Below, piece by piece: positions 1 through 64,000 of a stretch of DNA of 64,000 nucleotides. The notes below the pieces were generated by a model that was not told the origin of the DNA, ran no database searches, and was given only the letters and a program-made list of their open reading frames with translations. The first letter of the stretch is position 1. The number at the start of each line of letters is the position of its first letter. The position numbers and the translations under genes are program-made. This DNA comes from Ideonella sp. (GTDB lineage: Bacteria > Pseudomonadota > Gammaproteobacteria > Burkholderiales > Burkholderiaceae_C): assembly GCA_015075545.1 (NCBI GenBank), contig JABTUC010000001.1:496001-560000 (forward strand). The letters are read 5' to 3'.

Positions 1-710
1 GCGATCTCGGCTTCCATCATGCGCCGCGTGGCGTCGAACAGGGCCTGCTTGTGCGCCTCGAAGCTCGGCAGGCCGTACTTCGTGATCAGCTCGAGCAGGC
101 GGCGCTCGCCGACCGCGCAGGCGCCCATCTCGGCCTTCATGTCGTGCTGCACGATGTCGAGGCGGATGTTGGCGAAGATCAGGTTCCACACGTCGCGCCT
201 GAGCTTGCCGCGCTCGACCACCTTGACCGCCGGGATGCGCAGCGCCTCCTGCCAGACCTCGACCGCGTTGGGGTTGTAGCCGCCGCGCACGTTGCCGCCG
301 ATGTCGGCCTGGTGGCCCTTGACCGCCGTCCAGCCGACCAGCGTGTCGCCGTGGAACACCGGCTTGAACACCGCGACGTCGTTGTTCTGGTTGCCCAGCG
401 AGAAGACGTCGTTGTGGAAGAACACGTCGCCGGGGTAGATCTCGCCGTCGAAGGTCTTGCGGATGTGCTTGCACACCGGCGCCAGCGAGAACGCCAGGAT
501 CGGCAGGTTCTCGGTCTGCTCGAGCATGCGGCCTTCGGCGTCGTACAGGCCGGTGACGTAGTCCTTGGCCTCGCACAGGATGGGGCTGCGCGTGGTGCGC
601 TCCATCGAGATGCTCATCTCGTCGGTGATCGCCTTGAAGGTGCGCGCGTACACCGACAGCAGGATCGGGTCGACCGCGGTCTGGTCGATGACCTTCGTCA
701 TGTCGTTCAT
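1..710 (-). CDS. hyuB: Hydantoinase B / 5-oxoprolinase family protein, 3' part off the window
   Basis: The reading frame begins MNDMTKVIDQTAVDPILLSV and runs off the left edge, so only about 236 N-terminal residues are visible. The start ATG (708-710) has GGAG eight bases upstream. The family signature is in the first 100 residues: an ISMERTTRSPILCEAKDY segment followed by FHNDVFSLGNQNNDVAVFKP, as expected for HyuB, the subunit that works with HyuA in ATP-dependent opening of hydantoins, oxoproline or acetone-like substrates. It lies downstream of hyuA in the same direction but is separated from it by 548 bp of repeat-containing DNA, which is unusual because the two subunits are normally adjacent or fused. 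The substrate cannot be read from the sequence. Confidence 0.9.
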   Translation of the reverse strand, partial: MNDMTKVIDQTAVDPILLSVYARTFKAITDEMSISMERTTRSPILCEAKDYVTGLYDAEGRMLEQTENLPILAFSLAPVCKHIRKTFDGEIYPGDVFFHNDVFSLGNQNNDVAVFKPVFHGDTLVGWTAVKGHQADIGGNVRGGYNPNAVEVWQEALRIPAVKVVERGKLRRDVWNLIFANIRLDIVQHDMKAEMGACAVGERRLLELITKYGLPSFEAHKQALFDATRRMMEAEI

Positions 711-747
711 GTTGGTTGCTCCGACATTGGTAGACCGCGCGAGGCAC

Positions 748-842
748 AGCCGCGGCCGGACGCAGTGCGTCGACCGAGCGAGCTAAAGCCGCGGCCGGGC
801 GCAGTGCGTCGACCGAGCGGGGCAAAGCCGCGGTCGGGTATG
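748..842. repeat. 39-bp tandem repeat, about 2.4 copies
   Basis: Units start at 748, 787 and 826, each beginning AGCCGCGG. The first two units differ at one position over the 28-base core and contain GCAGTGCGTCGACCGAGCG; the third is cut after about 16 bases. The array sits just upstream of hyuB, and its last unit runs into the dispersed repeat that has a second copy at 55.4 kb. No coding signal is visible. Confidence 0.75.
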
Positions 843-1219
843 CGCCGGCGCTCGTTCACGAGGCGCCCGCTGCGGTCGAAACCTGCGGCAGCTCGGCTCG
901 GCGCGCCATGCGTCGCAACGCCACGAAGCGTCGCTGCGCGGACAATCGGCGCGAGTCCGTGCCGCGGTGGGGCGCGCTCATTGACCTGGCTCCTCAGCGC
1001 CGAGCGGCGCTGCGCGCAGGAGACCGGAAGTCCGGCGCCGCAGGCGCGATGCGGACCGGCGAGGACGCCGTGAAGTTCGCGGCGCGTTCAGCGCCGCGGA
1101 CGGCGGTGCCGCAGCCGCCCTCGTGGCGCGAGCATCGCAGCGGAGTCGGCCCGCAGGGCCGACCGCCACAGTAGGAGCCCCTACCGGGCACCGCCCGCCG
1201 CGCCGCGCAAAGACCCCTG
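815..1219. repeat. Composite dispersed intergenic repeat, copy A
   Basis: Two blocks of this hyuA-hyuB spacer recur in the same orientation in the 55.4-56.0 kb spacer. Block 1 (about 815-853) shares CAAAGCCGCGG and CGGGTATGCGCCGGCGCTCG with 55409-55446. Block 2 (about 1021-1219) shares GTCCGGCGCCGCAGGCG, GACGCCGTGAAGTTCGCGGC, CAGCCGCCCTCGTGGCGCGA and CCACAGTAGGAGCCCC with 55763-55975. A short shared CGGACAATCG lies between the blocks. The conserved parts are 80-95% identical by eye and the middle differs in length and sequence. No transposase gene and no persuasive reading frame is present, so it looks like a non-autonomous or REP-like intergenic element. The rest of 711-1258 holds nothing else recognisable. 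Confidence 0.7.
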
Positions 1220-1258
1220 CAGGCGTGCACCCAACGAAGCCGCCAAAGCGCGTCCGTC

Positions 1259-3385
1259 TCATGCCAGCGCCTCCTGTTTGGCCGACTGGCGACCGAGCAG
1301 ATCTTCGCGCCCCTTGGCGTACAGCACGAACGAGCCGAGCGCGTCGACCGTGCAGTCGAACGAGTCGCTGACGAAGATCGCGGTGGTCTGCTGCTCGATC
1401 AGCGCCGGGCCGGCGATGCGGTGGCCGCAGCGTAGGCGGTGACCGTCGTAGACCGGCACCGCAGCGAACGCGTCGCGCTCGGGGATGTACATGCTGCGCC
1501 GGCCCTTCGCGGCCGCACTGGCATCGGCCGCGCCCGGCGTGTCGCGCCGGTAGGCCGGCCGCTCGGTGGCGCCGATCGCCTGCAGCCGCACGTTGATGAT
1601 CTCCACCGGGCTGCCTTCGGCCTCCAGCGTGTAGCCGAAGAGACGCTGGTGCTCGGCGTGGAAGGCGCGCGCGATCGCGGCACCGTCGCGGCGCTCGATC
1701 GCCGCCAGCGGCACCGGCACCGACACCTCGTGGTACTGCTTCAGGTACCGGCAATCGAGCCGCAGCTCGAAGCGCTGCGCGGCGGGGGCGACGCGCTCGT
1801 CGGCGAGCGCCGCTGCGCCGTCGGCGCGCATCTGCCCCACCAGCGCGGCCAGGCGCGGCCAGTCGAGCTGCTCGAGCCGCGCGACGAAGGTGCGCACGAA
1901 GTCGTGCTTCAGCTCGCCCATCAGCATGCCGAACGCGCACAGCACCGACGCCTCGCGCGGCACGATCTGCAGCGGCACCTGCAGCTCGGTGCAGATCAGG
2001 CAGCCGTGGATCGGGCCCGCGCCGCCGCCGGGGATGAGCGGGAACTCGCGCGGATCGAAGCCGCGCTTGATGGTCACCTCGCGCACGCCCTGCGCCATGT
2101 TGTTGCACGCCACGCGGTACATGCCCGCAGCGGCCTGCTCGATGCTCAGGCCCATCGGCCTGGCGATGTGCTCTTCGATGGCGCGGCGCGCGGCCTGCGG
2201 GTCGAGCTGCATGCGGCCGCCCGCGAAGTACTGCGGATCGAGGTAGCCGAGCACCACGTTGGCGTCGGTGGTGGTGGGCAGCGTGCCGCCGCGGCCGTAG
2301 CACGCCGGGCCCGGGTCGGCGCCGGCGCTTTGCGGGCCCATGCGCAGCAGGCCGCCGTCGTCGAGCCAGCCGATCGAGCCGCCGCCGGCGCCGATGGTGT
2401 GGATGTCGAGCATCGGCAGCGCGATGCGGTGGCGCGCGATCTGGCCGTCGTTCTTCAGCAGCGGCGCGCCCACCGCGACCGAGGTCTCGAAGCTGGTGCC
2501 GCCCATGTCGGTGGTGATGCAGCGGTCGGCGCCCAGCGCCTCGGCGTAGAACAGGCCCGCGCCCGGGCCGCCGGCGGGGCCCGACAGCAGCGTCAGCGCG
2601 GCCTTGTCGCGCGCCGCCTGCGGCGTGATCACGCCGCCGTTGCTCTGCATGATCAGCAGCAGGCCGCCGAAGCCCGCGCCGTGCAGGCGCGCCACCAGTT
2701 GATCGAGGTAGTGGCCGAGCTTCGGGCCGACGTAGGCGTTGAGCGCGGTGGTGCTGACGCGATCGTAGAAGCGGATCGACGGCAGCACCTCGGTCGACAC
2801 CGACGGATACGCCTGCGGCCACGCCTCGCGCACCGCCGCCGCGGCGGCGCGCTCGTGCGCCGGGTTGGCGAACGAGTTCATGAAGCAGACCGCCACCGCC
2901 TGCACGCCCTGCGCCTGCCACTGCCCGACCGCGGCGCGCACCGCGGCGAGGTCGAGCGGCTGCAGCTCGCGGCCGTCGCGGTCGATGCGCCCGGCCACGC
3001 CGATGCGCCGCGCGCGCGGCACCAGCGGCTTCACGTTGACGTAGCGGTTGTTGTACTGCTCCTCGCGGATGCCGCGGCGCATCTCGAGCGCATCGCGCAC
3101 GCCCTCGGTGGTGAGCAGGCCGCACGCCGCGCCGGTGGAGGTGAGCGTCGCGTTGGTAGTCACCGTGGTGCCGTGCACGATGGTGTCGATCGACGCCAGG
3201 AACTCGCGCAGGCCGATGCCCGGGTCGAGCGAGGCCGCGATCTGCTCCAGCCCCTCGACGACGGCGATCGACGGGTCGGCCGGCGTCGACAGCGCCTTGT
3301 GGATGCGCGGCGGCTCGCCGGCGCGCGCGAGCACGAAGTCGGTGAACGTGCCGCCGACGTCGATGCCGAGTTTTCCGGTCTTCAT
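1259..3385 (-). CDS. hyuA: Hydantoinase A / 5-oxoprolinase family protein
   Basis: The protein has 708 residues and begins MKTGKLGIDVGGTFTDFVLA; DVGGTFTD is the phosphate-binding motif of the actin/hexokinase-fold ATPase domain. Other family features follow: IVHGTTVTTNA, LLSGPAGGPGAG, TDMGGTSFE and HTIGAGGGSIGW near the middle, with a C-terminal hydantoinase-A domain ending near IEQQTTAIFVSD. The start is set by the ATGA overlap with the upstream ligase stop (3382-3385), which implies translational coupling. HyuA-type subunits bind ATP and activate a cyclic amide or ketone together with HyuB. The neighbours (ligase, thiolase, GntR regulator) suggest that the product is handed to CoA chemistry, but the substrate is unknown. 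Confidence 0.92.
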   Translation of the reverse strand: MKTGKLGIDVGGTFTDFVLARAGEPPRIHKALSTPADPSIAVVEGLEQIAASLDPGIGLREFLASIDTIVHGTTVTTNATLTSTGAACGLLTTEGVRDALEMRRGIREEQYNNRYVNVKPLVPRARRIGVAGRIDRDGRELQPLDLAAVRAAVGQWQAQGVQAVAVCFMNSFANPAHERAAAAAVREAWPQAYPSVSTEVLPSIRFYDRVSTTALNAYVGPKLGHYLDQLVARLHGAGFGGLLLIMQSNGGVITPQAARDKAALTLLSGPAGGPGAGLFYAEALGADRCITTDMGGTSFETSVAVGAPLLKNDGQIARHRIALPMLDIHTIGAGGGSIGWLDDGGLLRMGPQSAGADPGPACYGRGGTLPTTTDANVVLGYLDPQYFAGGRMQLDPQAARRAIEEHIARPMGLSIEQAAAGMYRVACNNMAQGVREVTIKRGFDPREFPLIPGGGAGPIHGCLICTELQVPLQIVPREASVLCAFGMLMGELKHDFVRTFVARLEQLDWPRLAALVGQMRADGAAALADERVAPAAQRFELRLDCRYLKQYHEVSVPVPLAAIERRDGAAIARAFHAEHQRLFGYTLEAEGSPVEIINVRLQAIGATERPAYRRDTPGAADASAAAKGRRSMYIPERDAFAAVPVYDGHRLRCGHRIAGPALIEQQTTAIFVSDSFDCTVDALGSFVLYAKGREDLLGRQSAKQEALA

Positions 3386-4962
3386 GCAGCCTGCCCTTCT
3401 TGCGCGGCGGCGAGTTGCCGCAGCGCGTCCTTGCGCACCTTGCCGATCGCGGTGCGCGGCAGCGCGTCGATCGCGATCACCTCGCGCGGATGCTTGAAGC
3501 GCGCCAGCCGGCCGGCAAAGCTGGCCAGCACGCGCGCGCGGTCGATGCGCGCGCCGGCCTTGGGCACGACGAACGCCACCACCGCCTCGCCCCAGCGCGC
3601 ATCGGGGCGGCCGACCACCGCGGCCTCGGCGATGTCGTCGCATTCGAGCAGGACGGCCTCGACCTCGACCGGGCTGACGTTCTCGCCGCCGCTGATGATC
3701 ATGTCCTTCAGCCGGCCGTCGATCCACAGGTAGCCGTCGGCGTCGAGATGGCCGGCGTCGCCGGAGTGGAACCAGCCGCCGGCCAGCGCACGCTCGCTGG
3801 CCGGCGCGTCGCCGAAGTAGCCGCTCATCAGCTGCGGGCCGCGCACCAGCACCTCGCCGCTGGCGCCGCGCGGCAGCTCATGGTCGTCGACGTCGGCGAT
3901 GCGCAGCTCGGCGTGCAGCGCGGCGCGGCCGGCCGAGCCGGCGTGCGAGCGCGCCTCGCCGGCGTGCTGGCAGCACACCACCGGGCCGGTCTCGGTGGCA
4001 CCCCACACCTGGATCAGCGGCACGCCGCGCGCGTGCACCGCGTCGATGAGGCGGCGCGGCACCACGGTGGAGCCGGTGGCGATGACGCGCAGGCTGCTCA
4101 GATCGGCCGCCGGCCAGCGCGGGTGCGCGAGCAGCGCCTCGAGCTGCGCCGGCACCAGCACGGTGAGCGTGATGCGTTCGCGCGCGATCGCGTCGAGCGT
4201 GGCGTCGGGGTCGAACTTGGCGTGCAGCGTCACTGTGCAGCCCAGCCGCAGCGCGGGCAACGTCTGGATGTTGAGGCCGCCGACGTGGAACAGCGGCAGC
4301 GTGGTCAGCACGCGGTCGTCCGGAGTCAGGCCGTGCATCTGCACCGCCGCGTCGGCGTTGGCCGCCAGCGCGCGGCCCGACAGCAAGGCGCCTTTCGGGG
4401 CGCCGGTGGAGCCCGACGTGTAGCACAGCAGCACCGGCTCGTCGTCGGCGGCGTCGGCTTCGGCGACGGCCGGGCTGCGAGCGCCGTCGGCGGCCCCGCG
4501 CTCGACGAAGGCGCCCCAGCCAGTCCAGCCCACAGGCACCGCATCACCGCGCGCCACGCACCGCGTGCCGGGCAGCGCCACCTGCTGCTCGGCGCAGGCC
4601 GCGGCGAACTCCGCATCGACCACCAGCAACCGCGGTGCGACCGCGGCGAGCTGCGCGCGGTGTTCGGGCGGCGCGAGGCGCCAGTTCAGCGGCATGAACA
4701 CCGCGCCGCGCCGCGCCGTGGCGAACAGCGTGGCGATCAGCGCCGCGCTGTTGGTACCGAGCCAGGCGACGACCGCGCCACGCTCGACGCCGGCCGCCGT
4801 CAGCGCGGCTCCCACCGCATCGATGTGGCTTGCCAGCGTGGCGCAGCCGAAGGCGCCGTCGACCGCGCGCAGCGCCAGCGCGTCGCCGCTACGCGCCGCG
4901 GCGGCGTGGATCCACTGGCCGAAGGGCAATGCGCGGTCCACGGCACACCTGTCAGGCGGCAC
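3382..4962 (-). CDS. Class I acyl-CoA ligase (AMP-forming)
   Basis: This 526-residue ANL-superfamily enzyme would activate a carboxylic acid to an acyl-AMP and then an acyl-CoA. All core motifs are present in order: the phosphate loop YTSGSTGAPKG (about residue 180), the substrate-pocket segment LPLFHVGGLN, the adenine motif WGATETGP, the YLWIDGRLKDMIISGGENVSP hinge region with the ribose Asp, and the C-terminal catalytic lysine in PRTAIGKVRKDAL. The start is a GTG at 4962 that overlaps the thiolase stop by 11 bases; a second in-frame GTG at 4941 behind ACAGGTG is equally plausible. Its stop overlaps the hyuA start. It resembles fatty-acid or long-chain ligases, but substrate specificity cannot be assigned. 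Confidence 0.88.
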   Translation of the reverse strand: MPPDRCAVDRALPFGQWIHAAAARSGDALALRAVDGAFGCATLASHIDAVGAALTAAGVERGAVVAWLGTNSAALIATLFATARRGAVFMPLNWRLAPPEHRAQLAAVAPRLLVVDAEFAAACAEQQVALPGTRCVARGDAVPVGWTGWGAFVERGAADGARSPAVAEADAADDEPVLLCYTSGSTGAPKGALLSGRALAANADAAVQMHGLTPDDRVLTTLPLFHVGGLNIQTLPALRLGCTVTLHAKFDPDATLDAIARERITLTVLVPAQLEALLAHPRWPAADLSSLRVIATGSTVVPRRLIDAVHARGVPLIQVWGATETGPVVCCQHAGEARSHAGSAGRAALHAELRIADVDDHELPRGASGEVLVRGPQLMSGYFGDAPASERALAGGWFHSGDAGHLDADGYLWIDGRLKDMIISGGENVSPVEVEAVLLECDDIAEAAVVGRPDARWGEAVVAFVVPKAGARIDRARVLASFAGRLARFKHPREVIAIDALPRTAIGKVRKDALRQLAAAQEGQAA

Positions 4963-6166
4963 CGACCTCGAGCACCACCGCCATCGCGGTGTCGCCGGCG
5001 GCGCAGCCGGTGAACAGGCCGCGGCCGCCGCCGCGCAGCGCCAGCGCCTCGATCAGCTCGATGATCGCGCGCGTGCCCATCGGCGCCTGCGGATGGCCCC
5101 ACACCAGCGAGCAGCCGAACGGGTTCATCGCCATCGCATCGACGCCGGTGACGCGGGCGAACACGAGGTCGTTGACCGCGAACGGGTTGTGCGTCTTGAT
5201 GATCGCCATCTCGCCGATCGGCAGCCCCGCCTGCGCGAGCGCGCGCTGCGCCGCGGGCGCCGGCGCCTCGGGCATGTGCGCCAGCGCTGCGCGCGAGCTG
5301 CCGAAGCCGAGCAGCCGCACGCCGATGGCCGGGTCGCGCGCCAGCTCGCGCGCGCGATCGCGCGTGGTGACGACGATCGCGGCGTTGCCGTCGGCCGGGT
5401 GCGTCTGCCCGCCGTAGGTGACGCTGCCGCCTTCCATCACCGGCTTGAGCGCGGCCAGGCCCTCGGGGGTCGAGCGGCTGACGCCTTCGTCGGCCTGCAA
5501 CACGGAAGCGGTCTTCTTGAAGCCGGGCGCCGGCACCTCGAACGGCAGCGTCATGAAGCGGCGCAGGAACGCCGCCTCGTCGGCCAGCGCGTCGGCGTAC
5601 TGCGCTTCGCGGCGCAGCACCAGCTCGTGCTGCGCGGCGGTGCCGATGCCGTGCTTGCGCGCCACGTTCTCGGCCGTCACCAGCATCGAGTGGCGGCCCA
5701 GCGGATCGCAGCCGAAGTTGTCCATCACCCAGTCTTCGCTGGCGCCCGTGCCCCCGGGGCCGCGCGGATTGGGGTAGTACAGGTGCGGGCCGTTGCTGGT
5801 GCGGTCGCAGGCGATCACGAGCGACGTGCGCGCCAGGCCCGAGCTCACCTCCTGCGCCGCGGCCAGCAGGCTGCGCACGCCGGTGGCGCAGGCCTGCATC
5901 ACCGTGGGGCCGCCGACCGCCGGGGCGCCGATCAGGCCCATCAGCCACGGCACACCGTAGAACGAGTGCTTCTGCGGCACCGAGATGCCGAGCACGCCGT
6001 GGTCGAACGCGCCCGGCTCGAGGTTGCGGCGCGCCAGCTCGCGCCTGGCGACGTGCGCGGCGAACTCCAGGCTGTGCAGGTTCGCGAAAGCGCCCTGCCA
6101 GCGCGCGAACGGCGTGCTCCAGTAGGCGCCGTAGGGGATTGCCAGGTCGGCAAGCATCGGGTTCAT
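4952..6166 (-). CDS. Thiolase-like acetyl-CoA acyltransferase
   Basis: The protein has 404 residues and a thiolase fold. The nucleophilic cysteine lies in MQACATG (residue 93). The C-terminal half has THNPFAVND, the active-site histidine in GCSLVWGHPQAPMG, and the second cysteine in GCAAGDTAMA, so all residues needed for Claisen or thiolytic chemistry are present, although the GHPLGASG and CIGGGMG motifs of classical thiolases are altered. It may therefore act on an atypical acyl-CoA. The ATG at 6166 follows GAGGAAGAG, and its first bases overlap the gntR stop (6163-6166). The gene begins the structural part of a catabolic operon with the ligase and hyuAB. Confidence 0.88.
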   Translation of the reverse strand: MNPMLADLAIPYGAYWSTPFARWQGAFANLHSLEFAAHVARRELARRNLEPGAFDHGVLGISVPQKHSFYGVPWLMGLIGAPAVGGPTVMQACATGVRSLLAAAQEVSSGLARTSLVIACDRTSNGPHLYYPNPRGPGGTGASEDWVMDNFGCDPLGRHSMLVTAENVARKHGIGTAAQHELVLRREAQYADALADEAAFLRRFMTLPFEVPAPGFKKTASVLQADEGVSRSTPEGLAALKPVMEGGSVTYGGQTHPADGNAAIVVTTRDRARELARDPAIGVRLLGFGSSRAALAHMPEAPAPAAQRALAQAGLPIGEMAIIKTHNPFAVNDLVFARVTGVDAMAMNPFGCSLVWGHPQAPMGTRAIIELIEALALRGGGRGLFTGCAAGDTAMAVVLEVGAA

Positions 6167-6900
6167 CGGCTCTTCCTCGACCTTCTGCGCGGCGCCGCCG
6201 CGCCAGGCGTGCTGCCTGCGGCGCGCGCCGGCGGCGTCTTCAGGCCGAGCGCTTCGACGAACGCCAGCCGCGCCTGCTGCAGGTGCGCGCGCACCGCGTG
6301 CTCGGCAGCATCGGCGTCGCCGGCCGCCAGCGCCGCGGTGATGCGCTGCAGCCCGCGCAACACGATGGTGCGCACGCGCGCCTCGCCCAGCGTCAGCGCG
6401 CGGATGTGCTGCATGTGGTCGGCGTACAGCTCGATGATGCGCACCAGCCTCGCGTTGGGCACCAGCTTCAGCCACGCCTGCCGGTAGGCGACGTTGGCCT
6501 CGCGAAACGCCGCCGCATCGCCGGCGCGGTGCGCCGCCGCGGCGGCGGCCAGCGCCGCCTCGATCGGCGCGCGTGCCTGCGCCGCGCGCGCGGCGATGCC
6601 GCGCATCGCGGCCGGTTCGAGCAGGAAGCGCAGCTCGTAGATGTCGTCGACGTCGGCCAGCGTCAGCGCCGGCGCGGCGAAGCTGCGGCGGTCGGACGCC
6701 AGCAGGCCTTCGCTGGCCAGGCGCGCCATCGCCTCGCGCACCGGCGTGCGCGACACCCCGAGCTGTGCCGCCAGCGGCACCTCCTGCAGCACCTCGCCGG
6801 CGCCGATCGCGCCGCTGCGCAGGCGGTCGCGCAGCGCACGGTAGACCTGCTCGGCCAGGGCCTGCGGGCGTTGCAGCCGAAGCATCGGCGCTGCGTCCAT
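6163..6900 (-). CDS. GntR-family (FCD subfamily) transcriptional regulator
   Basis: The 245-residue protein has an N-terminal winged helix-turn-helix (LGVSRTPVREAMARLASEGLL, about residues 45-65) and an all-helical FCD ligand-binding domain (YELRFLLEPAAM, then a D/H/H metal-site pattern with YADHMQHIR and RAHLQQARLAF). The start at ATG 6900 is chosen over an upstream GTG because it is preceded by GGGGAGG at correct spacing. It is the first gene of the leftward operon and overlaps the thiolase gene by four bases, so regulator and enzymes are probably co-transcribed. Two identical 17-bp repeats 57-97 bases upstream are its likely binding sites. The effector is probably the pathway substrate or a CoA-derived acid. 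Confidence 0.9.
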   Translation of the reverse strand: MDAAPMLRLQRPQALAEQVYRALRDRLRSGAIGAGEVLQEVPLAAQLGVSRTPVREAMARLASEGLLASDRRSFAAPALTLADVDDIYELRFLLEPAAMRGIAARAAQARAPIEAALAAAAAAHRAGDAAAFREANVAYRQAWLKLVPNARLVRIIELYADHMQHIRALTLGEARVRTIVLRGLQRITAALAAGDADAAEHAVRAHLQQARLAFVEALGLKTPPARAAGSTPGAAAPRRRSRKSR

Positions 6901-6956
6901 CGACTGCCTCCCCTTCGGCGCGGCCGGCACGGGATTCAGGCGCGCTGGGCGCCTGT

Positions 6957-6997
6957 GTGTACTGTATGCACGGCGCGCGAGTGTACTGTATGCACGG
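6957..6997 (-). promoter_or_regulatory. Two direct 17-bp operator-like repeats upstream of gntR
   Basis: GTGTACTGTATGCACGG occurs at 6957-6973 and again, without mismatch, at 6981-6997, 24 bp start to start (just over two helical turns). Each unit is an imperfect inverted repeat (GTGTA...TGCAC), which suits a dimeric GntR-family repressor. The pair lies between the kup stop and the gntR start, in the expected promoter region of the gntR-thiolase-ligase-hyuAB operon. Confidence 0.65.
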
Positions 6998-7050
6998 GCC
7001 CAGAATCGATCCGCGCTACCCCTGAGTCCTTGCGCTGAATCAAAGTTCGC

Positions 7051-7063
7051 GGGCGGCTCGCCC
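7051..7063 (-). terminator. Small hairpin downstream of kup
   Basis: GGGCG-GCT-CGCCC forms a five-pair stem about 95 bases after the kup stop. On the kup strand it is followed only by a short T stretch (AACTTTGATTC). It may contribute to termination, but it is weak. Confidence 0.25.
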
Positions 7064-7155
7064 TAGGGATTGCCTGGGTGTCGCAGCGCCCCGGCGACAG
7101 CGGCGCTCGTTCGCGTGTGCGGCCGGCTGCGCCGCCGCCTGCGACGATGCGCCCG

Positions 7156-9039
7156 CTAGATCTCGACCTTGGCGCCGAGCTCGACGATGCGGTTGCTCGG
7201 CAGGTTGAGGAAGTCGGCGGCCCCCGCGGCGTTGCGGTGCATGCTGGCGAACAGCCTTTCGCGCCACAGCGCCATGCCCTTGCCGAGCGACGGCATCACG
7301 ATGTCGCGGCTGAGGAAATAGCTGGTGTCCATCTCGGGCAGCGGGATGCCGCGGCCGGCCAGCAGCTCGAGCGCCTGGGGCACGTCGGGGTCGTTCATGA
7401 AACCGAAGTTCAGCGTCACCTGCCAGCAGTCGTGACCCAGCGACTCGACGCTCAGCCGCTCCTCGAAGCCGATCCACGGCACCTCGTGGTGCTTGACGCT
7501 GACGAACACGTTGTGCTCGTGCAGCACCTTGTTGTGCTTGAGGTTGTGCATCAGCGCGTTGGGCGTCAGCCCTGGCTCGGCCACCAGGAACACGGCGGTG
7601 CCGGCCACGCGCGTCGGCGGGCTGACGAACACCGCATCGAGGAAGCCCTTCAGATCGATGGCGTCCTCGTGCAGGCGGTCGCTCATCAGTTTGCGGCCCT
7701 GTTTCCAGGTGAGCATCATGCTGAACATGCCGACGCCGATGACGATCGGGAACCAGCCGCCGGCGAACAGCTTGAGCATGTTCGACAGGAAGAACGTGAT
7801 GTCGACGGCGAAGAAGAAGCCGGTGCCGAGGATGCACAGCGCCAGCGGGTAGCCCCAGCCGTAGCGCACGACGAAGAAGGTCATCACGGTGGTGATCGTC
7901 ATGTCGAGCGTCACCGCGATGCCGTAGGCCGAACCGAGTGCGGCCGAAGTCTTGAACACCGCGATCGCCAGCACGATGAACCCGAACAGGCTCCAGTTCA
8001 CCGCCGGCAGGTAGATCTGCCCGGTGTCGCGCACCGAGGTGTGGCGGATCACCATGCGCGGCAGCAGGCCGAGCTGGATCGCCTGCTTGGTGACCGAGTA
8101 CGCCGCCGTGATCAGCGCCTGCGACGCGATCGTCGCCGCCAGCGTCGCCAGGATCAGCAGCGGCACCTGCGCCCACGGTGGCGCCATCAGGTAGAACGGG
8201 TTCTTCACCGCCTCGGGCTTGTCCAGCAGCAACGCACCCTGGCCGAAATAGTTGATGACCAGCGACGGCATTACCAGGCCGTACCAGGCGATGCGGATCG
8301 GCCGCCGGCCGAAGTGGCCCAGGTCGGCATAGAGCGCCTCCCCGCCGGTGACGCACAGCACCACCGCGCCGAGCATCACGAAGCCGATCCACTCGTGCTC
8401 GGCAAAGAAGCCGATCGCCACCAGCGGGTTGAGCGCGCGCAGCACCTGGGGGTGCTCGACGATGTGCGGCAGGCCGAGCAAGGCGAGCGCGATGAACCAC
8501 ACCAGCGTGATCGGCCCGAAGGTGCGGCCGATGTGGCCCGTGCCGAAGCGCTGCACCGAGAACAGCGCGACGATCACCGCCAGCGCGACCGGCACTACCC
8601 AGTTGTGCAGCGCCGGCGCGATCACGCCGAGCCCCTCGACCGCGCCGAGCACGGTGATCGCCGGCGTGATGACGCCGTCGCCGTAGAAGATCGCGGTGCC
8701 GAACAGGCCCACCACCATCAGCACCCGGCGCAGCAGCGGCCGGTGCCCCACCGCGGTGGTGGCCAGCGCGAGCATCGCGATCAGGCCACCCTCGCCGTGG
8801 TTGTCGGCGCGCAGGATCAGCAGCACGTACTTGATCGAGACGATGACGGTCATCGTCCAGAACACCAGCGACAGCACGCCCAGCACGTTGTCGGGGGACA
8901 CCGGCACGTGGCCGCCCTCGAAGATCAACTGCAGCGTGTACAGCGGGCTGGTGCCGATGTCGCCATAGACGACGCCGAGCGCTGCGAGCGTCAGGGCGGC
9001 GGTGGCGCCAGGGCTGCGGGGGGCGGAGGCGTTGCTCAA
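7156..9039 (-). CDS. kup: Low-affinity potassium transporter of the Kup/HAK family
   Basis: The protein has 627 residues, the normal Kup length. It carries the family signature [15 protein letters not shown] at residues 21-35, about twelve hydrophobic segments up to residue 440, and a cytosolic C-terminal domain ending VELGAKVEI. It would import K+ with protons across the inner membrane. The start appears to be TTG at 9039 (TTG AGC AAC); there is no in-frame ATG before the first transmembrane segment, and the ribosome site is weak. The gene stands alone between gshA and the gntR operon. The charged residues of the transport core, such as ADNHGEGG, are intact. Confidence 0.95.
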
Positions 9040-9131
9040 GCGCTGAGGCCCGTTTCTGGCACGGGCCAGCGAAGCGGAGCGGCTATTGTGCCCTTGCGCC
9101 GCCTTGCGTCCGACTCAGGCTTGCAGCCCGC

Positions 9132-9153
9132 GCCGGCGCCTGCAGGCGCCGGC
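9132..9153. terminator. Perfect 22-bp palindrome between gshA and kup
   Basis: GCCGGCGCC-TG and its exact complement meet at 9142/9143, giving an 11-bp perfect dyad 48 bases after the gshA stop. There is no U-tract on either side, so this would be an imperfect intrinsic terminator or a processing signal. The flanks carry a duplicated 18-mer (CTTGCGYCCGACTCAGGC near 9101 and 9189), the second copy of which overlaps the gshA stop codon. Confidence 0.4.
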
Positions 9154-9200
9154 CCCTTCGTAGGCGCAAGCCGGCACGCAGGTGCCGTCTTGCGCCCGAC

Positions 9201-10496
9201 TCAGGCGTCGGCTTCGGCGTTGGGGTCGGTGGCTTCGAGCTCGTAGCTGGCCGCGAGCATCGCGAGCCGTCCGACCACGCCGTACATGTAGAAGCGGTTG
9301 GGCGCGCTGACACCGGGCTTCTCCCCCGGGCGGGGCAGATGATGGCTGTCGGCGAAGGCCAGCGGCACGAAGCTCGAGCCCGGCGCGTTCAGGTTCTCGT
9401 CGACACCGCGCTCGGCGTGAACGCGGTAGAAACCGCCGACCACGTAGCGGTCGATCATGTAGACCACCGGCTCGGCCACCGCGTCGTTCATGCGCTCGTA
9501 GGTCGGCACGCCTTCCTGGATGATCACCTCGGTGATCGGCGCGCCTTCGCGGGTGACGCTCATCTTCTGGCGCACGAGGCGGCTCGGGTCGTCGAGATCC
9601 TTCAGGTCGCGCACCGTCATGATGCCCATGCCGCCGGTGCCGTTGTCGGCCTTGACGACCGCGAACGGCCGTTCGTTGATGCCGTACTCCTTGTACTTGC
9701 GGCGGATCTTGGCCAGCAGCGCCTCGACGTTGGCGCGCACGCAATCGAGCCCCTCGCTGGCGGCGAAGTCGACCTGCCCGCAGTGCAGGTGCATCGGGTT
9801 GATCAGCCACGGGTCCATGCCGAGCAGCTTGGCGAACTTGCGCGCGACCTCCTCGTAGGAGTCGAAGTGCCGGCTCTTGCGCCGCACCGCCCAGCCAGCG
9901 TGCAGCGGCGGCAGCAGGTATTGCTCGTGCAGGTTGAGCAGCACGCGCGGCACGCCCGCCGACAGGTCGTTGTTGAGCAGGATCGTGCAGGGGTCGAAGT
10001 CCTTCAGCCCGAGACGGCCACGGCTGCGCAGCAGCGGCTCGAGCGTCAGCTCGCCGCCGTCGGGCAACGTCAGCTTGGTCGGTGCCTTGACCGCGGGATC
10101 GAGCGAGCCGAGCCGCACGTTGAGCCCGGCCTGGTGGAAGATGCGCACCAGCCGCTGCAGGCTCGTGAGGTAGAACGTGTTGCGGATGTGGTCCTCGGGC
10201 AGCAGCAGCAGGTTCTTGGCCTCGGGACAGATCTTCTCGATCGCCGCCATCGCCGCCTGCACCGCCAGCGGCAGCATTTCGGGCGTCAGGTTGTTGAAGC
10301 CGGCTGGGAAGAGGTTGGTGTCGACCGGCGCCAGCTTGAAGCCGGCGTTGCGCAGATCGACCGAGCAATAGAACGGCGGCGTGTGCTCCATCCACTCGAG
10401 CCGGAACCAGCGCTCGATCGCCGGCATCGACTCCAGGACGCGTTGCTCGAGTTCGTTGATCGGACCCGTGAGCGCGGTGACGAGGTGCGGGACCAT
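9201..10496 (-). CDS. gshA: Glutamate-cysteine ligase, proteobacterial GshA family
   Basis: The 431-residue protein matches the GshA family found in betaproteobacteria and acidithiobacilli, which makes gamma-glutamylcysteine, the first step of glutathione synthesis, and is unrelated to E. coli GshA. Recognisable stretches are PPFYCSVDLRNAGFKLAPVD near the start, CTILLNNDLSAGVP and the nucleotide-binding FAVVKADNGTGGMGIM. The C-terminus has PNRFYMYGVVGRLAMLAASYELE. The start is ATG 10496 (MVPHLVTALT); an upstream extension lacks an ATG. It lies 120 bp downstream of amtB in the same direction and could be read through from the nitrogen operon or have its own promoter. Confidence 0.93.
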   Translation of the reverse strand: MVPHLVTALTGPINELEQRVLESMPAIERWFRLEWMEHTPPFYCSVDLRNAGFKLAPVDTNLFPAGFNNLTPEMLPLAVQAAMAAIEKICPEAKNLLLLPEDHIRNTFYLTSLQRLVRIFHQAGLNVRLGSLDPAVKAPTKLTLPDGGELTLEPLLRSRGRLGLKDFDPCTILLNNDLSAGVPRVLLNLHEQYLLPPLHAGWAVRRKSRHFDSYEEVARKFAKLLGMDPWLINPMHLHCGQVDFAASEGLDCVRANVEALLAKIRRKYKEYGINERPFAVVKADNGTGGMGIMTVRDLKDLDDPSRLVRQKMSVTREGAPITEVIIQEGVPTYERMNDAVAEPVVYMIDRYVVGGFYRVHAERGVDENLNAPGSSFVPLAFADSHHLPRPGEKPGVSAPNRFYMYGVVGRLAMLAASYELEATDPNAEADA

Positions 10497-10616
10497 ACGC
10501 TGCAGATGGGGCGGGCGAGCGGCAATTCTAGGCCGCAGGCGCGCCGGACGGACGGCGAGCACCATCGCGGTGCACCCCTGAGCGGAGTCCGCCTCCGCAC
10601 GGGCGGGCCCGCGACG

Positions 10617-12101
10617 CTACTTGCTGTAGGCGGTTTCGCCGTGCGAGGTGATGTCCAGGCCCTCGCGCTCGGCCTCCTCGCTGACACGCAGGCCGATCGT
10701 CAGATCGACGATCTTGTAGGCGATCGCCGCCACGATGCCCGACCAGACGATGGTCAGCAGCACCGCCTCGAGCTGGATCCAGAGCTGCGCGCCGATGCCG
10801 TTGGAGCCGACGCTGGCGGTGACCCAGTCGGTCACCAGCCCCGGCCCGCCGAGCGCCTGGTTGTTGAAGACGCCGGTCAGCAACGCGCCGACGATGCCGC
10901 CGACGCCGTGCACGCCGAACACGTCGAGCGAGTCGTCGGCGCCGAGCATCCTCTTGAGTCCGTTGACGCCCCACAGGCAGGCGAAGCCGGCGACGAAGCC
11001 GATCACGATCGCGCCCATCAGACCGACGTTGCCGGCCGCTGGCGTGATCGCCACCAGGCCCGCCACCGCGCCCGAGGCGGCGCCCAGCATCGAGGCCTGG
11101 CCACGCATCAGCGTCTCGCCGAGGCACCAGGCGAGCACCGCGGCCGCGGTGGCGGTGAAGGTGTTCATGAACGCCAGCACCGCCGAGTTGCCCGCTTCGA
11201 GCGCCGAGCCGGCGTTGAAGCCGAACCAGCCCACCCACAGCAGTGCGGCACCGACCATCGTCAGCGGCAGACTGTGCGGCACGAAGGCCTCGCGGCCGTA
11301 GCCCACGCGCTTGCCGGCCAGGAAGGCGCCCACCAGACCGGCCACCGCGGCGTTGATGTGCACCACGGTGCCGCCGGCGAAATCGAGCGCGCCCCACTGC
11401 CAGACGAGGCCGGCCTTGGCGTTCAGGGCCTCGACCACCTCCTTGCCGGTGTAGGCGTCGGGACCCATCCAGAACCACACCATGTGCGCGATCGGCACGT
11501 AGCTGAAGGTGAACCACAGCACCATGAACAGCAGCACGGCCGAGAACTTCATGCGCTCGGCGAACGCGCCGACGATCAGGCAGCAGGTGATGCCGGCGAA
11601 GGTGGCCTGGAACGCGGCGTACAGCAACTCGGGGATCACGACGCCCTTGCTGAAGGTGGCGGCCATGGCGAACGTGCCGGCGCGGGCATCGAACAGGCCC
11701 TTCAGGAACAGCCGATCGAAGCCGCCGAAGAAGCGGTTGCCCTCGGTGAACGCCAGGCTGTAGCCGTAGAGAGCCCACAGCACGACGATCAGCGAGAAGG
11801 TGACCATCACCTGCATCAGAACCGACAGCATGTTCTTGCTGCGCACCAGGCCGCCGTAGAACAGCGCCAGGCCCGGCACCGTCATCAGGATCACCAGCAG
11901 CGTGGCGACGATCATCCAGGCCACGTCACCCTTGTTGGCCACCGGTGCAGGGGCAGCCGCGACAGGCCCGGAAGCCACCGCAGCGGGCGCGGCCGCCGTC
12001 GCGGCCATAGGCGCCGAGGCCGCCGTGGTCTGGGCCAGCGACGCGCCCCCCAGACCCAGCAGTGCCATGCCGAGCGCGATCGAAGCGATGAGCTTTCTCA
12101 T
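10617..12101 (-). CDS. amtB: Ammonium transporter
   Basis: The 494-residue protein has a cleavable signal peptide (MRKLIASIALGMALLGLGGASLAQ), an Ala/Pro-rich linker to about residue 70, and then eleven transmembrane helices. The twin pore histidines are visible in GTVVHINAA and DVFGVHGVGG, and the family segment WMIVATLLVILMTVPGLALFYGGLVRSKN is intact. It conducts ammonia across the inner membrane and is gated by GlnK. The start at 12101 (AAAGG upstream) is preferred over an in-frame start at 12146 because the signal peptide begins there. It follows glnK by 31 bp, so the two are one transcription unit under the sigma-54 promoter near 13.32 kb. Confidence 0.96.
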   Translation of the reverse strand: MRKLIASIALGMALLGLGGASLAQTTAASAPMAATAAAPAAVASGPVAAAPAPVANKGDVAWMIVATLLVILMTVPGLALFYGGLVRSKNMLSVLMQVMVTFSLIVVLWALYGYSLAFTEGNRFFGGFDRLFLKGLFDARAGTFAMAATFSKGVVIPELLYAAFQATFAGITCCLIVGAFAERMKFSAVLLFMVLWFTFSYVPIAHMVWFWMGPDAYTGKEVVEALNAKAGLVWQWGALDFAGGTVVHINAAVAGLVGAFLAGKRVGYGREAFVPHSLPLTMVGAALLWVGWFGFNAGSALEAGNSAVLAFMNTFTATAAAVLAWCLGETLMRGQASMLGAASGAVAGLVAITPAAGNVGLMGAIVIGFVAGFACLWGVNGLKRMLGADDSLDVFGVHGVGGIVGALLTGVFNNQALGGPGLVTDWVTASVGSNGIGAQLWIQLEAVLLTIVWSGIVAAIAYKIVDLTIGLRVSEEAEREGLDITSHGETAYSK

Positions 12102-12132
12102 GTTGCAGCCTTTGTGTGGACGCGCAGGTCGA

Positions 12133-13308
<1,176 letters not shown>

Positions 13309-13312
13309 TCAC

Positions 13313-13328
13313 AGCACCTTCCGTGCCA
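13313..13328 (-). promoter_or_regulatory. Sigma-54 promoter of the porin-glnK-amtB operon
   Basis: On the minus strand TGGCACGGAAGGTGCT matches the sigma-54 consensus TGGCACG-N4-TTGCW at all conserved positions except one T. The -24 GG is at 13327-13326 and the -12 GC at 13315-13314. Transcription would start near 13302, about 45 bases before the porin ATG. Confidence 0.8.
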
Positions 13329-13390
13329 TCGTCGGCACGCCGTAGGCGCGCGCGAGAGGCTCCGAACGCGCCCTCGCGCGGCGCGGCGCG

Positions 13391-13436
13391 GCACCAATCC
13401 GGTGAACCGCAGGCCGCAGCGGCACCGCTGCGGTGC
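13391..13436 (-). promoter_or_regulatory. Two NtrC-type enhancer sites
   Basis: GCACCGCTGCGGTGC (13422-13436) is a perfect GCACC-N5-GGTGC dyad and GCACCAATCCGGTGA (13391-13405) matches it at all but the last base. Their centres are 31 bp apart, at about -96 and -127 from the predicted sigma-54 start. This closely resembles the paired sites upstream of E. coli glnAp2. Confidence 0.75.
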
Positions 13437-13475
13437 GGTCGCAGCGGGCAGAATCGCGGCGGGAGGAACGCGGCG

Positions 13476-15005
13476 ATGGCGCTGGCGGTGGTGATCAGCC
13501 GCTCGATCGACGGCCTGGACGCGCCCGAGGTTCAGGTGGAGGTGCACCTGGCCAATGGGCTGCCCAGCTTCACGCTGGTGGGCCTGGCCGACACCGAGGT
13601 CAAGGAGGCGCGCGAGCGCGTGCGCGCCGCGCTCGCCAACAGCGGGTTCGCGTTCCCGACCAACAAGCGCATCACCGTCAGCCTGGCGCCCGCTGATCTG
13701 CCCAAGGAGTCGGGGCGCTTCGACCTGCCGATCGCCCTCGGCATCCTGGCTGCCGACGGCCAGCTCGATGGCGCGCGCCTGGCACGGCACGAGTTCGCCG
13801 GCGAACTGTCGCTGGCCGGCGACTTGCGCCCGGTGCGCGGCGCACTTGCGCTGGCGCTGGCGCTGCGGCGTCAGGGCACGCAGCGTGCGCTGGTGCTGCC
13901 TGCCACCAGCGCGAGCGAGGCGGCGCTCGCCCGTGGCCTCGACGTGCGCGCGGCCGATCACCTGCTGCAGGTGGTGCGCGCGATGGCCAGCGGCGACGAC
14001 GTGCCCGCGCTGCCTGCGGCGGTGCCGTTGCAGCTCGCCGACGACGAAACAGCACCGGACCTGCGCGATGTCAAAGGCCAGTCGGCCGCCAAGCGTGCGC
14101 TCGAGATCGCCGCTGCCGGCGGCCACAGCGTGCTGATGATCGGGCCGCCGGGCAGCGGCAAGTCGATGCTCGCGCAGCGGCTGCCCGGCCTGCTGCCGCC
14201 GATGACCGAGGACGAGGCGCTGGCCAGCGCGGCGCTGCAGGGGTTGGCGACGCGCGGCATCGAGGCCGGGCAGTGGGGGCGGCGGCCGGTGCGCGCACCG
14301 CATCACACCGCGAGCGCGGTGGCGCTGGTCGGCGGCGGTTCACCGCCGCGCCCTGGTGAGATCTCGCTGGCGCACGGTGGCGTGTTGTTCCTCGACGAGC
14401 TGCCCGAGTTCGCACGCGCGAGCCTCGAGGCGCTGCGCGAGCCGCTCGAAACCGGCCGCATCACGATCTCGCGCGCGGCGCGGCAGGCGATGTTCCCGGC
14501 GCGCTTCCAATTGGTGGCGGCGATGAACCCGTGCCCGTGCGGCTGGCTCGGCGCGCCCAACGGCAGTGGCCAGCGTTGCCGTTGCACGCCCGACCAGATC
14601 GCGCGCTACCAGGGCCGCATCTCGGGGCCGCTGCTCGATCGCATCGACCTGCAGGTCGAGGTGCACGCCGCGCCGGCACAGCAGATGCTGGAGCGCGGCG
14701 ACGGCGACGCCTCGGCGCAGGTGGCGCAGCGCGTGGCTGTCGCGCGCGAGCGCCAGCGGCAGCGCCAGGGCACGGTGAACGCCGAACTGAGCGCGGCGCA
14801 GATCGACGAGCACTGCGCGCTCGACGCGGCAAGCCGCCAGTTCGCGCAGCGCGCCGCCGCGCAACTGGGCTGGTCGGGCCGCAGCCTGCACCGCGTGATC
14901 AAGCTCGCGCGCACGATCGCCGATCTGGCCGGCGCGGCGGCGATCGGCGCGGCCCACCTCGGCGAGGCGATGCAGCTCCGCCGCGGCCTGCCTGAACGCG
15001 AGTGA
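13476..15005 (+). CDS. comM: ComM/YifB-type AAA+ ATPase
   Basis: The 509-residue protein has the Mg-chelatase-like fold. The N-terminal Lon-protease-like domain has LPSFTLVGLADTEVKEARERVRAAL. Walker A is GPPGSGKS, Walker B is GVLFLDELPEF, and a cysteine-rich segment CPCGWLG...CRCTPDQIARYQGRISGP follows, with the Arg finger region LLDRIDLQVEV. ComM is a hexameric helicase that promotes branch migration during natural transformation. The ATG at 13476 is preceded by GGGAGG. It is divergent from the porin operon, so its promoter shares the 219-bp spacer with the NtrC sites, and it converges with the DUF1501 gene 13 bp away. Confidence 0.94.
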   Translation: MALAVVISRSIDGLDAPEVQVEVHLANGLPSFTLVGLADTEVKEARERVRAALANSGFAFPTNKRITVSLAPADLPKESGRFDLPIALGILAADGQLDGARLARHEFAGELSLAGDLRPVRGALALALALRRQGTQRALVLPATSASEAALARGLDVRAADHLLQVVRAMASGDDVPALPAAVPLQLADDETAPDLRDVKGQSAAKRALEIAAAGGHSVLMIGPPGSGKSMLAQRLPGLLPPMTEDEALASAALQGLATRGIEAGQWGRRPVRAPHHTASAVALVGGGSPPRPGEISLAHGGVLFLDELPEFARASLEALREPLETGRITISRAARQAMFPARFQLVAAMNPCPCGWLGAPNGSGQRCRCTPDQIARYQGRISGPLLDRIDLQVEVHAAPAQQMLERGDGDASAQVAQRVAVARERQRQRQGTVNAELSAAQIDEHCALDAASRQFAQRAAAQLGWSGRSLHRVIKLARTIADLAGAAAIGAAHLGEAMQLRRGLPERE

Positions 15006-15018
15006 GCGCGCGCGGCCG

Positions 15019-16590
15019 TCAGACCATGAAGCCGAGGTTGCTGCTCGCGAACTGCCCGAGGTTCGGAAAGACTTCGAGCAGCTGCGACTCGCTGGCGCCG
15101 AACCAGCGGCCGAGCGTGGCACCCATCTGATCGACCGCGGTCGACGGCAGCAGCGCGCCGTTGCCGAGCTGGTCGGGGCTGGAGTCGAAGTTGTTGTTGT
15201 TGGCGTTCTTCGTGCCGAGCACCGGGAACGTGCCGAAGAGCTTGCCGCCATCGACCGCCCCGCCCATCACGAAGTGGTGGCTGCCCCAGCCGTGGTCGGT
15301 GCCGTCGCCGTTGCTGGTGAAGGTGCGGCCGAAGTCGCTGGCGGTGAAGGTGGTGACGCGGCTGCGCGCACCCATCAGGCCGAGCGTGGCGTCGAAGTAG
15401 CTCAGGCCCTGCGCCAGCCGCGCCATCAGGTCGGCCTGCGAGCGGTTCTGGTTGTCGTGGGTGTCGAAGCCGCCGACGCTGACGAAGAACACCTGGCGGC
15501 TGGCGCCGATGGCGGCGTTGCCCGCCGCGTCGATCATCCGCGCCACGAGCTGGAACTGCTGCGCCACCGAGTTGGCCGCGTTGGCGCCGGTCAGCGGGTT
15601 GGCGTACATCAGGCGTGGGTCGGTGTTGGCGTTGTAGTTGCCGCTGGTGGGCGGCGTACCGAACAGCGGGTCGCTCGCCGGCTTGAGCGCACCGCTGAGC
15701 GCCGCTTCGGCGTCGAGCGAGCGCTGCGCCACCGCGGCGACATCGCGCTCGAACACGTGCGCAGCGCTGGTGCGCGCGACGATGCGCTTCATCGCCGTGC
15801 CGACCCCGGCCGAGCCGTAGACGCGGCCGCTGCCGTCGACGCCCATGCGGATCGCGCCGCCGGTGCTCACCTGGTACTGGCGCACCTGCGTGCCCGACAG
15901 CCACACCGCGCTGCCGCTGGCCGACACCGCGGTGAACACCGGCTTGCTGTTCATGCCGACCAGCATGTCGGCCAGGCGGCCGCCCCAGCCGTGGGTGGCG
16001 CCTTCGGGCGCCAGTGCCTGCCAGGTGTTGGCCTGGTCGTTGTGCGAGAACAGGCTCGGCGGCTTCGGGTGGCTCGCCTGCCCGTACTGCGCCTTGTTGG
16101 TCGGGCGCAGCAGCGGGCCGACGTTGGCCAGCACCGCGAGCCGCCGGTCGGTGTTGAACAGCGTCTGCAGCGACCCCATCAACGGGTGCAGCGCGAAGCC
16201 GACGCCGGGCCGGTTGCTGGCATTGATCGGCAGCACGCCGCCGAGCCGCGCCGGCGAGCCCGCGGCGGCTGCGCCGTCGGGCGCGGTGCCGGGGGCCAGC
16301 AGCGCGATCGAATCGGGCGCCTGGTTGCGCACCGCGCTGTAGTTGGCGAACGGTGTCGCGTCGGTGGGCAGCACCATGTTGTAGGCGTCGTTGCCGCCGA
16401 ACAGGAAGACGCACACCAGCGCGCGGTAGTCGCCCGCCGACTGCGCGGCGGCGTTGCCGATCGCGGTGAGGTTCAGCGCCAGCGGCGCGCCGGCGCCGGC
16501 CAGCGCGCCGAACGCAGCGCTGTGGCGCAGGAAGAGCCGCCTGGAGGCATCGAAACGAACGATCGATTTCATGGCTGGGGCCCTCGTCAT
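15019..16590 (-). CDS. DUF1501 domain protein, Tat-exported
   Basis: The protein has 523 residues from the ATG at 16590, which overlaps the DUF1800 stop as ATGA. A second ATG at 16572 (MKSIVRFDA, preceded by GAGGG) is an equally good start. The N-terminus carries a twin-arginine signal, SRRLFLR followed by a hydrophobic stretch ending AAAQ. The body has VCVFLFGGNDAYNMVLPTD, SHNDQANTWQ and VTTFTASDFGRTFTSNGDGTDHGWG, typical of DUF1501, which is related to the alkaline-phosphatase/sulfatase superfamily. Function is unknown. It is cotranscribed with the DUF1800 lipoprotein, a widely conserved pairing, so the two likely act together in the periplasm. Confidence 0.9.
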   Translation of the reverse strand: MTRAPAMKSIVRFDASRRLFLRHSAAFGALAGAGAPLALNLTAIGNAAAQSAGDYRALVCVFLFGGNDAYNMVLPTDATPFANYSAVRNQAPDSIALLAPGTAPDGAAAAGSPARLGGVLPINASNRPGVGFALHPLMGSLQTLFNTDRRLAVLANVGPLLRPTNKAQYGQASHPKPPSLFSHNDQANTWQALAPEGATHGWGGRLADMLVGMNSKPVFTAVSASGSAVWLSGTQVRQYQVSTGGAIRMGVDGSGRVYGSAGVGTAMKRIVARTSAAHVFERDVAAVAQRSLDAEAALSGALKPASDPLFGTPPTSGNYNANTDPRLMYANPLTGANAANSVAQQFQLVARMIDAAGNAAIGASRQVFFVSVGGFDTHDNQNRSQADLMARLAQGLSYFDATLGLMGARSRVTTFTASDFGRTFTSNGDGTDHGWGSHHFVMGGAVDGGKLFGTFPVLGTKNANNNNFDSSPDQLGNGALLPSTAVDQMGATLGRWFGASESQLLEVFPNLGQFASSNLGFMV

Positions 16591-18359
16591 TTCTGCACCA
16601 GGAACTCGGGCGACACCATCGCCAGGAAGACAGCCGCGTTGACGCGGTTGCGCCGGGCGGTGGCGATCTGCGCCGCGTTGTTCGCGGTCGGCGCCGGAAT
16701 GACGATGCTCGTGACCGCCCCCTGGATCTCGGTCTTCAGGTCGGCCGGCATCGCGCCGTACAGCAGCTTGGCGTCGACGCGATCGACCAGCGCGGCCGGC
16801 TGGTCGGCCAGCGCGATCTCGGCAGTGAAGTCGGGCTGCAGGTCGCGCCGGTTGGTGCCGCTGGCATTGGTGGTGGCGCCGACGCCGCTGGCGATGGCGT
16901 CGCGCATCGTGTTCACGTAGCCCGCGGCGCTCGTCTCGTGCAGGATCTGCATCTCGGGCACCGCCAGCGACTGCGTCGCGGCCTCGGTGCCGGGCGGCAC
17001 GTAGCCGGGGCGGTAGAAATTGAACACGCTGGGTGCGCGCAGCGGCGTCTGGCCGAGCGAGGTGGCCGGGCTGTCGGTGTTGCCGATGCGGTAGTTGCCG
17101 GTGTCGGAGCGGTAGCCGAACGCGCGCAGCAGCGCCGACAGCCGCAGCACCGGCTCGCGCAGCTTGCCCGCGGTGGGCGAGGCCGCGCGCGCCTCGGGGT
17201 TCAGCAGCACCGCCTTGACCACCGCCTTCATGTCGCCGCGCACGCCGGCGCCGTTGTTGGCGAAGGCATCGGCCACCGCCTTGACATAGGCCGGGCTCGG
17301 GTTGCTGGTGACCAGGCGCTGGATCAGCTGCTTGCCGATGAACGGGCCGACGTTCGGGTGCTGGTAGATCGTGTCGAGCGCGCTGCGCAGGCTGGCCTGC
17401 GGATCGGCCGTGCCCTGCGCCGGAATCGTCGCGCCGAGGAAGCTCTTGACCTCGGTGCTGTGGAACTGCGGGTAGCCGACCATCGGCTTGAACGCGCGGT
17501 CGGGGTCCGACACGCCGCCCGACGATCCGCTGTAGAAGCAGCCGCTGGCCGGCGCCGCCGGGCAGGCCCAGCTGAAGCCGGTGAACACGCGCGCCAGGCC
17601 GGCGATGTCGGCCGGCGTGTAGGTCTCGATCTCCTTGCCGCCCTGGATCTTCGGCGTGCCGTCTGCGTTCAGCTCGAGCAGGCCGATCGAGAACAGCTGC
17701 ATCACCTCGCGCGCGTAGTTCTCGTCGGGCACGCGGCCGGTGCGCGCATCGGCCTTCTGATTGCGCAGGTGCGACAGGTACACGCCCATCATCGGGTGCA
17801 GCGACACCGCCTCGATCAGCGCGCGGTAGTTGCCCAGGCCCTTGTCGCCGAGCATGTCGAGCCACGCCGCCACCGCCCGCGGGTTGTCGCCGACGGTGCC
17901 GTCGGCCATCGAGATGACGATGATCTGCGACAGCGCATACGCGACGCGCTGGCGCAGTTGGTCTTCGCCCGACACCGCCTGCTGCCAGAACGAGTAGAAG
18001 ACTTCGTTCTGTCCGGCCGCTGAGTTCGGATCCACCGCCTTCAGCGCCGCGTCGGCCGCCTCCCAGCTCGCGCGGTGCGACCTCGCCGGCAGCGCGAGCT
18101 GCTCGTCGACCCAGGCGGCGTAGCCGATCGCCATCAGGCGGTCGACCGCCGCGTCGGTAGGCCCGAACGTCGACTTGGCGAGGAACGCAGCGGCCTCGCT
18201 GCGCGAGGCCGGCAGCGCGGCCGGATCCGGAGTGCTTTCCTCCTCCTTCGAGCCGCCGCACGCCGCGAGCAACGCGCTCGCCGCGATGGCCAGCAGCGCC
18301 GCGCGCCACGGTTGGCGCGCCGTGCCTCGGTCGCGCCCCGGATGCAAGACCAGCCCCAT
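16587..18359 (-). CDS. DUF1800 domain lipoprotein
   Basis: The 590-residue protein has a lipoprotein signal (LLAIAASALLAACGG, Cys near residue 34), so it should be anchored to a membrane facing the periplasm. The DUF1800 body starts ASRSEAAAFLAKSTFGPT and includes LRQRVAYALSQIIVIS, DENYAREVMQLFSIGLLELN and ARVFTGFSW. No enzyme motif is recognisable. The ATG at 18359 follows GGGAGGACGAC. It is the first gene of a two-gene operon; its stop overlaps the DUF1501 start. Confidence 0.9.
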   Translation of the reverse strand: MGLVLHPGRDRGTARQPWRAALLAIAASALLAACGGSKEEESTPDPAALPASRSEAAAFLAKSTFGPTDAAVDRLMAIGYAAWVDEQLALPARSHRASWEAADAALKAVDPNSAAGQNEVFYSFWQQAVSGEDQLRQRVAYALSQIIVISMADGTVGDNPRAVAAWLDMLGDKGLGNYRALIEAVSLHPMMGVYLSHLRNQKADARTGRVPDENYAREVMQLFSIGLLELNADGTPKIQGGKEIETYTPADIAGLARVFTGFSWACPAAPASGCFYSGSSGGVSDPDRAFKPMVGYPQFHSTEVKSFLGATIPAQGTADPQASLRSALDTIYQHPNVGPFIGKQLIQRLVTSNPSPAYVKAVADAFANNGAGVRGDMKAVVKAVLLNPEARAASPTAGKLREPVLRLSALLRAFGYRSDTGNYRIGNTDSPATSLGQTPLRAPSVFNFYRPGYVPPGTEAATQSLAVPEMQILHETSAAGYVNTMRDAIASGVGATTNASGTNRRDLQPDFTAEIALADQPAALVDRVDAKLLYGAMPADLKTEIQGAVTSIVIPAPTANNAAQIATARRNRVNAAVFLAMVSPEFLVQK

Positions 18360-18530
18360 GTCGTCCTCCCACGCCGCAGCAGTGCCGGGCCGCGCGATTC
18401 TTGTGCCGGCGCGGCGCCGCCGTGTACCAACTTGTTCTGCCCGCGCGGCGGCCGCCTTACACGGGCACGCAATTGCAACCGTGCGACGCCGCGCGTGACC
18501 GTGCGCAGCGCGCCAGGCGCGCGGGGTCGC

Positions 18531-21266
<2,736 letters not shown>

Positions 21267-21493
21267 CGCGGCGGCCTCGGTGCATGCGGCCGGACTGTCG
21301 CGCTCACCGCGCGGCCTGCTGGCCTCGGGTGAGCGCCGTTGCTGCCCAGGCTGCGTCGGCGGCCTGCGGCCCGAGCCTGGCGGTGTCTCATGACGCCGTC
21401 GCAACGCTCCTCGGACCGTGCGGCGATTCTACGGATTTGCGCGACACTGGCGATCCCTCGCGCGCGGGCCCGCGCGCCGCCTCGCGCCTGCGA

Positions 21494-22054
21494 ATGCTCC
21501 GTTCGATCGTCACCGCCTCGGCCGTCGCGCTCGCCATCTCGATGGCCGGCTGCGGCAGCTTGCCCTCCGGGTCAGGGAGCGCCGGGGCTTCCGCGGCCGA
21601 GCCGCCGCGCCCGGGCCAGCCACCGCCCAACGTGCTGGCCGCCGAAGTCAGCTGGATGAAGCAGCTGTTCGAGGGCACGCCGGTGGCCATCGTCGCCGAG
21701 AGCGACGGCGCGATGCGCGTCGACGTACCGCTGGACTTCTCGTTCGACGCCAGGTCGAGCTCGCCCAAGCCGCCGCTGCGTGCGGTGATGGACAAGGTGG
21801 CACAGACGCTGGCGCGCCAGCCGAGCGCCAAGGTGCACGTGGGCACTCCCGGCCCGCCCGCGCGCATCGCGGCGATGCGCAAGTACCTGACCCAGCGTGG
21901 CGTGATCGGCCTGCGCGTCGTGGGGCTGAGCGCGCCGCCCGGCGATGCGGTCACGCTGCGCGTGGTGCCCGGCCCGATCGCGATCGACCGGCTCGAGGAT
22001 CAATCGCTGCCGGCGCCGACGCACGCCTTCCCGGCAAGCCGAGGCAAGTCGTGA
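21494..22054 (+). CDS. Predicted lipoprotein with degenerate OmpA-like C-terminus
   Basis: The 186-residue protein begins MLRSIVTASAVALAISMAGC, a lipoprotein signal with the acylated cysteine at residue 20. After a Pro/Ser-rich linker, VDVPLDFSFDARSSSPKPPL and LARQPSAKVHVGTPGPPARIAAMRKYLTQRGV resemble the first strand, helix and GHTD region of OmpA-type peptidoglycan-binding domains, but the Asp and Arg anchor residues are not clearly kept. It is encoded between the two methionine synthase genes on the opposite strand: divergent from the large one and converging with the small one, 9 bp away. It could tether envelope layers; this is inference. Confidence 0.7.
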   Translation: MLRSIVTASAVALAISMAGCGSLPSGSGSAGASAAEPPRPGQPPPNVLAAEVSWMKQLFEGTPVAIVAESDGAMRVDVPLDFSFDARSSSPKPPLRAVMDKVAQTLARQPSAKVHVGTPGPPARIAAMRKYLTQRGVIGLRVVGLSAPPGDAVTLRVVPGPIAIDRLEDQSLPAPTHAFPASRGKS

Positions 22055-22063
22055 CACCGGGGT

Positions 22064-23122
<1,059 letters not shown>

Positions 23123-23195
23123 CGGGGGATTGTAGGAAGCCGGGCCGGGCTGCGTCGGCCGTGGTTGCGGCGCGCGGCAGGGCCTCGCGTGCCGT

Positions 23196-25331
23196 TCACT
23201 GCATCGCGTTGGACGACGGCAGGCCCTGGAACAGCGAGTGGCGGAACTCGATGTCGCGGTCTTCGTCGTCCTTCATCGCCCACACGGTCAGCATCTGCGC
23301 GGGCATCGGGCGCGCGAACAGGTAGCCCTGCAGCTCGTCGCAGCGCAGGCCGAGCAGCACGTCGCGCTGGCGCTGCGTTTCCACGCCCTCGGCCACCACC
23401 TTGAGGCCCAGCGCGTGGGCCAGCTTGATCACCGCGTCGACCACCGCCAGCGCGTCGGAGCTGTGCTCGATGTCGGCGACGAAACCGCGATCGATCTTGA
23501 GCTGTCGCGCCGGCAGCTTGCGCAGGTACGCCAGGCTCGAATAGCCGGTGCCGAAGTCGTCGATCGACAGCGACGCGCCCACTCTGGCCAGGTGCCCGAA
23601 CGAGCGCATCGTCGCTTGCGTGTCCTCCATCGCCACCGACTCGGTGATCTCGAAGGTCAGCAGCGCCGGGTCGACGCGGTGCGCATCGAGCGCGCGCCGG
23701 ATGCGCGGCACCAGATCGTCTTGGCGAAGCTGATGCATCGACAGGTTGACCGCCACCCGCATGCGCAGCCCGAGGTCGAGCCACTGCCGGATCTGGTGGC
23801 ACGACTCCTCGATCACCCAGTTGCCGATGTGGCCGATCAGGCCGAACCGCTCGGCCACCGGAATGAACACCTCGGGGCTCAGCAGCCCGCGCGCCGGGTG
23901 GTCCCAGCGGATCAGCGCCTCGACGCCGGTCACCTGGCCCGACGCGGCGTGGATCTTCGGCTGGTAATACAGCTTGAGCTGCTGGCGCTCGAGCGCCTGG
24001 CGCAGCTCGGTCTGCATCTCCACCTGCTCGCGCACGTCGAGGTCCATGCGTGCCTCGAAGAAGGCGTAGGTCGAGCCGCCGGTGCGCTTGGCCGCGTACA
24101 TCGCCGCATCGGCGTTGGCGATCAGCTTGGCCGTCGAGCCGTGCTCGGGGAACAGCGCGATCCCGATCGAGCACGACAGCTTCACCTCGCCGCGGTGGGG
24201 CAGCCGGTACGGCCGCGCCAGCACCTGCAGCGCTTGCTGCGCCATCGCGCTCGCGCCGTCGGCGCCACCGGGCTGCGGTACCAGCAGTAGGAACTCGTCG
24301 CCGCCGACGCGCGCGGCAGTGCCCGAGGCGCCAGCCAGCTCGAGCAGGCGCGCGCCGACCTCGCGCAGCACCACGTCGCCGGCGGCGTGGCCGAACGAAT
24401 CGTTGATCGGCTTGAACCCGTCGAGGTCGATGAACAGCACCGCCATGGCGCTGGGCGTGCGGCCCACGCGCTGCAGCGTCTGATGCAGGCGCTCCTCGAA
24501 CAGCAGGCGGTTCGGCAGCGCGGTCAGCGGATCGCAGAACGCCTGCCGGCGAAGCTGCGTGTTGGCCTCGTTCAGCGAGGTCGCCAGCGAGCGGTTCTGC
24601 GCGCGATTGCGCCAGTCGAACCAGGCGCCGATCACCGCGATCGCCACCGTCAGCGCCCCCACCGACGCCGACACGGTGAGGCCGAGCGCATCGAGCCCTT
24701 CGTCGATCGCATGGCCCGGATCGAACGGGCGGTACCGAATCCCGCGCAGGGCCAGTCCGTGCGCAACCACCAACCCGACACCGAGCACCGCGATGCTGCC
24801 CGCGGTGTGCAAGCCCAGATCCTCGCGCGCCTGGCCGGCGGCGGTCTGCGTCCACCACTGCGAGGCGGCCACGCTGGCGGCCAGCGCGAGCAGCGCCGCC
24901 AGCGCCCAGCCCGCGCCCCAGGCTGCCAGCTCGCTGGTGCTGGGCAACACGCGCGCCGTGATGCCGAACGCCGCGGCGCAGATGCCGCTCAGCAACAGCG
25001 GCACCAGCCAGGCGCGCCGCCGTGGCGGCATGTGCGAGCGCGTGACGGTCAGGCCGAGCAAAGCCGCGGCGACGCTGGCGCACCAGGCGATCGCCACCGA
25101 CTTGAACAAGAACACCTGCGTGCCGCCCAGGCGCGAGCCGAGCAGCGCGAGCATCTGCGTCGACCACAGGCCGGTGCCCACGGCCACTGCACCGGCAAGC
25201 ACCCAGCCCCACCCCATCAGGTTGTCGCGCGAGCGCGCCGTCTTCAGGGCATGCGCCAGCACACCGGCAGTCAGCAGCGACACCAGCGTGGCCAGCAACA
25301 GCAGGATGGGACGGGCTTGTTCGTCGATCAC
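23196..25331 (-). CDS. Membrane-bound GGDEF-EAL c-di-GMP protein
   Basis: The protein has about 711 residues from a GTG at 25331 ([16 protein letters not shown]). The N-terminus has about seven membrane segments and resembles an MHYT sensor, but the motif is degenerate: [14 protein letters not shown] stands where GxGIWSMHF is usual. A short linker leads to the GGDEF domain ([10 protein letters not shown], residues 343-347) and then the EAL domain (EALIRW at 471, [23 protein letters not shown]). Both catalytic motifs are intact, so it may make or break c-di-GMP. It stands alone, 73 bp upstream of metH on the same strand, so some readthrough is possible. The start is uncertain. Confidence 0.85.
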
Positions 25332-25558
25332 GATGCAGCGCCGCGGACACGAGGGTCCGCGCGTCGCCGACGATTGTGTCGGTGCGCGTCTTGGGCGCCG
25401 CGGATGTAACGGTGACATACGCCACGCTGCGCGCATCGCACCCGCCCCCATGAGCTGGGGGGCTTCCGAACCCTTTGCCGGCACCTCTCGCGGCGCCGCC
25501 GCGTGACCTCGGCCGCCGCGCTACGCGCGGGGTCGACTCCGCCTGGTGCGTGAACGCG

Positions 25559-25831
25559 TCAGTGCAAGACGACGGGCTGCTGCGCCAGCTGCGTGTAGCC
25601 GGCGATGAAGTCGTCGACCTCCTCTTCGCTCGGGCCGCGCTCCACCAGCGCGTTGACGCCGCGCTTGAAGCCCTCGGCCACCGCGCCGTCGAGGAAGATG
25701 CCGCGCCGCGCGAACTTGTCGACGATCTCGTAGCCGCCACGCACCGGCGATGCCGGCTCGCCACCGTTGCCGTCGGCGCTCAGCTCGAACGCCACCACGA
25801 CATAGTGCTGCGAGTTGTAGAGCATGTGCAT
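25559..25831 (-). CDS. DUF3567 domain protein
   Basis: This 90-residue cytosolic protein begins MHMLYNSQHYVVVAFEL and contains GYEIVDKFARRGIFLDGAVAEGF, the signature of DUF3567, a small family mostly found in betaproteobacteria with no known function. The ATG at 25831 is preceded by AAGGAG at nine bases. It stands alone between the DUF3108 gene and the GGDEF-EAL gene. A CCCCC/GGGGG hairpin at 25445-25461, about 100 bases downstream, may end its transcript. Confidence 0.85.
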   Translation of the reverse strand: MHMLYNSQHYVVVAFELSADGNGGEPASPVRGGYEIVDKFARRGIFLDGAVAEGFKRGVNALVERGPSEEEVDDFIAGYTQLAQQPVVLH

Positions 25832-25896
25832 CGAAGCCACTCCTTGCCGCTCACCTGCGGGCAGCGGGGCGCTTTTCAAGGTGCGGTCGGCCGCGC

Positions 25897-26967
25897 TCAA
25901 CCGCCCGCGGCAGGCTCGTCGCGCAGCAGCCACTGCAGCGGCTCGCCGCCGGGCACCTGCGCCTGGCGCATGCGCGCCGGCCAATGTCCACGTGCTGGGT
26001 CGAGCCACAGTTCGATGCGCAGGTCGTACGGATGCTCGGGCTCGCGCACCAGCAGCCACGCATCGCCCGCTGCGACGCTCAGGGTCTCGCGGCCACGCAC
26101 CTCGAAGCGCCAGGCGCTGAGCGCGCCGCGCGTGCCCACCACCCACATCGACAACACCGCACCCTCGCGCAGCGAGTCGGGCGCTGCCGCGGCAATGGCC
26201 ACCAACTGCACCAGCCAGCTCAGGCTGTCTTGCGTGCCGGCGTACAGCGGCCACTCCCAGCGCGGACCCGAGAAGCTGACCAACCCGCGCTCGCGCTGGA
26301 AGTTCGCGGCCCGCACGTCGCGGCCCCGCTGCTGGTCGGCCAGGCGCAGCGGGGCCAGCCCGGCGGCGTCGAAGCCGCCCCGGCTGTGGCGATCGACCGG
26401 CCGGCCCTGCGACATCGCGCTGCTCAACTGCAACCGATAGCCATCGGCGTCGAACTGCCAGTCGAGCACCGCCACGCCGCTCGCCGCGCCGCGCTGCAGC
26501 GCGTACGTCAGGCGTGTCGGCGGCGGAATGCGGGTGGGGTAGATCGGCAGCACCGCCGCTGCCGACGGCGACTCGGCGTCGCGTAACGCCGCGCCATCTG
26601 CAGCGGGCGGGTCGGCTCGCGCCGGAATCGAGTCGGCGCGCTGCTGCACGCGCGGGGTCGCGGGGTGCTTGGCATCCGGCACCGCGGCAGGCCCGTCGGC
26701 CGACGGCTCGCCGTCGCGCAGCGCGCGCCCCGGGGGCGTGGCGGCGGCGGTCAGTCCAGACTGCGCATCGGATATCGGGATGCGGCGCAACTGCACCTTG
26801 GCCACCGGCTTGACGCGCGGGCTCCCCGCCAGCGGCTCAGGTTGCGAAAGCGCGGACCATAGACCGGCGTGCGCCAGCAACACTGCTGTCAAGCACAGCA
26901 GCGCGCGGCCTCGACGAGAGTGGCGGTGCCACGCCACCGCAAACGACCAGCTCGTCCGCATGGGCAT
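25897..26967 (-). CDS. DUF3108 domain protein, membrane-anchored
   Basis: The protein has 356 residues from ATG 26967 (MPMRTSWSF); an in-frame ATG at 27003 would add 12. One N-terminal membrane segment (ALLCLTAVLLAHAGLWSAL) is followed by about 120 low-complexity Ala/Pro residues. The DUF3108 domain then runs from PPTRLTYALQRG to LWLDPARGHWPARMR and is predicted to be beta-rich and periplasmic. The family function is unknown; related proteins are often near cell-envelope genes. The gene is divergent from the TraB-like gene, sharing a 146-bp upstream spacer. The start choice is weak, since neither ATG has a good ribosome site. Confidence 0.8.
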   Translation of the reverse strand: MPMRTSWSFAVAWHRHSRRGRALLCLTAVLLAHAGLWSALSQPEPLAGSPRVKPVAKVQLRRIPISDAQSGLTAAATPPGRALRDGEPSADGPAAVPDAKHPATPRVQQRADSIPARADPPAADGAALRDAESPSAAAVLPIYPTRIPPPTRLTYALQRGAASGVAVLDWQFDADGYRLQLSSAMSQGRPVDRHSRGGFDAAGLAPLRLADQQRGRDVRAANFQRERGLVSFSGPRWEWPLYAGTQDSLSWLVQLVAIAAAAPDSLREGAVLSMWVVGTRGALSAWRFEVRGRETLSVAAGDAWLLVREPEHPYDLRIELWLDPARGHWPARMRQAQVPGGEPLQWLLRDEPAAGG

Positions 26968-27113
26968 CGGACGGCCATGGTGCCACCGAACCGTCCAGCG
27001 CATGATGCCCGCGCCAGGTCTTCGCCGCGGGCTCCCCGCCGCTCGGGGCCGACTGCACCGCCAGAGCGGCCGCGCAGGGTCCGGTTCGATAGCCGCCGAA
27101 CCGTGCTGCCAGA

Positions 27114-28124
27114 ATGGGCGCGATGAGATCGCATCGGCTGTGCCGCGCGGCGCGCCGCGGTGCGCTGTGCATGGCGCTGGCGGCAAGCCTGCCGTGGTGG
27201 CCCGCCGCGCGCGCCGCCGATGCGGCGTCGGCACCCGGCAGCCCGATGCTCTCCGCCTGCCCGCCGGTGCCGCAACTGCCGAGCGCGGCACAGATCCAGG
27301 CCGCACAGCGCGACGCACCCGATCGCGGCTTCCTGTGGCGCATCAGCAAGCAGGGGCGCAGCTCGTACCTGTACGGCACGCTGCACGTCGGCAAGCCGCT
27401 GTGGGTGGTTGCCGGCCCCAGCCTGCGCGCGGCGATCGCCGCCACCGACACGCTGGCGCTGGAGATCGACATCACCGACCCGGAGCTGTCGCGCAGCCCA
27501 CCGCCGTCGGCGACCGCCGAACTGCCCCTGTCGGCAACCGAGCGTGCGAGGCTGGCGCGGCAGATCGCCGCGGCCTGCCTGCCGGCCGGTGCGCTGCAGC
27601 GCTTTCATCCGCTGATGCAGGCCGTCACGCTGACCGTGTTGTCGGCGCGCTGGGACGGCCTCGACGCCGCGTTCGCGCAGGAGATCGCGCTGGCCACCGC
27701 GGCGCGCGCGCGAGGGCGTCCGATCGTCGCCCTCGAAACCGCGCAGGCGCAGATGGCCCTGCTGCTGCCGAGCGATCCCGACGAAGCACGCCGCCGCCTC
27801 GACCAGGCGCTCGACCAGCTCGAGCACGATCGCGCCCGGGCGCTGCTGCGACGCCTGGCCGATGCCTGGGCCGCCGGGCGCCTGGCCGAACTGGAGGACT
27901 ACGCGCGCTGGTGCGAATGCGCCGACAGCGCCGAGGATCGCGCCTTCCTGCGCCGCCTGAACGACGAGCGCAACGCCCCGATGGCCGAGCGCATCGACGC
28001 GCTGCACGCCGCGGGCAAGCGCGTGCTGGCGGCGGTGGGCGCCTTGCACATGACCGGCGAGCAGGGCCTGCCGCGCCTGATGGCCGAGCGCGGCTACACG
28101 GTGCAGGCACTGGTGCCGCCGTAG
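27114..28124 (+). CDS. TraB/GumN family protein
   Basis: The protein has 336 residues with a signal peptide ending near ARA-ADAA (residue 35). The TraB/GumN (Tiki-like) motifs are present: FLWRISKQGRSSYLYGTLHVG with the first GX2H, the central ALETAQAQ (usually GxETxxxQ), and the C-terminal AVGALHMTGEQGLPRLMAERGY. Tiki proteins are metal-dependent proteases, and the conserved Glu and His residues suggest the bacterial proteins share the metal site, but the substrate is unknown. Two ATGs (27114, 27123) are both possible starts. The protein is probably periplasmic. Confidence 0.85.
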   Translation: MGAMRSHRLCRAARRGALCMALAASLPWWPAARAADAASAPGSPMLSACPPVPQLPSAAQIQAAQRDAPDRGFLWRISKQGRSSYLYGTLHVGKPLWVVAGPSLRAAIAATDTLALEIDITDPELSRSPPPSATAELPLSATERARLARQIAAACLPAGALQRFHPLMQAVTLTVLSARWDGLDAAFAQEIALATAARARGRPIVALETAQAQMALLLPSDPDEARRRLDQALDQLEHDRARALLRRLADAWAAGRLAELEDYARWCECADSAEDRAFLRRLNDERNAPMAERIDALHAAGKRVLAAVGALHMTGEQGLPRLMAERGYTVQALVPP

Positions 28125-28193
28125 ACGCGGCAGCGACAGCGAGCACCATCGCGCTACGATGCGGCGTCGACGATCACTGTCTGCGAGGTTGTC

Positions 28194-28820
28194 ATGGCCG
28201 ATACCGGGGCATCGCTGACCAAGCTCGTTCCGGGGTTCGAGTTCCTGCAGGGGCTGGTGAAGAACGCCGGCGCGGCGATCCCCAGCGTCGGGCAGTGGAT
28301 CGCGCCCACGCTCGACCCGGTCGAACTCGACAAGCGCATCGAGGAGTTGCGCACCGTGCAGTTCTGGCTCGAGCAGAACGCGCGCATGCTGGCCACGACG
28401 ATCCAGGCGCTCGAGGTGCAGCGCATGACGCTGTCGACCCTGAAGACGATGAACGTCTCGGTCAGCGAAATGGGCCACGCGATGCGATTGCGCCCACCCG
28501 AGCGCGCGGCGACGCCCGAGGGGCGTCGCGACAAGGCGGCCCCTGCTGCGGCGGCCGGCGTGGTCGACCCGATGCAGTGGTGGGGCGCGCTGACGCAGCA
28601 GTTCACGACGCTCGCGGTGCAGGCGATGAAAGACGGCACCGCCGATGCCGCCAAGCAACTTGCCGGCAACGTGGCCCGGCAATCGATCGACACCGCGGGC
28701 AAGGCACTGAAGAAGGCGGCCGAGGTGCCGGCCGCGGTGGCGCGCAGCGCACGCGGCGTGGTCGCGGGCGGCACCGGCAAACCGGCGCGGCGGCGCGCCG
28801 CCAAGCCGCCGCCCCGCTGA
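28194..28820 (+). CDS. phaM: PhaM-family polyhydroxyalkanoate granule protein
   Basis: The protein has 208 residues. The N-terminal half, PGFEFLQGLVKNAG through PTLDPVELDKRIEELRTVQFWLEQN, is the PhaM signature. The C-terminus is a lysine/arginine-, alanine- and proline-rich tail (KPARRRAAKPPPR) that in the Ralstonia protein binds DNA. PhaM activates PHA synthase and links granules to the nucleoid, so this gene implies that the organism stores PHA even though no pha genes are in the window. The ATG at 28194 has GAGG upstream. Confidence 0.88.
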   Translation: MADTGASLTKLVPGFEFLQGLVKNAGAAIPSVGQWIAPTLDPVELDKRIEELRTVQFWLEQNARMLATTIQALEVQRMTLSTLKTMNVSVSEMGHAMRLRPPERAATPEGRRDKAAPAAAAGVVDPMQWWGALTQQFTTLAVQAMKDGTADAAKQLAGNVARQSIDTAGKALKKAAEVPAAVARSARGVVAGGTGKPARRRAAKPPPR

Positions 28821-28853
28821 TCCACAGCCCGCGCATCGCGGCGGAGCCTGCGC

Positions 28854-30002
28854 ATGGGCACCACCTTCCTGCACGCGCACGCGGCGCACGCCGACGCACT
28901 GCAGGCGCTGGCCAGCGCCAACGCCGAGTTGCGTGCTGCTGCGGCACGCCGCGAGGCCTTCCGGCCGACGCTCGCCTTCCTGTACTTCACCGATCATCAC
29001 GCCGCGCACGCCGAAGCGCTGCTGGCGGCGCTGCGCAGCGCATGGCCGGGCGTCGCGGCGGTCGGCGGCGTCGGCATCGGTGTGGCGGCCAGCGGCGTCG
29101 AATACTTCGACGAGCCCGGGCTCGCGCTGATGCTGTGCGACCTGCCGCGCACGAGCTTCACGCTGTTCCACGGCCGCGCACCGCTGGCGCGCGACGACGC
29201 CTGTGCCGCCCTCGTGCACGCCGACCCGGCGACGCCGGACCTCGCCGCGCTGATCGGCGAACTGAGCGACCGACTGCCCACCGGCTACCTGTTCGGCGGC
29301 CTCGCCAGCTCGCGCACGCGCACGCTGACGCTGGCCGACGGTGTGTTCGAAGGCGGCCTGTCGGGGGTGGCGTTTGGGCGCGACGTGCCGCTGCTGTCGC
29401 GAGTGACGCAAGGCTGCCAGCCGCTGGGCAAGCCGCGGCGCGTCACCGCCGCCGAAGGCAACCTGGTGTTCGAACTCGACGGCGAACCGGCGCTGCCGCT
29501 GTGGCTGAACGAGCTCGACATCGATGCGAGGCAGATGGCGAAGGTCATCGATGCGCTGCGCCGCACGCTGGTGGGCCTCACCGACGAGGGCGACGAGGCG
29601 CTGACGCGCGGCGGCCAGTTCGGTGCCGATACCCGGGTGCGCCACTTGATCGGGCTCGACGCCACGCGGCAGGCACTGGCGGTGGCCGACGCCGTCGCGG
29701 CGGGCACCCAGTTCGCGTTCTGCACGCGCAACGTCGAGGCGGCGCGGCGCGACCTGGTGCGCGTGTGCAGCGAGCTGCGCGAAGAGGCCGAGAGCGCGGC
29801 CGCGCCGCGGCGCATCGCCGGTGCGATCTACGTCTCGTGCACCGGACGCGGTGGCGCGCACTTCGGCGCGCCGTCGGCCGAGCTGCAGATCGTGCGGCGC
29901 GCGCTCGGCGACGTGCCGCTGGTGGGGTTCTACGCCGCCGGCGAGATCGCGCGCCACCACCTCTACGGCTACACCGGCGTGCTGACGACCTTCCTCGACT
30001 GA
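28854..30002 (+). CDS. FIST domain signal-transduction protein
   Basis: The 382-residue protein has a FIST N-terminal domain (FLYFTDHHAAHAEALLAAL, AVGGVGIGV, GYLFGGLASSRTRTLTLADG) and a FIST C-terminal domain (CTGRGGAHFGAPSAELQIVRRALGDVPLVGFYAAGEIAR). FIST proteins are thought to be small-molecule sensors, perhaps for amino acids, and are usually found near chemotaxis or two-component genes; here none is adjacent. It follows phaM by 33 bp and precedes glcD by 29 bp, so it could belong to either unit. The start ATG has GGAG upstream. Confidence 0.88.
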   Translation: MGTTFLHAHAAHADALQALASANAELRAAAARREAFRPTLAFLYFTDHHAAHAEALLAALRSAWPGVAAVGGVGIGVAASGVEYFDEPGLALMLCDLPRTSFTLFHGRAPLARDDACAALVHADPATPDLAALIGELSDRLPTGYLFGGLASSRTRTLTLADGVFEGGLSGVAFGRDVPLLSRVTQGCQPLGKPRRVTAAEGNLVFELDGEPALPLWLNELDIDARQMAKVIDALRRTLVGLTDEGDEALTRGGQFGADTRVRHLIGLDATRQALAVADAVAAGTQFAFCTRNVEAARRDLVRVCSELREEAESAAAPRRIAGAIYVSCTGRGGAHFGAPSAELQIVRRALGDVPLVGFYAAGEIARHHLYGYTGVLTTFLD

Positions 30003-30031
30003 CGCTTCGCACGGCACGCTACAGTGCCGCC

Positions 30032-31534
30032 ATGGCGGTGACGACGATGCCCGACACGGTGGCGCCCGACGAGCGCGTGCGCCGCCAGGCCGAGGTGGTG
30101 GCGGCGCTGCGCGCGCTGCTGCCGGCGCATGCGCTGCTGTGGCGGCGCGAGGAGACCACGCCGTACGAGTGCGACGGCCTCACCGCCTACCGCCGGCAGC
30201 CGCTGGTGGTGGCGCTGCCCGAAACCGAGGCGCAGGTGGCCGCGCTGCTGAAGGCGTGCCACGCGCTGCAGGTGCCGGTGGTGGCGCGCGGCGCCGGCAC
30301 CGGGCTGTCGGGCGGCGCGTTGCCGCACGCGCTGGGCGTGACGCTGTCGCTGGCCAAGTTCAACCGCATCGTGCGCATCGACCCGCTGGCGCGCACCGCG
30401 CTCGTGCAGTGCGGCGTGCGCAACGCGGCGATCAGCGAGGCCGCGGCCGCGCACGGCCTGTACTACGCACCCGACCCGTCGAGCCAGATCGCCTGCACGA
30501 TCGGCGGCAACGTGGCCGAGAACTCCGGCGGCGTGCACTGCCTGAAGTACGGCCTGACGCTGCACAACGTGCTGAAGCTGCGCGGCTTCACGGTCGAGGG
30601 CGAGGCGGTCGAGTTCGGCGCCGATGCGCTCGACGCGCCGGGGCTCGACCTGCTGGCGCTGGTGGTGGGCAGCGAGGGCATGCTCGCGGTGATCACCGAG
30701 GTCACCGTCAAGCTGCTGCCCAGGCCACGAACGGCGCGCTGCGTGATGGCCAGCTTCGACGACGTCGCCGCCGCCGGCGACGCGGTGGCGGAGATCATCG
30801 CCGACGGCCTCATCCCCGCCGGCCTCGAGCTGATGGACGGCCCGATGACCGCCGCGGTCGAAGCCTTCGTGCACGCCGGCTACGACCTCGGGGCCGCGGC
30901 GATCCTGCTGGCCGAGAGCGACGGCACGCCCGAAGAGGTCGACGAAGAGGTCGAGCGCATGCGCGCGCTGCTGCAGCGCTGCGGCGCCACGCGGCTCGAG
31001 GTGAGCCGCGACGAGGCGCAGCGCCTCATGTTCTGGAGCGGGCGCAAGAACGCGTTCCCGGCGTCGGGGCGCATCAGCCCCGACTACATGTGCATGGACT
31101 CGACCATTCCGCGCAAGCGGCTGGCCGAGATGCTGCGCGCGATCGCGCAGATGGAAGCCAAGTACGCGCTGCGCTGCGTCAACGTCTTCCACGCCGGCGA
31201 CGGCAACCTGCATCCGCTGATCCTGTTCGACGCCAACGTCGCCGGCGAGCTGAAGCGCGCCGAGGCGTTCGGCGCCGAGATCCTCGAGCTCAGCGTCGCG
31301 CTCGGCGGCACCGTCACCGGCGAGCACGGCGTCGGCGTCGAGAAGCTCAACTCGATGTGCGTGCAGTTCAGCGCCGAGGAGCTGGCGCTGATGGCGGGCG
31401 TCAAGGAGGCGTTCGACCCCGCGGGCACGCTGAACCCCGGCAAGGTGATCCCCACGCTGCACCGCTGCGCCGAGTACGGCCGCTTGCACGTCAAGCGCGG
31501 GTTGCTGCCGTTTCCCGAGCTGGAGCGATTCTGA
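30032..31534 (+). CDS. glcD: Glycolate oxidase FAD subunit
   Basis: The 500-residue flavoprotein has a PCMH-type FAD domain: VVARGAGTGLSGGALPHALG and the flavin-contact segment PDPSSQIACTIGGNVAENSGG. The C-terminal FAD-oxidase domain includes CVNVFHAGDGNLHPLILFD and TVTGEHGVGVEKL, the metal or substrate histidines of GlcD/D-lactate dehydrogenases. It oxidises glycolate or D-lactate and passes electrons to the quinone pool with GlcE and GlcF. It is the first gene of the glc operon; glcE begins 11 bp downstream. Confidence 0.93.
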   Translation: MAVTTMPDTVAPDERVRRQAEVVAALRALLPAHALLWRREETTPYECDGLTAYRRQPLVVALPETEAQVAALLKACHALQVPVVARGAGTGLSGGALPHALGVTLSLAKFNRIVRIDPLARTALVQCGVRNAAISEAAAAHGLYYAPDPSSQIACTIGGNVAENSGGVHCLKYGLTLHNVLKLRGFTVEGEAVEFGADALDAPGLDLLALVVGSEGMLAVITEVTVKLLPRPRTARCVMASFDDVAAAGDAVAEIIADGLIPAGLELMDGPMTAAVEAFVHAGYDLGAAAILLAESDGTPEEVDEEVERMRALLQRCGATRLEVSRDEAQRLMFWSGRKNAFPASGRISPDYMCMDSTIPRKRLAEMLRAIAQMEAKYALRCVNVFHAGDGNLHPLILFDANVAGELKRAEAFGAEILELSVALGGTVTGEHGVGVEKLNSMCVQFSAEELALMAGVKEAFDPAGTLNPGKVIPTLHRCAEYGRLHVKRGLLPFPELERF

Positions 31535-31545
31535 CTGCGACCGCG

Positions 31546-32643
31546 ATGACCGACGAGCCGGCGCTGCAGCGCCTGGTCGAGCACGTGCGCGATGCGCGCG
31601 CGCGGCGCACGCCGCTGGACATCCGCGGCCACGGCAGCAAGGCCTTCTACGGCGAGGCGCCCCGCGGCGAGCCGCTCGACATGACGGCGCTGGCGGGCAT
31701 CACGCAGTACGAGCCGAGCGAGCTGGTGGTGACCGCGCGCGCCGGCACGCCGCTGGCGGAGCTCGAGGCGGCGTTGGCCCAGCACGGTCAGTGCCTGGCG
31801 TTCGAGCCACCGCGCCTCGGCGCCGCGCCGCTGCGCGGCACGGTGGGCGGCATGGTCGCCGCCGGGCTCGCGGGTCCGTCGCGCGCCGCGGTCGGCAGCG
31901 TGCGCGACTTCGTGCTCGGCGCCGTGCTGCTCGGCGCCGATGGCGAGGTACTGCGCTTCGGCGGCCAGGTGATGAAGAACGTTGCCGGCTACGATGTCGC
32001 GCGCGTGCTCGCGGGGTCGCTCGGCATCCTCGGGCCGATCGTCGAGGTGTCGCTCAAGGTGCTGCCGCAACCGCCGTCGCGCGCGACGCTGCGCTTCGAG
32101 TGGCACGAGCCGCGCGCGCTGCAGCAGTTGCAGCAGTGGGCCGGGCAGCCGCTGCCGCTGCGCGCCAGCGCGTGGTGGAACGGCATGCTGGTGGTGCAGC
32201 TCGCCGGCGCCGAGAAGGCGGTGCGCGCCGCCATGCAAAGCCTCGGCGGCGAGCGCGTCGAGGCCGCGGCTGCCGACACCTTCTGGAGCGGTCTGCGCGA
32301 TCAGCAAGACGAGTTCTTCGCCGCCGCCGAGCACGCGGTACGCGACGGCGCGACGCTGTGGCGGCTGTCGGTGGCCGGTGCTGCGCCGCCGCTGCCAGCC
32401 GCGGGCGACCAGTTGATCGAATGGCACGGCGCGCTGCGCTGGCTGGTCAACCGCGCCGACGCCGCGACGATGCGCGCGCTCGCCGCCACGCACGGCGGAC
32501 ACGCCACCGAGTACCGCGGCGCCAAGCGCGACGGCGTGTTCGCACCGCTGGCGCCTGCGCTGGCGCGAATTCACCGTGCGCTGAAGGCCCGCTTCGACCC
32601 GCAGCGTCTGTTCAACCCTGGCCGCCTGTACGCCGACCTGTGA
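31546..32643 (+). CDS. glcE: Glycolate oxidase FAD-binding subunit
   Basis: The 365-residue protein has the short FAD-binding domain of GlcE: LDIRGHGSKAFYGE, ELVVTARAGTPLAELEAALA, GTVGGMVAAGLAGP and GGQVMKNVAGYDVARVLAGS. It lacks the longer catalytic half seen in GlcD, as normal for GlcE. It ends RFDPQRLFNPGRLYADL. The stop overlaps the next start as TGATG at 32641-32645, so the downstream methyltransferase is translationally coupled to it. Confidence 0.92.
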   Translation: MTDEPALQRLVEHVRDARARRTPLDIRGHGSKAFYGEAPRGEPLDMTALAGITQYEPSELVVTARAGTPLAELEAALAQHGQCLAFEPPRLGAAPLRGTVGGMVAAGLAGPSRAAVGSVRDFVLGAVLLGADGEVLRFGGQVMKNVAGYDVARVLAGSLGILGPIVEVSLKVLPQPPSRATLRFEWHEPRALQQLQQWAGQPLPLRASAWWNGMLVVQLAGAEKAVRAAMQSLGGERVEAAAADTFWSGLRDQQDEFFAAAEHAVRDGATLWRLSVAGAAPPLPAAGDQLIEWHGALRWLVNRADAATMRALAATHGGHATEYRGAKRDGVFAPLAPALARIHRALKARFDPQRLFNPGRLYADL

Positions 32644-33317
32644 TGACCCCCGCCAGCCAGGCCCCGGCGATCGAGGAGCGCATGCGCGAGTACTACGCGC
32701 AGCGCGCCGAAGTCTACGAGCGCGTCTACCACAGGCCCGAACGCCAGGGCGACCTGCGCGCGATGGAAGCCGCGCTCGCCGCGCCGTTCGCCGGCCGCCA
32801 CGTGCTCGAAATCGCCTGCGGCACCGGTTGGTGGACGCCGCACGGCGCGCGCAGCGCCGCGAGCTGGCTCGCCAGCGACGTCAACCCGCAGACGCTGGCG
32901 GTCGCGCGCGCCAAGACGATGCCCGAGTGCGTGCGCTTCGCCGAGGTCGACGCCTACACGCTCGACGGCCTCGAAGGTCAACGCTTCGACGCCGCGTTCG
33001 CCGGCTTTTGGTGGAGCCACGTGTCGCTGCGGCGGCTGCCGGGCTGGCTGGCGCTGCTGCACGCGCGGCTGGAGCCCGGTGCGCGCGTGGTGATGCTCGA
33101 CAACCGCTACGTCGAAGGCAGCAGCACCCCGATTGCGCGACGCGACGCCGACGGCAACAGCTACCAGCAGCGCGCCCTCGACGACGGCAGCGTGCACGAG
33201 GTGCTGAAGAACTTCCCCGACCGCAGCAGCGCGGTCGCCGCGATCGGGGCGCGCGCGCGCGACGTGGCATGGACCGAGCACGCGCACTACTGGGTGCTGG
33301 GCTACACGCTGGACTGA
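32643..33317 (+). CDS. SAM-dependent methyltransferase inside the glc operon
   Basis: The 224-residue class I methyltransferase has a motif I of HVLEIACGTGWWT (residues 50-62) and an Asp at the end of strand 2 (ASDVN). Later come FDAAFAGFWWSHV and the strand MLDNRYVEGSS. It resembles small-molecule methyltransferases of the UbiE/Tam type; the substrate is unknown. The ATG overlaps the glcE stop by one base and glcF follows after 8 bp, so it is a true member of the operon. A methyltransferase between glcE and glcF is not part of the E. coli operon. Confidence 0.88.
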   Translation: MTPASQAPAIEERMREYYAQRAEVYERVYHRPERQGDLRAMEAALAAPFAGRHVLEIACGTGWWTPHGARSAASWLASDVNPQTLAVARAKTMPECVRFAEVDAYTLDGLEGQRFDAAFAGFWWSHVSLRRLPGWLALLHARLEPGARVVMLDNRYVEGSSTPIARRDADGNSYQQRALDDGSVHEVLKNFPDRSSAVAAIGARARDVAWTEHAHYWVLGYTLD

Positions 33318-33325
33318 GGCGCCGC

Positions 33326-34576
33326 ATGCAGACGAACCTGAGCGCCGAGTTCAAGGGCACGCGCGACGGCGATGCCGCCGAGGCGATCCTGCGCAAGTGC
33401 GTGCACTGCGGCTTCTGCAACGCCACCTGCCCGACTTACCAGCTCCTCGGCGACGAACTCGACGGCCCGCGCGGCCGCATCTACCTGATGAAGCAGGTGC
33501 TGGAGGGCGAAGCGCCGACGCGCGTCACGCAGCTCCACCTCGACCGCTGCCTGACCTGCCGCAACTGCGAGACCACGTGTCCGTCGGGCGTGCGCTACGG
33601 CGAACTGCTCGACATCGGCCGCCAAGTCGTCGAGCAGCGCGTCGAGCGTCCGGCGCCCGAACGCGCCGCGCGTTGGGCGCTGAAAGAGGGCATGACCTCG
33701 GCGCTGTTCAAGCCGGCGCTCGGGCTCGGCCGGGTGGCGCGCGCGTTCCTGCCGGGCACGCTGCGCGACAAGCTGCCGCGCGACGCCGGCGCGCGCGCGC
33801 ACCGCTGGCCGACGCGCCAACACCCGCGCAAGGTGCTGCTGCTGCTGGGCTGCGTGCAGCCGGCGCTCGCGCCCAACATCAACTCGGCCACCGCGCGCGT
33901 GCTCGACGCCTGCGGCATCCAGACCCTGGTGGCCGACGGCGCGGGCTGCTGCGGTGCGTTGCGCACGCACCTGGCCGACCGCGAAGGCGGGCTGGCCGAC
34001 ATGCGGCGCAACATCGACGCCTGGTGGCCGCTGGTCGAAGGCCTCACCGGCGCGGGCCGCGTCGAGGCGATCGTGATGAACGCGTCGGGCTGCGGCGTGA
34101 CGGTCAAGGAGTACGGTCACGCGCTGGCGCACGACCCGCGCTACGCCGAGAAGGCGCAGCGCGTCAGCGCGCTGACCAAGGACCTGAGCGAGCTGCTGCC
34201 CGAGCTGGTGCCAAAGCTCAAGCCGCGGCTCGCGCTGGCGGCGGGGGCGCCGCGCCGCCTGGCGCTGCAGAGTCCGTGCACGCTGCAGCACGGGCAGCAG
34301 TTGCGCGGCGGCATCGAGGCCGGCCTGCGCGAACTCGGCTTCGAAGTCGAGCTGCCGCTCGACAGCCACCTGTGCTGCGGCTCGGCGGGCACCTACTCGG
34401 TGCTGCAGCCCGAACTGGCGCACCGCCTGCGCGATCGCAAGCTCGCCGCACTCGGCGCACTGAAGGCGCGCGCGATCGTGTCGGCCAACATCGGCTGCAT
34501 CCAGCACCTGCAGGCGGGCACCGCGACGCCGGTGCGGCATTGGGTCGAGGTGGTCGACGAGGCGTTGACGGGCTGA
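33326..34576 (+). CDS. glcF: Glycolate oxidase iron-sulfur subunit
   Basis: The 416-residue protein has two N-terminal 4Fe-4S motifs, CVHCGFCNATCP and CLTCRNCETTCP, followed by two CCG domains (GAGCCGALRTHLAD and HLCCGSAGTYSVLQP). It transfers electrons from the GlcD/GlcE flavins to quinone at the inner membrane. The start is ATG 33326. It is the last gene of the glcD-glcE-methyltransferase-glcF unit and converges with minE, with a strong hairpin between them. Confidence 0.94.
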   Translation: MQTNLSAEFKGTRDGDAAEAILRKCVHCGFCNATCPTYQLLGDELDGPRGRIYLMKQVLEGEAPTRVTQLHLDRCLTCRNCETTCPSGVRYGELLDIGRQVVEQRVERPAPERAARWALKEGMTSALFKPALGLGRVARAFLPGTLRDKLPRDAGARAHRWPTRQHPRKVLLLLGCVQPALAPNINSATARVLDACGIQTLVADGAGCCGALRTHLADREGGLADMRRNIDAWWPLVEGLTGAGRVEAIVMNASGCGVTVKEYGHALAHDPRYAEKAQRVSALTKDLSELLPELVPKLKPRLALAAGAPRRLALQSPCTLQHGQQLRGGIEAGLRELGFEVELPLDSHLCCGSAGTYSVLQPELAHRLRDRKLAALGALKARAIVSANIGCIQHLQAGTATPVRHWVEVVDEALTG

Positions 34577-34643
34577 GCCCTTGGCCGCTCGCCGGTGCGG
34601 ACACCCGAACCGTCGCCACCCGCGGCATCCTCTCGACACGACC

Positions 34644-34668
34644 CGCCGTCGGCGCAACCGCGACGGCG
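34644..34668. terminator. Hairpin between convergent glcF and minE
   Basis: CGCCGTCG (34644-34651) pairs perfectly with CGACGGCG (34661-34668) across a nine-base loop. It lies 68 bp after glcF and 28 bp after minE, so it could end transcripts from both sides. No U-tract is present. Confidence 0.4.
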
Positions 34669-34695
34669 GCGCCGGAGCCCGCTTTCGGAGTTCGC

Positions 34696-34959
34696 TCAGC
34701 GCGCCGCCTGCGGCAGCCGCACCCGGACCTCGAGCACCTGCTTGTTGTCGTGCCGGCGCTGCATCTGCACCTGCACGTCGCCCGATGGCACCTTGACGTA
34801 CTTGGACACCACGCGCGCCAGCTCGCGCTGCAGCGCGGGCAGGTAGTCGGGCCGCTGGCCGCGCGCCGCGCGCTCGTGCTCGACCACCGCGAGCAACCGC
34901 TGCTTGGCGAGCTGCGCCGACTTCTTGTTGCGGCCGAACAGCAACGACAACAGCGACAT
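34696..34959 (-). CDS. minE: Cell-division topological specificity factor MinE
   Basis: The 87-residue protein begins MSLLSLLFGRNKKSAQLAKQ, an amphipathic membrane-targeting helix. The anti-MinCD region AKQRLLAVVEHERA and the C-terminal dimerisation domain YLPALQRELARVVSKYV follow. It drives MinD off the membrane to place the septum at mid-cell. Its ATG directly abuts the minD stop with no spacer, so translation is probably coupled. Confidence 0.95.
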   Translation of the reverse strand: MSLLSLLFGRNKKSAQLAKQRLLAVVEHERAARGQRPDYLPALQRELARVVSKYVKVPSGDVQVQMQRRHDNKQVLEVRVRLPQAAR

Positions 34960-35781
34960 CTAGGCTCCCGCGCGCGCGAACAGGCGCTGGAACAGCGTGG
35001 GCCGCGCGGCCTCGGTGAAGCGCATCTCGCGGCTCTCGCCGAGGAAGCGGCGCACCACGTCCTTGTAGGCCTCGGACACCGCACTGGCCTTCATGTGGAT
35101 CGCCGGCACGCCCTGGTTCGACGCGTTGAGCACGGTCTGCGACTCGGGCACCACGCCGATCAGCGGGATGCGCAGGATGTCTTCGATGTCCTGCACCGAG
35201 AGCATCGCGCCGCCGGCCACGCGGGTGGGGTCGTAGCGGGTGATCAGCAGGTGCTCCTTCACGGCTTCGGCGTTGTCCATCGCGCGCTGCGTCTTGGCCG
35301 CCAGCATGCCCAGGATGCGGTCGGAGTCGCGCACCGACGACACCTCGGGGTTGGTGACGACGATCGCCTCGTCGGCATAGCGCATCGCCAGCAGCGCGCC
35401 GCTCTCGATGCCCGCGGGCGAATCGCAGACGATGTACTCGAAGCCCATCTGCGCCAGCTCGTCGAGCACGCGCTTGACGCCCTCGGCGGTGAGCGCCTCC
35501 TTGTCGCGCGTCTGCGAGGCGGCGAGGATCGACAGGTTGTCGCAGTGCTTGTCCTTGATCAGCGCCTGGCTCAGCTTGGCCTCGTCGTGGATGACGTTGA
35601 TGAAGTCGTACACCACGCGGCGCTCGCAACCCATGATGAGGTCGAGGTTGCGCAGGCCAACGTCGAAGTCGATCACCGCGGTCTTGTGCCCTCGCAACGC
35701 GAGCCCGGAGGCGAAGCTGGCGCTGGTGGTGGTCTTGCCGACGCCGCCCTTGCCCGAGGTCACGACGATGATTCTCGCCAT
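34960..35781 (-). CDS. minD: Septum-site-determining ATPase MinD
   Basis: The 273-residue ParA-type ATPase has the deviant Walker A KGGVGKTTTSA (Lys11 and Lys16), switch I DFDVGLRNLD and switch II CDSPAGIESGA. The C-terminal membrane-targeting helix is RPTLFQRLFAR. Length and order minC-minD-minE are standard. A 43-bp spacer separates it from minC. Confidence 0.97.
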   Translation of the reverse strand: MARIIVVTSGKGGVGKTTTSASFASGLALRGHKTAVIDFDVGLRNLDLIMGCERRVVYDFINVIHDEAKLSQALIKDKHCDNLSILAASQTRDKEALTAEGVKRVLDELAQMGFEYIVCDSPAGIESGALLAMRYADEAIVVTNPEVSSVRDSDRILGMLAAKTQRAMDNAEAVKEHLLITRYDPTRVAGGAMLSVQDIEDILRIPLIGVVPESQTVLNASNQGVPAIHMKASAVSEAYKDVVRRFLGESREMRFTEAARPTLFQRLFARAGA

Positions 35782-35824
35782 CGCGATGCTGTCCTTTGCG
35801 CTGGTTGTGGGTGAGGGCGACCGA

Positions 35825-36544
35825 TCAGCCGGAGAGCGCCTCGACGATCAGCGTGTCGCCGTCGCGCCGCGCCATCGCGGCGCGCGCGTCGAGCGCGGCG
35901 GGCACCGCGGCCTCGCCGGTGCGGTAGACCCCGGCCACCGACAGCAGTTGCGCCTGCATGCAGGTGGTGTAGATGCGCGCGCCGGTGTCGCCCTTGGCGC
36001 CGGCCAGCGCACGGCCGCGCAGCGGCGCGTAGACATGGATGCTGCCGTCGGCGATCACCTCGGCACCATAGCTCACGAGCGCGAGCACGATCAAGTCGCC
36101 GCCGCGCGCGTAGACCTGCTGGCCCGAGCGCAGCGGCCTGTCGACGACAAGCGGCGGCGGCGCGGGCAATTGCACCTCGCGCACCTCGGTCATCAACAAC
36201 GGCGGCGCACGCGGCGCATCGGGCGCCTCGGCCAGCCCGGCGGCAGCGGCAGCGGCCATCTGCTCGGGGTTGCCGCCGCGCGCGGCCACCGGCACCAGAC
36301 GATGGCTGCGCAACAACTCGATCAACGCAACGAAATCGACCGGCTCGTCGGCCTCACGCACGCGCGAGAGGTCGATCGCCACCGGATCGCTGTCGAACAG
36401 CCCGGGCGTCGCGGCGACGCGCTCGGCCAGCTCGCGCTCGAGCACCGAGAGGTCGGTGGTCTTCAGCACCACCGCCACCAGCGTCAGCGCCGCGCTGCGC
36501 AGTTCGAGCGGAGACATCGACTTCGCGGCAGCGGCAACGGTCAT
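35825..36544 (-). CDS. minC: Septum-site-determining protein MinC
   Basis: The 239-residue protein has an N-terminal FtsZ-inhibiting domain (VAIDLSRVREADEPVDFVALIELLRSHRLVPVAARGG), a proline-rich linker (PRAPPLL, LPAPPPL), and the C-terminal beta-helix VDRPLRSGQQVYARGGDLIVL through GADGSIHVYAPLRGRALAGAKGD-type sequence, which binds MinD. It is the first gene of the min operon. A TAGAAT hexamer on the minus strand at 36574-36569 may be the -10 box; no good -35 is seen. The ribosome site before the ATG is weak. Confidence 0.93.
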   Translation of the reverse strand: MTVAAAAKSMSPLELRSAALTLVAVVLKTTDLSVLERELAERVAATPGLFDSDPVAIDLSRVREADEPVDFVALIELLRSHRLVPVAARGGNPEQMAAAAAAGLAEAPDAPRAPPLLMTEVREVQLPAPPPLVVDRPLRSGQQVYARGGDLIVLALVSYGAEVIADGSIHVYAPLRGRALAGAKGDTGARIYTTCMQAQLLSVAGVYRTGEAAVPAALDARAAMARRDGDTLIVEALSG

Positions 36545-36606
36545 GCGCGTGGGGGACGAAAGCTTTGGATTCTATCGGCCGCGCGCGGCGCGCGATCCCC
36601 CTAGTC

Positions 36607-36673
36607 GTGCATCGCGCAAGCCCTCTTGTGTGTCGGCTCGAAAGGCGGTTGCGTGCGCGCTCGCGCGATGCAC
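36607..36673. repeat. 11-bp perfect inverted repeat upstream of min
   Basis: GTGCATCGCGC (36607-36617) and GCGCGATGCAC (36663-36673) are exact complements with a 45-base loop. They lie between the min promoter region and the transporter fragment. No function is evident; they could mark the end of a small mobile element. Confidence 0.45.
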
Positions 36674-36695
36674 AGGGTGAGTCACTGCGCGCCGC

Positions 36696-36830
36696 TCATG
36701 CCGCGTGACCTTCGGCCGCTAGGGGTTGCGGCCTCGCACGCAGCGCCCAAGCCACGCCGGCGATCAGCAGCACGATGCCCAGCGCGCTCAGCGGGGCACG
36801 GTCACGCAGCGAACGATACGCCGAGCGCCG
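36696..36830 (-). pseudogene. 3' fragment of a DMT-family transporter gene
   Basis: Read on the minus strand, the last 33 or so codons match the intact transporter at 41807-42790: LSALGIVLLIAGVAWALRAR followed by PQPLAAEGHAA and TGA. Of this, 74 bp (36724-36797) are identical to 41835-41908, whereas the final ten codons differ at synonymous positions (CTAGCGGCC against CTGGCCGCT). Further in, homology is recognisable to about 36830 (TCGGCGCTCGGC) but the frame is broken by small indels. The rest of the gene is absent. The fragment forms the left boundary of the anomalous segment. Confidence 0.8.
36724..36797. repeat. 74-bp perfect direct repeat, left copy
   Basis: Identical to 41835-41908 and in the same orientation, 5,111 bp apart. 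It begins GGTTGCGGCCTCGC and ends GCGCTCAGCGGGGC. Both copies are the 3' part of a DMT transporter reading frame. The pair brackets the non-coding stretch and the radical SAM/dioxygenase cluster. Confidence 0.9.
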
Positions 36831-38472
36831 ACCGGCGCCGTAGCGCGCATGCAAGGCCGCCGCACCGATGGCACGGCGGATCGCGCTGGCGGTCGAGAAT
36901 CACCAAGACGGCCCAGGCAGCCACGTTCCAGAAGCGGCGCGAATGACTGATCGGATCATCGCCACGGCGGCGGCGGAGGCGCGCCGGGCTTCAGCGGACG
37001 ATCGCGGCGCTGACCTGCGCGGTGAGCGCAGACGCCGCGTGCGACTGGCGCGATCGGCGCGAGCGCCGATGGATATGGTCATCAGGCGGCGCTGCGCCGC
37101 CGCGCGCGGCCAGCACGCGCGCTGCAGCAGAGCTGTGCGACGCCGCGTGCCGGCGCCCACTGCGAGCGGCCGCGGTCTTGCGATGACGCGCCCAGCGTCG
37201 CACGACCCGGCCGCGCTCGCCTGCAGTCTGGCATGGTCACGCCTGCGCCATCCAGGCGCCAGACCAGCGCGCGGCACCTTCGGCGCAGGCGGCCGGTCCG
37301 ATGACGAGCCGGTTGCAGGCGCCGGCTCACCACCGGCATGCGGTGCACGCGGCTGGGCGCGCAGGCGCGCGCGCGCTTCGATCGCCGCGCGACTGCCCGC
37401 CAGCGCCGAGCAGACGGTCCGGGCACGCCCGATGGGGCGGCGACGTGAGCTCGCGAGTGGAGCGCCGAGCGCGCGTCGCCGCGGCGCGGGGTGATGGGCG
37501 CACGCGCCGTGCAGCCGACGTTACGCGCCGCGCTACGTCCCGGTAGGGCCCGGCCGATGGACGACAGGCACCAGCGGCGCGAGCGGCCATCGGCGACCGC
37601 GCCTCGGCGCCTGGCCGCAGCTCCGAGCGCGTCGACGCGATGCGCGTGCGGCGCAGCTGACCGGTCAACCCGCCGAGCGCGGCGTGGAGCGCGCGCCCGG
37701 CATCGGGCGCCGCCAAGCACGATGCGCAGCCTGGCAGCACGCCGCTGCGCGCGCAGGGCGGAGCTCCGCAGCGGCCGCCCATGGATGCGCGCGCCTGCAG
37801 CGCCTGAGCCGCCGTCACGCCCGTGCGCGGCGCCGTAGCTCGGCGCGCGCCGCCTCGTTGCCGACGTCGGGCATCCGCGCCACGTGCGGTATCGCGCCTC
37901 TTCACCCGCTGGGTCTGGCACGCCTACCGCGCTCGCGGATCGCGAGCTGGCGGCGCGTGAGCGGCCCGGTGGACGCTGGTCGCCGGCGGCGCTCGGGCGG
38001 TCGCGACGGTGCGCCCCGACGCGGCGCGCTGCAGCGCGGCTGCCGACGTCGCGCTGTGCGGCGCAGGCCGAGCGCAGCGCGGCGAGCGGCCGTGCGCCGC
38101 GGCGCTCGAAGGCCGCGCGCAGGCGGATCGATGCGGCGCTGGGTTCGTCAGCGCGAGCGCGGACGGGCAGATCACGCACGGTCCCCTGCGCGCGGCGCGA
38201 GAAGATGGACCTCGACGACGCTGGCGCCCACCGTCCGCCGCAGCTTCAGGATCGACGGCCGAGCGACGCTGGTGGCCGCGGCGCGCCGCGCCGGCGACGC
38301 CGCGGTGCGGCATGACGATGCCGGCGCGCCGGCGCGCCGGCGCTGCACGCCAGCTGGCGAATTGGCGGCCGCGCGCGACGCGCGCGCGCCACCGGGCGGC
38401 GGACGAGGATGGTGCGCCGAGCGCCGGCCTGGCACCGCCGCGCGCAGGCGTCGGTGATGCCGTGGCGCCGCC
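36831..38472. other. About 1.6 kb without recognisable genes, anomalous composition
   Basis: None of the six frames gives a protein with recognisable motifs or normal residue use; the open frames are all Arg/Ala/Pro-rich. CpG density looks even higher than in the surroundings, and short dyads are common, e.g. GGCGGCG/CGCCGCC at 37085-37101, GAGCCGG/CCGGCTC at 37306-37328 and repeated GGCGCGCC at 38331-38342. The usual third-position GC periodicity of nearby genes is not apparent. The region could be decayed foreign DNA or a poorly resolved assembly stretch. Nothing functional could be identified. Confidence 0.6.
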
Positions 38473-39162
38473 TGGGACGACGCGTTCACCGTGAAGCCGG
38501 CGCGCCTGCTCGAGCTGTGCGCTGCGTTCGAGCGGAGCTTTGATTTCCGTTTCGGCTTCAGCGCGATCACGCGCGCCAACCTCGTCACGCCGGAGCTGCT
38601 CGCCGCCATGCGACGTGCGGGCCTGGTGCACGTCAACTTCGGCGTCGAGAGCGGCGACGACCGGATTCTCGCCGCGATCAAGAAGGGCATCCGCACCGAC
38701 CAGGTGGTGCGCGCGCTCACCTGGGCCAAGGAGCTGGGTCTCGCCACCGCGTGCAACTTCATGCTCGGGTTTCCGCAGGAGGACGAGGCCGCGGTCGAGC
38801 GGACGCTGCGCTTCATGGAGAGCATTGCCCCGCTTACCGACACGTTCAGCACGCTCGGCGTCGTGGTGCCCTTCCCCGGAACGCCGATCTACGACGACTA
38901 CCACCTCGAGTACGGCTTCACCGATTGGTGGCTGCAGGAAGACTTCAGCCGCTACGCGCCGCCGCCGCCCATCGAGGAGCGCGAGGCCTTTCATCGTTAC
39001 TACACGGACGACGCGAACCTGGGGCTCGACTTCTTCCGCTACGGTCCAGGGATGCGCGAGTTGATCCGGGAGGGCCTGCGCTTCAAGGCCGAGCACAACC
39101 TGAAGGCGATGGGCCTGCTGCCCGACCCGGTGTTCCGGCCGGTCCCAGCGATGGCGCAATGA
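38473..39162 (+). pseudogene. 5'-truncated B12-type radical SAM protein, C-terminal part
   Basis: Homology begins abruptly at WDDAFTVKPARLLELCAAFE, a segment that in BchE-like radical SAM proteins lies in the middle of the SAM barrel. It continues with RANLVTPELLAAMRRAGLVHVNFGVESGDD, NFMLGFPQEDEAAVERTLRF and VVVPFPGTPIYDDY, ending AMAQ. An in-frame TGA at 38455-38457 closes the frame just upstream, so the B12-binding domain and the CxxxCxxC iron-sulfur motif are missing. The retained 223 codons (from GTG 38491) cannot form an active enzyme. Its stop overlaps the methyltransferase start as ATGA, showing that it was once the head of this operon. Confidence 0.8.
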
Positions 39163-39959
39163 CCGGCTGGGACCATCCCGCCACGGCAGAGCGCTACGAG
39201 CGCTTCAACCAGCGCCACGCGCGCTACCGGCGTGCCAATGACGTCCTGGTGCGCGAAGCGGCGCTGGTCTCCGGACTGCGAGTGCTCGACTTTGGCGCCG
39301 GGACCGGGCGCACGGCGTCGGCGGCACTCGGGCGGCTGGGGCGGCACGGTAGCGTCGTCTGCGTGGAACCGGCCGCAGCCATGCGTGAGGCTGGGCAGCG
39401 CCGGCTACGGGACTCCCGCGTAACCTGGCGGGGCGCTCTCCCGGAGGAGCCCGAGGCGTTCGACCGCGTGCTCGCGGGCGCGGTCGTCTGGCAGCTCGAT
39501 CCCTTCAGGGAGTCGATCGCCCGTCTCGTCGGCCTGCTGCGGCACGGGGGCGCGCTCGCCTTCGACATCCCGGCACTTTACTTGGGCGAGCCCGACGAGC
39601 CGGGCGGCGGCGATGATCCACTGCTCCTCGACTTGGTGGCGCGGCTGGCCGAGGGTCGCCCCGCCGATCGCGAGGGTTCGGGGCTGCCGCGGGCGGCAGG
39701 TGCTCGGCGCTTCACACCGGCGGACGTGGAGGCGGCGCTTCGCTCCGCCGACCTCCAGCCCCGATCGTGGGCGTTTCGCCAGCGCCTGACGCAGACGGCG
39801 CACGCCCGCTGGCTCACGATTCCCGTGCTGACGGACGGGCTCCTGCCCGGCGTCGCCCCAGTCGAGCGTGACCGGCGGATCGCGCGCGCCCTCGCGCTGG
39901 TCGACCGCAAGTCGTTCAAGTGGGAACGATGGCGGGGGTGGACGGCATGGAGACCTTAA
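39159..39959 (+). CDS. SAM-dependent methyltransferase of the acquired cluster
   Basis: The 266-residue class I methyltransferase has motif I LRVLDFGAGTGRTASA (residues 40-55) and the acidic end of strand 2 in VVCVEPAAAMRE. The post-II region AGAVVWQLDPFRES and the post-III region RHGGALAFDIPALYLGE follow. Leucine is often CTC and glycine often GGG, unlike neighbouring host genes, where CTG and GGC dominate. It overlaps the radical SAM fragment by four bases and the next gene by 13. Substrate unknown; context suggests tailoring of a small molecule. Confidence 0.85.
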   Translation: MTGWDHPATAERYERFNQRHARYRRANDVLVREAALVSGLRVLDFGAGTGRTASAALGRLGRHGSVVCVEPAAAMREAGQRRLRDSRVTWRGALPEEPEAFDRVLAGAVVWQLDPFRESIARLVGLLRHGGALAFDIPALYLGEPDEPGGGDDPLLLDLVARLAEGRPADREGSGLPRAAGARRFTPADVEAALRSADLQPRSWAFRQRLTQTAHARWLTIPVLTDGLLPGVAPVERDRRIARALALVDRKSFKWERWRGWTAWRP

Positions 39960-40705
39960 ACGCGACCACGCTCCCGCCGCTGGCGGATGTCACGGACTGT
40001 GCGTCCGAACCCGCCGCGCTGCGTGCCGCCCTCGGACGTGACGGCTACCTCTTCATCCGGCGCCTGGTGCCAGCGAAGCGTGTCGCGCGGCTGCGACGGC
40101 TGGTCCTGGACCACGCGCGCTGCGTATCGTGGCTCGATGCCGCCGCCGGCATGGACCAGGCGCGGGCGGCAACGGGCATCCGCGTGGGCGACTACCAAGC
40201 GCCCGAGTGGATGGCGCTGCAGGAGCGGGTCCAGTCGAGTGACGAGTTGTGGGCCGTGGGTGACGCCCCTGACATCCACCGCGTCCTGACCGCGGCATTC
40301 GGCAGGCCGAGCTTCCTGTTCCTCGGGATGAACACCTGTCGGGTGGTCTCACCCCACCCCGAGCTGGCGGCGCGCCTGCATCAGGACACACACTACGTCC
40401 GCCTGCCGGACGAGTTCGTGACGGTCTGGGTGCCGCTGGGCGACTGCCCCGTCGCGCTCGGGCCGCTCGCGGTGGTGCCCGGCTCGCACCGGCGCGGACT
40501 CCTGCCGCACCACGGCGTGGGCATCGTCGATGGCGGCGTGGACGTCGAGGACGATGTGGTCTGGCACTCGGGCGATTTCGCCTGCGGCGACGCGCTCGTC
40601 CTGAGTCGCCTCACGATCCACCGCGCGCTCCCCAACCTGAGCGGCCACACCCTGCGCCTCTCGGCGGATCTGCGCTATGGGTTCCGCAACAGCGATGCGG
40701 GGTGA
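39947..40705 (+). CDS. Phytanoyl-CoA dioxygenase-like protein 1
   Basis: The 252-residue protein belongs to the Fe(II)/2-oxoglutarate oxygenases of the PhyH type. The metal triad is visible as His145 and Asp147 in RLHQDTHYV and His225 in LTIHRALPN, with a candidate 2-oxoglutarate Arg237 in TLRLSADLRY. The strand LGPLAVVPGSHRRGLLPHHG is typical of the family. It begins RDGYLFIRRLVP after a short leader. The start ATG 39947 lies inside the methyltransferase 3' end. It is a paralogue of the second dioxygenase in the cluster. Substrate unknown. Confidence 0.87.
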   Translation: METLNATTLPPLADVTDCASEPAALRAALGRDGYLFIRRLVPAKRVARLRRLVLDHARCVSWLDAAAGMDQARAATGIRVGDYQAPEWMALQERVQSSDELWAVGDAPDIHRVLTAAFGRPSFLFLGMNTCRVVSPHPELAARLHQDTHYVRLPDEFVTVWVPLGDCPVALGPLAVVPGSHRRGLLPHHGVGIVDGGVDVEDDVVWHSGDFACGDALVLSRLTIHRALPNLSGHTLRLSADLRYGFRNSDAG

Positions 40706-40856
40706 CCAACCGGGAGCACCGGGCAGACGCGTCGACGTGTGCCAGTTCGACGGCGCCGCCACCGCCGAGACGTTCGCCGCCGGCTGGTTGCACGCCGCGG
40801 ATGCCAAGACGCGCGCCACGGTGGTAGTGCAGATCCCGGAGCCGGCCGTCGCGTGA
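40695..40856 (+). CDS. Small ORF of 53 codons between the two dioxygenases
   Basis: ATG 40695 lies 11 bases inside the end of the first dioxygenase gene, and the stop TGA (40854-40856) overlaps the GTG start of the second, the same GTGA coupling as elsewhere in this string. The product begins MRGDQPGAPGRRVDVCQFDG and continues with ETFAAGWLHAADAKTRATVV; it is soluble and has one cysteine. I do not recognise a family. Its exact fit between two genes argues for translation; it could be a small partner protein or the remnant of a larger gene. Confidence 0.5.
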   Translation: MRGDQPGAPGRRVDVCQFDGAATAETFAAGWLHAADAKTRATVVVQIPEPAVA

Positions 40857-41629
40857 GGACGCTGCTCGATTGCACGGCGCTGACCGGCGATCCCGACGCC
40901 CTGCGCTCCCAGGCCATGCGAGACGGTTGCCTGTTCCTGCGCGGCATCCCGGGCGCCGAGGCGGTGGCGCCGCTCGCGGCATTGGTACGCCAGGTCGCGG
41001 AGGCGCTCGGGTTCGTGCTGCCCGACGCGGAAATCCGCTCGCCGCCATGCGTGCGCCCCGGGGCGGCGCTCGACGGCACGGGGTACGACGACCCGCGCTG
41101 GCTCGAGTTGCAGCAGCGGGTGCTGCCCGACCCCCGCTTCGCTGCCGTCGGCGACCACCCGGAGTTGCTGCGGGTGATCGAGATCCTGTTCGGCGAGTCG
41201 CCCCTGACCCGCCGTGGCGACATCTGTCGCATCGCGCTCCCTGGGGCGCCGCACCTGACCACGCCACCGCACCAGGACCATTGGTACACGGGCGGGTCCA
41301 TGAATCTCTGGACGACGTGGATCGCGCTGTCCGACGCGCCCCTGGAGCTGGGTCCGCTCGCGGTGCTCCCGGGCTCCCACCGCGCGGGGCTCCTGCCGCA
41401 CGGCGGCGAGGGCGCCGGGCGGCAGGGAGTGCACGTTCCGGACGCCTCAGAGTTCGCGGCGGCGCCCCTCGTCGCGGGCGACTCCATCCTCTTGAATTGC
41501 CTCACGGTCCACTGCGCGCTCCCGAACCTCACGCGCGATCGCGTCCGCGTCTCCGTGGACTACCGCTACCAGCCCGCGAGCGAGCCGATCCACGTGGCCC
41601 GCGTTGACGGGACTCGCGCGGGCCCGTGA
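40853..41629 (+). CDS. Phytanoyl-CoA dioxygenase-like protein 2
   Basis: The 258-residue protein starts at GTG 40853 (VRTLLDCTAL) and is a paralogue of the preceding dioxygenase. The Fe(II) ligands are His140 and Asp142 in PHQDHWYTGG and His220 in LTVHCALPN, with Arg232 in VRVSVDYRY as the likely 2-oxoglutarate anchor. DAPLELGPLAVLPGSHRAGLLPHGG matches the equivalent strand of protein 1. Codon use is again CTC- and GGG-rich. The two copies probably arose by tandem duplication and then diverged, so they may hydroxylate successive positions of one substrate. Confidence 0.87.
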   Translation: MRTLLDCTALTGDPDALRSQAMRDGCLFLRGIPGAEAVAPLAALVRQVAEALGFVLPDAEIRSPPCVRPGAALDGTGYDDPRWLELQQRVLPDPRFAAVGDHPELLRVIEILFGESPLTRRGDICRIALPGAPHLTTPPHQDHWYTGGSMNLWTTWIALSDAPLELGPLAVLPGSHRAGLLPHGGEGAGRQGVHVPDASEFAAAPLVAGDSILLNCLTVHCALPNLTRDRVRVSVDYRYQPASEPIHVARVDGTRAGP

Positions 41630-41733
41630 GCACTCAGCCGCGGCACGCCGCGAGAGCCCTCACGAACGGCTCCGCCCAGTTGATCGCGGTGAAGCGGTGC
41701 AGCGCGGCGCCAAGAACGTCAGCACTTCCGTGA
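41626..41733 (+). CDS. Short frame coupled to dioxygenase 2, probably a truncated gene
   Basis: A GTG at 41626 overlaps the dioxygenase stop by four bases (GTGA) and opens 35 codons (VSTQPRHAARALTNGSAQLI...). The coupling pattern matches the other junctions of this operon, which suggests it is the 5' end of a next gene cut off at the right junction of the acquired segment, about 75 bp before the transporter stop. No family is recognisable, so this is weakly supported. Confidence 0.25.
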   Translation: MSTQPRHAARALTNGSAQLIAVKRCSAAPRTSALP

Positions 41734-41806
41734 CGCACAGGAGTTTCGAACGTCCCTTGCAGTGCGGCAGAGCGCACCACCCCGAAGGCCCTCGCGCCGC
41801 AAGCCG

Positions 41807-42790
41807 CTATCCCGCGTGGCCTTCAGCGGCCAGTGGTTGCGGCCTCGCACGCAGCGCCCAAGCCACGCCGGCGATCAGCAGCACGATGCCCAGCGCGCTC
41901 AGCGGGGCGGGCCACTGGCCACGCAGCGCGAACGCATAGCCGAGCGCCGACAGCGTTTCGAAGACGATCAATTGCCCGGCCAGCGTGGTCGGCAAGCGCT
42001 GGCTCGCCTCGTTCCAGCACAGGGTGCCGAGCCACGAGGCGAACAGGCCGATCGCGAACATCAGCCCGGCGAAGAACCACGGCCTGGGCCCGAGCGGCAT
42101 CGCGAAGGAGTCGCCACGCCAGGCGGTGAACGCCCACCACAGCGCATAGCCGGCCAGGGCCAGCGGCAGCGTGGCCACGCCCTGCGCAGTGGCCCAGCCG
42201 CGCGGGTTGCGCCCGGCGTGCGCGCGCAGCCAGTCGGCGTTGCGGATCGGGTACCAGGTCCAGCACGCCACGGCGCCCACCGCGAGCAGCGCGCCGAGCG
42301 CATAGCGGCCGAGATCGGTGTCGGGCTCGGCGCGCAGCGCCTGCAGCTCGGCATGGTTGACGCAGGCGATGCCGGCGCCGATCAGCGCCAGCGACGGCGC
42401 GAGCTGCGCCCACGGCAGGCGGCCGTCGCGGCGCGCGTCGCGCAGGTTCGACGTGATCGCGATCACCACCGGCAGCGTGCCGATGATCATCGTCGGCAGC
42501 GGTCCGCCGGCGCGCTGGATGCTGCTCGCGAGGAACAGGTAGTAGACGATGTTGCCGATCAGCGCGAGCCTGGCGGCTTCGAGCCAGTCCTCGCGCGTCA
42601 GCGAGCGCAGCGCGCTGCGGTCGAGCCATGCCAGCGGCAGCGCGATCAGGCCGAACGCGAGGTAGCGCCCGAACGACTGCAGCGCCGCGGGGTACTCCGG
42701 CAGCAGCAGCGGGCCGACGAACACCAGGCCCCACATCAGCCCGGCGGCCAGCGCGAACAAAGCCCCGGAGACAAGCGACGCGCGCCCCAT
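41807..42790 (-). CDS. DMT-superfamily (EamA) transporter
   Basis: The 327-residue inner-membrane protein has ten predicted helices in two EamA repeats, beginning MGRASLVSGALFALAAGLMWGLVFVG and ending in a short tail LRARPQPLAAEGHAG. It exports or imports a small metabolite; the family includes amino-acid and nucleotide-sugar transporters, so the substrate is open. ATG 42790 is used; a GTG just upstream at 42793 is possible. A fragment of its 3' end is duplicated 5.1 kb to the left beside minC, and the two last-ten-codon tails differ only at synonymous positions plus the final residue. Confidence 0.9.
   Translation of the reverse strand: MGRASLVSGALFALAAGLMWGLVFVGPLLLPEYPAALQSFGRYLAFGLIALPLAWLDRSALRSLTREDWLEAARLALIGNIVYYLFLASSIQRAGGPLPTMIIGTLPVVIAITSNLRDARRDGRLPWAQLAPSLALIGAGIACVNHAELQALRAEPDTDLGRYALGALLAVGAVACWTWYPIRNADWLRAHAGRNPRGWATAQGVATLPLALAGYALWWAFTAWRGDSFAMPLGPRPWFFAGLMFAIGLFASWLGTLCWNEASQRLPTTLAGQLIVFETLSALGYAFALRGQWPAPLSALGIVLLIAGVAWALRARPQPLAAEGHAG
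41835..41908. repeat. 74-bp perfect direct repeat, right copy
   Basis: Identical to 36724-36797 and lies within the 3' end of the intact DMT transporter gene. It defines the right edge of the anomalous 5.1-kb segment. Outside the core, similarity continues toward 41960 with indels (CACGCAGCG, GCCGAGCGCCGAC). Confidence 0.9.
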
Positions 42791-42838
42791 CACGCCGCGA
42801 GTGTCGCCGATCGCGCGAGGTGCCCGTGCTCAGCGAGG

Positions 42839-43504
42839 TCAGGGCGCCTTCGCCACGCGCTGCGACGGCAGCTTCCAGGCGCCGGTCTTGATTTCGTCGT
42901 GCGTCAGCCGCCGCACCTCGACCGCTGACACGCCGCCGATGCGCAGCTTGCGCGCGGCGGCACGGCTCAGGTCGATGATGCGCCCCTTGACGAACGGCCC
43001 GCGGTCATTGACCTTGACCACCACCTGCCGCCCGTTGGCCGGGTTGCGCACCAGCGCGTAGCTCGGCAGCGGCATCGTCTTGTGGGCGGCGGTCATCGCG
43101 TTCATGTCGTAGCGCTCGCCGCTGGCGGTGCGCTTGCCGTGAAACGGCGCGCCGTACCACGACGCCAGGCCGCGCTCGAACATCGGCACGTCGGTGTGCT
43201 CGGGCTGGTAGCGCTGGCCCTTGATCTCGTAGGCGTGGTTCGGCGGCCCGCTGCGCAGCCGCTCGACGCGAGGCTTCGCCTCCAGCGGCGGCCGCTGCGG
43301 CTTCGGCGGCGCGGGCGGCTTCGTCAGTGCTGCCGGCGGCAGCACGACCGACGGCGGCACGACCGGCGGCGGCGCGGCCGGAGGCGGCGCGGCCGGAGGC
43401 GGAGCAGGCGGCTCGGGCGCCAGCAGGCCGCAGCCCGACAACGCCGCGGCCAGCGCGCCGGTTGCGAAGACGATGCAGCCGTGCCGCAGCGAACGCGAAT
43501 CCAT
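42839..43504 (-). CDS. rlpA: RlpA-type septal-ring lytic transglycosylase lipoprotein
   Basis: The 221-residue protein has a lipoprotein signal (ATGALAAALSGCG) and a long proline-rich linker (APPPAAPPPAAPPP, to about residue 75). The double-psi beta-barrel domain has RGLASWYGAPFHGKRTASGERYDMNAMTAAHKTMPLPS and VVVKVNDRGPFVKGRIIDLSRAAA, with the catalytic Asp and His regions of RlpA. It lacks the C-terminal SPOR domain of E. coli RlpA, so localisation to the septum may differ. It cleaves denuded peptidoglycan glycans. It is transcribed leftward, 48 bp before the transporter gene. Confidence 0.9.
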   Translation of the reverse strand: MDSRSLRHGCIVFATGALAAALSGCGLLAPEPPAPPPAAPPPAAPPPVVPPSVVLPPAALTKPPAPPKPQRPPLEAKPRVERLRSGPPNHAYEIKGQRYQPEHTDVPMFERGLASWYGAPFHGKRTASGERYDMNAMTAAHKTMPLPSYALVRNPANGRQVVVKVNDRGPFVKGRIIDLSRAAARKLRIGGVSAVEVRRLTHDEIKTGAWKLPSQRVAKAP

Positions 43505-43611
43505 CGCGGGTCACTGTGGTCAGCCCCGTCGCGTACAGGTGTTTCGAAGCGGTGTCAGCCGTGGCCTACGTGACCGGGCGCACGCCGATCGCCGCTGTTA
43601 CCGCGGCGCCC

Positions 43612-43637
43612 TTGACAGTGCGCGCGTTGGCTATGCT
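43612..43637 (+). promoter_or_regulatory. Possible promoter of glpK
   Basis: TTGACA (43612-43617) and TATGCT (43632-43637) lie 30 bp before the glpK start, but the 14-base spacer is shorter than the usual 16-18. The hexamers are good, the spacing is not, so a regulator may be needed or the match may be accidental. Confidence 0.3.
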
Positions 43638-43666
43638 TGGCGGGCCGCCGACGCGAGGAGACCCAA

Positions 43667-45169
<1,503 letters not shown>

Positions 45170-45230
45170 GGCCGGCCGCCGCAGCGCGCGGCTTCTGACA
45201 CCACGCTCAGCAGCGGTCGCGACGCCCAAG

Positions 45231-45329
45231 GTCGCGCTGCCGCCCGGCGCGGGCCATTTCGCGTACGTGGCCAACACCGAGGGCAATCTGGCGGGCTGCA
45301 CGGGCTCGGATGGCGTCGCCTCGAGCTAG
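45231..45329 (+). pseudogene. Possible remnant of a beta-propeller gene 3' end
   Basis: An open frame ending at TAG 45327-45329 reads ALPPGAGHFAYVANTEGN followed by LAGCTGSDGVASS. The FAYVANT element resembles YVTN/lactonase-type propeller blades, but no start codon or complete blade is present. It lies in the 322-bp spacer after glpK. The rest of the spacer holds only the tandem repeat at 45405. Too short to be sure. Confidence 0.25.
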
Positions 45330-45404
45330 GGCCGCGCGCGGAACGGCAGCATGCGGGGAAGCAACCTGAGCGTCGGTGGCCCCTGAACCACGGGGATGGT
45401 CCGC

Positions 45405-45426
45405 GTCGTGTGACGGTCGTGTGACG
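45405..45426 (+). promoter_or_regulatory. 11-bp tandem repeat upstream of the lipoprotein protease gene
   Basis: GTCGTGTGACG occurs twice head to tail (45405-45415, 45416-45426). The 11-bp period is one helical turn, as in the sites of OmpR/PhoB-type response regulators. It lies 66 bp before the start of the putative metalloprotease gene, in the expected promoter region. Confidence 0.4.
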
Positions 45427-45491
45427 CTCAGCCGTCTAGCCTCAACCCGGACCGTCAACACCGCGGTGCACACGATCCGGGAACGTCAAAC

Positions 45492-48311
45492 ATGAACACT
45501 CAGTGTCTCTTGCGCAACGCCAGCATCGCCCTGCTGGCAGTCGCCCTGGCCGCGTGCGGCGGCGGCGACGAACCCGCACCCGGCAATCCGGGATCCACGG
45601 CGCGGCCGTCGACCCCCGCACCGGCCCCGACCCAAATCAACGTCTCACCGACACGCTTGAGCCTGGCACCGGGTCAAACCGCAAGACTGACCGCGGTCGC
45701 GGTCGACAACAGCGGCGCGCCGATCGCGGCCAGCGTCAGCTGGCAGAGCTCGGATCCTGCCAAGGTCGTGATCGAGAACAACGACACCGCGCGTGGCGTC
45801 GCCGAGGGCAGCGCGACGCTCACCGCAGTCAGCGGCTCGATCAGCAGCAGCCCGCTCCCGGTGCGCGTGGCCGCGCCGATCGCCAGCGCCGGGCTGATCG
45901 ACGCCGCACTCGCCGCCGGCACCATCGACGCGACCACCGCGCTCAAGTACAAGGTCTTCGCCGCCTACAACGATCCGCGGCTACCGTTCGAATACCTCGG
46001 CAACCAGCGGCCGCGCTACGAGAGCTACCTGGGCCAGCAGCTTGCGCTCGCGTTCCCGAAGCTGTCCGAAGCCGACCAGCGCGAGATGTCGCCGTTCATG
46101 CTGCCGCCGATCTACGAGGACAGCTGGCTCGGGCAGCGCGAAGCCGCTGCGCAGGCAGCATCGGATCCATCGCAATCCAAGGCCGCGAGCAACGGTCGTG
46201 TGAGGCCCCTGGCCGATGCGCGGCCAGTGTGTTCGGGCCGCATCACGCGCGGCTGGGAGAAGGTCGACAGCGAGCACTTCCGCGTCTGGTTCAACCAGGC
46301 CAAGTTCCCGCAGGACGCCAGTGCCGCGGCGACCACGGTCGCGTTCCTCGAGGGGGCTCATGCCAAGCTGGTGGCGCTGGGCATGCGGCCGCCCGTCTCG
46401 GACGATGACCTCGACTGCAACGGCGGTGACGGTCGCTTCGACTTCTATCTCGTCGAATCCGGGACATGGGGCGTGGGTCCTGACGGGAACGGAAGCACGG
46501 TCTTGGGCGGGGCGAAACCATTGGAGTCGGCGGGGTCGACGGTGCCGATGTTCATGGTCGTCATGCGAACCCTGGTGGGCACGAACCTCTTCTCCGGGAC
46601 CGTGGCCCACGAGTACATGCACGCGGTGCAGTCGGCGTACGAGAACAAGTTCAACCTGCCCGACGAGGCCCTAACCTTCCTCTCCGACGCGACGGCCGAT
46701 TGGGCGATCGACTACCTCGTCGACGCCTCCGACCCGGGCGTCAACGGCGAGCATTCGAGCGCCCCTGGCTTGCTGGACCACGCGGACACGCCGCTGTGGG
46801 CGCCGACCGACAGCAGCCTGAAGAACTACGGTAGCTATCTGTTCTTCCAGTTCGTCTCGAGGATGCGCAACGCCCAGGGCGCCAGCTACGGCGGGCCGGA
46901 AGCGATCAGGGACGTGTGGGCGTTGATCGCCGCGCAACCCAGCGACAGCCCGCCGAACATGCTGGCGGCGCTGAACAGGGCGCTGCCCCTCGGCCTGACT
47001 GCGACCTGGAACGATTTCTCGGTCGCTGCCTGGAACCAGGGGCCGGTCGACCGCTTCATGCAATTGGACGGGCTCACGCAAACCGCGAAAGTGGCCCGCA
47101 CCACTTCAATCGAATTCGGCACCGGCGCTGGCAGCGGCTTCAGGATGACGGGCAGCCCTGCCGAATACGACTGGCAGGTCGCAGGCGGCTGGAAGCCAGT
47201 TTGGATCCAAGAGTTGTCGTTCCGCATCGAACGCTTCCTGTTCCCGGATGACAAGGTGAGTACGCTCACCTTCTTCAACGGCTACACCTACGGCCTCAGG
47301 CGGGAAGCGGTCGGGTTCGCCGACCAGCGGTACAACCCGCCGAAGACACTCATGGCCGGCGACACGCTGCTGGCCTACACGCCGACCGCGCAAGAGCGCG
47401 GCGGCGGCCGCGACTTGACCGCGCTGATCAAGATCGGCGGCCAGTGGACGGTGGAGAACTGGCGCAACACCGCGACGCGCTTCTTCTGCCGTGAGCGCAA
47501 CGCCGAGAAGATCGAGGAACTCGTCCTGATCTACTCCAACGGCGCCTACACCGATACCCGGGGGGCCGAGCTCGAGGGCGACAACGCAATCGGGCCGGTA
47601 CCGATCGTGCAGTACGTCGGCGGGGTGCCGGCCGATCCTGCCGTCTTGCTGCCGACGGAGGAATCGAAACTGGTGGCGTCGGAGATGCCTTGCCACGAAA
47701 TGACGGGCACCGCCACCGGGCGCATCGCGGTCAGCGGCGGGTCGAACAACTTCACCGTCGAGAGCAGGCTCAGCGCCACGCTGCGTGGCCGCCCGGCCGG
47801 GGGCACCGTGCAGGTCAACGGTCGAACCGCCACCGGCCTGCCCGGTGTCATGTTCGAGACCGTGGCAGGCACGCACTCCGGCAGCGTCAATGGCGTGGTG
47901 GCCGCCTGCCGCGCGGCCCCGCTGGCGTTCAGTTCACCATTTCCTGGTCTGCCGAACGCGAGCTTCAGCCTGAATGCCAACTACCTGCCGGACGCGGCGG
48001 CCTTCGGCACGTACAGCGGCAGCGGCGACGCACTTCAGCTCGTCGCCTCGCCAGCCAGCGGCTGCACGGTGAGCAGCGCCGCCATCGAGTTGCCGGCTCC
48101 AAACGCCTACGACTTCGATGCGCTCTGGTACGCGAGCACCGCCGAGTCGCAGTTCAAGGTCGATCTCGTCAACCGCCGCCTGCAGCAGAGCAACGTCGAC
48201 GGTCCGGCGCCCTACACCGGCAGCTATCTCGGGCCGTTCGTCAACCGTTCGAGCTGGTGTTTCGTCGCCACGCGCGAAGGTCAGGCGCCGCCGGCAGGAG
48301 TCTGCCCTTGA
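45492..48311 (+). CDS. Large lipoprotein with Ig-like domain and HEYMH metalloprotease motif
   Basis: The 939-residue protein starts with a lipoprotein signal (LLAVALAACGGG, Cys22) and a Pro/Thr linker. A BIG2-type Ig-like domain covers about residues 48-125 (INVSPTRLSLAPGQTARLTA...SVSWQSSDPAKV). The central region contains HFRVWFN, DLDCNGGDGRFDFYL and TVAHEYMHAVQSAYE, with a zinc-binding HExxH at 373-377. It is followed 21 residues later by FLSDATADWAIDY, where gluzincins usually have Glu in place of Asp399. The C-terminal half is beta-rich with paired cysteines. It is probably a surface or periplasmic peptidase; the family is not one I can name. The neighbour is another lipoprotein of similar style. 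Confidence 0.8.
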   Translation: MNTQCLLRNASIALLAVALAACGGGDEPAPGNPGSTARPSTPAPAPTQINVSPTRLSLAPGQTARLTAVAVDNSGAPIAASVSWQSSDPAKVVIENNDTARGVAEGSATLTAVSGSISSSPLPVRVAAPIASAGLIDAALAAGTIDATTALKYKVFAAYNDPRLPFEYLGNQRPRYESYLGQQLALAFPKLSEADQREMSPFMLPPIYEDSWLGQREAAAQAASDPSQSKAASNGRVRPLADARPVCSGRITRGWEKVDSEHFRVWFNQAKFPQDASAAATTVAFLEGAHAKLVALGMRPPVSDDDLDCNGGDGRFDFYLVESGTWGVGPDGNGSTVLGGAKPLESAGSTVPMFMVVMRTLVGTNLFSGTVAHEYMHAVQSAYENKFNLPDEALTFLSDATADWAIDYLVDASDPGVNGEHSSAPGLLDHADTPLWAPTDSSLKNYGSYLFFQFVSRMRNAQGASYGGPEAIRDVWALIAAQPSDSPPNMLAALNRALPLGLTATWNDFSVAAWNQGPVDRFMQLDGLTQTAKVARTTSIEFGTGAGSGFRMTGSPAEYDWQVAGGWKPVWIQELSFRIERFLFPDDKVSTLTFFNGYTYGLRREAVGFADQRYNPPKTLMAGDTLLAYTPTAQERGGGRDLTALIKIGGQWTVENWRNTATRFFCRERNAEKIEELVLIYSNGAYTDTRGAELEGDNAIGPVPIVQYVGGVPADPAVLLPTEESKLVASEMPCHEMTGTATGRIAVSGGSNNFTVESRLSATLRGRPAGGTVQVNGRTATGLPGVMFETVAGTHSGSVNGVVAACRAAPLAFSSPFPGLPNASFSLNANYLPDAAAFGTYSGSGDALQLVASPASGCTVSSAAIELPAPNAYDFDALWYASTAESQFKVDLVNRRLQQSNVDGPAPYTGSYLGPFVNRSSWCFVATREGQAPPAGVCP

Positions 48312-48387
48312 CGCCGAAGCTGGCCCGTGCCGCGGCAGCGCCATCCCTGATCGACCCCCACCACCGATCCCGCACGGAGCGTCGTCC

Positions 48388-50475
48388 ATGATCCACCGCA
48401 TCCACATCGCGCTGCTGACCGCCGCCGCAGCCCTGCTGTCCGCCTGCGGCGGCGGCGACCCGGCGCCCGGCACGCCGCCGTCCGTCGACGCCACGGCCGT
48501 GCCGGCAGCGATCACGACTGCCCCGCAGAGCGCAACCGTGCTCGAGTTGCAAACGGCGACGTTGTCGGTGGCCGCATCGGGCAGTGCACCGTTCACCTAC
48601 CGGTGGCAGCGCAGCGTGGACGGCACAACCTGGGTCGACATCGCCGGGGCCACCGGCGACAGCTACACCACGCCGCAGCTGCTGCGCACCGACAGCGGCC
48701 AGCTGCTGCGCGTCATCGTCGGCAATGCTGCGCAGCCGCCCGCGGTCAGCGCGGCCGCGCAGCTGACGGTGACGCCGGATGCTGCGGTGGTGCTCGCCTC
48801 GGGTGGCACGGTCAGCGGCGACAACGGCAACATCCGGCTCGACGTGCCCGCAGACACCCTGCTCGGGCCGACGCGGTTTCGCTTCACGCCGCTGGACGCG
48901 CTGCCCGGACTGCCGACCGAGTACGAACTGGTTCCCGGCACCGGCTACCGGATCGACCACGAAGGGCCGGGCTTGGTGCCCGAAATGCCGGTGACGGTGA
49001 CCTTTCGTTCGGCGGCCGCCCGCCCGACGAGCGCCAAGACCGTCATGCTCGCCGCCAGCGCCTCGCGGTCCGTGCGAGCGGCCTCACCGAGCGGCAGCAG
49101 CTACGGCTTCTTCATGGCTTGTCAAGAAGGCAGCGACGGTCAGCTCGTCCCGTTCGAAGATGCCCAGCAGGGCGAGGCCAAAGGATTCATCATCTTGTGT
49201 CCGAATGCGCCAGACGGCAGCCCGCCGGGTGGCAGCACGACCGTCGGGGAGGTGCGGCCGGCACCGGAGCTCAGACCGAGCATCACCCAGCAGCCCCTCA
49301 ACGCCGCGGTCGCGACGCCCCAGCCGGTCGCGTTCTCGGTCGTCGCGACAGGCCACGCGCCGCTGCGCTACGCGTGGTTGCGCAACGGCGCGACGATCCC
49401 GGGGGCGACCAGCGCCACCTACACGATCGACGCACCGACGGCCAGCGACAACGGCGCGCACTTCAGTGTCATCGTGACGAACAGCCTCGGCCAGGCAGTG
49501 AGCCGCGAGGCATTGCTGACCATCGGGGAGGCTCCGTTGAAGGGCCCGACCGACATCGCGTTCGGCGCGAGTGGCGATGCCTACATCGCCGACACCTTCA
49601 ATAACGCAATTCGCAAGCTTTCCGTTGCCGGCGTGCTTTCGACGTACGCTGGAGAGGCCTCATTGTCGGGCGTGAGCCCACCGGTGGCATCCGTGATGCT
49701 GGCCAGCCCCTTCGGCGTCGTCTCGGACCTGTCGGGGAACTTGTACGTGGCCGAGTTCTCAGCCCACAGGATCCGCAAGATCACCCCCGATGGACTGGTC
49801 TCGAACTTCGCAGGCGAAGGTGGCGTGTTCGGAAGCGCCGACGGCGTCGGCACGGCGGCGCGATTCAGCAACCCGCAAGGGCTGGCGATCGACGGGGCCG
49901 ACAATCTCTACGTCGCGGACACCGGCAACCAGACCATCCGCAAGATCACGCCGGCGGGCGTGGTGACGACCCTTGCGGGGCAGGCTCGCGAGTTCGGCTT
50001 CGCAGACGGCACTGGCTCCGCGGCCCGATTCAACGTGCCGCGTGGCATCGCCTCCGACACGCTCGGCGACGTCTACGTCGCCGACAGCAGCAACCAGGTC
50101 ATCCGGCGCATCACTCCCGACGGCGTCGTGACGACGATCGCCGGCGCGCCGGGCGTGGCCGGCAGCCAGGATGGGGCCGCAGCCGCTGCGCGCTTCAAAG
50201 ACCCACCAGGTATCGCGGTCGACGCGGCGGGCAATCTCTACGTCGCGGACCAAGGCAACCACACCATCCGGAAGATCACTCCCGACGGCGTGGTCAGCAC
50301 CATCGCCGGCTTGGCCGGGGCAGCCGGCTACGCGGATGGCAGCGGAAGCGCCGCGCGCTTCAACAACCCGGAGGGCATTGCGGTCGATGCCGCAGGCAAC
50401 GTCTACGTGGCCGACCGCGGGAACAGCGCCATCCGCAGGATCACACCCGCTGGCGTCGTGAGCACGGTGTTCTAG
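48388..50475 (+). CDS. NHL-repeat lipoprotein with Ig-like domains
   Basis: The 695-residue protein begins MIHRIHIALLTAAAALLSAC with the lipidated cysteine at residue 20. Two Ig-like stretches follow (TLSVAASGSAPFTYRWQRS near 55, and VAFSVVATGHAPLRYAWLRN near 315). The last 300 residues form a six-bladed NHL propeller: repeats of the type GIAVDAAGNLYVADQGNHTI with RKITPDGVV...AG...G...DG.GSAARFNNP. Such propellers bind ligands or polymers. It follows the metalloprotease lipoprotein by 76 bp in the same direction. The ATG at 48388 has GGAG upstream. No catalytic motif is seen. Confidence 0.88.
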   Translation: MIHRIHIALLTAAAALLSACGGGDPAPGTPPSVDATAVPAAITTAPQSATVLELQTATLSVAASGSAPFTYRWQRSVDGTTWVDIAGATGDSYTTPQLLRTDSGQLLRVIVGNAAQPPAVSAAAQLTVTPDAAVVLASGGTVSGDNGNIRLDVPADTLLGPTRFRFTPLDALPGLPTEYELVPGTGYRIDHEGPGLVPEMPVTVTFRSAAARPTSAKTVMLAASASRSVRAASPSGSSYGFFMACQEGSDGQLVPFEDAQQGEAKGFIILCPNAPDGSPPGGSTTVGEVRPAPELRPSITQQPLNAAVATPQPVAFSVVATGHAPLRYAWLRNGATIPGATSATYTIDAPTASDNGAHFSVIVTNSLGQAVSREALLTIGEAPLKGPTDIAFGASGDAYIADTFNNAIRKLSVAGVLSTYAGEASLSGVSPPVASVMLASPFGVVSDLSGNLYVAEFSAHRIRKITPDGLVSNFAGEGGVFGSADGVGTAARFSNPQGLAIDGADNLYVADTGNQTIRKITPAGVVTTLAGQAREFGFADGTGSAARFNVPRGIASDTLGDVYVADSSNQVIRRITPDGVVTTIAGAPGVAGSQDGAAAAARFKDPPGIAVDAAGNLYVADQGNHTIRKITPDGVVSTIAGLAGAAGYADGSGSAARFNNPEGIAVDAAGNVYVADRGNSAIRRITPAGVVSTVF

Positions 50476-50477
50476 CT

Positions 50478-50585
50478 AACTTCCGCGTCGACCGCATCCG
50501 CACGCTGAACCCCGCCAGCGAGTCGTTTCGCGACGAGCCCGGCAAGACGCTGGCCGATCTGCTGCGCCTGGTGCGCGCAGCGTGA
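50478..50585 (+). pseudogene. 3' remnant, possibly of a WYL-domain regulator gene
   Basis: Immediately after the NHL stop, an open frame without a start codon reads NFRVDRIRTLNPASESF followed by RDEPGKTLADLLRLVRAA and TGA. This resembles the end of a WYL-domain transcriptional regulator (FRxDRI motif). The rest of the gene is missing, so the NHL gene or a larger segment probably replaced it. Identification is tentative because only 35 codons remain. Confidence 0.45.
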
Positions 50586-50595
50586 TCGGGATCGT

Positions 50596-52830
50596 TCAAG
50601 GCAGCCCGAGGTAGAGGTACACCGCCTGGTTGGCCGAGCTGGCGCGCCCGTAGCCCAGGTAGACCGGCCCCAGCGGCGTGTCGGCCGCGATGTAGATGGC
50701 GTTGCCGTGCCGCGTCTGCGGCTGGTTGCCCAGGCCGCTGGTGAGGCGGCCGACCTCGGCCGACAACCCGAGCGACACGCCGTCGAGGAAGCCCGGCGAG
50801 GCGATGCGGTAGTTGTAGATCAGCCGCCCGAAGCGCATGTCGCGGGCGAGGAACTCGCCGGTGCGATAACCCGACAGCCGCAGGAAGCCGCCCAGGCTCG
50901 ACAGTTCGTAGAACGGCAGCTCGTCGCCGGCGAGCGCCAGCGAGCCCAGGATGCCGAGCTGCAGCGTGTGACGCCGCCACGATAGCGCGCCTTGCGCGTC
51001 GAGGCTCAGGCGGTCGAAGTCGCTGTCGGCGCCGAGCGCCCGGCGCGAGCGGAACAGCCGGGCGTCGAGCGCATAGCCTGCGCGCGGAAAGCTCAGGCTG
51101 TCGAGCTGATCGAGGCGCAGGCGCAGCAGCGTGCCCCCCACCGACTGCGGCGGCGCCAGCAGGTCGGCCGGAATGGTGCTGGTGTCGTCGCCGAGGCTGG
51201 CACTGCCGCGCACCACGCCGAGGCGGATCTCGCCCGCACGCCCGAACGGCACGCCGAGCATCAGATCGCCCTGCTCGATGTCGCGGGTGAAGCGCGCGAT
51301 GCGCTGGCCGCCCGAATAGACGTCGAACGGGTCGCTCGCGAACTCGGCGCCGGCGGCGACGAACCAGCGCTGCGCCGGCGACAGCGGCTGGTGCCACTCG
51401 CTGCGCAGGCGCTCGTTGTTGCCGATCTGCAGGTCGTTGCGCCACTCGCCGCCCCACGCGTTGAGCCAGGTCCAGCGGTGGGTGGCGCGCAGGTTGAAGG
51501 TCGAGCGGCCCTCGAAGTCGGTGGACAGGCCGAGGCCGAAGCGCAGGTAGTTGGGCCCCCAGGCCTTCTCGGTGACGTCGACCGTCATCAGGTCGCCACC
51601 ACCGGGCTGCTTGCTGAGGAAGTAGCTGACGCTCTCGAAGTCGCCGCTGCCGTAGATGCGCCGCATGTCGGCCTCGGCCACTGCCGGGTCGAAGGTGTCG
51701 CCGGGCTGCGTGCGCATCGCGCCGCGTACCGCGTCGGGGTTGACGCGATCGACGCCCTTGATCTCGATGCCGGCGATGCGCACCTGGCCGCCGCCGGTCT
51801 GCGCGGTGCGCGCGGCGGCACGCGCGGCATAGGCATCGGCGTCGATCTGCAGCCGTGCCAGCCGCCCGGCCAGGCCGCGCGCGGCGCGTTCGCCGGCCGC
51901 TGCGGCCTCGGCGATGCGGTCGAAGTCGGCGCTGCCGACGCTGCCCAGATCGGGCGTGATCAGCACGTCGTCGGGGCCGATCTCCTTCAGCGACCGGCTG
52001 ACGTTGTTGTTGGTGAGGATGCGCGTGAGCTGGTCCGACACCGACAGCAGCGACGTGATCTCCTGCTGCGGCAGCAGCGGCGTGCCGATGTCGACCGCGA
52101 TCACCACCTGCGCGCCGAGACTGCGCGCCACGTCGACCGGCAGGTTGCGCGACAGGCCGCCATCGACCAGCAGGCGGCCATCGATCTCGACCGGGCTGAT
52201 GACCGCGGGGATCGCCATGCTGGCGCGCACCGCGCGCTCCAGGCTGCCGTGGTCGAGCACCACCATCTCGGAAGTCGCGATGTCGGTGGCGATGGCGCGG
52301 AAGCGGATCGGCAGCCGATCGAAGTCGCTGTCGCGCTGGCGCGCCGTCAGCCGTCGCAGCACCGCCTCGAGCGCGACGCCCGCCACCGCACCCTTGGGCA
52401 GGCGCAGCCCTTGCAGGCTGACCCCGACCTCGGGGCCGATGTAGTTGAGCCGGTCGTCGGCCTTGCGGCGCATCGGCACGTCCTCGCGCGGCCTGTCGCG
52501 CAGCAGATCGGCGGTCTTCAGCGGCTTCATCTGCGCCTCGATCTCGGCCAGCGGCATGCCGCTGGCGTAGGCGGCGCCGACGATCGCGCCGGCGCTGGTG
52601 CCGACGATGAGGTCCACCGGCACGTGCAGCGCCTCCAGCACCTTCAGCACGCCGAGGTGCGCGCCGCCGCGCGCGCCGCCGCCGGCCAGCACGAGGCCGA
52701 TGCGCGGCCGTGGCGCCGATGCCGCCGCAGCGGCCGGCGTCGCCACCGGCTGCGACCGGGCCGGCACTCCGGCCCCCAGCGCCGCCGCCAGCGCCAGCGC
52801 GACAGCCACGCAGCGATGCCGGCGTGTCAT
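50596..52830 (-). CDS. Patatin-like phospholipase with outer-membrane barrel (type Vd autotransporter)
   Basis: The 744-residue protein has a signal peptide to about residue 27 and then a patatin domain with the oxyanion GGGARG (50-55), nucleophile Ser79 in GTSAG, and Asp223 in LVDGGLSRN. A POTRA-like segment follows (VRIAGIEIKGVDRVNPDAVRGAM...GSGDFESVSYFL). The C-terminal third is a 16-strand-type barrel with alternating residues ending VYLYLGLP. This is the PlpD architecture, in which the lipase is exported through its own barrel. The start is uncertain: ATG 52830 or GTG 52854. The gene stands alone. Confidence 0.9.
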   Translation of the reverse strand: MTRRHRCVAVALALAAALGAGVPARSQPVATPAAAAASAPRPRIGLVLAGGGARGGAHLGVLKVLEALHVPVDLIVGTSAGAIVGAAYASGMPLAEIEAQMKPLKTADLLRDRPREDVPMRRKADDRLNYIGPEVGVSLQGLRLPKGAVAGVALEAVLRRLTARQRDSDFDRLPIRFRAIATDIATSEMVVLDHGSLERAVRASMAIPAVISPVEIDGRLLVDGGLSRNLPVDVARSLGAQVVIAVDIGTPLLPQQEITSLLSVSDQLTRILTNNNVSRSLKEIGPDDVLITPDLGSVGSADFDRIAEAAAAGERAARGLAGRLARLQIDADAYAARAAARTAQTGGGQVRIAGIEIKGVDRVNPDAVRGAMRTQPGDTFDPAVAEADMRRIYGSGDFESVSYFLSKQPGGGDLMTVDVTEKAWGPNYLRFGLGLSTDFEGRSTFNLRATHRWTWLNAWGGEWRNDLQIGNNERLRSEWHQPLSPAQRWFVAAGAEFASDPFDVYSGGQRIARFTRDIEQGDLMLGVPFGRAGEIRLGVVRGSASLGDDTSTIPADLLAPPQSVGGTLLRLRLDQLDSLSFPRAGYALDARLFRSRRALGADSDFDRLSLDAQGALSWRRHTLQLGILGSLALAGDELPFYELSSLGGFLRLSGYRTGEFLARDMRFGRLIYNYRIASPGFLDGVSLGLSAEVGRLTSGLGNQPQTRHGNAIYIAADTPLGPVYLGYGRASSANQAVYLYLGLP

Positions 52831-52902
52831 GCCTGCCGCGCCAGCGCCGACCACGGCGGCGAGTCCGGGACCCGGGCGTCGATCATCGAATCGCGCCTCG
52901 CC

Positions 52903-54168
52903 TCAGAAGTGGATCGTCACCGCGTCGACGACATCGTGGTGCGCGTCGACGATCGGCATCCAGTGCCACTTGTCGAACGTGGTGCACGGATGCGAGATGC
53001 CGAGCACGACGCGGTCGCCGACGGCCAGCGCACGCGCCGCCGCGCCGTTCGGGTCGAACGCCAGGTAGGCGTGCTGGTCGTTGAGCGCACTGATGCGCCA
53101 GAGCGGATCGGCCGGCTCGACGCGTTGCGCGCCGCGCGGCGCGACGCCGATCGGTTGCGGCAGCCCCATGTCGAAGCCGACGTCGCGCCGCCCCGCCGTC
53201 AGGATGGCCAGCCCCGGTTCGGGCAGGCTCTGCACGCAGCTCCACAGTTGCAGCGCCGGTTTCAGGCCGTCGCCGCAGCCGCAGCGCGCGACGACCCGCT
53301 GCACCAGCCGACGATAGTGGTCGTGGTCGTGCGTGACATAGCAGCCCGAGCGCAGCAGGCCGCGCACCGGCTGCTGCAGGTTCAGCCGCAGCCGCGCGGC
53401 GACGAGGTCGAAGATGCCCGAGCCGCCGGCCGACACGATGACCTCGTCGGCCTCGAACAGCGCTTCGCGGTCGCAGGCGTGCGCCACCGCGGCCACGCGC
53501 TGCATCAGCGCGCCGGCGTACTCGCGGTCGCGCGCGTCGTCGCCGCTGGCGCCCAGACCCTCGTAGCACTCGATGCCGGCCAGCCGCACCGCGGCGCTGG
53601 CACGCAGCGCGCGCGCCAGCGCCAGCGCCTCGTCGTGGCCACGCACGCCGGTGCGACCGCCCGGCACGCCGATCTCGAGCAGCACCTCGAACGGCGGCGC
53701 GTCGGCGTTTGCCGCGGCCCACGCCTCGATGCGCTGCAGTTGCGCCGGCGAGTCGACCAGGAACACCACGCGCAGGTCGGCATGCTGGGCGCGCAGAGAT
53801 TGCAGCGCCGACAGCTCGACGGCCTGCACCAACTGGTTGGCGATCAGCGCGCGCCGCACGCCCGCGGCAACGCCGACGCGAAGCTGGAACACGTTGGCGA
53901 AGGTGATGCCCCAGGCGCCCGCTGCGAGCTGGCGCGCGAACAGCTCGGGCGACATCGTGGTCTTGCCGTGCGGCGCCAGGTCGATGCCCTGCGCGCGCGC
54001 ATAGGCCTGCATCCAGTCGATGTTGTGCGCCAGCGCCTGCGCATCGAGCACCGCCAGCGGCAGCGGCAGGTCGCCGGCCAGCACGTTCCAGCCGCGCGCG
54101 GCGATGTCGCGCGGCTCGCACGGCGGCGCATCGGGCGGGTAGCCCTTGAGCCACGGACCGAGCGTCAT
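52903..54168 (-). CDS. PLP-dependent amino-acid deaminase, D-serine dehydratase-like
   Basis: The 421-residue fold-type III protein has the alanine-racemase-like barrel, with the PLP lysine in LAPHGKTTMSPELF (Lys69). The C-terminal metal-binding segment GISHPCTTFDKWHWMPIVD has the His/Cys pair of eukaryotic-type D-serine dehydratases and D-threonine aldolases. VIVSAGGSGIFDLV probably holds the phosphate. It would remove ammonia from a D-hydroxyamino acid. Its ATG overlaps the stop of the upstream VWA gene (54165-54168), so it is part of the cox-like operon, an unusual partner whose reason is unclear. Confidence 0.87.
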   Translation of the reverse strand: MTLGPWLKGYPPDAPPCEPRDIAARGWNVLAGDLPLPLAVLDAQALAHNIDWMQAYARAQGIDLAPHGKTTMSPELFARQLAAGAWGITFANVFQLRVGVAAGVRRALIANQLVQAVELSALQSLRAQHADLRVVFLVDSPAQLQRIEAWAAANADAPPFEVLLEIGVPGGRTGVRGHDEALALARALRASAAVRLAGIECYEGLGASGDDARDREYAGALMQRVAAVAHACDREALFEADEVIVSAGGSGIFDLVAARLRLNLQQPVRGLLRSGCYVTHDHDHYRRLVQRVVARCGCGDGLKPALQLWSCVQSLPEPGLAILTAGRRDVGFDMGLPQPIGVAPRGAQRVEPADPLWRISALNDQHAYLAFDPNGAAARALAVGDRVVLGISHPCTTFDKWHWMPIVDAHHDVVDAVTIHF

Positions 54169-55367
54169 CGCAGGCGCTGCGGCATGTCGGGCTGCCCGAG
54201 CAGCCGCACCAGTTGCTCGATGCTCTCGAGGTTGTGCACCGGCAGGAAGCGGTCGACGTGCGGCAGCATCGCGCGGATGCCCGCCGCCTTGGGCTGGAAG
54301 CGGTCGAAGCGCAGCAGCGGGTTGAGCCAGATCAGCCGCCGGCAGCTCTTGGCCAGCCGCTCCATCTCGCGCGACAGCGCGTCGGTGTCGCCGTGCTCGA
54401 GGCCGTCGCTGATCAGCAGCACCGTGGTGCGGCTGCTCAGTGCCCGCCGCGCCCAGCGCTGGTTGAACTCGTGCAGGCAGGTCGTGATGCGCGTGCCGCC
54501 CGACCAGTCGTCGACCGCCTTGACGGCCTGCGCCACCGCGATGTCGGGGTCGCGGCTCTTCAGCAGCCGCGTGATGCGCGTCAGCCGCGTGCCGAAGACG
54601 AAGCTCTCGACGCGCGCCTCGGCGTGGCCCAGCGCGTGCGCGAAGTGCAGCAGCATGCGCGAGTAGCGGCTCATCGAGCCCGAGATGTCGGCCAGCACGA
54701 CCATCGGCGCCGGCAGCGGACGCGGCCGGCGCCAGCGCAGGCCCCACAGCTCGCCGCCGGCACGCCCCATGCCGCGCAGCGTGGCGCGCCAGTCGACACG
54801 GCCGGCGCGCGGCGAACCCGCCTGGCGGCGCGTGGGCAGCGGCTCGAACACCCAGCGCATCTGCGCCAGCGCGCGGCGCGCGGCGTGCCACTCGTCGGCG
54901 CTCATGGTGTCGAAGTCGGCCTTGTTCAGCAGCTCGCGATCGCTCATCGTGAACGCGGCGTCGAACTGCACCTGTTCGTCGGGCTGCAGCGGCTGCTGCC
55001 CGGGACGCGGGTTGGGGAACAGCGCGTCGCCCAGGCGCCGGTTCTCGCGCTGCTCGGGCGCCAGCGCCGCCTGCGCGCGCACCTTGGGCAGCAGCATCGC
55101 GCGCATGCGGCCTTCGAGGTCGGGATCGCGCCAGAACAGCTCGAACGCCTGGTCGAACAGATCCTTGTGCTCGATGCGGTCGAGCATGCACGTGCTCAAC
55201 ACCGCGTGAAAGTCGCGCCGGCTGTCGAAGCCGGCAAGCCGCAACGCCTGCAACGCGAGCTGCACGCGGTCGGTGCCCACCGACACGCCGGCCGAGCGCA
55301 GCACACGCGCGAAGTGCATGACGTTCTCGGCGAGATGGCCGGGGGCTTGGCGGAGCACCGCTGCCAT
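54165..55367 (-). CDS. coxE: VWA domain protein, CoxE-like
   Basis: The 400-residue protein has an N-terminal helical region (HFARVLRSAGVSVGTDRVQLALQAL) and a C-terminal von Willebrand A domain with the MIDAS motif DISGSMSRYS (Asp227, Ser229, Ser231) and LLISDGLEHGD. CoxE works with the AAA+ protein CoxD to mature the copper/molybdenum site of CoxL-type enzymes. The ATG at 55367 is used; the frame remains open upstream but runs into the dispersed repeat. It lies downstream of coxD, separated by 607 bp of repeat DNA. Confidence 0.87.
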   Translation of the reverse strand: MAAVLRQAPGHLAENVMHFARVLRSAGVSVGTDRVQLALQALRLAGFDSRRDFHAVLSTCMLDRIEHKDLFDQAFELFWRDPDLEGRMRAMLLPKVRAQAALAPEQRENRRLGDALFPNPRPGQQPLQPDEQVQFDAAFTMSDRELLNKADFDTMSADEWHAARRALAQMRWVFEPLPTRRQAGSPRAGRVDWRATLRGMGRAGGELWGLRWRRPRPLPAPMVVLADISGSMSRYSRMLLHFAHALGHAEARVESFVFGTRLTRITRLLKSRDPDIAVAQAVKAVDDWSGGTRITTCLHEFNQRWARRALSSRTTVLLISDGLEHGDTDALSREMERLAKSCRRLIWLNPLLRFDRFQPKAAGIRAMLPHVDRFLPVHNLESIEQLVRLLGQPDMPQRLR

Positions 55368-55408
55368 ATTCTCAGGCGCTTCGTGCCGGCGGTACCACTG
55401 CCCGCAGC

Positions 55409-55975
55409 GAGCGGACAAAGCCGCGGGCGGGTATGCGCCGGCGCTCGAATGCGGCAGCCCCTCGCTGCGCGAGGGGTTCCCTGCGCTGCTCGATCGCATG
55501 GCCCGCGGCGAAACTCGCTTCACTCCCTTCGGTCGTTGCGCTCGGACAATCGCCGCGAGTCAGAACACGAAGCGCGCGCTGCGCGCGCGCGGCCATGCGC
55601 TCTGCGCTGCTCGGCGCCGCATATGTCGCTGCCGGCGCACACCCGCCCCCGGCTTTGCCAGCACCACCGTGGCATGCGCCGGCAAACACCACGAGCACTG
55701 CAGCGCGGTGGGCGGTGCCGGTGGGGGCGACTTGTGGGGCGGCGAGAAGCGCAGCGGCGCGAGGGGAAGTCCGGCGCCGCAGGCGACGGACCGGCGAGGA
55801 CGCCGTGAAGTTCGCGGCGCGTGCAGCGCCGCGAACAGCGGTACCGCAGCCGCCCTCGTGGCGCGACCGCAGCGCATCGCGCGCGCCCCGCGCAGGCCGG
55901 CCATGCCGCCACAGTAGGAGCCCCCGCCGGGCACCGCCCACCGCGCCGCGCCGCGTTCAGCACAGCAAAGCCCCT
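55409..55975. repeat. Composite dispersed intergenic repeat, copy B
   Basis: Block 1 (55409-55446) and block 2 (55763-55975) match copy A at 815-853 and 1021-1219 in the same orientation. The 300-bp middle differs, apart from CTCGGACAATCG near 55541, and holds its own short dyads such as CCCCTCGCTGCGCGAGGGG (55458-55476). The element fills the whole spacer between coxD and coxE; no gene is visible in 55368-55974. Confidence 0.7.
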
Positions 55976-56886
55976 CAAGCCGGCGCGCGCGCCGCGCTGC
56001 GCACCTCTTCCAGCAACCGCGCCGCCTCGCCGCCTTGCATGCGGGCGATGTCGTCCTGGTACTTGAGCAGCACACCGAGCGTGTCCTGGATCACCGCGGG
56101 GTCGAGCACCAGGGCGTCGAGCTGCATCAGCGCGCGCGCCCATTCGATCGTCTCGGCGATGCCCGGCTGCTTGTACAGCTCCACCTGGCGCAGCCGCTGC
56201 ACGAAGGCGACGATCTGCTGTGCGAGCTGCTGCGCCACGCCGGGCACGCGCCGCTGCAGCACCAGCAGCTCGCGTGCCGCATCGGGGAACGCCACCCAGT
56301 GGTACAGGCAGCGGCGCTTGACCGCGTCGTGGATCTCGCGCGTGCGGTTCGAGGTCAGCACCACGATCGGCGGCGTCTTGGCCTTCACGGTGCCGAGCTC
56401 GGGAACCGTGATCTGGAACTCCGAAAGCACCTCGAGCAGAAAGGCCTCGAACGGCTCGTCGGCGCGATCGAGCTCGTCGATCAGCAGCACCGGTGGCACC
56501 GCCCGCTCGGGTCGATGGCCTGCAGCAGCGCAGCGCTGGATCAGGAACTTGCGCGAGAACAGCTCGTCGGCGAGGCGGGCGCGGTCGGCGCCGGTGCCTT
56601 CGGCGAGGCGGATCTCGAGCATCTGGCGGCCGTAGTTCCACTCGTAGGCCGCGCCGGCGAGGTCGAGCCCTTCGTAGCACTGCAGGCGGATCAGCTCGCG
56701 CCCGAGCATGTGGCTCAGCGTGCGCGCGATCTCGGTCTTGCCGGTGCCGGGCTCGCCTTCGAGAAACAGCGGCCGCTGCAGCTTCAGCGCCAGGAACACC
56801 GCAGTGGCGAGCTGCCGGTCGGCGACGTAGTCGAGGCTCAGCAGGCGCTGCTGAAGTTCGTCGATGCTGCTTGGGATGTCGCTCAT
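55975..56886 (-). CDS. coxD: MoxR-family AAA+ ATPase, CoxD-like
   Basis: The 303-residue AAA+ protein has Walker A GEPGTGKT (44-51), Walker B PVLLIDELDRADE, sensor 1 VLTSNRTREI and an Arg-rich sensor region VKRRCLYHWVAFP. MoxR proteins act as chaperones with a VWA partner. Its place between coxM and coxE identifies it as the CoxD-like maturation factor of the molybdenum hydroxylase. The last residues RSAARAPA end at the edge of the dispersed repeat. Confidence 0.9.
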   Translation of the reverse strand: MSDIPSSIDELQQRLLSLDYVADRQLATAVFLALKLQRPLFLEGEPGTGKTEIARTLSHMLGRELIRLQCYEGLDLAGAAYEWNYGRQMLEIRLAEGTGADRARLADELFSRKFLIQRCAAAGHRPERAVPPVLLIDELDRADEPFEAFLLEVLSEFQITVPELGTVKAKTPPIVVLTSNRTREIHDAVKRRCLYHWVAFPDAARELLVLQRRVPGVAQQLAQQIVAFVQRLRQVELYKQPGIAETIEWARALMQLDALVLDPAVIQDTLGVLLKYQDDIARMQGGEAARLLEEVRSAARAPA

Positions 56887-56956
56887 GCTGCCGCCAGAAA
56901 CAAAGAACGCCGCGTTGCCGCGGCGTCCTCAGTGTGTCACAGGCTGCTCAGCCCCT

Positions 56957-57742
56957 TCAGCCGACGGCCCTCTTTGCCAGCACCGGGATCAGCGCGGCGC
57001 GGTACTCGGCCGAGCCGTGCAGGTCGCCATTGAGGCCCTTGGGGTCGATCTTCACGCCGTCGCAGGCGGCGCCCGACCAGCTGCCCGCGAGCTTCTGCTC
57101 GAGCGCGGTGGCGCGGAACACGCCGTTGCTGCCGGCGCCGGTCACCGCCACCCGCACGCCGCCCTTGCCCTTGGCGACGAACACGCCCACCAGCGCGAAA
57201 CGCGACGCCGGCTGGTTGAACTTCTGCCAGCCCGCCTTCTCGGGCACCGGGAAGCTCACCGCGGTGATGATCTCGCCATCGTTGAGCGCGGTGGTGTAGA
57301 GGCCCTTGAAATAGTCGTCGGCGGCGATGGTGCGCTTGTCGGTGTGGATGGTCGCGCCGAGCGCCAGCGCAGCGGCCGGGTAGTCGGCCGCCGGGTCGTT
57401 GTTGGCGATGCTGCCGCCGATGGTGCCGCGGTTGCGCACCTGGCGGTCGCCGATGCCGCCGGCGAGCTTGGCCAGCGCGGGGATCGCCTGCGCGACCTCC
57501 TTGCTCGCCGCCACCGCGGCGTGCGTGGTCATGGCGCCGATCTTGACGACGCCGCCGGAAACGCTGATGCCCTTGAGTTCGGCCAGGCCGCCCAGGTCGA
57601 CCAGCGCCGCGGGCGCGGCCATGCCGATCTTCATCGCCGACAGCAGCGACTGGCCGCCGGCCAGCAGCTTGGCGTCGGCCGCGCCAGCCGCGCGGCCGGC
57701 CTCGGCCAGCGACGCCGGCTTCGCATAGGTGAATGCTTGCAT
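56957..57742 (-). CDS. coxM: Molybdenum hydroxylase FAD subunit (CoxM-like)
   Basis: The 261-residue protein has the vanillyl-alcohol-oxidase FAD fold of xanthine dehydrogenase medium subunits: DAKLLAGGQSLLSAMKIGMA and the FAD motif DRQVRNRGTIGGSIANNDPAADYP. It passes electrons from the 2Fe-2S subunit to an acceptor. It is the third structural gene of the operon, separated from coxL by 97 bp that contain a G/C palindrome. Confidence 0.93.
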   Translation of the reverse strand: MQAFTYAKPASLAEAGRAAGAADAKLLAGGQSLLSAMKIGMAAPAALVDLGGLAELKGISVSGGVVKIGAMTTHAAVAASKEVAQAIPALAKLAGGIGDRQVRNRGTIGGSIANNDPAADYPAAALALGATIHTDKRTIAADDYFKGLYTTALNDGEIITAVSFPVPEKAGWQKFNQPASRFALVGVFVAKGKGGVRVAVTGAGSNGVFRATALEQKLAGSWSGAACDGVKIDPKGLNGDLHGSAEYRAALIPVLAKRAVG

Positions 57743-57789
57743 GTGGTGTGCTCCTTCGATCAGCGCCCGCTCGGCCGCCCGGAGGGCGC

Positions 57790-57815
57790 TGAGGCCCCCT
57801 CGGGGGGCAGCGAGT
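57790..57815. repeat. GC-rich palindromic intergenic element
   Basis: GGCCCCCTCGGGGGGC (57793-57808) forms a short strong dyad between coxL and coxM, followed by CAGCGAGTCGAGCGAGCG. Similar CCCCC/GGGGG elements are frequent between genes in Burkholderiales. It may weaken readthrough from coxL into coxM. Confidence 0.4.
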
Positions 57816-57839
57816 CGAGCGAGCGTGGGGGTTTCATGT

Positions 57840-60197
<2,358 letters not shown>

Positions 60198-60213
60198 GAT
60201 TGCGCCTCCTTGC

Positions 60214-60684
60214 TCACTTCATGGCCGCGGCGCCCTGCGCCACCGCCTTGACGATGTTGTGGTAGCCGGTGCAGCGGCACAGGTTGCCGTCGAGCCCGGC
60301 GCGGATCTGCTCCTCGGTGGAGCAGGCGTGGTTCTTCACCAGGTCGATCGCGCTCATCACCATGCCCGGCGTGCAGAAGCCGCACTGCAGGCCGTGGCAG
60401 GCGCGGAACGCCGCCTGCATCGGGTGCAGTGTGCCGTCGGCGGCCGCCAGGCCCTCGATGGTGGTGACTTCGCTGCCGGCCGCCTGCACCGCCAGCATGG
60501 TGCAGGCCTTGACCGCGCGGCCGTCGACGTGAACCGTGCAGGCGCCGCATTGCGAGGTGTCGCAGCCGACATGCGTGCCGGTCAGACGCAGCGCCTCGCG
60601 CAGGAAGCCGGCCAGCAAGGTCTGCGGCGCGACCTCGCGGGTCACCGACGCTCCGTTGACCTTGAGCGTGAGTTGGATGCCCAT
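60214..60684 (-). CDS. coxS: Molybdenum hydroxylase 2Fe-2S subunit (CoxS-like)
   Basis: The 156-residue protein binds two 2Fe-2S clusters: the plant-ferredoxin-type set Cys41, Cys46, Cys49 and Cys61 ([16 protein letters not shown]...KACTM), and the C-terminal set Cys101, Cys104, Cys136 and Cys138 (LQCGFCTPG...NLCRCTGY). It is the first gene of the operon; ATG 60684 follows AGGAGACACC. The 264-bp divergent spacer to xdhC must contain its promoter; no clear box was found. Confidence 0.93.
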
Positions 60685-60948
60685 GGTGTCTCCTGAGGGG
60701 TTGGAAGCGGCGGCGCAAGGCCGACGTGGGCGCGCCGCGTCGGGGCATCTTAGGCTCGCCCCCGAATCGGTGCACGGACTCGTTAACCCTGAAGAGACCG
60801 GCGGCCCGCGAAGTGCGGCGGTCGAACTGCTCCAGCGCGCCACATCGGCCACAAGCCGACCGGGAATTGGGCGTTGCTCGCCCCGCGCTGCCGCACCAGG
60901 GCCACAATGCCAGCTACGGAAGGGCCGCAGCCCTGTTCGGAGAATGGC

Positions 60949-61953
60949 ATGGACAACGTCGACCAACAAGTGCTGCGCCAGGTGGCGCAGTGGTGCAGCG
61001 ACGGACGGCGCGTCGTGCTCGGCACGATCACCCGCACCTGGGGCTCGGCTCCGCGCCCGGCGGGCTCGGTGGTGGCGATCCGCGACGACGGCATGGTGGC
61101 CGGCTCGGTGTCGGGCGGCTGCATCGAGGACGACCTGATCGACAAGGCGCGCGAAGGCGTGCTCGCCGAGGGCGTGCCCAAGGTCGTTCGCTACGGCATC
61201 GACGCCGACGCCGCGCACCGCTTCGGGCTGCCGTGCGGTGGCCTGATCGAGCTGGTGCTCGAGCCGGTGCTGCCGCGCACGCGCATCGGCGAGTTGCTCG
61301 AGCGGCTGGCGCGCGGCGAGCGGGTGCGCCGGGTGCTGACGATCGCCAGCGGCGAGGTCGCGCTGGAGCCGGCCGGCGGCACCGACGAGCTGCAACTGAC
61401 CGAGACCACGCTCACCACGCACCACGGCCCGCGCTGGCGGCTGGTGCTGATCGGCGCCGGCCAGATGACGCAATACCTGGTGCAGATGGCGCAGGCGCTC
61501 GACTACGAGGTGATCGTCTGCGACCCGCGCGAGGAGTACGCCGCCGGCTTCGACGCTGCCGGCGCGACGCTGTCGCGCGAGATGCCCGACGACCTGCTGG
61601 CGCGGTTGAAGATCGACGCCCACACCGCGGTCATCGCGTTGACCCACGACCCCAAGCTCGACGACCTGGCGCTGCTCGAGGCGCTGCGCAGCCCGGCGTT
61701 CTACGTCGGCGCGATCGGCTCGCGCGCCAACCAGGCCAAGCGCCAGCAGCGGCTGATCGAGCACTTCGGCATGAAGGCCGCCGAGTTCGAGCGGCTGCAC
61801 GGCCCGGTGGGCCTGAAGAACGGCGCGCGCACGCCGCCGGAGATCGCGATCGGCATCCTCGCCGAGCTGACCGCAGTGCGCTACGGCTACCGCATCCCGG
61901 AGCCGGTGGCCACCGGCGCGGTGACCAAGGTCGCCGCCGGCTGCGTCATATAA
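60949..61953 (+). CDS. xdhC: XdhC-family molybdenum cofactor chaperone
   Basis: The 334-residue protein has the XdhC/CoxI N-terminal domain ([40 protein letters not shown]) and a Rossmann domain ([59 protein letters not shown]). XdhC proteins bind Moco, mediate its sulfuration and insert it into the large subunit. It is divergent from coxS, so the two units likely respond to a common signal. ATG 60949 has GGAG eight bases upstream. Confidence 0.92.
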
Positions 61954-62041
61954 GCCGCAGCGACCGACCCCGTCCTGCGCCGCCCGAGCGGCGCGGTGCG
62001 GCGGCGGCCGGCCCGCGCCACCATCCCTGAGGACTGCGACG

Positions 62042-62701
62042 ATGCTCGCCCTGCACCACTACCCCGGCAACGCGAGCATGATCGTGCACATCCTGCTGCG
62101 CGAGCTGAAGCTGCCGTTCGAGCTGAAACTGGTCAACCGCACGCGCGGCGCGCACCAGTCGCCGGAGTACCTGAAGCTCAACCCCAACGGCCTGATCCCG
62201 GTGCTCGAAGACGGGCCGCTGGTGCTCTACGAGACCGCGGCGATCTGCCTGCACCTGGTCGACACGCATTCGAAGGCCCGCCTCGCGCCGGCGCTCGGCA
62301 CGCCGCAGCGCGCGCACTTCTACAAGTGGCTGGTGTGGATGAGCAACTCGCTGCAGACGGCGCTGATCGCGTACTTCTACCCCGAGCGCTGGGTCGACGA
62401 CGGCAACGAGGACGGCGCCGCGCAGGTACGCGAGCATGCGCAGGCGCGCGCCGGTGGGCTGCTGGCGCAGCTCGACGCGCAACTGGCGTCGCACGGGCAG
62501 CCGTGGCTGCTGGGCGCCGACTACAGCGCGCTCGACCCGTACGCGCTCGTGCTGTGCCGCTGGACGCGCGGCTTCAAGGGGCCGGCGGCCAGGCCGGCGC
62601 GCGAGTGGCCACAGCTCGGGGCCTACCTGCAGCGCATGCTGGCGCGGCCCGCGGTGCAGCGCGTGCTGGCCGACGAGGGGCTGGCGCAGCCGTGGGTGTA
62701 G
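62042..62701 (+). CDS. Glutathione S-transferase family protein
   Basis: The 219-residue protein has the thioredoxin-like N-terminal domain ([29 protein letters not shown], and the gamma-Glu-binding [12 protein letters not shown]...[13 protein letters not shown]) and an all-helical C-terminal domain. Asn10/Ser12 in YPGNAS are candidates for the glutathione-activating residue. Length and motifs are normal for the bacterial beta/theta-like group. It lies 88 bp after xdhC and converges with arsM 8 bp away; substrate unknown. Confidence 0.9.
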
Positions 62702-62709
62702 GTGCGGCG

Positions 62710-63636
62710 CTAACCGTCGCGCCCACAGCAGGAGCTGGTGCAGCAGGACTGCGCCGCCGCCGCTGACAGCGCATTCGCAGCAAGCTTCGGGGCCTTGGCG
62801 CCCGCCGCTGGCGCGAGCGGCTTGGTGGCACGGATGAAGCCGCTGACGATCTTGCCGTCCACTTGCGCGGCGAGTTGCTGCACGTCGGCGCCCTGGCCGG
62901 CGAGGAACTCGCGTGCGTCGTCGGCACGGTAGACGCGGGTGGCCTCGATGTCGACGTTCTCGAAGCCGGCGGCGGCGAGCTTGGTCCGGTAGTCGTCGTC
63001 GCCGAGCGCGCCGGCCACGCAGCCGACCCACAGCTCCATGCTGCGGCGGATGGCCGGCGGCACCTCGCCGCGCACGACGACATCGGAGACTGCGAACCGC
63101 CCGCCGGGTTTGAGCACGCGGAAGGCTTCCTGCAGCACGCGGTCCTTGTCGGCCGAGAGGTTGACGACGCAGTTGGAAATGATCACGTCCACCGAGGCGT
63201 CGGGCAGCGGGATGTTCTCGATCTCGCCTTTCAGGAAGTGCACGTTGGTCAGGCCGCTCTTGCGCTTGTTCTCCTCGGCCAGCGCGAGCATCTCGTCGGT
63301 CATGTCGAGGCCGAACGCCTTGCCGCCGGGGCCCACGCGCCGGGCCGACAGCAGCACATCGATGCCGCCGCCCGAGCCCAGGTCGAGCACGGTCTCGCCG
63401 GGTTTCAACTCGGCCAGCGCGGTGGGGTTGCCGCAGCCCAGCGAGGCGAGCAGCGCCTGCTCGGGCACCTGGCCGGCCTGCACCGCGTCGTAGAGATTGG
63501 AGGTGATGGGGTCGGCGTTGCCGGCACAGCCCTCCGCGCTGCCGCAACAGGCGTTGCGCGCGCCGCTCGCCACGCGCGCGGCGGCCTGGCCGTAGCGCTC
63601 CTTCACGATGGTCTTGACGTCGGCGGGGGTGTTCAT
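62710..63636 (-). CDS. arsM: Arsenite S-adenosylmethyltransferase
   Basis: The 308-residue class I methyltransferase has VLDLGSGGGIDVLLSARRVG (motif I) and the ArsM cysteines. NACCGSAEGC lies near residue 30, Cys68 in SLGCGNP, Cys156 in ISNCVVNLS and Cys206 in WVGCVAGAL; these are the arsenic-binding thiols. The tail ends QSCCTSSCCGRDG. It methylates As(III) to volatile or less toxic forms. It follows arsR by 25 bp in the same direction, and the ATG has AAGGA upstream. Confidence 0.93.
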   Translation of the reverse strand: MNTPADVKTIVKERYGQAAARVASGARNACCGSAEGCAGNADPITSNLYDAVQAGQVPEQALLASLGCGNPTALAELKPGETVLDLGSGGGIDVLLSARRVGPGGKAFGLDMTDEMLALAEENKRKSGLTNVHFLKGEIENIPLPDASVDVIISNCVVNLSADKDRVLQEAFRVLKPGGRFAVSDVVVRGEVPPAIRRSMELWVGCVAGALGDDDYRTKLAAAGFENVDIEATRVYRADDAREFLAGQGADVQQLAAQVDGKIVSGFIRATKPLAPAAGAKAPKLAANALSAAAAQSCCTSSCCGRDG

Positions 63637-63661
63637 CGCTCGGGTTCCTTCGGTCGGTGGT

Positions 63662-64000
63662 TCACTTGCAGCACACGATGCGCTGCGGTTCGATCGCCTT
63701 GTTGCGCGTGCAGCACTCGGCGTACAGAAAACCCAGCAGCTCCTGCAGGCTGGCGGTGTTGGCGCTGTAGCGCAGGAAGGTGCCTTCGCGCGTCACGTTC
63801 ACCAGCGACTCGTTCTTCAGCTTGTCGAGGTGGTGCGACAGCGTGGAGTTGGCGATGCCGAGCTCCGCCGCAATTTCGCCCACCACCAGGCCATCGGGGT
63901 GCGCGGCCAGCAGCAGCCGCACGATGCGCAGCCGCGGCTCGGCGCCCATCGCACCGAGCATGTCGGCAAAGCGGGCGGTCACGGCGGTGTCGTCGCGCTT
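63662..64000 (-). CDS. arsR: ArsR-family arsenic-responsive repressor, start at the window edge
   Basis: At least 106 residues are visible. The winged helix-turn-helix has PRLRIVRLLL, GEIAAELGIANSTLSHHLDKLKNESLV and a beta-wing (TREGTFLRYSAN). The C-terminal cysteines ECCTRN...IVCCK form an arsenite site of the Acidithiobacillus type rather than the helix-3 CVCDLC site. A GTG at 63982 could start the gene, but the frame continues to the right edge (KRDDTAVTARF), so the true start probably lies just outside. It should repress itself and arsM. Confidence 0.88.
   Translation of the reverse strand, partial: KRDDTAVTARFADMLGAMGAEPRLRIVRLLLAAHPDGLVVGEIAAELGIANSTLSHHLDKLKNESLVNVTREGTFLRYSANTASLQELLGFLYAECCTRNKAIEPQRIVCCK

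Follow-up and report, generated by a model that had tools for sequence, protein, structure and literature searches.

The window, a 64,000-nucleotide stretch of the Ideonella sp. contig JABTUC010000001.1, carries between minC and rlpA a perfect direct repeat of exactly 74 bp (36724-36797 and 41835-41908; 5111 bp from start to start) that flanks extra DNA. Its coordinates, first given in an initial annotation of the region, were reproduced exactly. The left host flank is minC (35825-36544, minus strand; Pfam MinC_N and MinC_C) and the right host flank is rlpA (42839-43504, minus strand; Pfam DPBB_1; the gene name is that of the initial annotation). As had been described, the right repeat copy is found inside an intact transporter gene of the minus strand (41807-42793; 328 aa, Pfam EamA) and the left copy belongs to a transporter tail alone (36696-36797, minus strand), which lies beside minC in the same register and is made of the repeat and of variant last codons ending with a stop at 36696-36698. 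The repeat cannot be attributed to chance because a DNA search of the whole genome with segment 36600-38500 ranks the right copy, after the segment itself, far ahead of all else (E 1.5e-43); the remaining 18 matches listed have E values of 1.5e-7 or weaker. Of the 12 final codons, with the stop counted as one, seven differ between the two tails. Five of these differences are synonymous, as reported earlier for the tail ends, one exchanges a stop codon for another and one is Ala/Gly. The tails look like two real alleles because their differences are mostly silent, which would not be the case for random errors. The spacer between minC and the left tail (36545-36695) shares by alignment a sequence block with the minC/transporter spacer of G004, a genome of the same genus, so that the minC/left-tail junction looks native.

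The DNA between the repeat copies is composed of two very different segments. The first one (36798-38472) is garbled and lacks codon periodicity: about 50-60 bases of broken transporter reading are found at its start and a frame-broken 5' half of a radical SAM gene at about 37710-38465. The second one (38473-41629) is clean and encodes, all on the plus strand, the 3' half of the radical SAM gene (38473-39162, with an ORF called from 38491; Pfam Radical_SAM, profile positions 75-165 of 166), a methyltransferase (39159-39959; Pfam Methyltransf_11/12/25) and two PhyH dioxygenases (39950-40705 and 40853-41629; Pfam PhyH) that are 39% identical to each other. The initial annotation regarded 5.1 kb as foreign-looking DNA; the segment is not uniformly foreign, about 38473-41629 being clean coding DNA and 36798-38472 garbled, with a short stretch (41630-41806) between the cassette and the transporter. 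A frame of 56 codons without Pfam match is open on the minus strand between the cassette and the transporter (41634-41804, stop at its low end). It is possibly not a gene, as it stays open for only six more codons on the right. Segment 41627-41806 had no match at E<=1e-6 in the other genomes of the family sample (299 genomes). No integrase or mobility domain was identified among the proteins scanned, a subset of the open frames, in line with the earlier remark that an integrase is missing. No tRNA or tmRNA gene was found in 34000-46000 and no Rfam family in 36400-43700.

Some sequence features around rlpA were noted in addition. The sequence ACAGGWGTTTCGAA is found at 41737-41750 and 43535-43548, its sole two occurrences in the genome, 1.8 kb apart, and the copy upstream of rlpA is conserved in G004. 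A similarity over 33 bp between 41718-41750 and the rlpA/glpK spacer was discarded since its score (28, against 32 for the best match elsewhere) is at chance level. Further right in the window, 45492-48308 codes for a 939-aa protein whose only Pfam match is a Big_2 immunoglobulin-like domain.

The garbled stretch and its two edges

The period-3 codon signal is strong in the flanking genes and in about 38550-41550, and it is missing in about 36500-38550. Measured in 50-bp steps, the aperiodic run extends over 2150 bp (36451-38600), the minC/transporter spacer included. Across 28 further stretches of this genome, 560 kb in total, the longest such run measures 1000 bp, and 900 bp is reached by six. 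The GC content of 36860-38460 (0.781) is also above the maximum found in 1.6-kb windows of the same 28 stretches (0.779). The garbled stretch is thus unique among the sampled stretches of the genome. Eight of the 28 are the ends of 4 of the 13 contigs; one (L049) has an aperiodic run of 1000 bp located 3.3 kb from the end, and the seven others have no run of at least 1 kb. Since these contig-end stretches are clean apart from the L049 run, the assembly is not generally poor. A Pfam scan of nine open frames in the garbled stretch gave nothing above the curated cut-offs.

At the right edge the garbled stretch runs into the radical SAM gene. In the loci identified, those homologues that have a plausible start measure about 436-478 aa, and the clean frame of the window corresponds to the last half only. 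The first half was detected by tblastn with the homologues inside the garbled stretch, in the correct order and strand (E down to 3.5e-11). Frameshift-tolerant alignment gave z scores of 9.1-13.8 for four of four homologues, relative to 30 shuffled proteins each, and nothing on the opposite strand for the one homologue tested. When compared to five homologues, the garbled half has 15-24 frame errors and 44-49% identity, against 0-2 frame errors and 63-71% identity in the clean half; extra bases outnumber missing bases in the garbled half for all five. The change from garbled to clean sequence occurs at about 38473. The best family matches of the clean half are the NCBIfam B12-binding radical SAM families TIGR04014, ApyD, HpnJ and AprD4, but none of the scores comes near the curated cut-offs, which fits half a gene and a different subfamily. 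The protein of the window would, on this evidence, belong to none of these four types.

At the left edge the damage begins immediately after the 74 perfect bases, the next 44 alignment columns between the left and right copies featuring one mismatch and five gap events. The first 50-60 bases of the garbled stretch are taken as transporter. An extension anchored at the repeat and prolonged along the transporter reached a score that was equalled by 1, 2 and 7 of 1000 random genomic targets at 62, 100 and 200 bp, by 28 and 10 at 300 and 400 bp, by 1 at both 500 and 600 bp, and by none at 700, 800 and 850 bp. When the first 62 bases were subtracted, the gain was equalled by 393, 370 and 159 of 1000 targets at 200, 300 and 400 bp and by 13, 10, 9 and 2 at 500, 600, 700 and 800 bp, respectively. 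Among genome-wide fits the transporter placement ranked 53 for 36860-37160, 26 for 37000-37400, 2 for 37100-37600 and 11 for 36860-37600. Chunk 36798-37277 is best placed, in forward orientation, on the transporter, at rank 2 of 336 blocks; the ranks of the other chunks of the garbled stretch run from 4 to 202 of 336. Protein-level alignment did not detect the transporter significantly in the garbled stretch (z 1.0-1.4). Further transporter DNA is likely present beyond the first 50-60 bases, with moderate support at the DNA level. Two further readings of this sequence did not hold. A noisy copy of the whole transporter-to-rlpA segment in 36860-38480 scored 149, against a mean of 78 for 20 shuffles, but was withdrawn because real sequence at other places in the window scores 149 or more too (up to 191 among 232 targets). 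The genes upstream of the radical SAM homologues, considered for 36860-37640, gave two weak tblastn matches (E 0.006-0.007). The damage therefore starts in host DNA and ends in insert DNA, with a sharp stop inside a gene at both ends.

The cassette and the minC-rlpA place in other genomes

A search of genome contigs identified 14 loci with relatives of the radical SAM protein, nine of them at 64-71% identity. The nine are distributed over two Acidobacteria, two Bryobacterales, one Fimbriimonas, three Deltaproteobacteria and one Rhodocyclaceae MAG, the best relatives in this search being those of Acidobacteria and Deltaproteobacteria MAGs. The radical SAM, methyltransferase and PhyH genes are adjacent, in the same order and on one strand in eight of these loci (L051-L055 and L057-L059), and in the ninth (L056) the contig stops inside the radical SAM gene. 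As judged from these contigs, the order of the three genes is conserved across the taxa concerned. In the phylum of the Acidobacteria hit, 2 of 396 genomes match at E<=1e-60, one of which is the hit genome itself. Among 53 plasmid records, only radical SAM relatives of less than 60% identity were found, and the first PhyH protein had no relatives in the search of genome contigs. Judged from its gene families, the cassette would make or tailor a small molecule.

The initial annotation had proposed that an empty site in a related genome, with one transporter 3' end, would support an insertion. Such a site is found in G004, where minC is followed by 100 bp, the transporter gene, rlpA and glpK. 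It is the only one among the four genomes of the genus that have the transporter. In G005, about 2.7 kb separate minC from the transporter and include a gene of the Vgb_lyase family (L038, 2019-4779). In G003 the transporter is beside rlpA and the next gene encodes a protein with ferredoxin-type domains (11.3-kb contig; L039, 1-7230), and in G002 it adjoins rlpA (8.4-kb contig); minC was not found in either of these two contigs. G001 (68% complete) gave no transporter match, and neither minC nor rlpA is near the transporter in the stretch examined of G010 and G016, which belong to other genera. By this comparison the place beside minC is variable in the genus, because it is empty in G004 and other genes are carried by G005 and G003.

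Origin of the arrangement

The contig was probably spliced during assembly from two versions of the transporter locus. From minC, it would follow an insert-free version into the 3' end of the transporter gene (the left allele), then cross about 1.7 kb where transporter DNA and the radical SAM 5' half would have been joined without a sound consensus, and finally enter a second version where the radical SAM - methyltransferase - PhyH - PhyH cassette would lie beside the transporter of another allele. The 74-bp repeat would then be a single gene end seen twice, the two versions being laid end to end. Sequence quality collapses around the join, with loss of periodicity, frame errors on the insert side and gap events on the host side. 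The allelic look of the tails and the likeness of the minC/left-tail spacer to that of the empty site in G004 also speak for this reading. The assembly is presumably a metagenome-derived long-read assembly, since it has 13 contigs at 85% completeness. Poor reads and their assembly would have made the join, and the two versions of the locus would come from co-occurring related strains; some cells may carry the cassette at this locus. Four observations go against the splice. Perfect identity over 74 bp next to seven differing codons out of 12 is odd for two related strains, and the right join, at the transporter stop codon, has no demonstrable garbling. Beyond 36860 the transporter is only moderately supported in DNA, is not the best placement genome-wide and is null at the protein level. 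The eight contig ends sampled are clean with the exception of one 1.0-kb run.

Related artefacts are on record: errors of long reads are described as clustering in junk segments that cause misassemblies (PMC6833143), and an account of contigs misassembled on a single chimeric read is given in PMC7500977. The present case resembles those described there in that two sequences are joined via a very poor local stretch flanked by clean DNA. It differs in that the cases presented in these accounts were judged by reads and coverage, whereas here the sequence alone was used, and in that the contig returns to the same host gene.

A tentative extension of the splice, which we hold as possible rather than probable, is that the minC-transporter junction is a natural insertion site of the genus, which a cross-phylum cassette would truly have entered via the transporter 3' end from a sister strain. 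The population would hold empty and filled forms, and the contig would splice both.

The evidence does not establish the integration scar of a small genomic island proposed initially: the left junction is unreadable, and two alleles of one gene placed end to end are a simpler explanation of the repeat. The left copy is followed directly by the 1.7 kb of garbling, and of the two junctions the left one thus falls within 36798-38472, where no clean reading exists. A splice made in assembly accounts for this better than a duplication by integration. The copies, which an integration would have made identical, are so over 74 bp; past one end of this identity the readings are broken, and past the other the alleles differ. 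Of the initial interpretation, support is found for an empty site in a relative, for a cassette whose radical SAM gene is confined to this genome within the family and order samples, and for tails that look like two alleles, but not for the scar. Genomic islands integrated by homologous recombination present extra genes with a flanking direct repeat and an empty site in a relative. The locus is similar to them by the direct repeat around extra genes and by the empty site of G004, and it is dissimilar by the unreadable left junction, by repeat copies with different allele ends and by the absence of an integrase in the scanned proteins. A real island, with the cassette and the transporter 3' end of a related strain recombined in, the transporter end duplicated and the left part badly sequenced or assembled, is nonetheless the least unlikely of the alternatives. 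It is consistent with the empty site, with the variability of the place in the genus, including the 2.7 kb with the Vgb_lyase-family gene in G005, with the position of both joins at one host gene and with the allelic look of the tails. However, garbling appears just where the join is expected, and a true junction with even coverage would be expected to be as well corrected as the sequence around it. Moreover, the repeat is a host gene end, and neither a tRNA gene nor, in the proteins scanned, an integrase accompanies it.

It is also unlikely that the cassette comes from an unrelated community member, as a chimera without physical link to the genome. At E<=1e-20 the radical SAM gene has no match outside the window's own genome, neither in the 298 other genomes of the family sample nor in the 398 others of the order sample (the samples, of 299 and 399 genomes, overlap), and its best relatives belong to Acidobacteria and Deltaproteobacteria MAGs. 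The codon use of the four cassette genes is mildly atypical, 2.65% of host four-gene sets being equally far from the host mean. However, none of the four genes on its own falls outside the range of the host, 5-22% of whose genes are equally far, and dinucleotides differ weakly, to a degree matched by 7.1% of 168 host windows. Two false joins would also be needed, with the contig leaving and re-entering the host at the same gene. The splice of two locus versions is favoured over such a random chimera because a single gene is the point of both exit and re-entry and the two copies of its end represent different alleles. Real DNA decayed in place, that is a duplicated transporter and a radical SAM 5' half that rotted, would account for a half gene that is recognisable yet frame-broken, but is very improbable, as it would need sharp stops at 36797 and about 38472, 74 perfect bp followed within a few bases by broken sequence (not expected of a decaying duplicate), a foreign gene decayed in its first half alone with the rest of its frame open, and a GC content raised above every sampled 1.6-kb window.

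The locus is a warning that an assembly splice can mimic a textbook-looking integration scar. Such a splice can be exposed from sequence alone by the loss of codon periodicity and by a frame-broken homologue at the join. If the insertion is real in part of the population, it would be of modest interest. A by-product of the analysis is a conserved, perhaps mobile cassette whose clean copies in other genomes are open to study.
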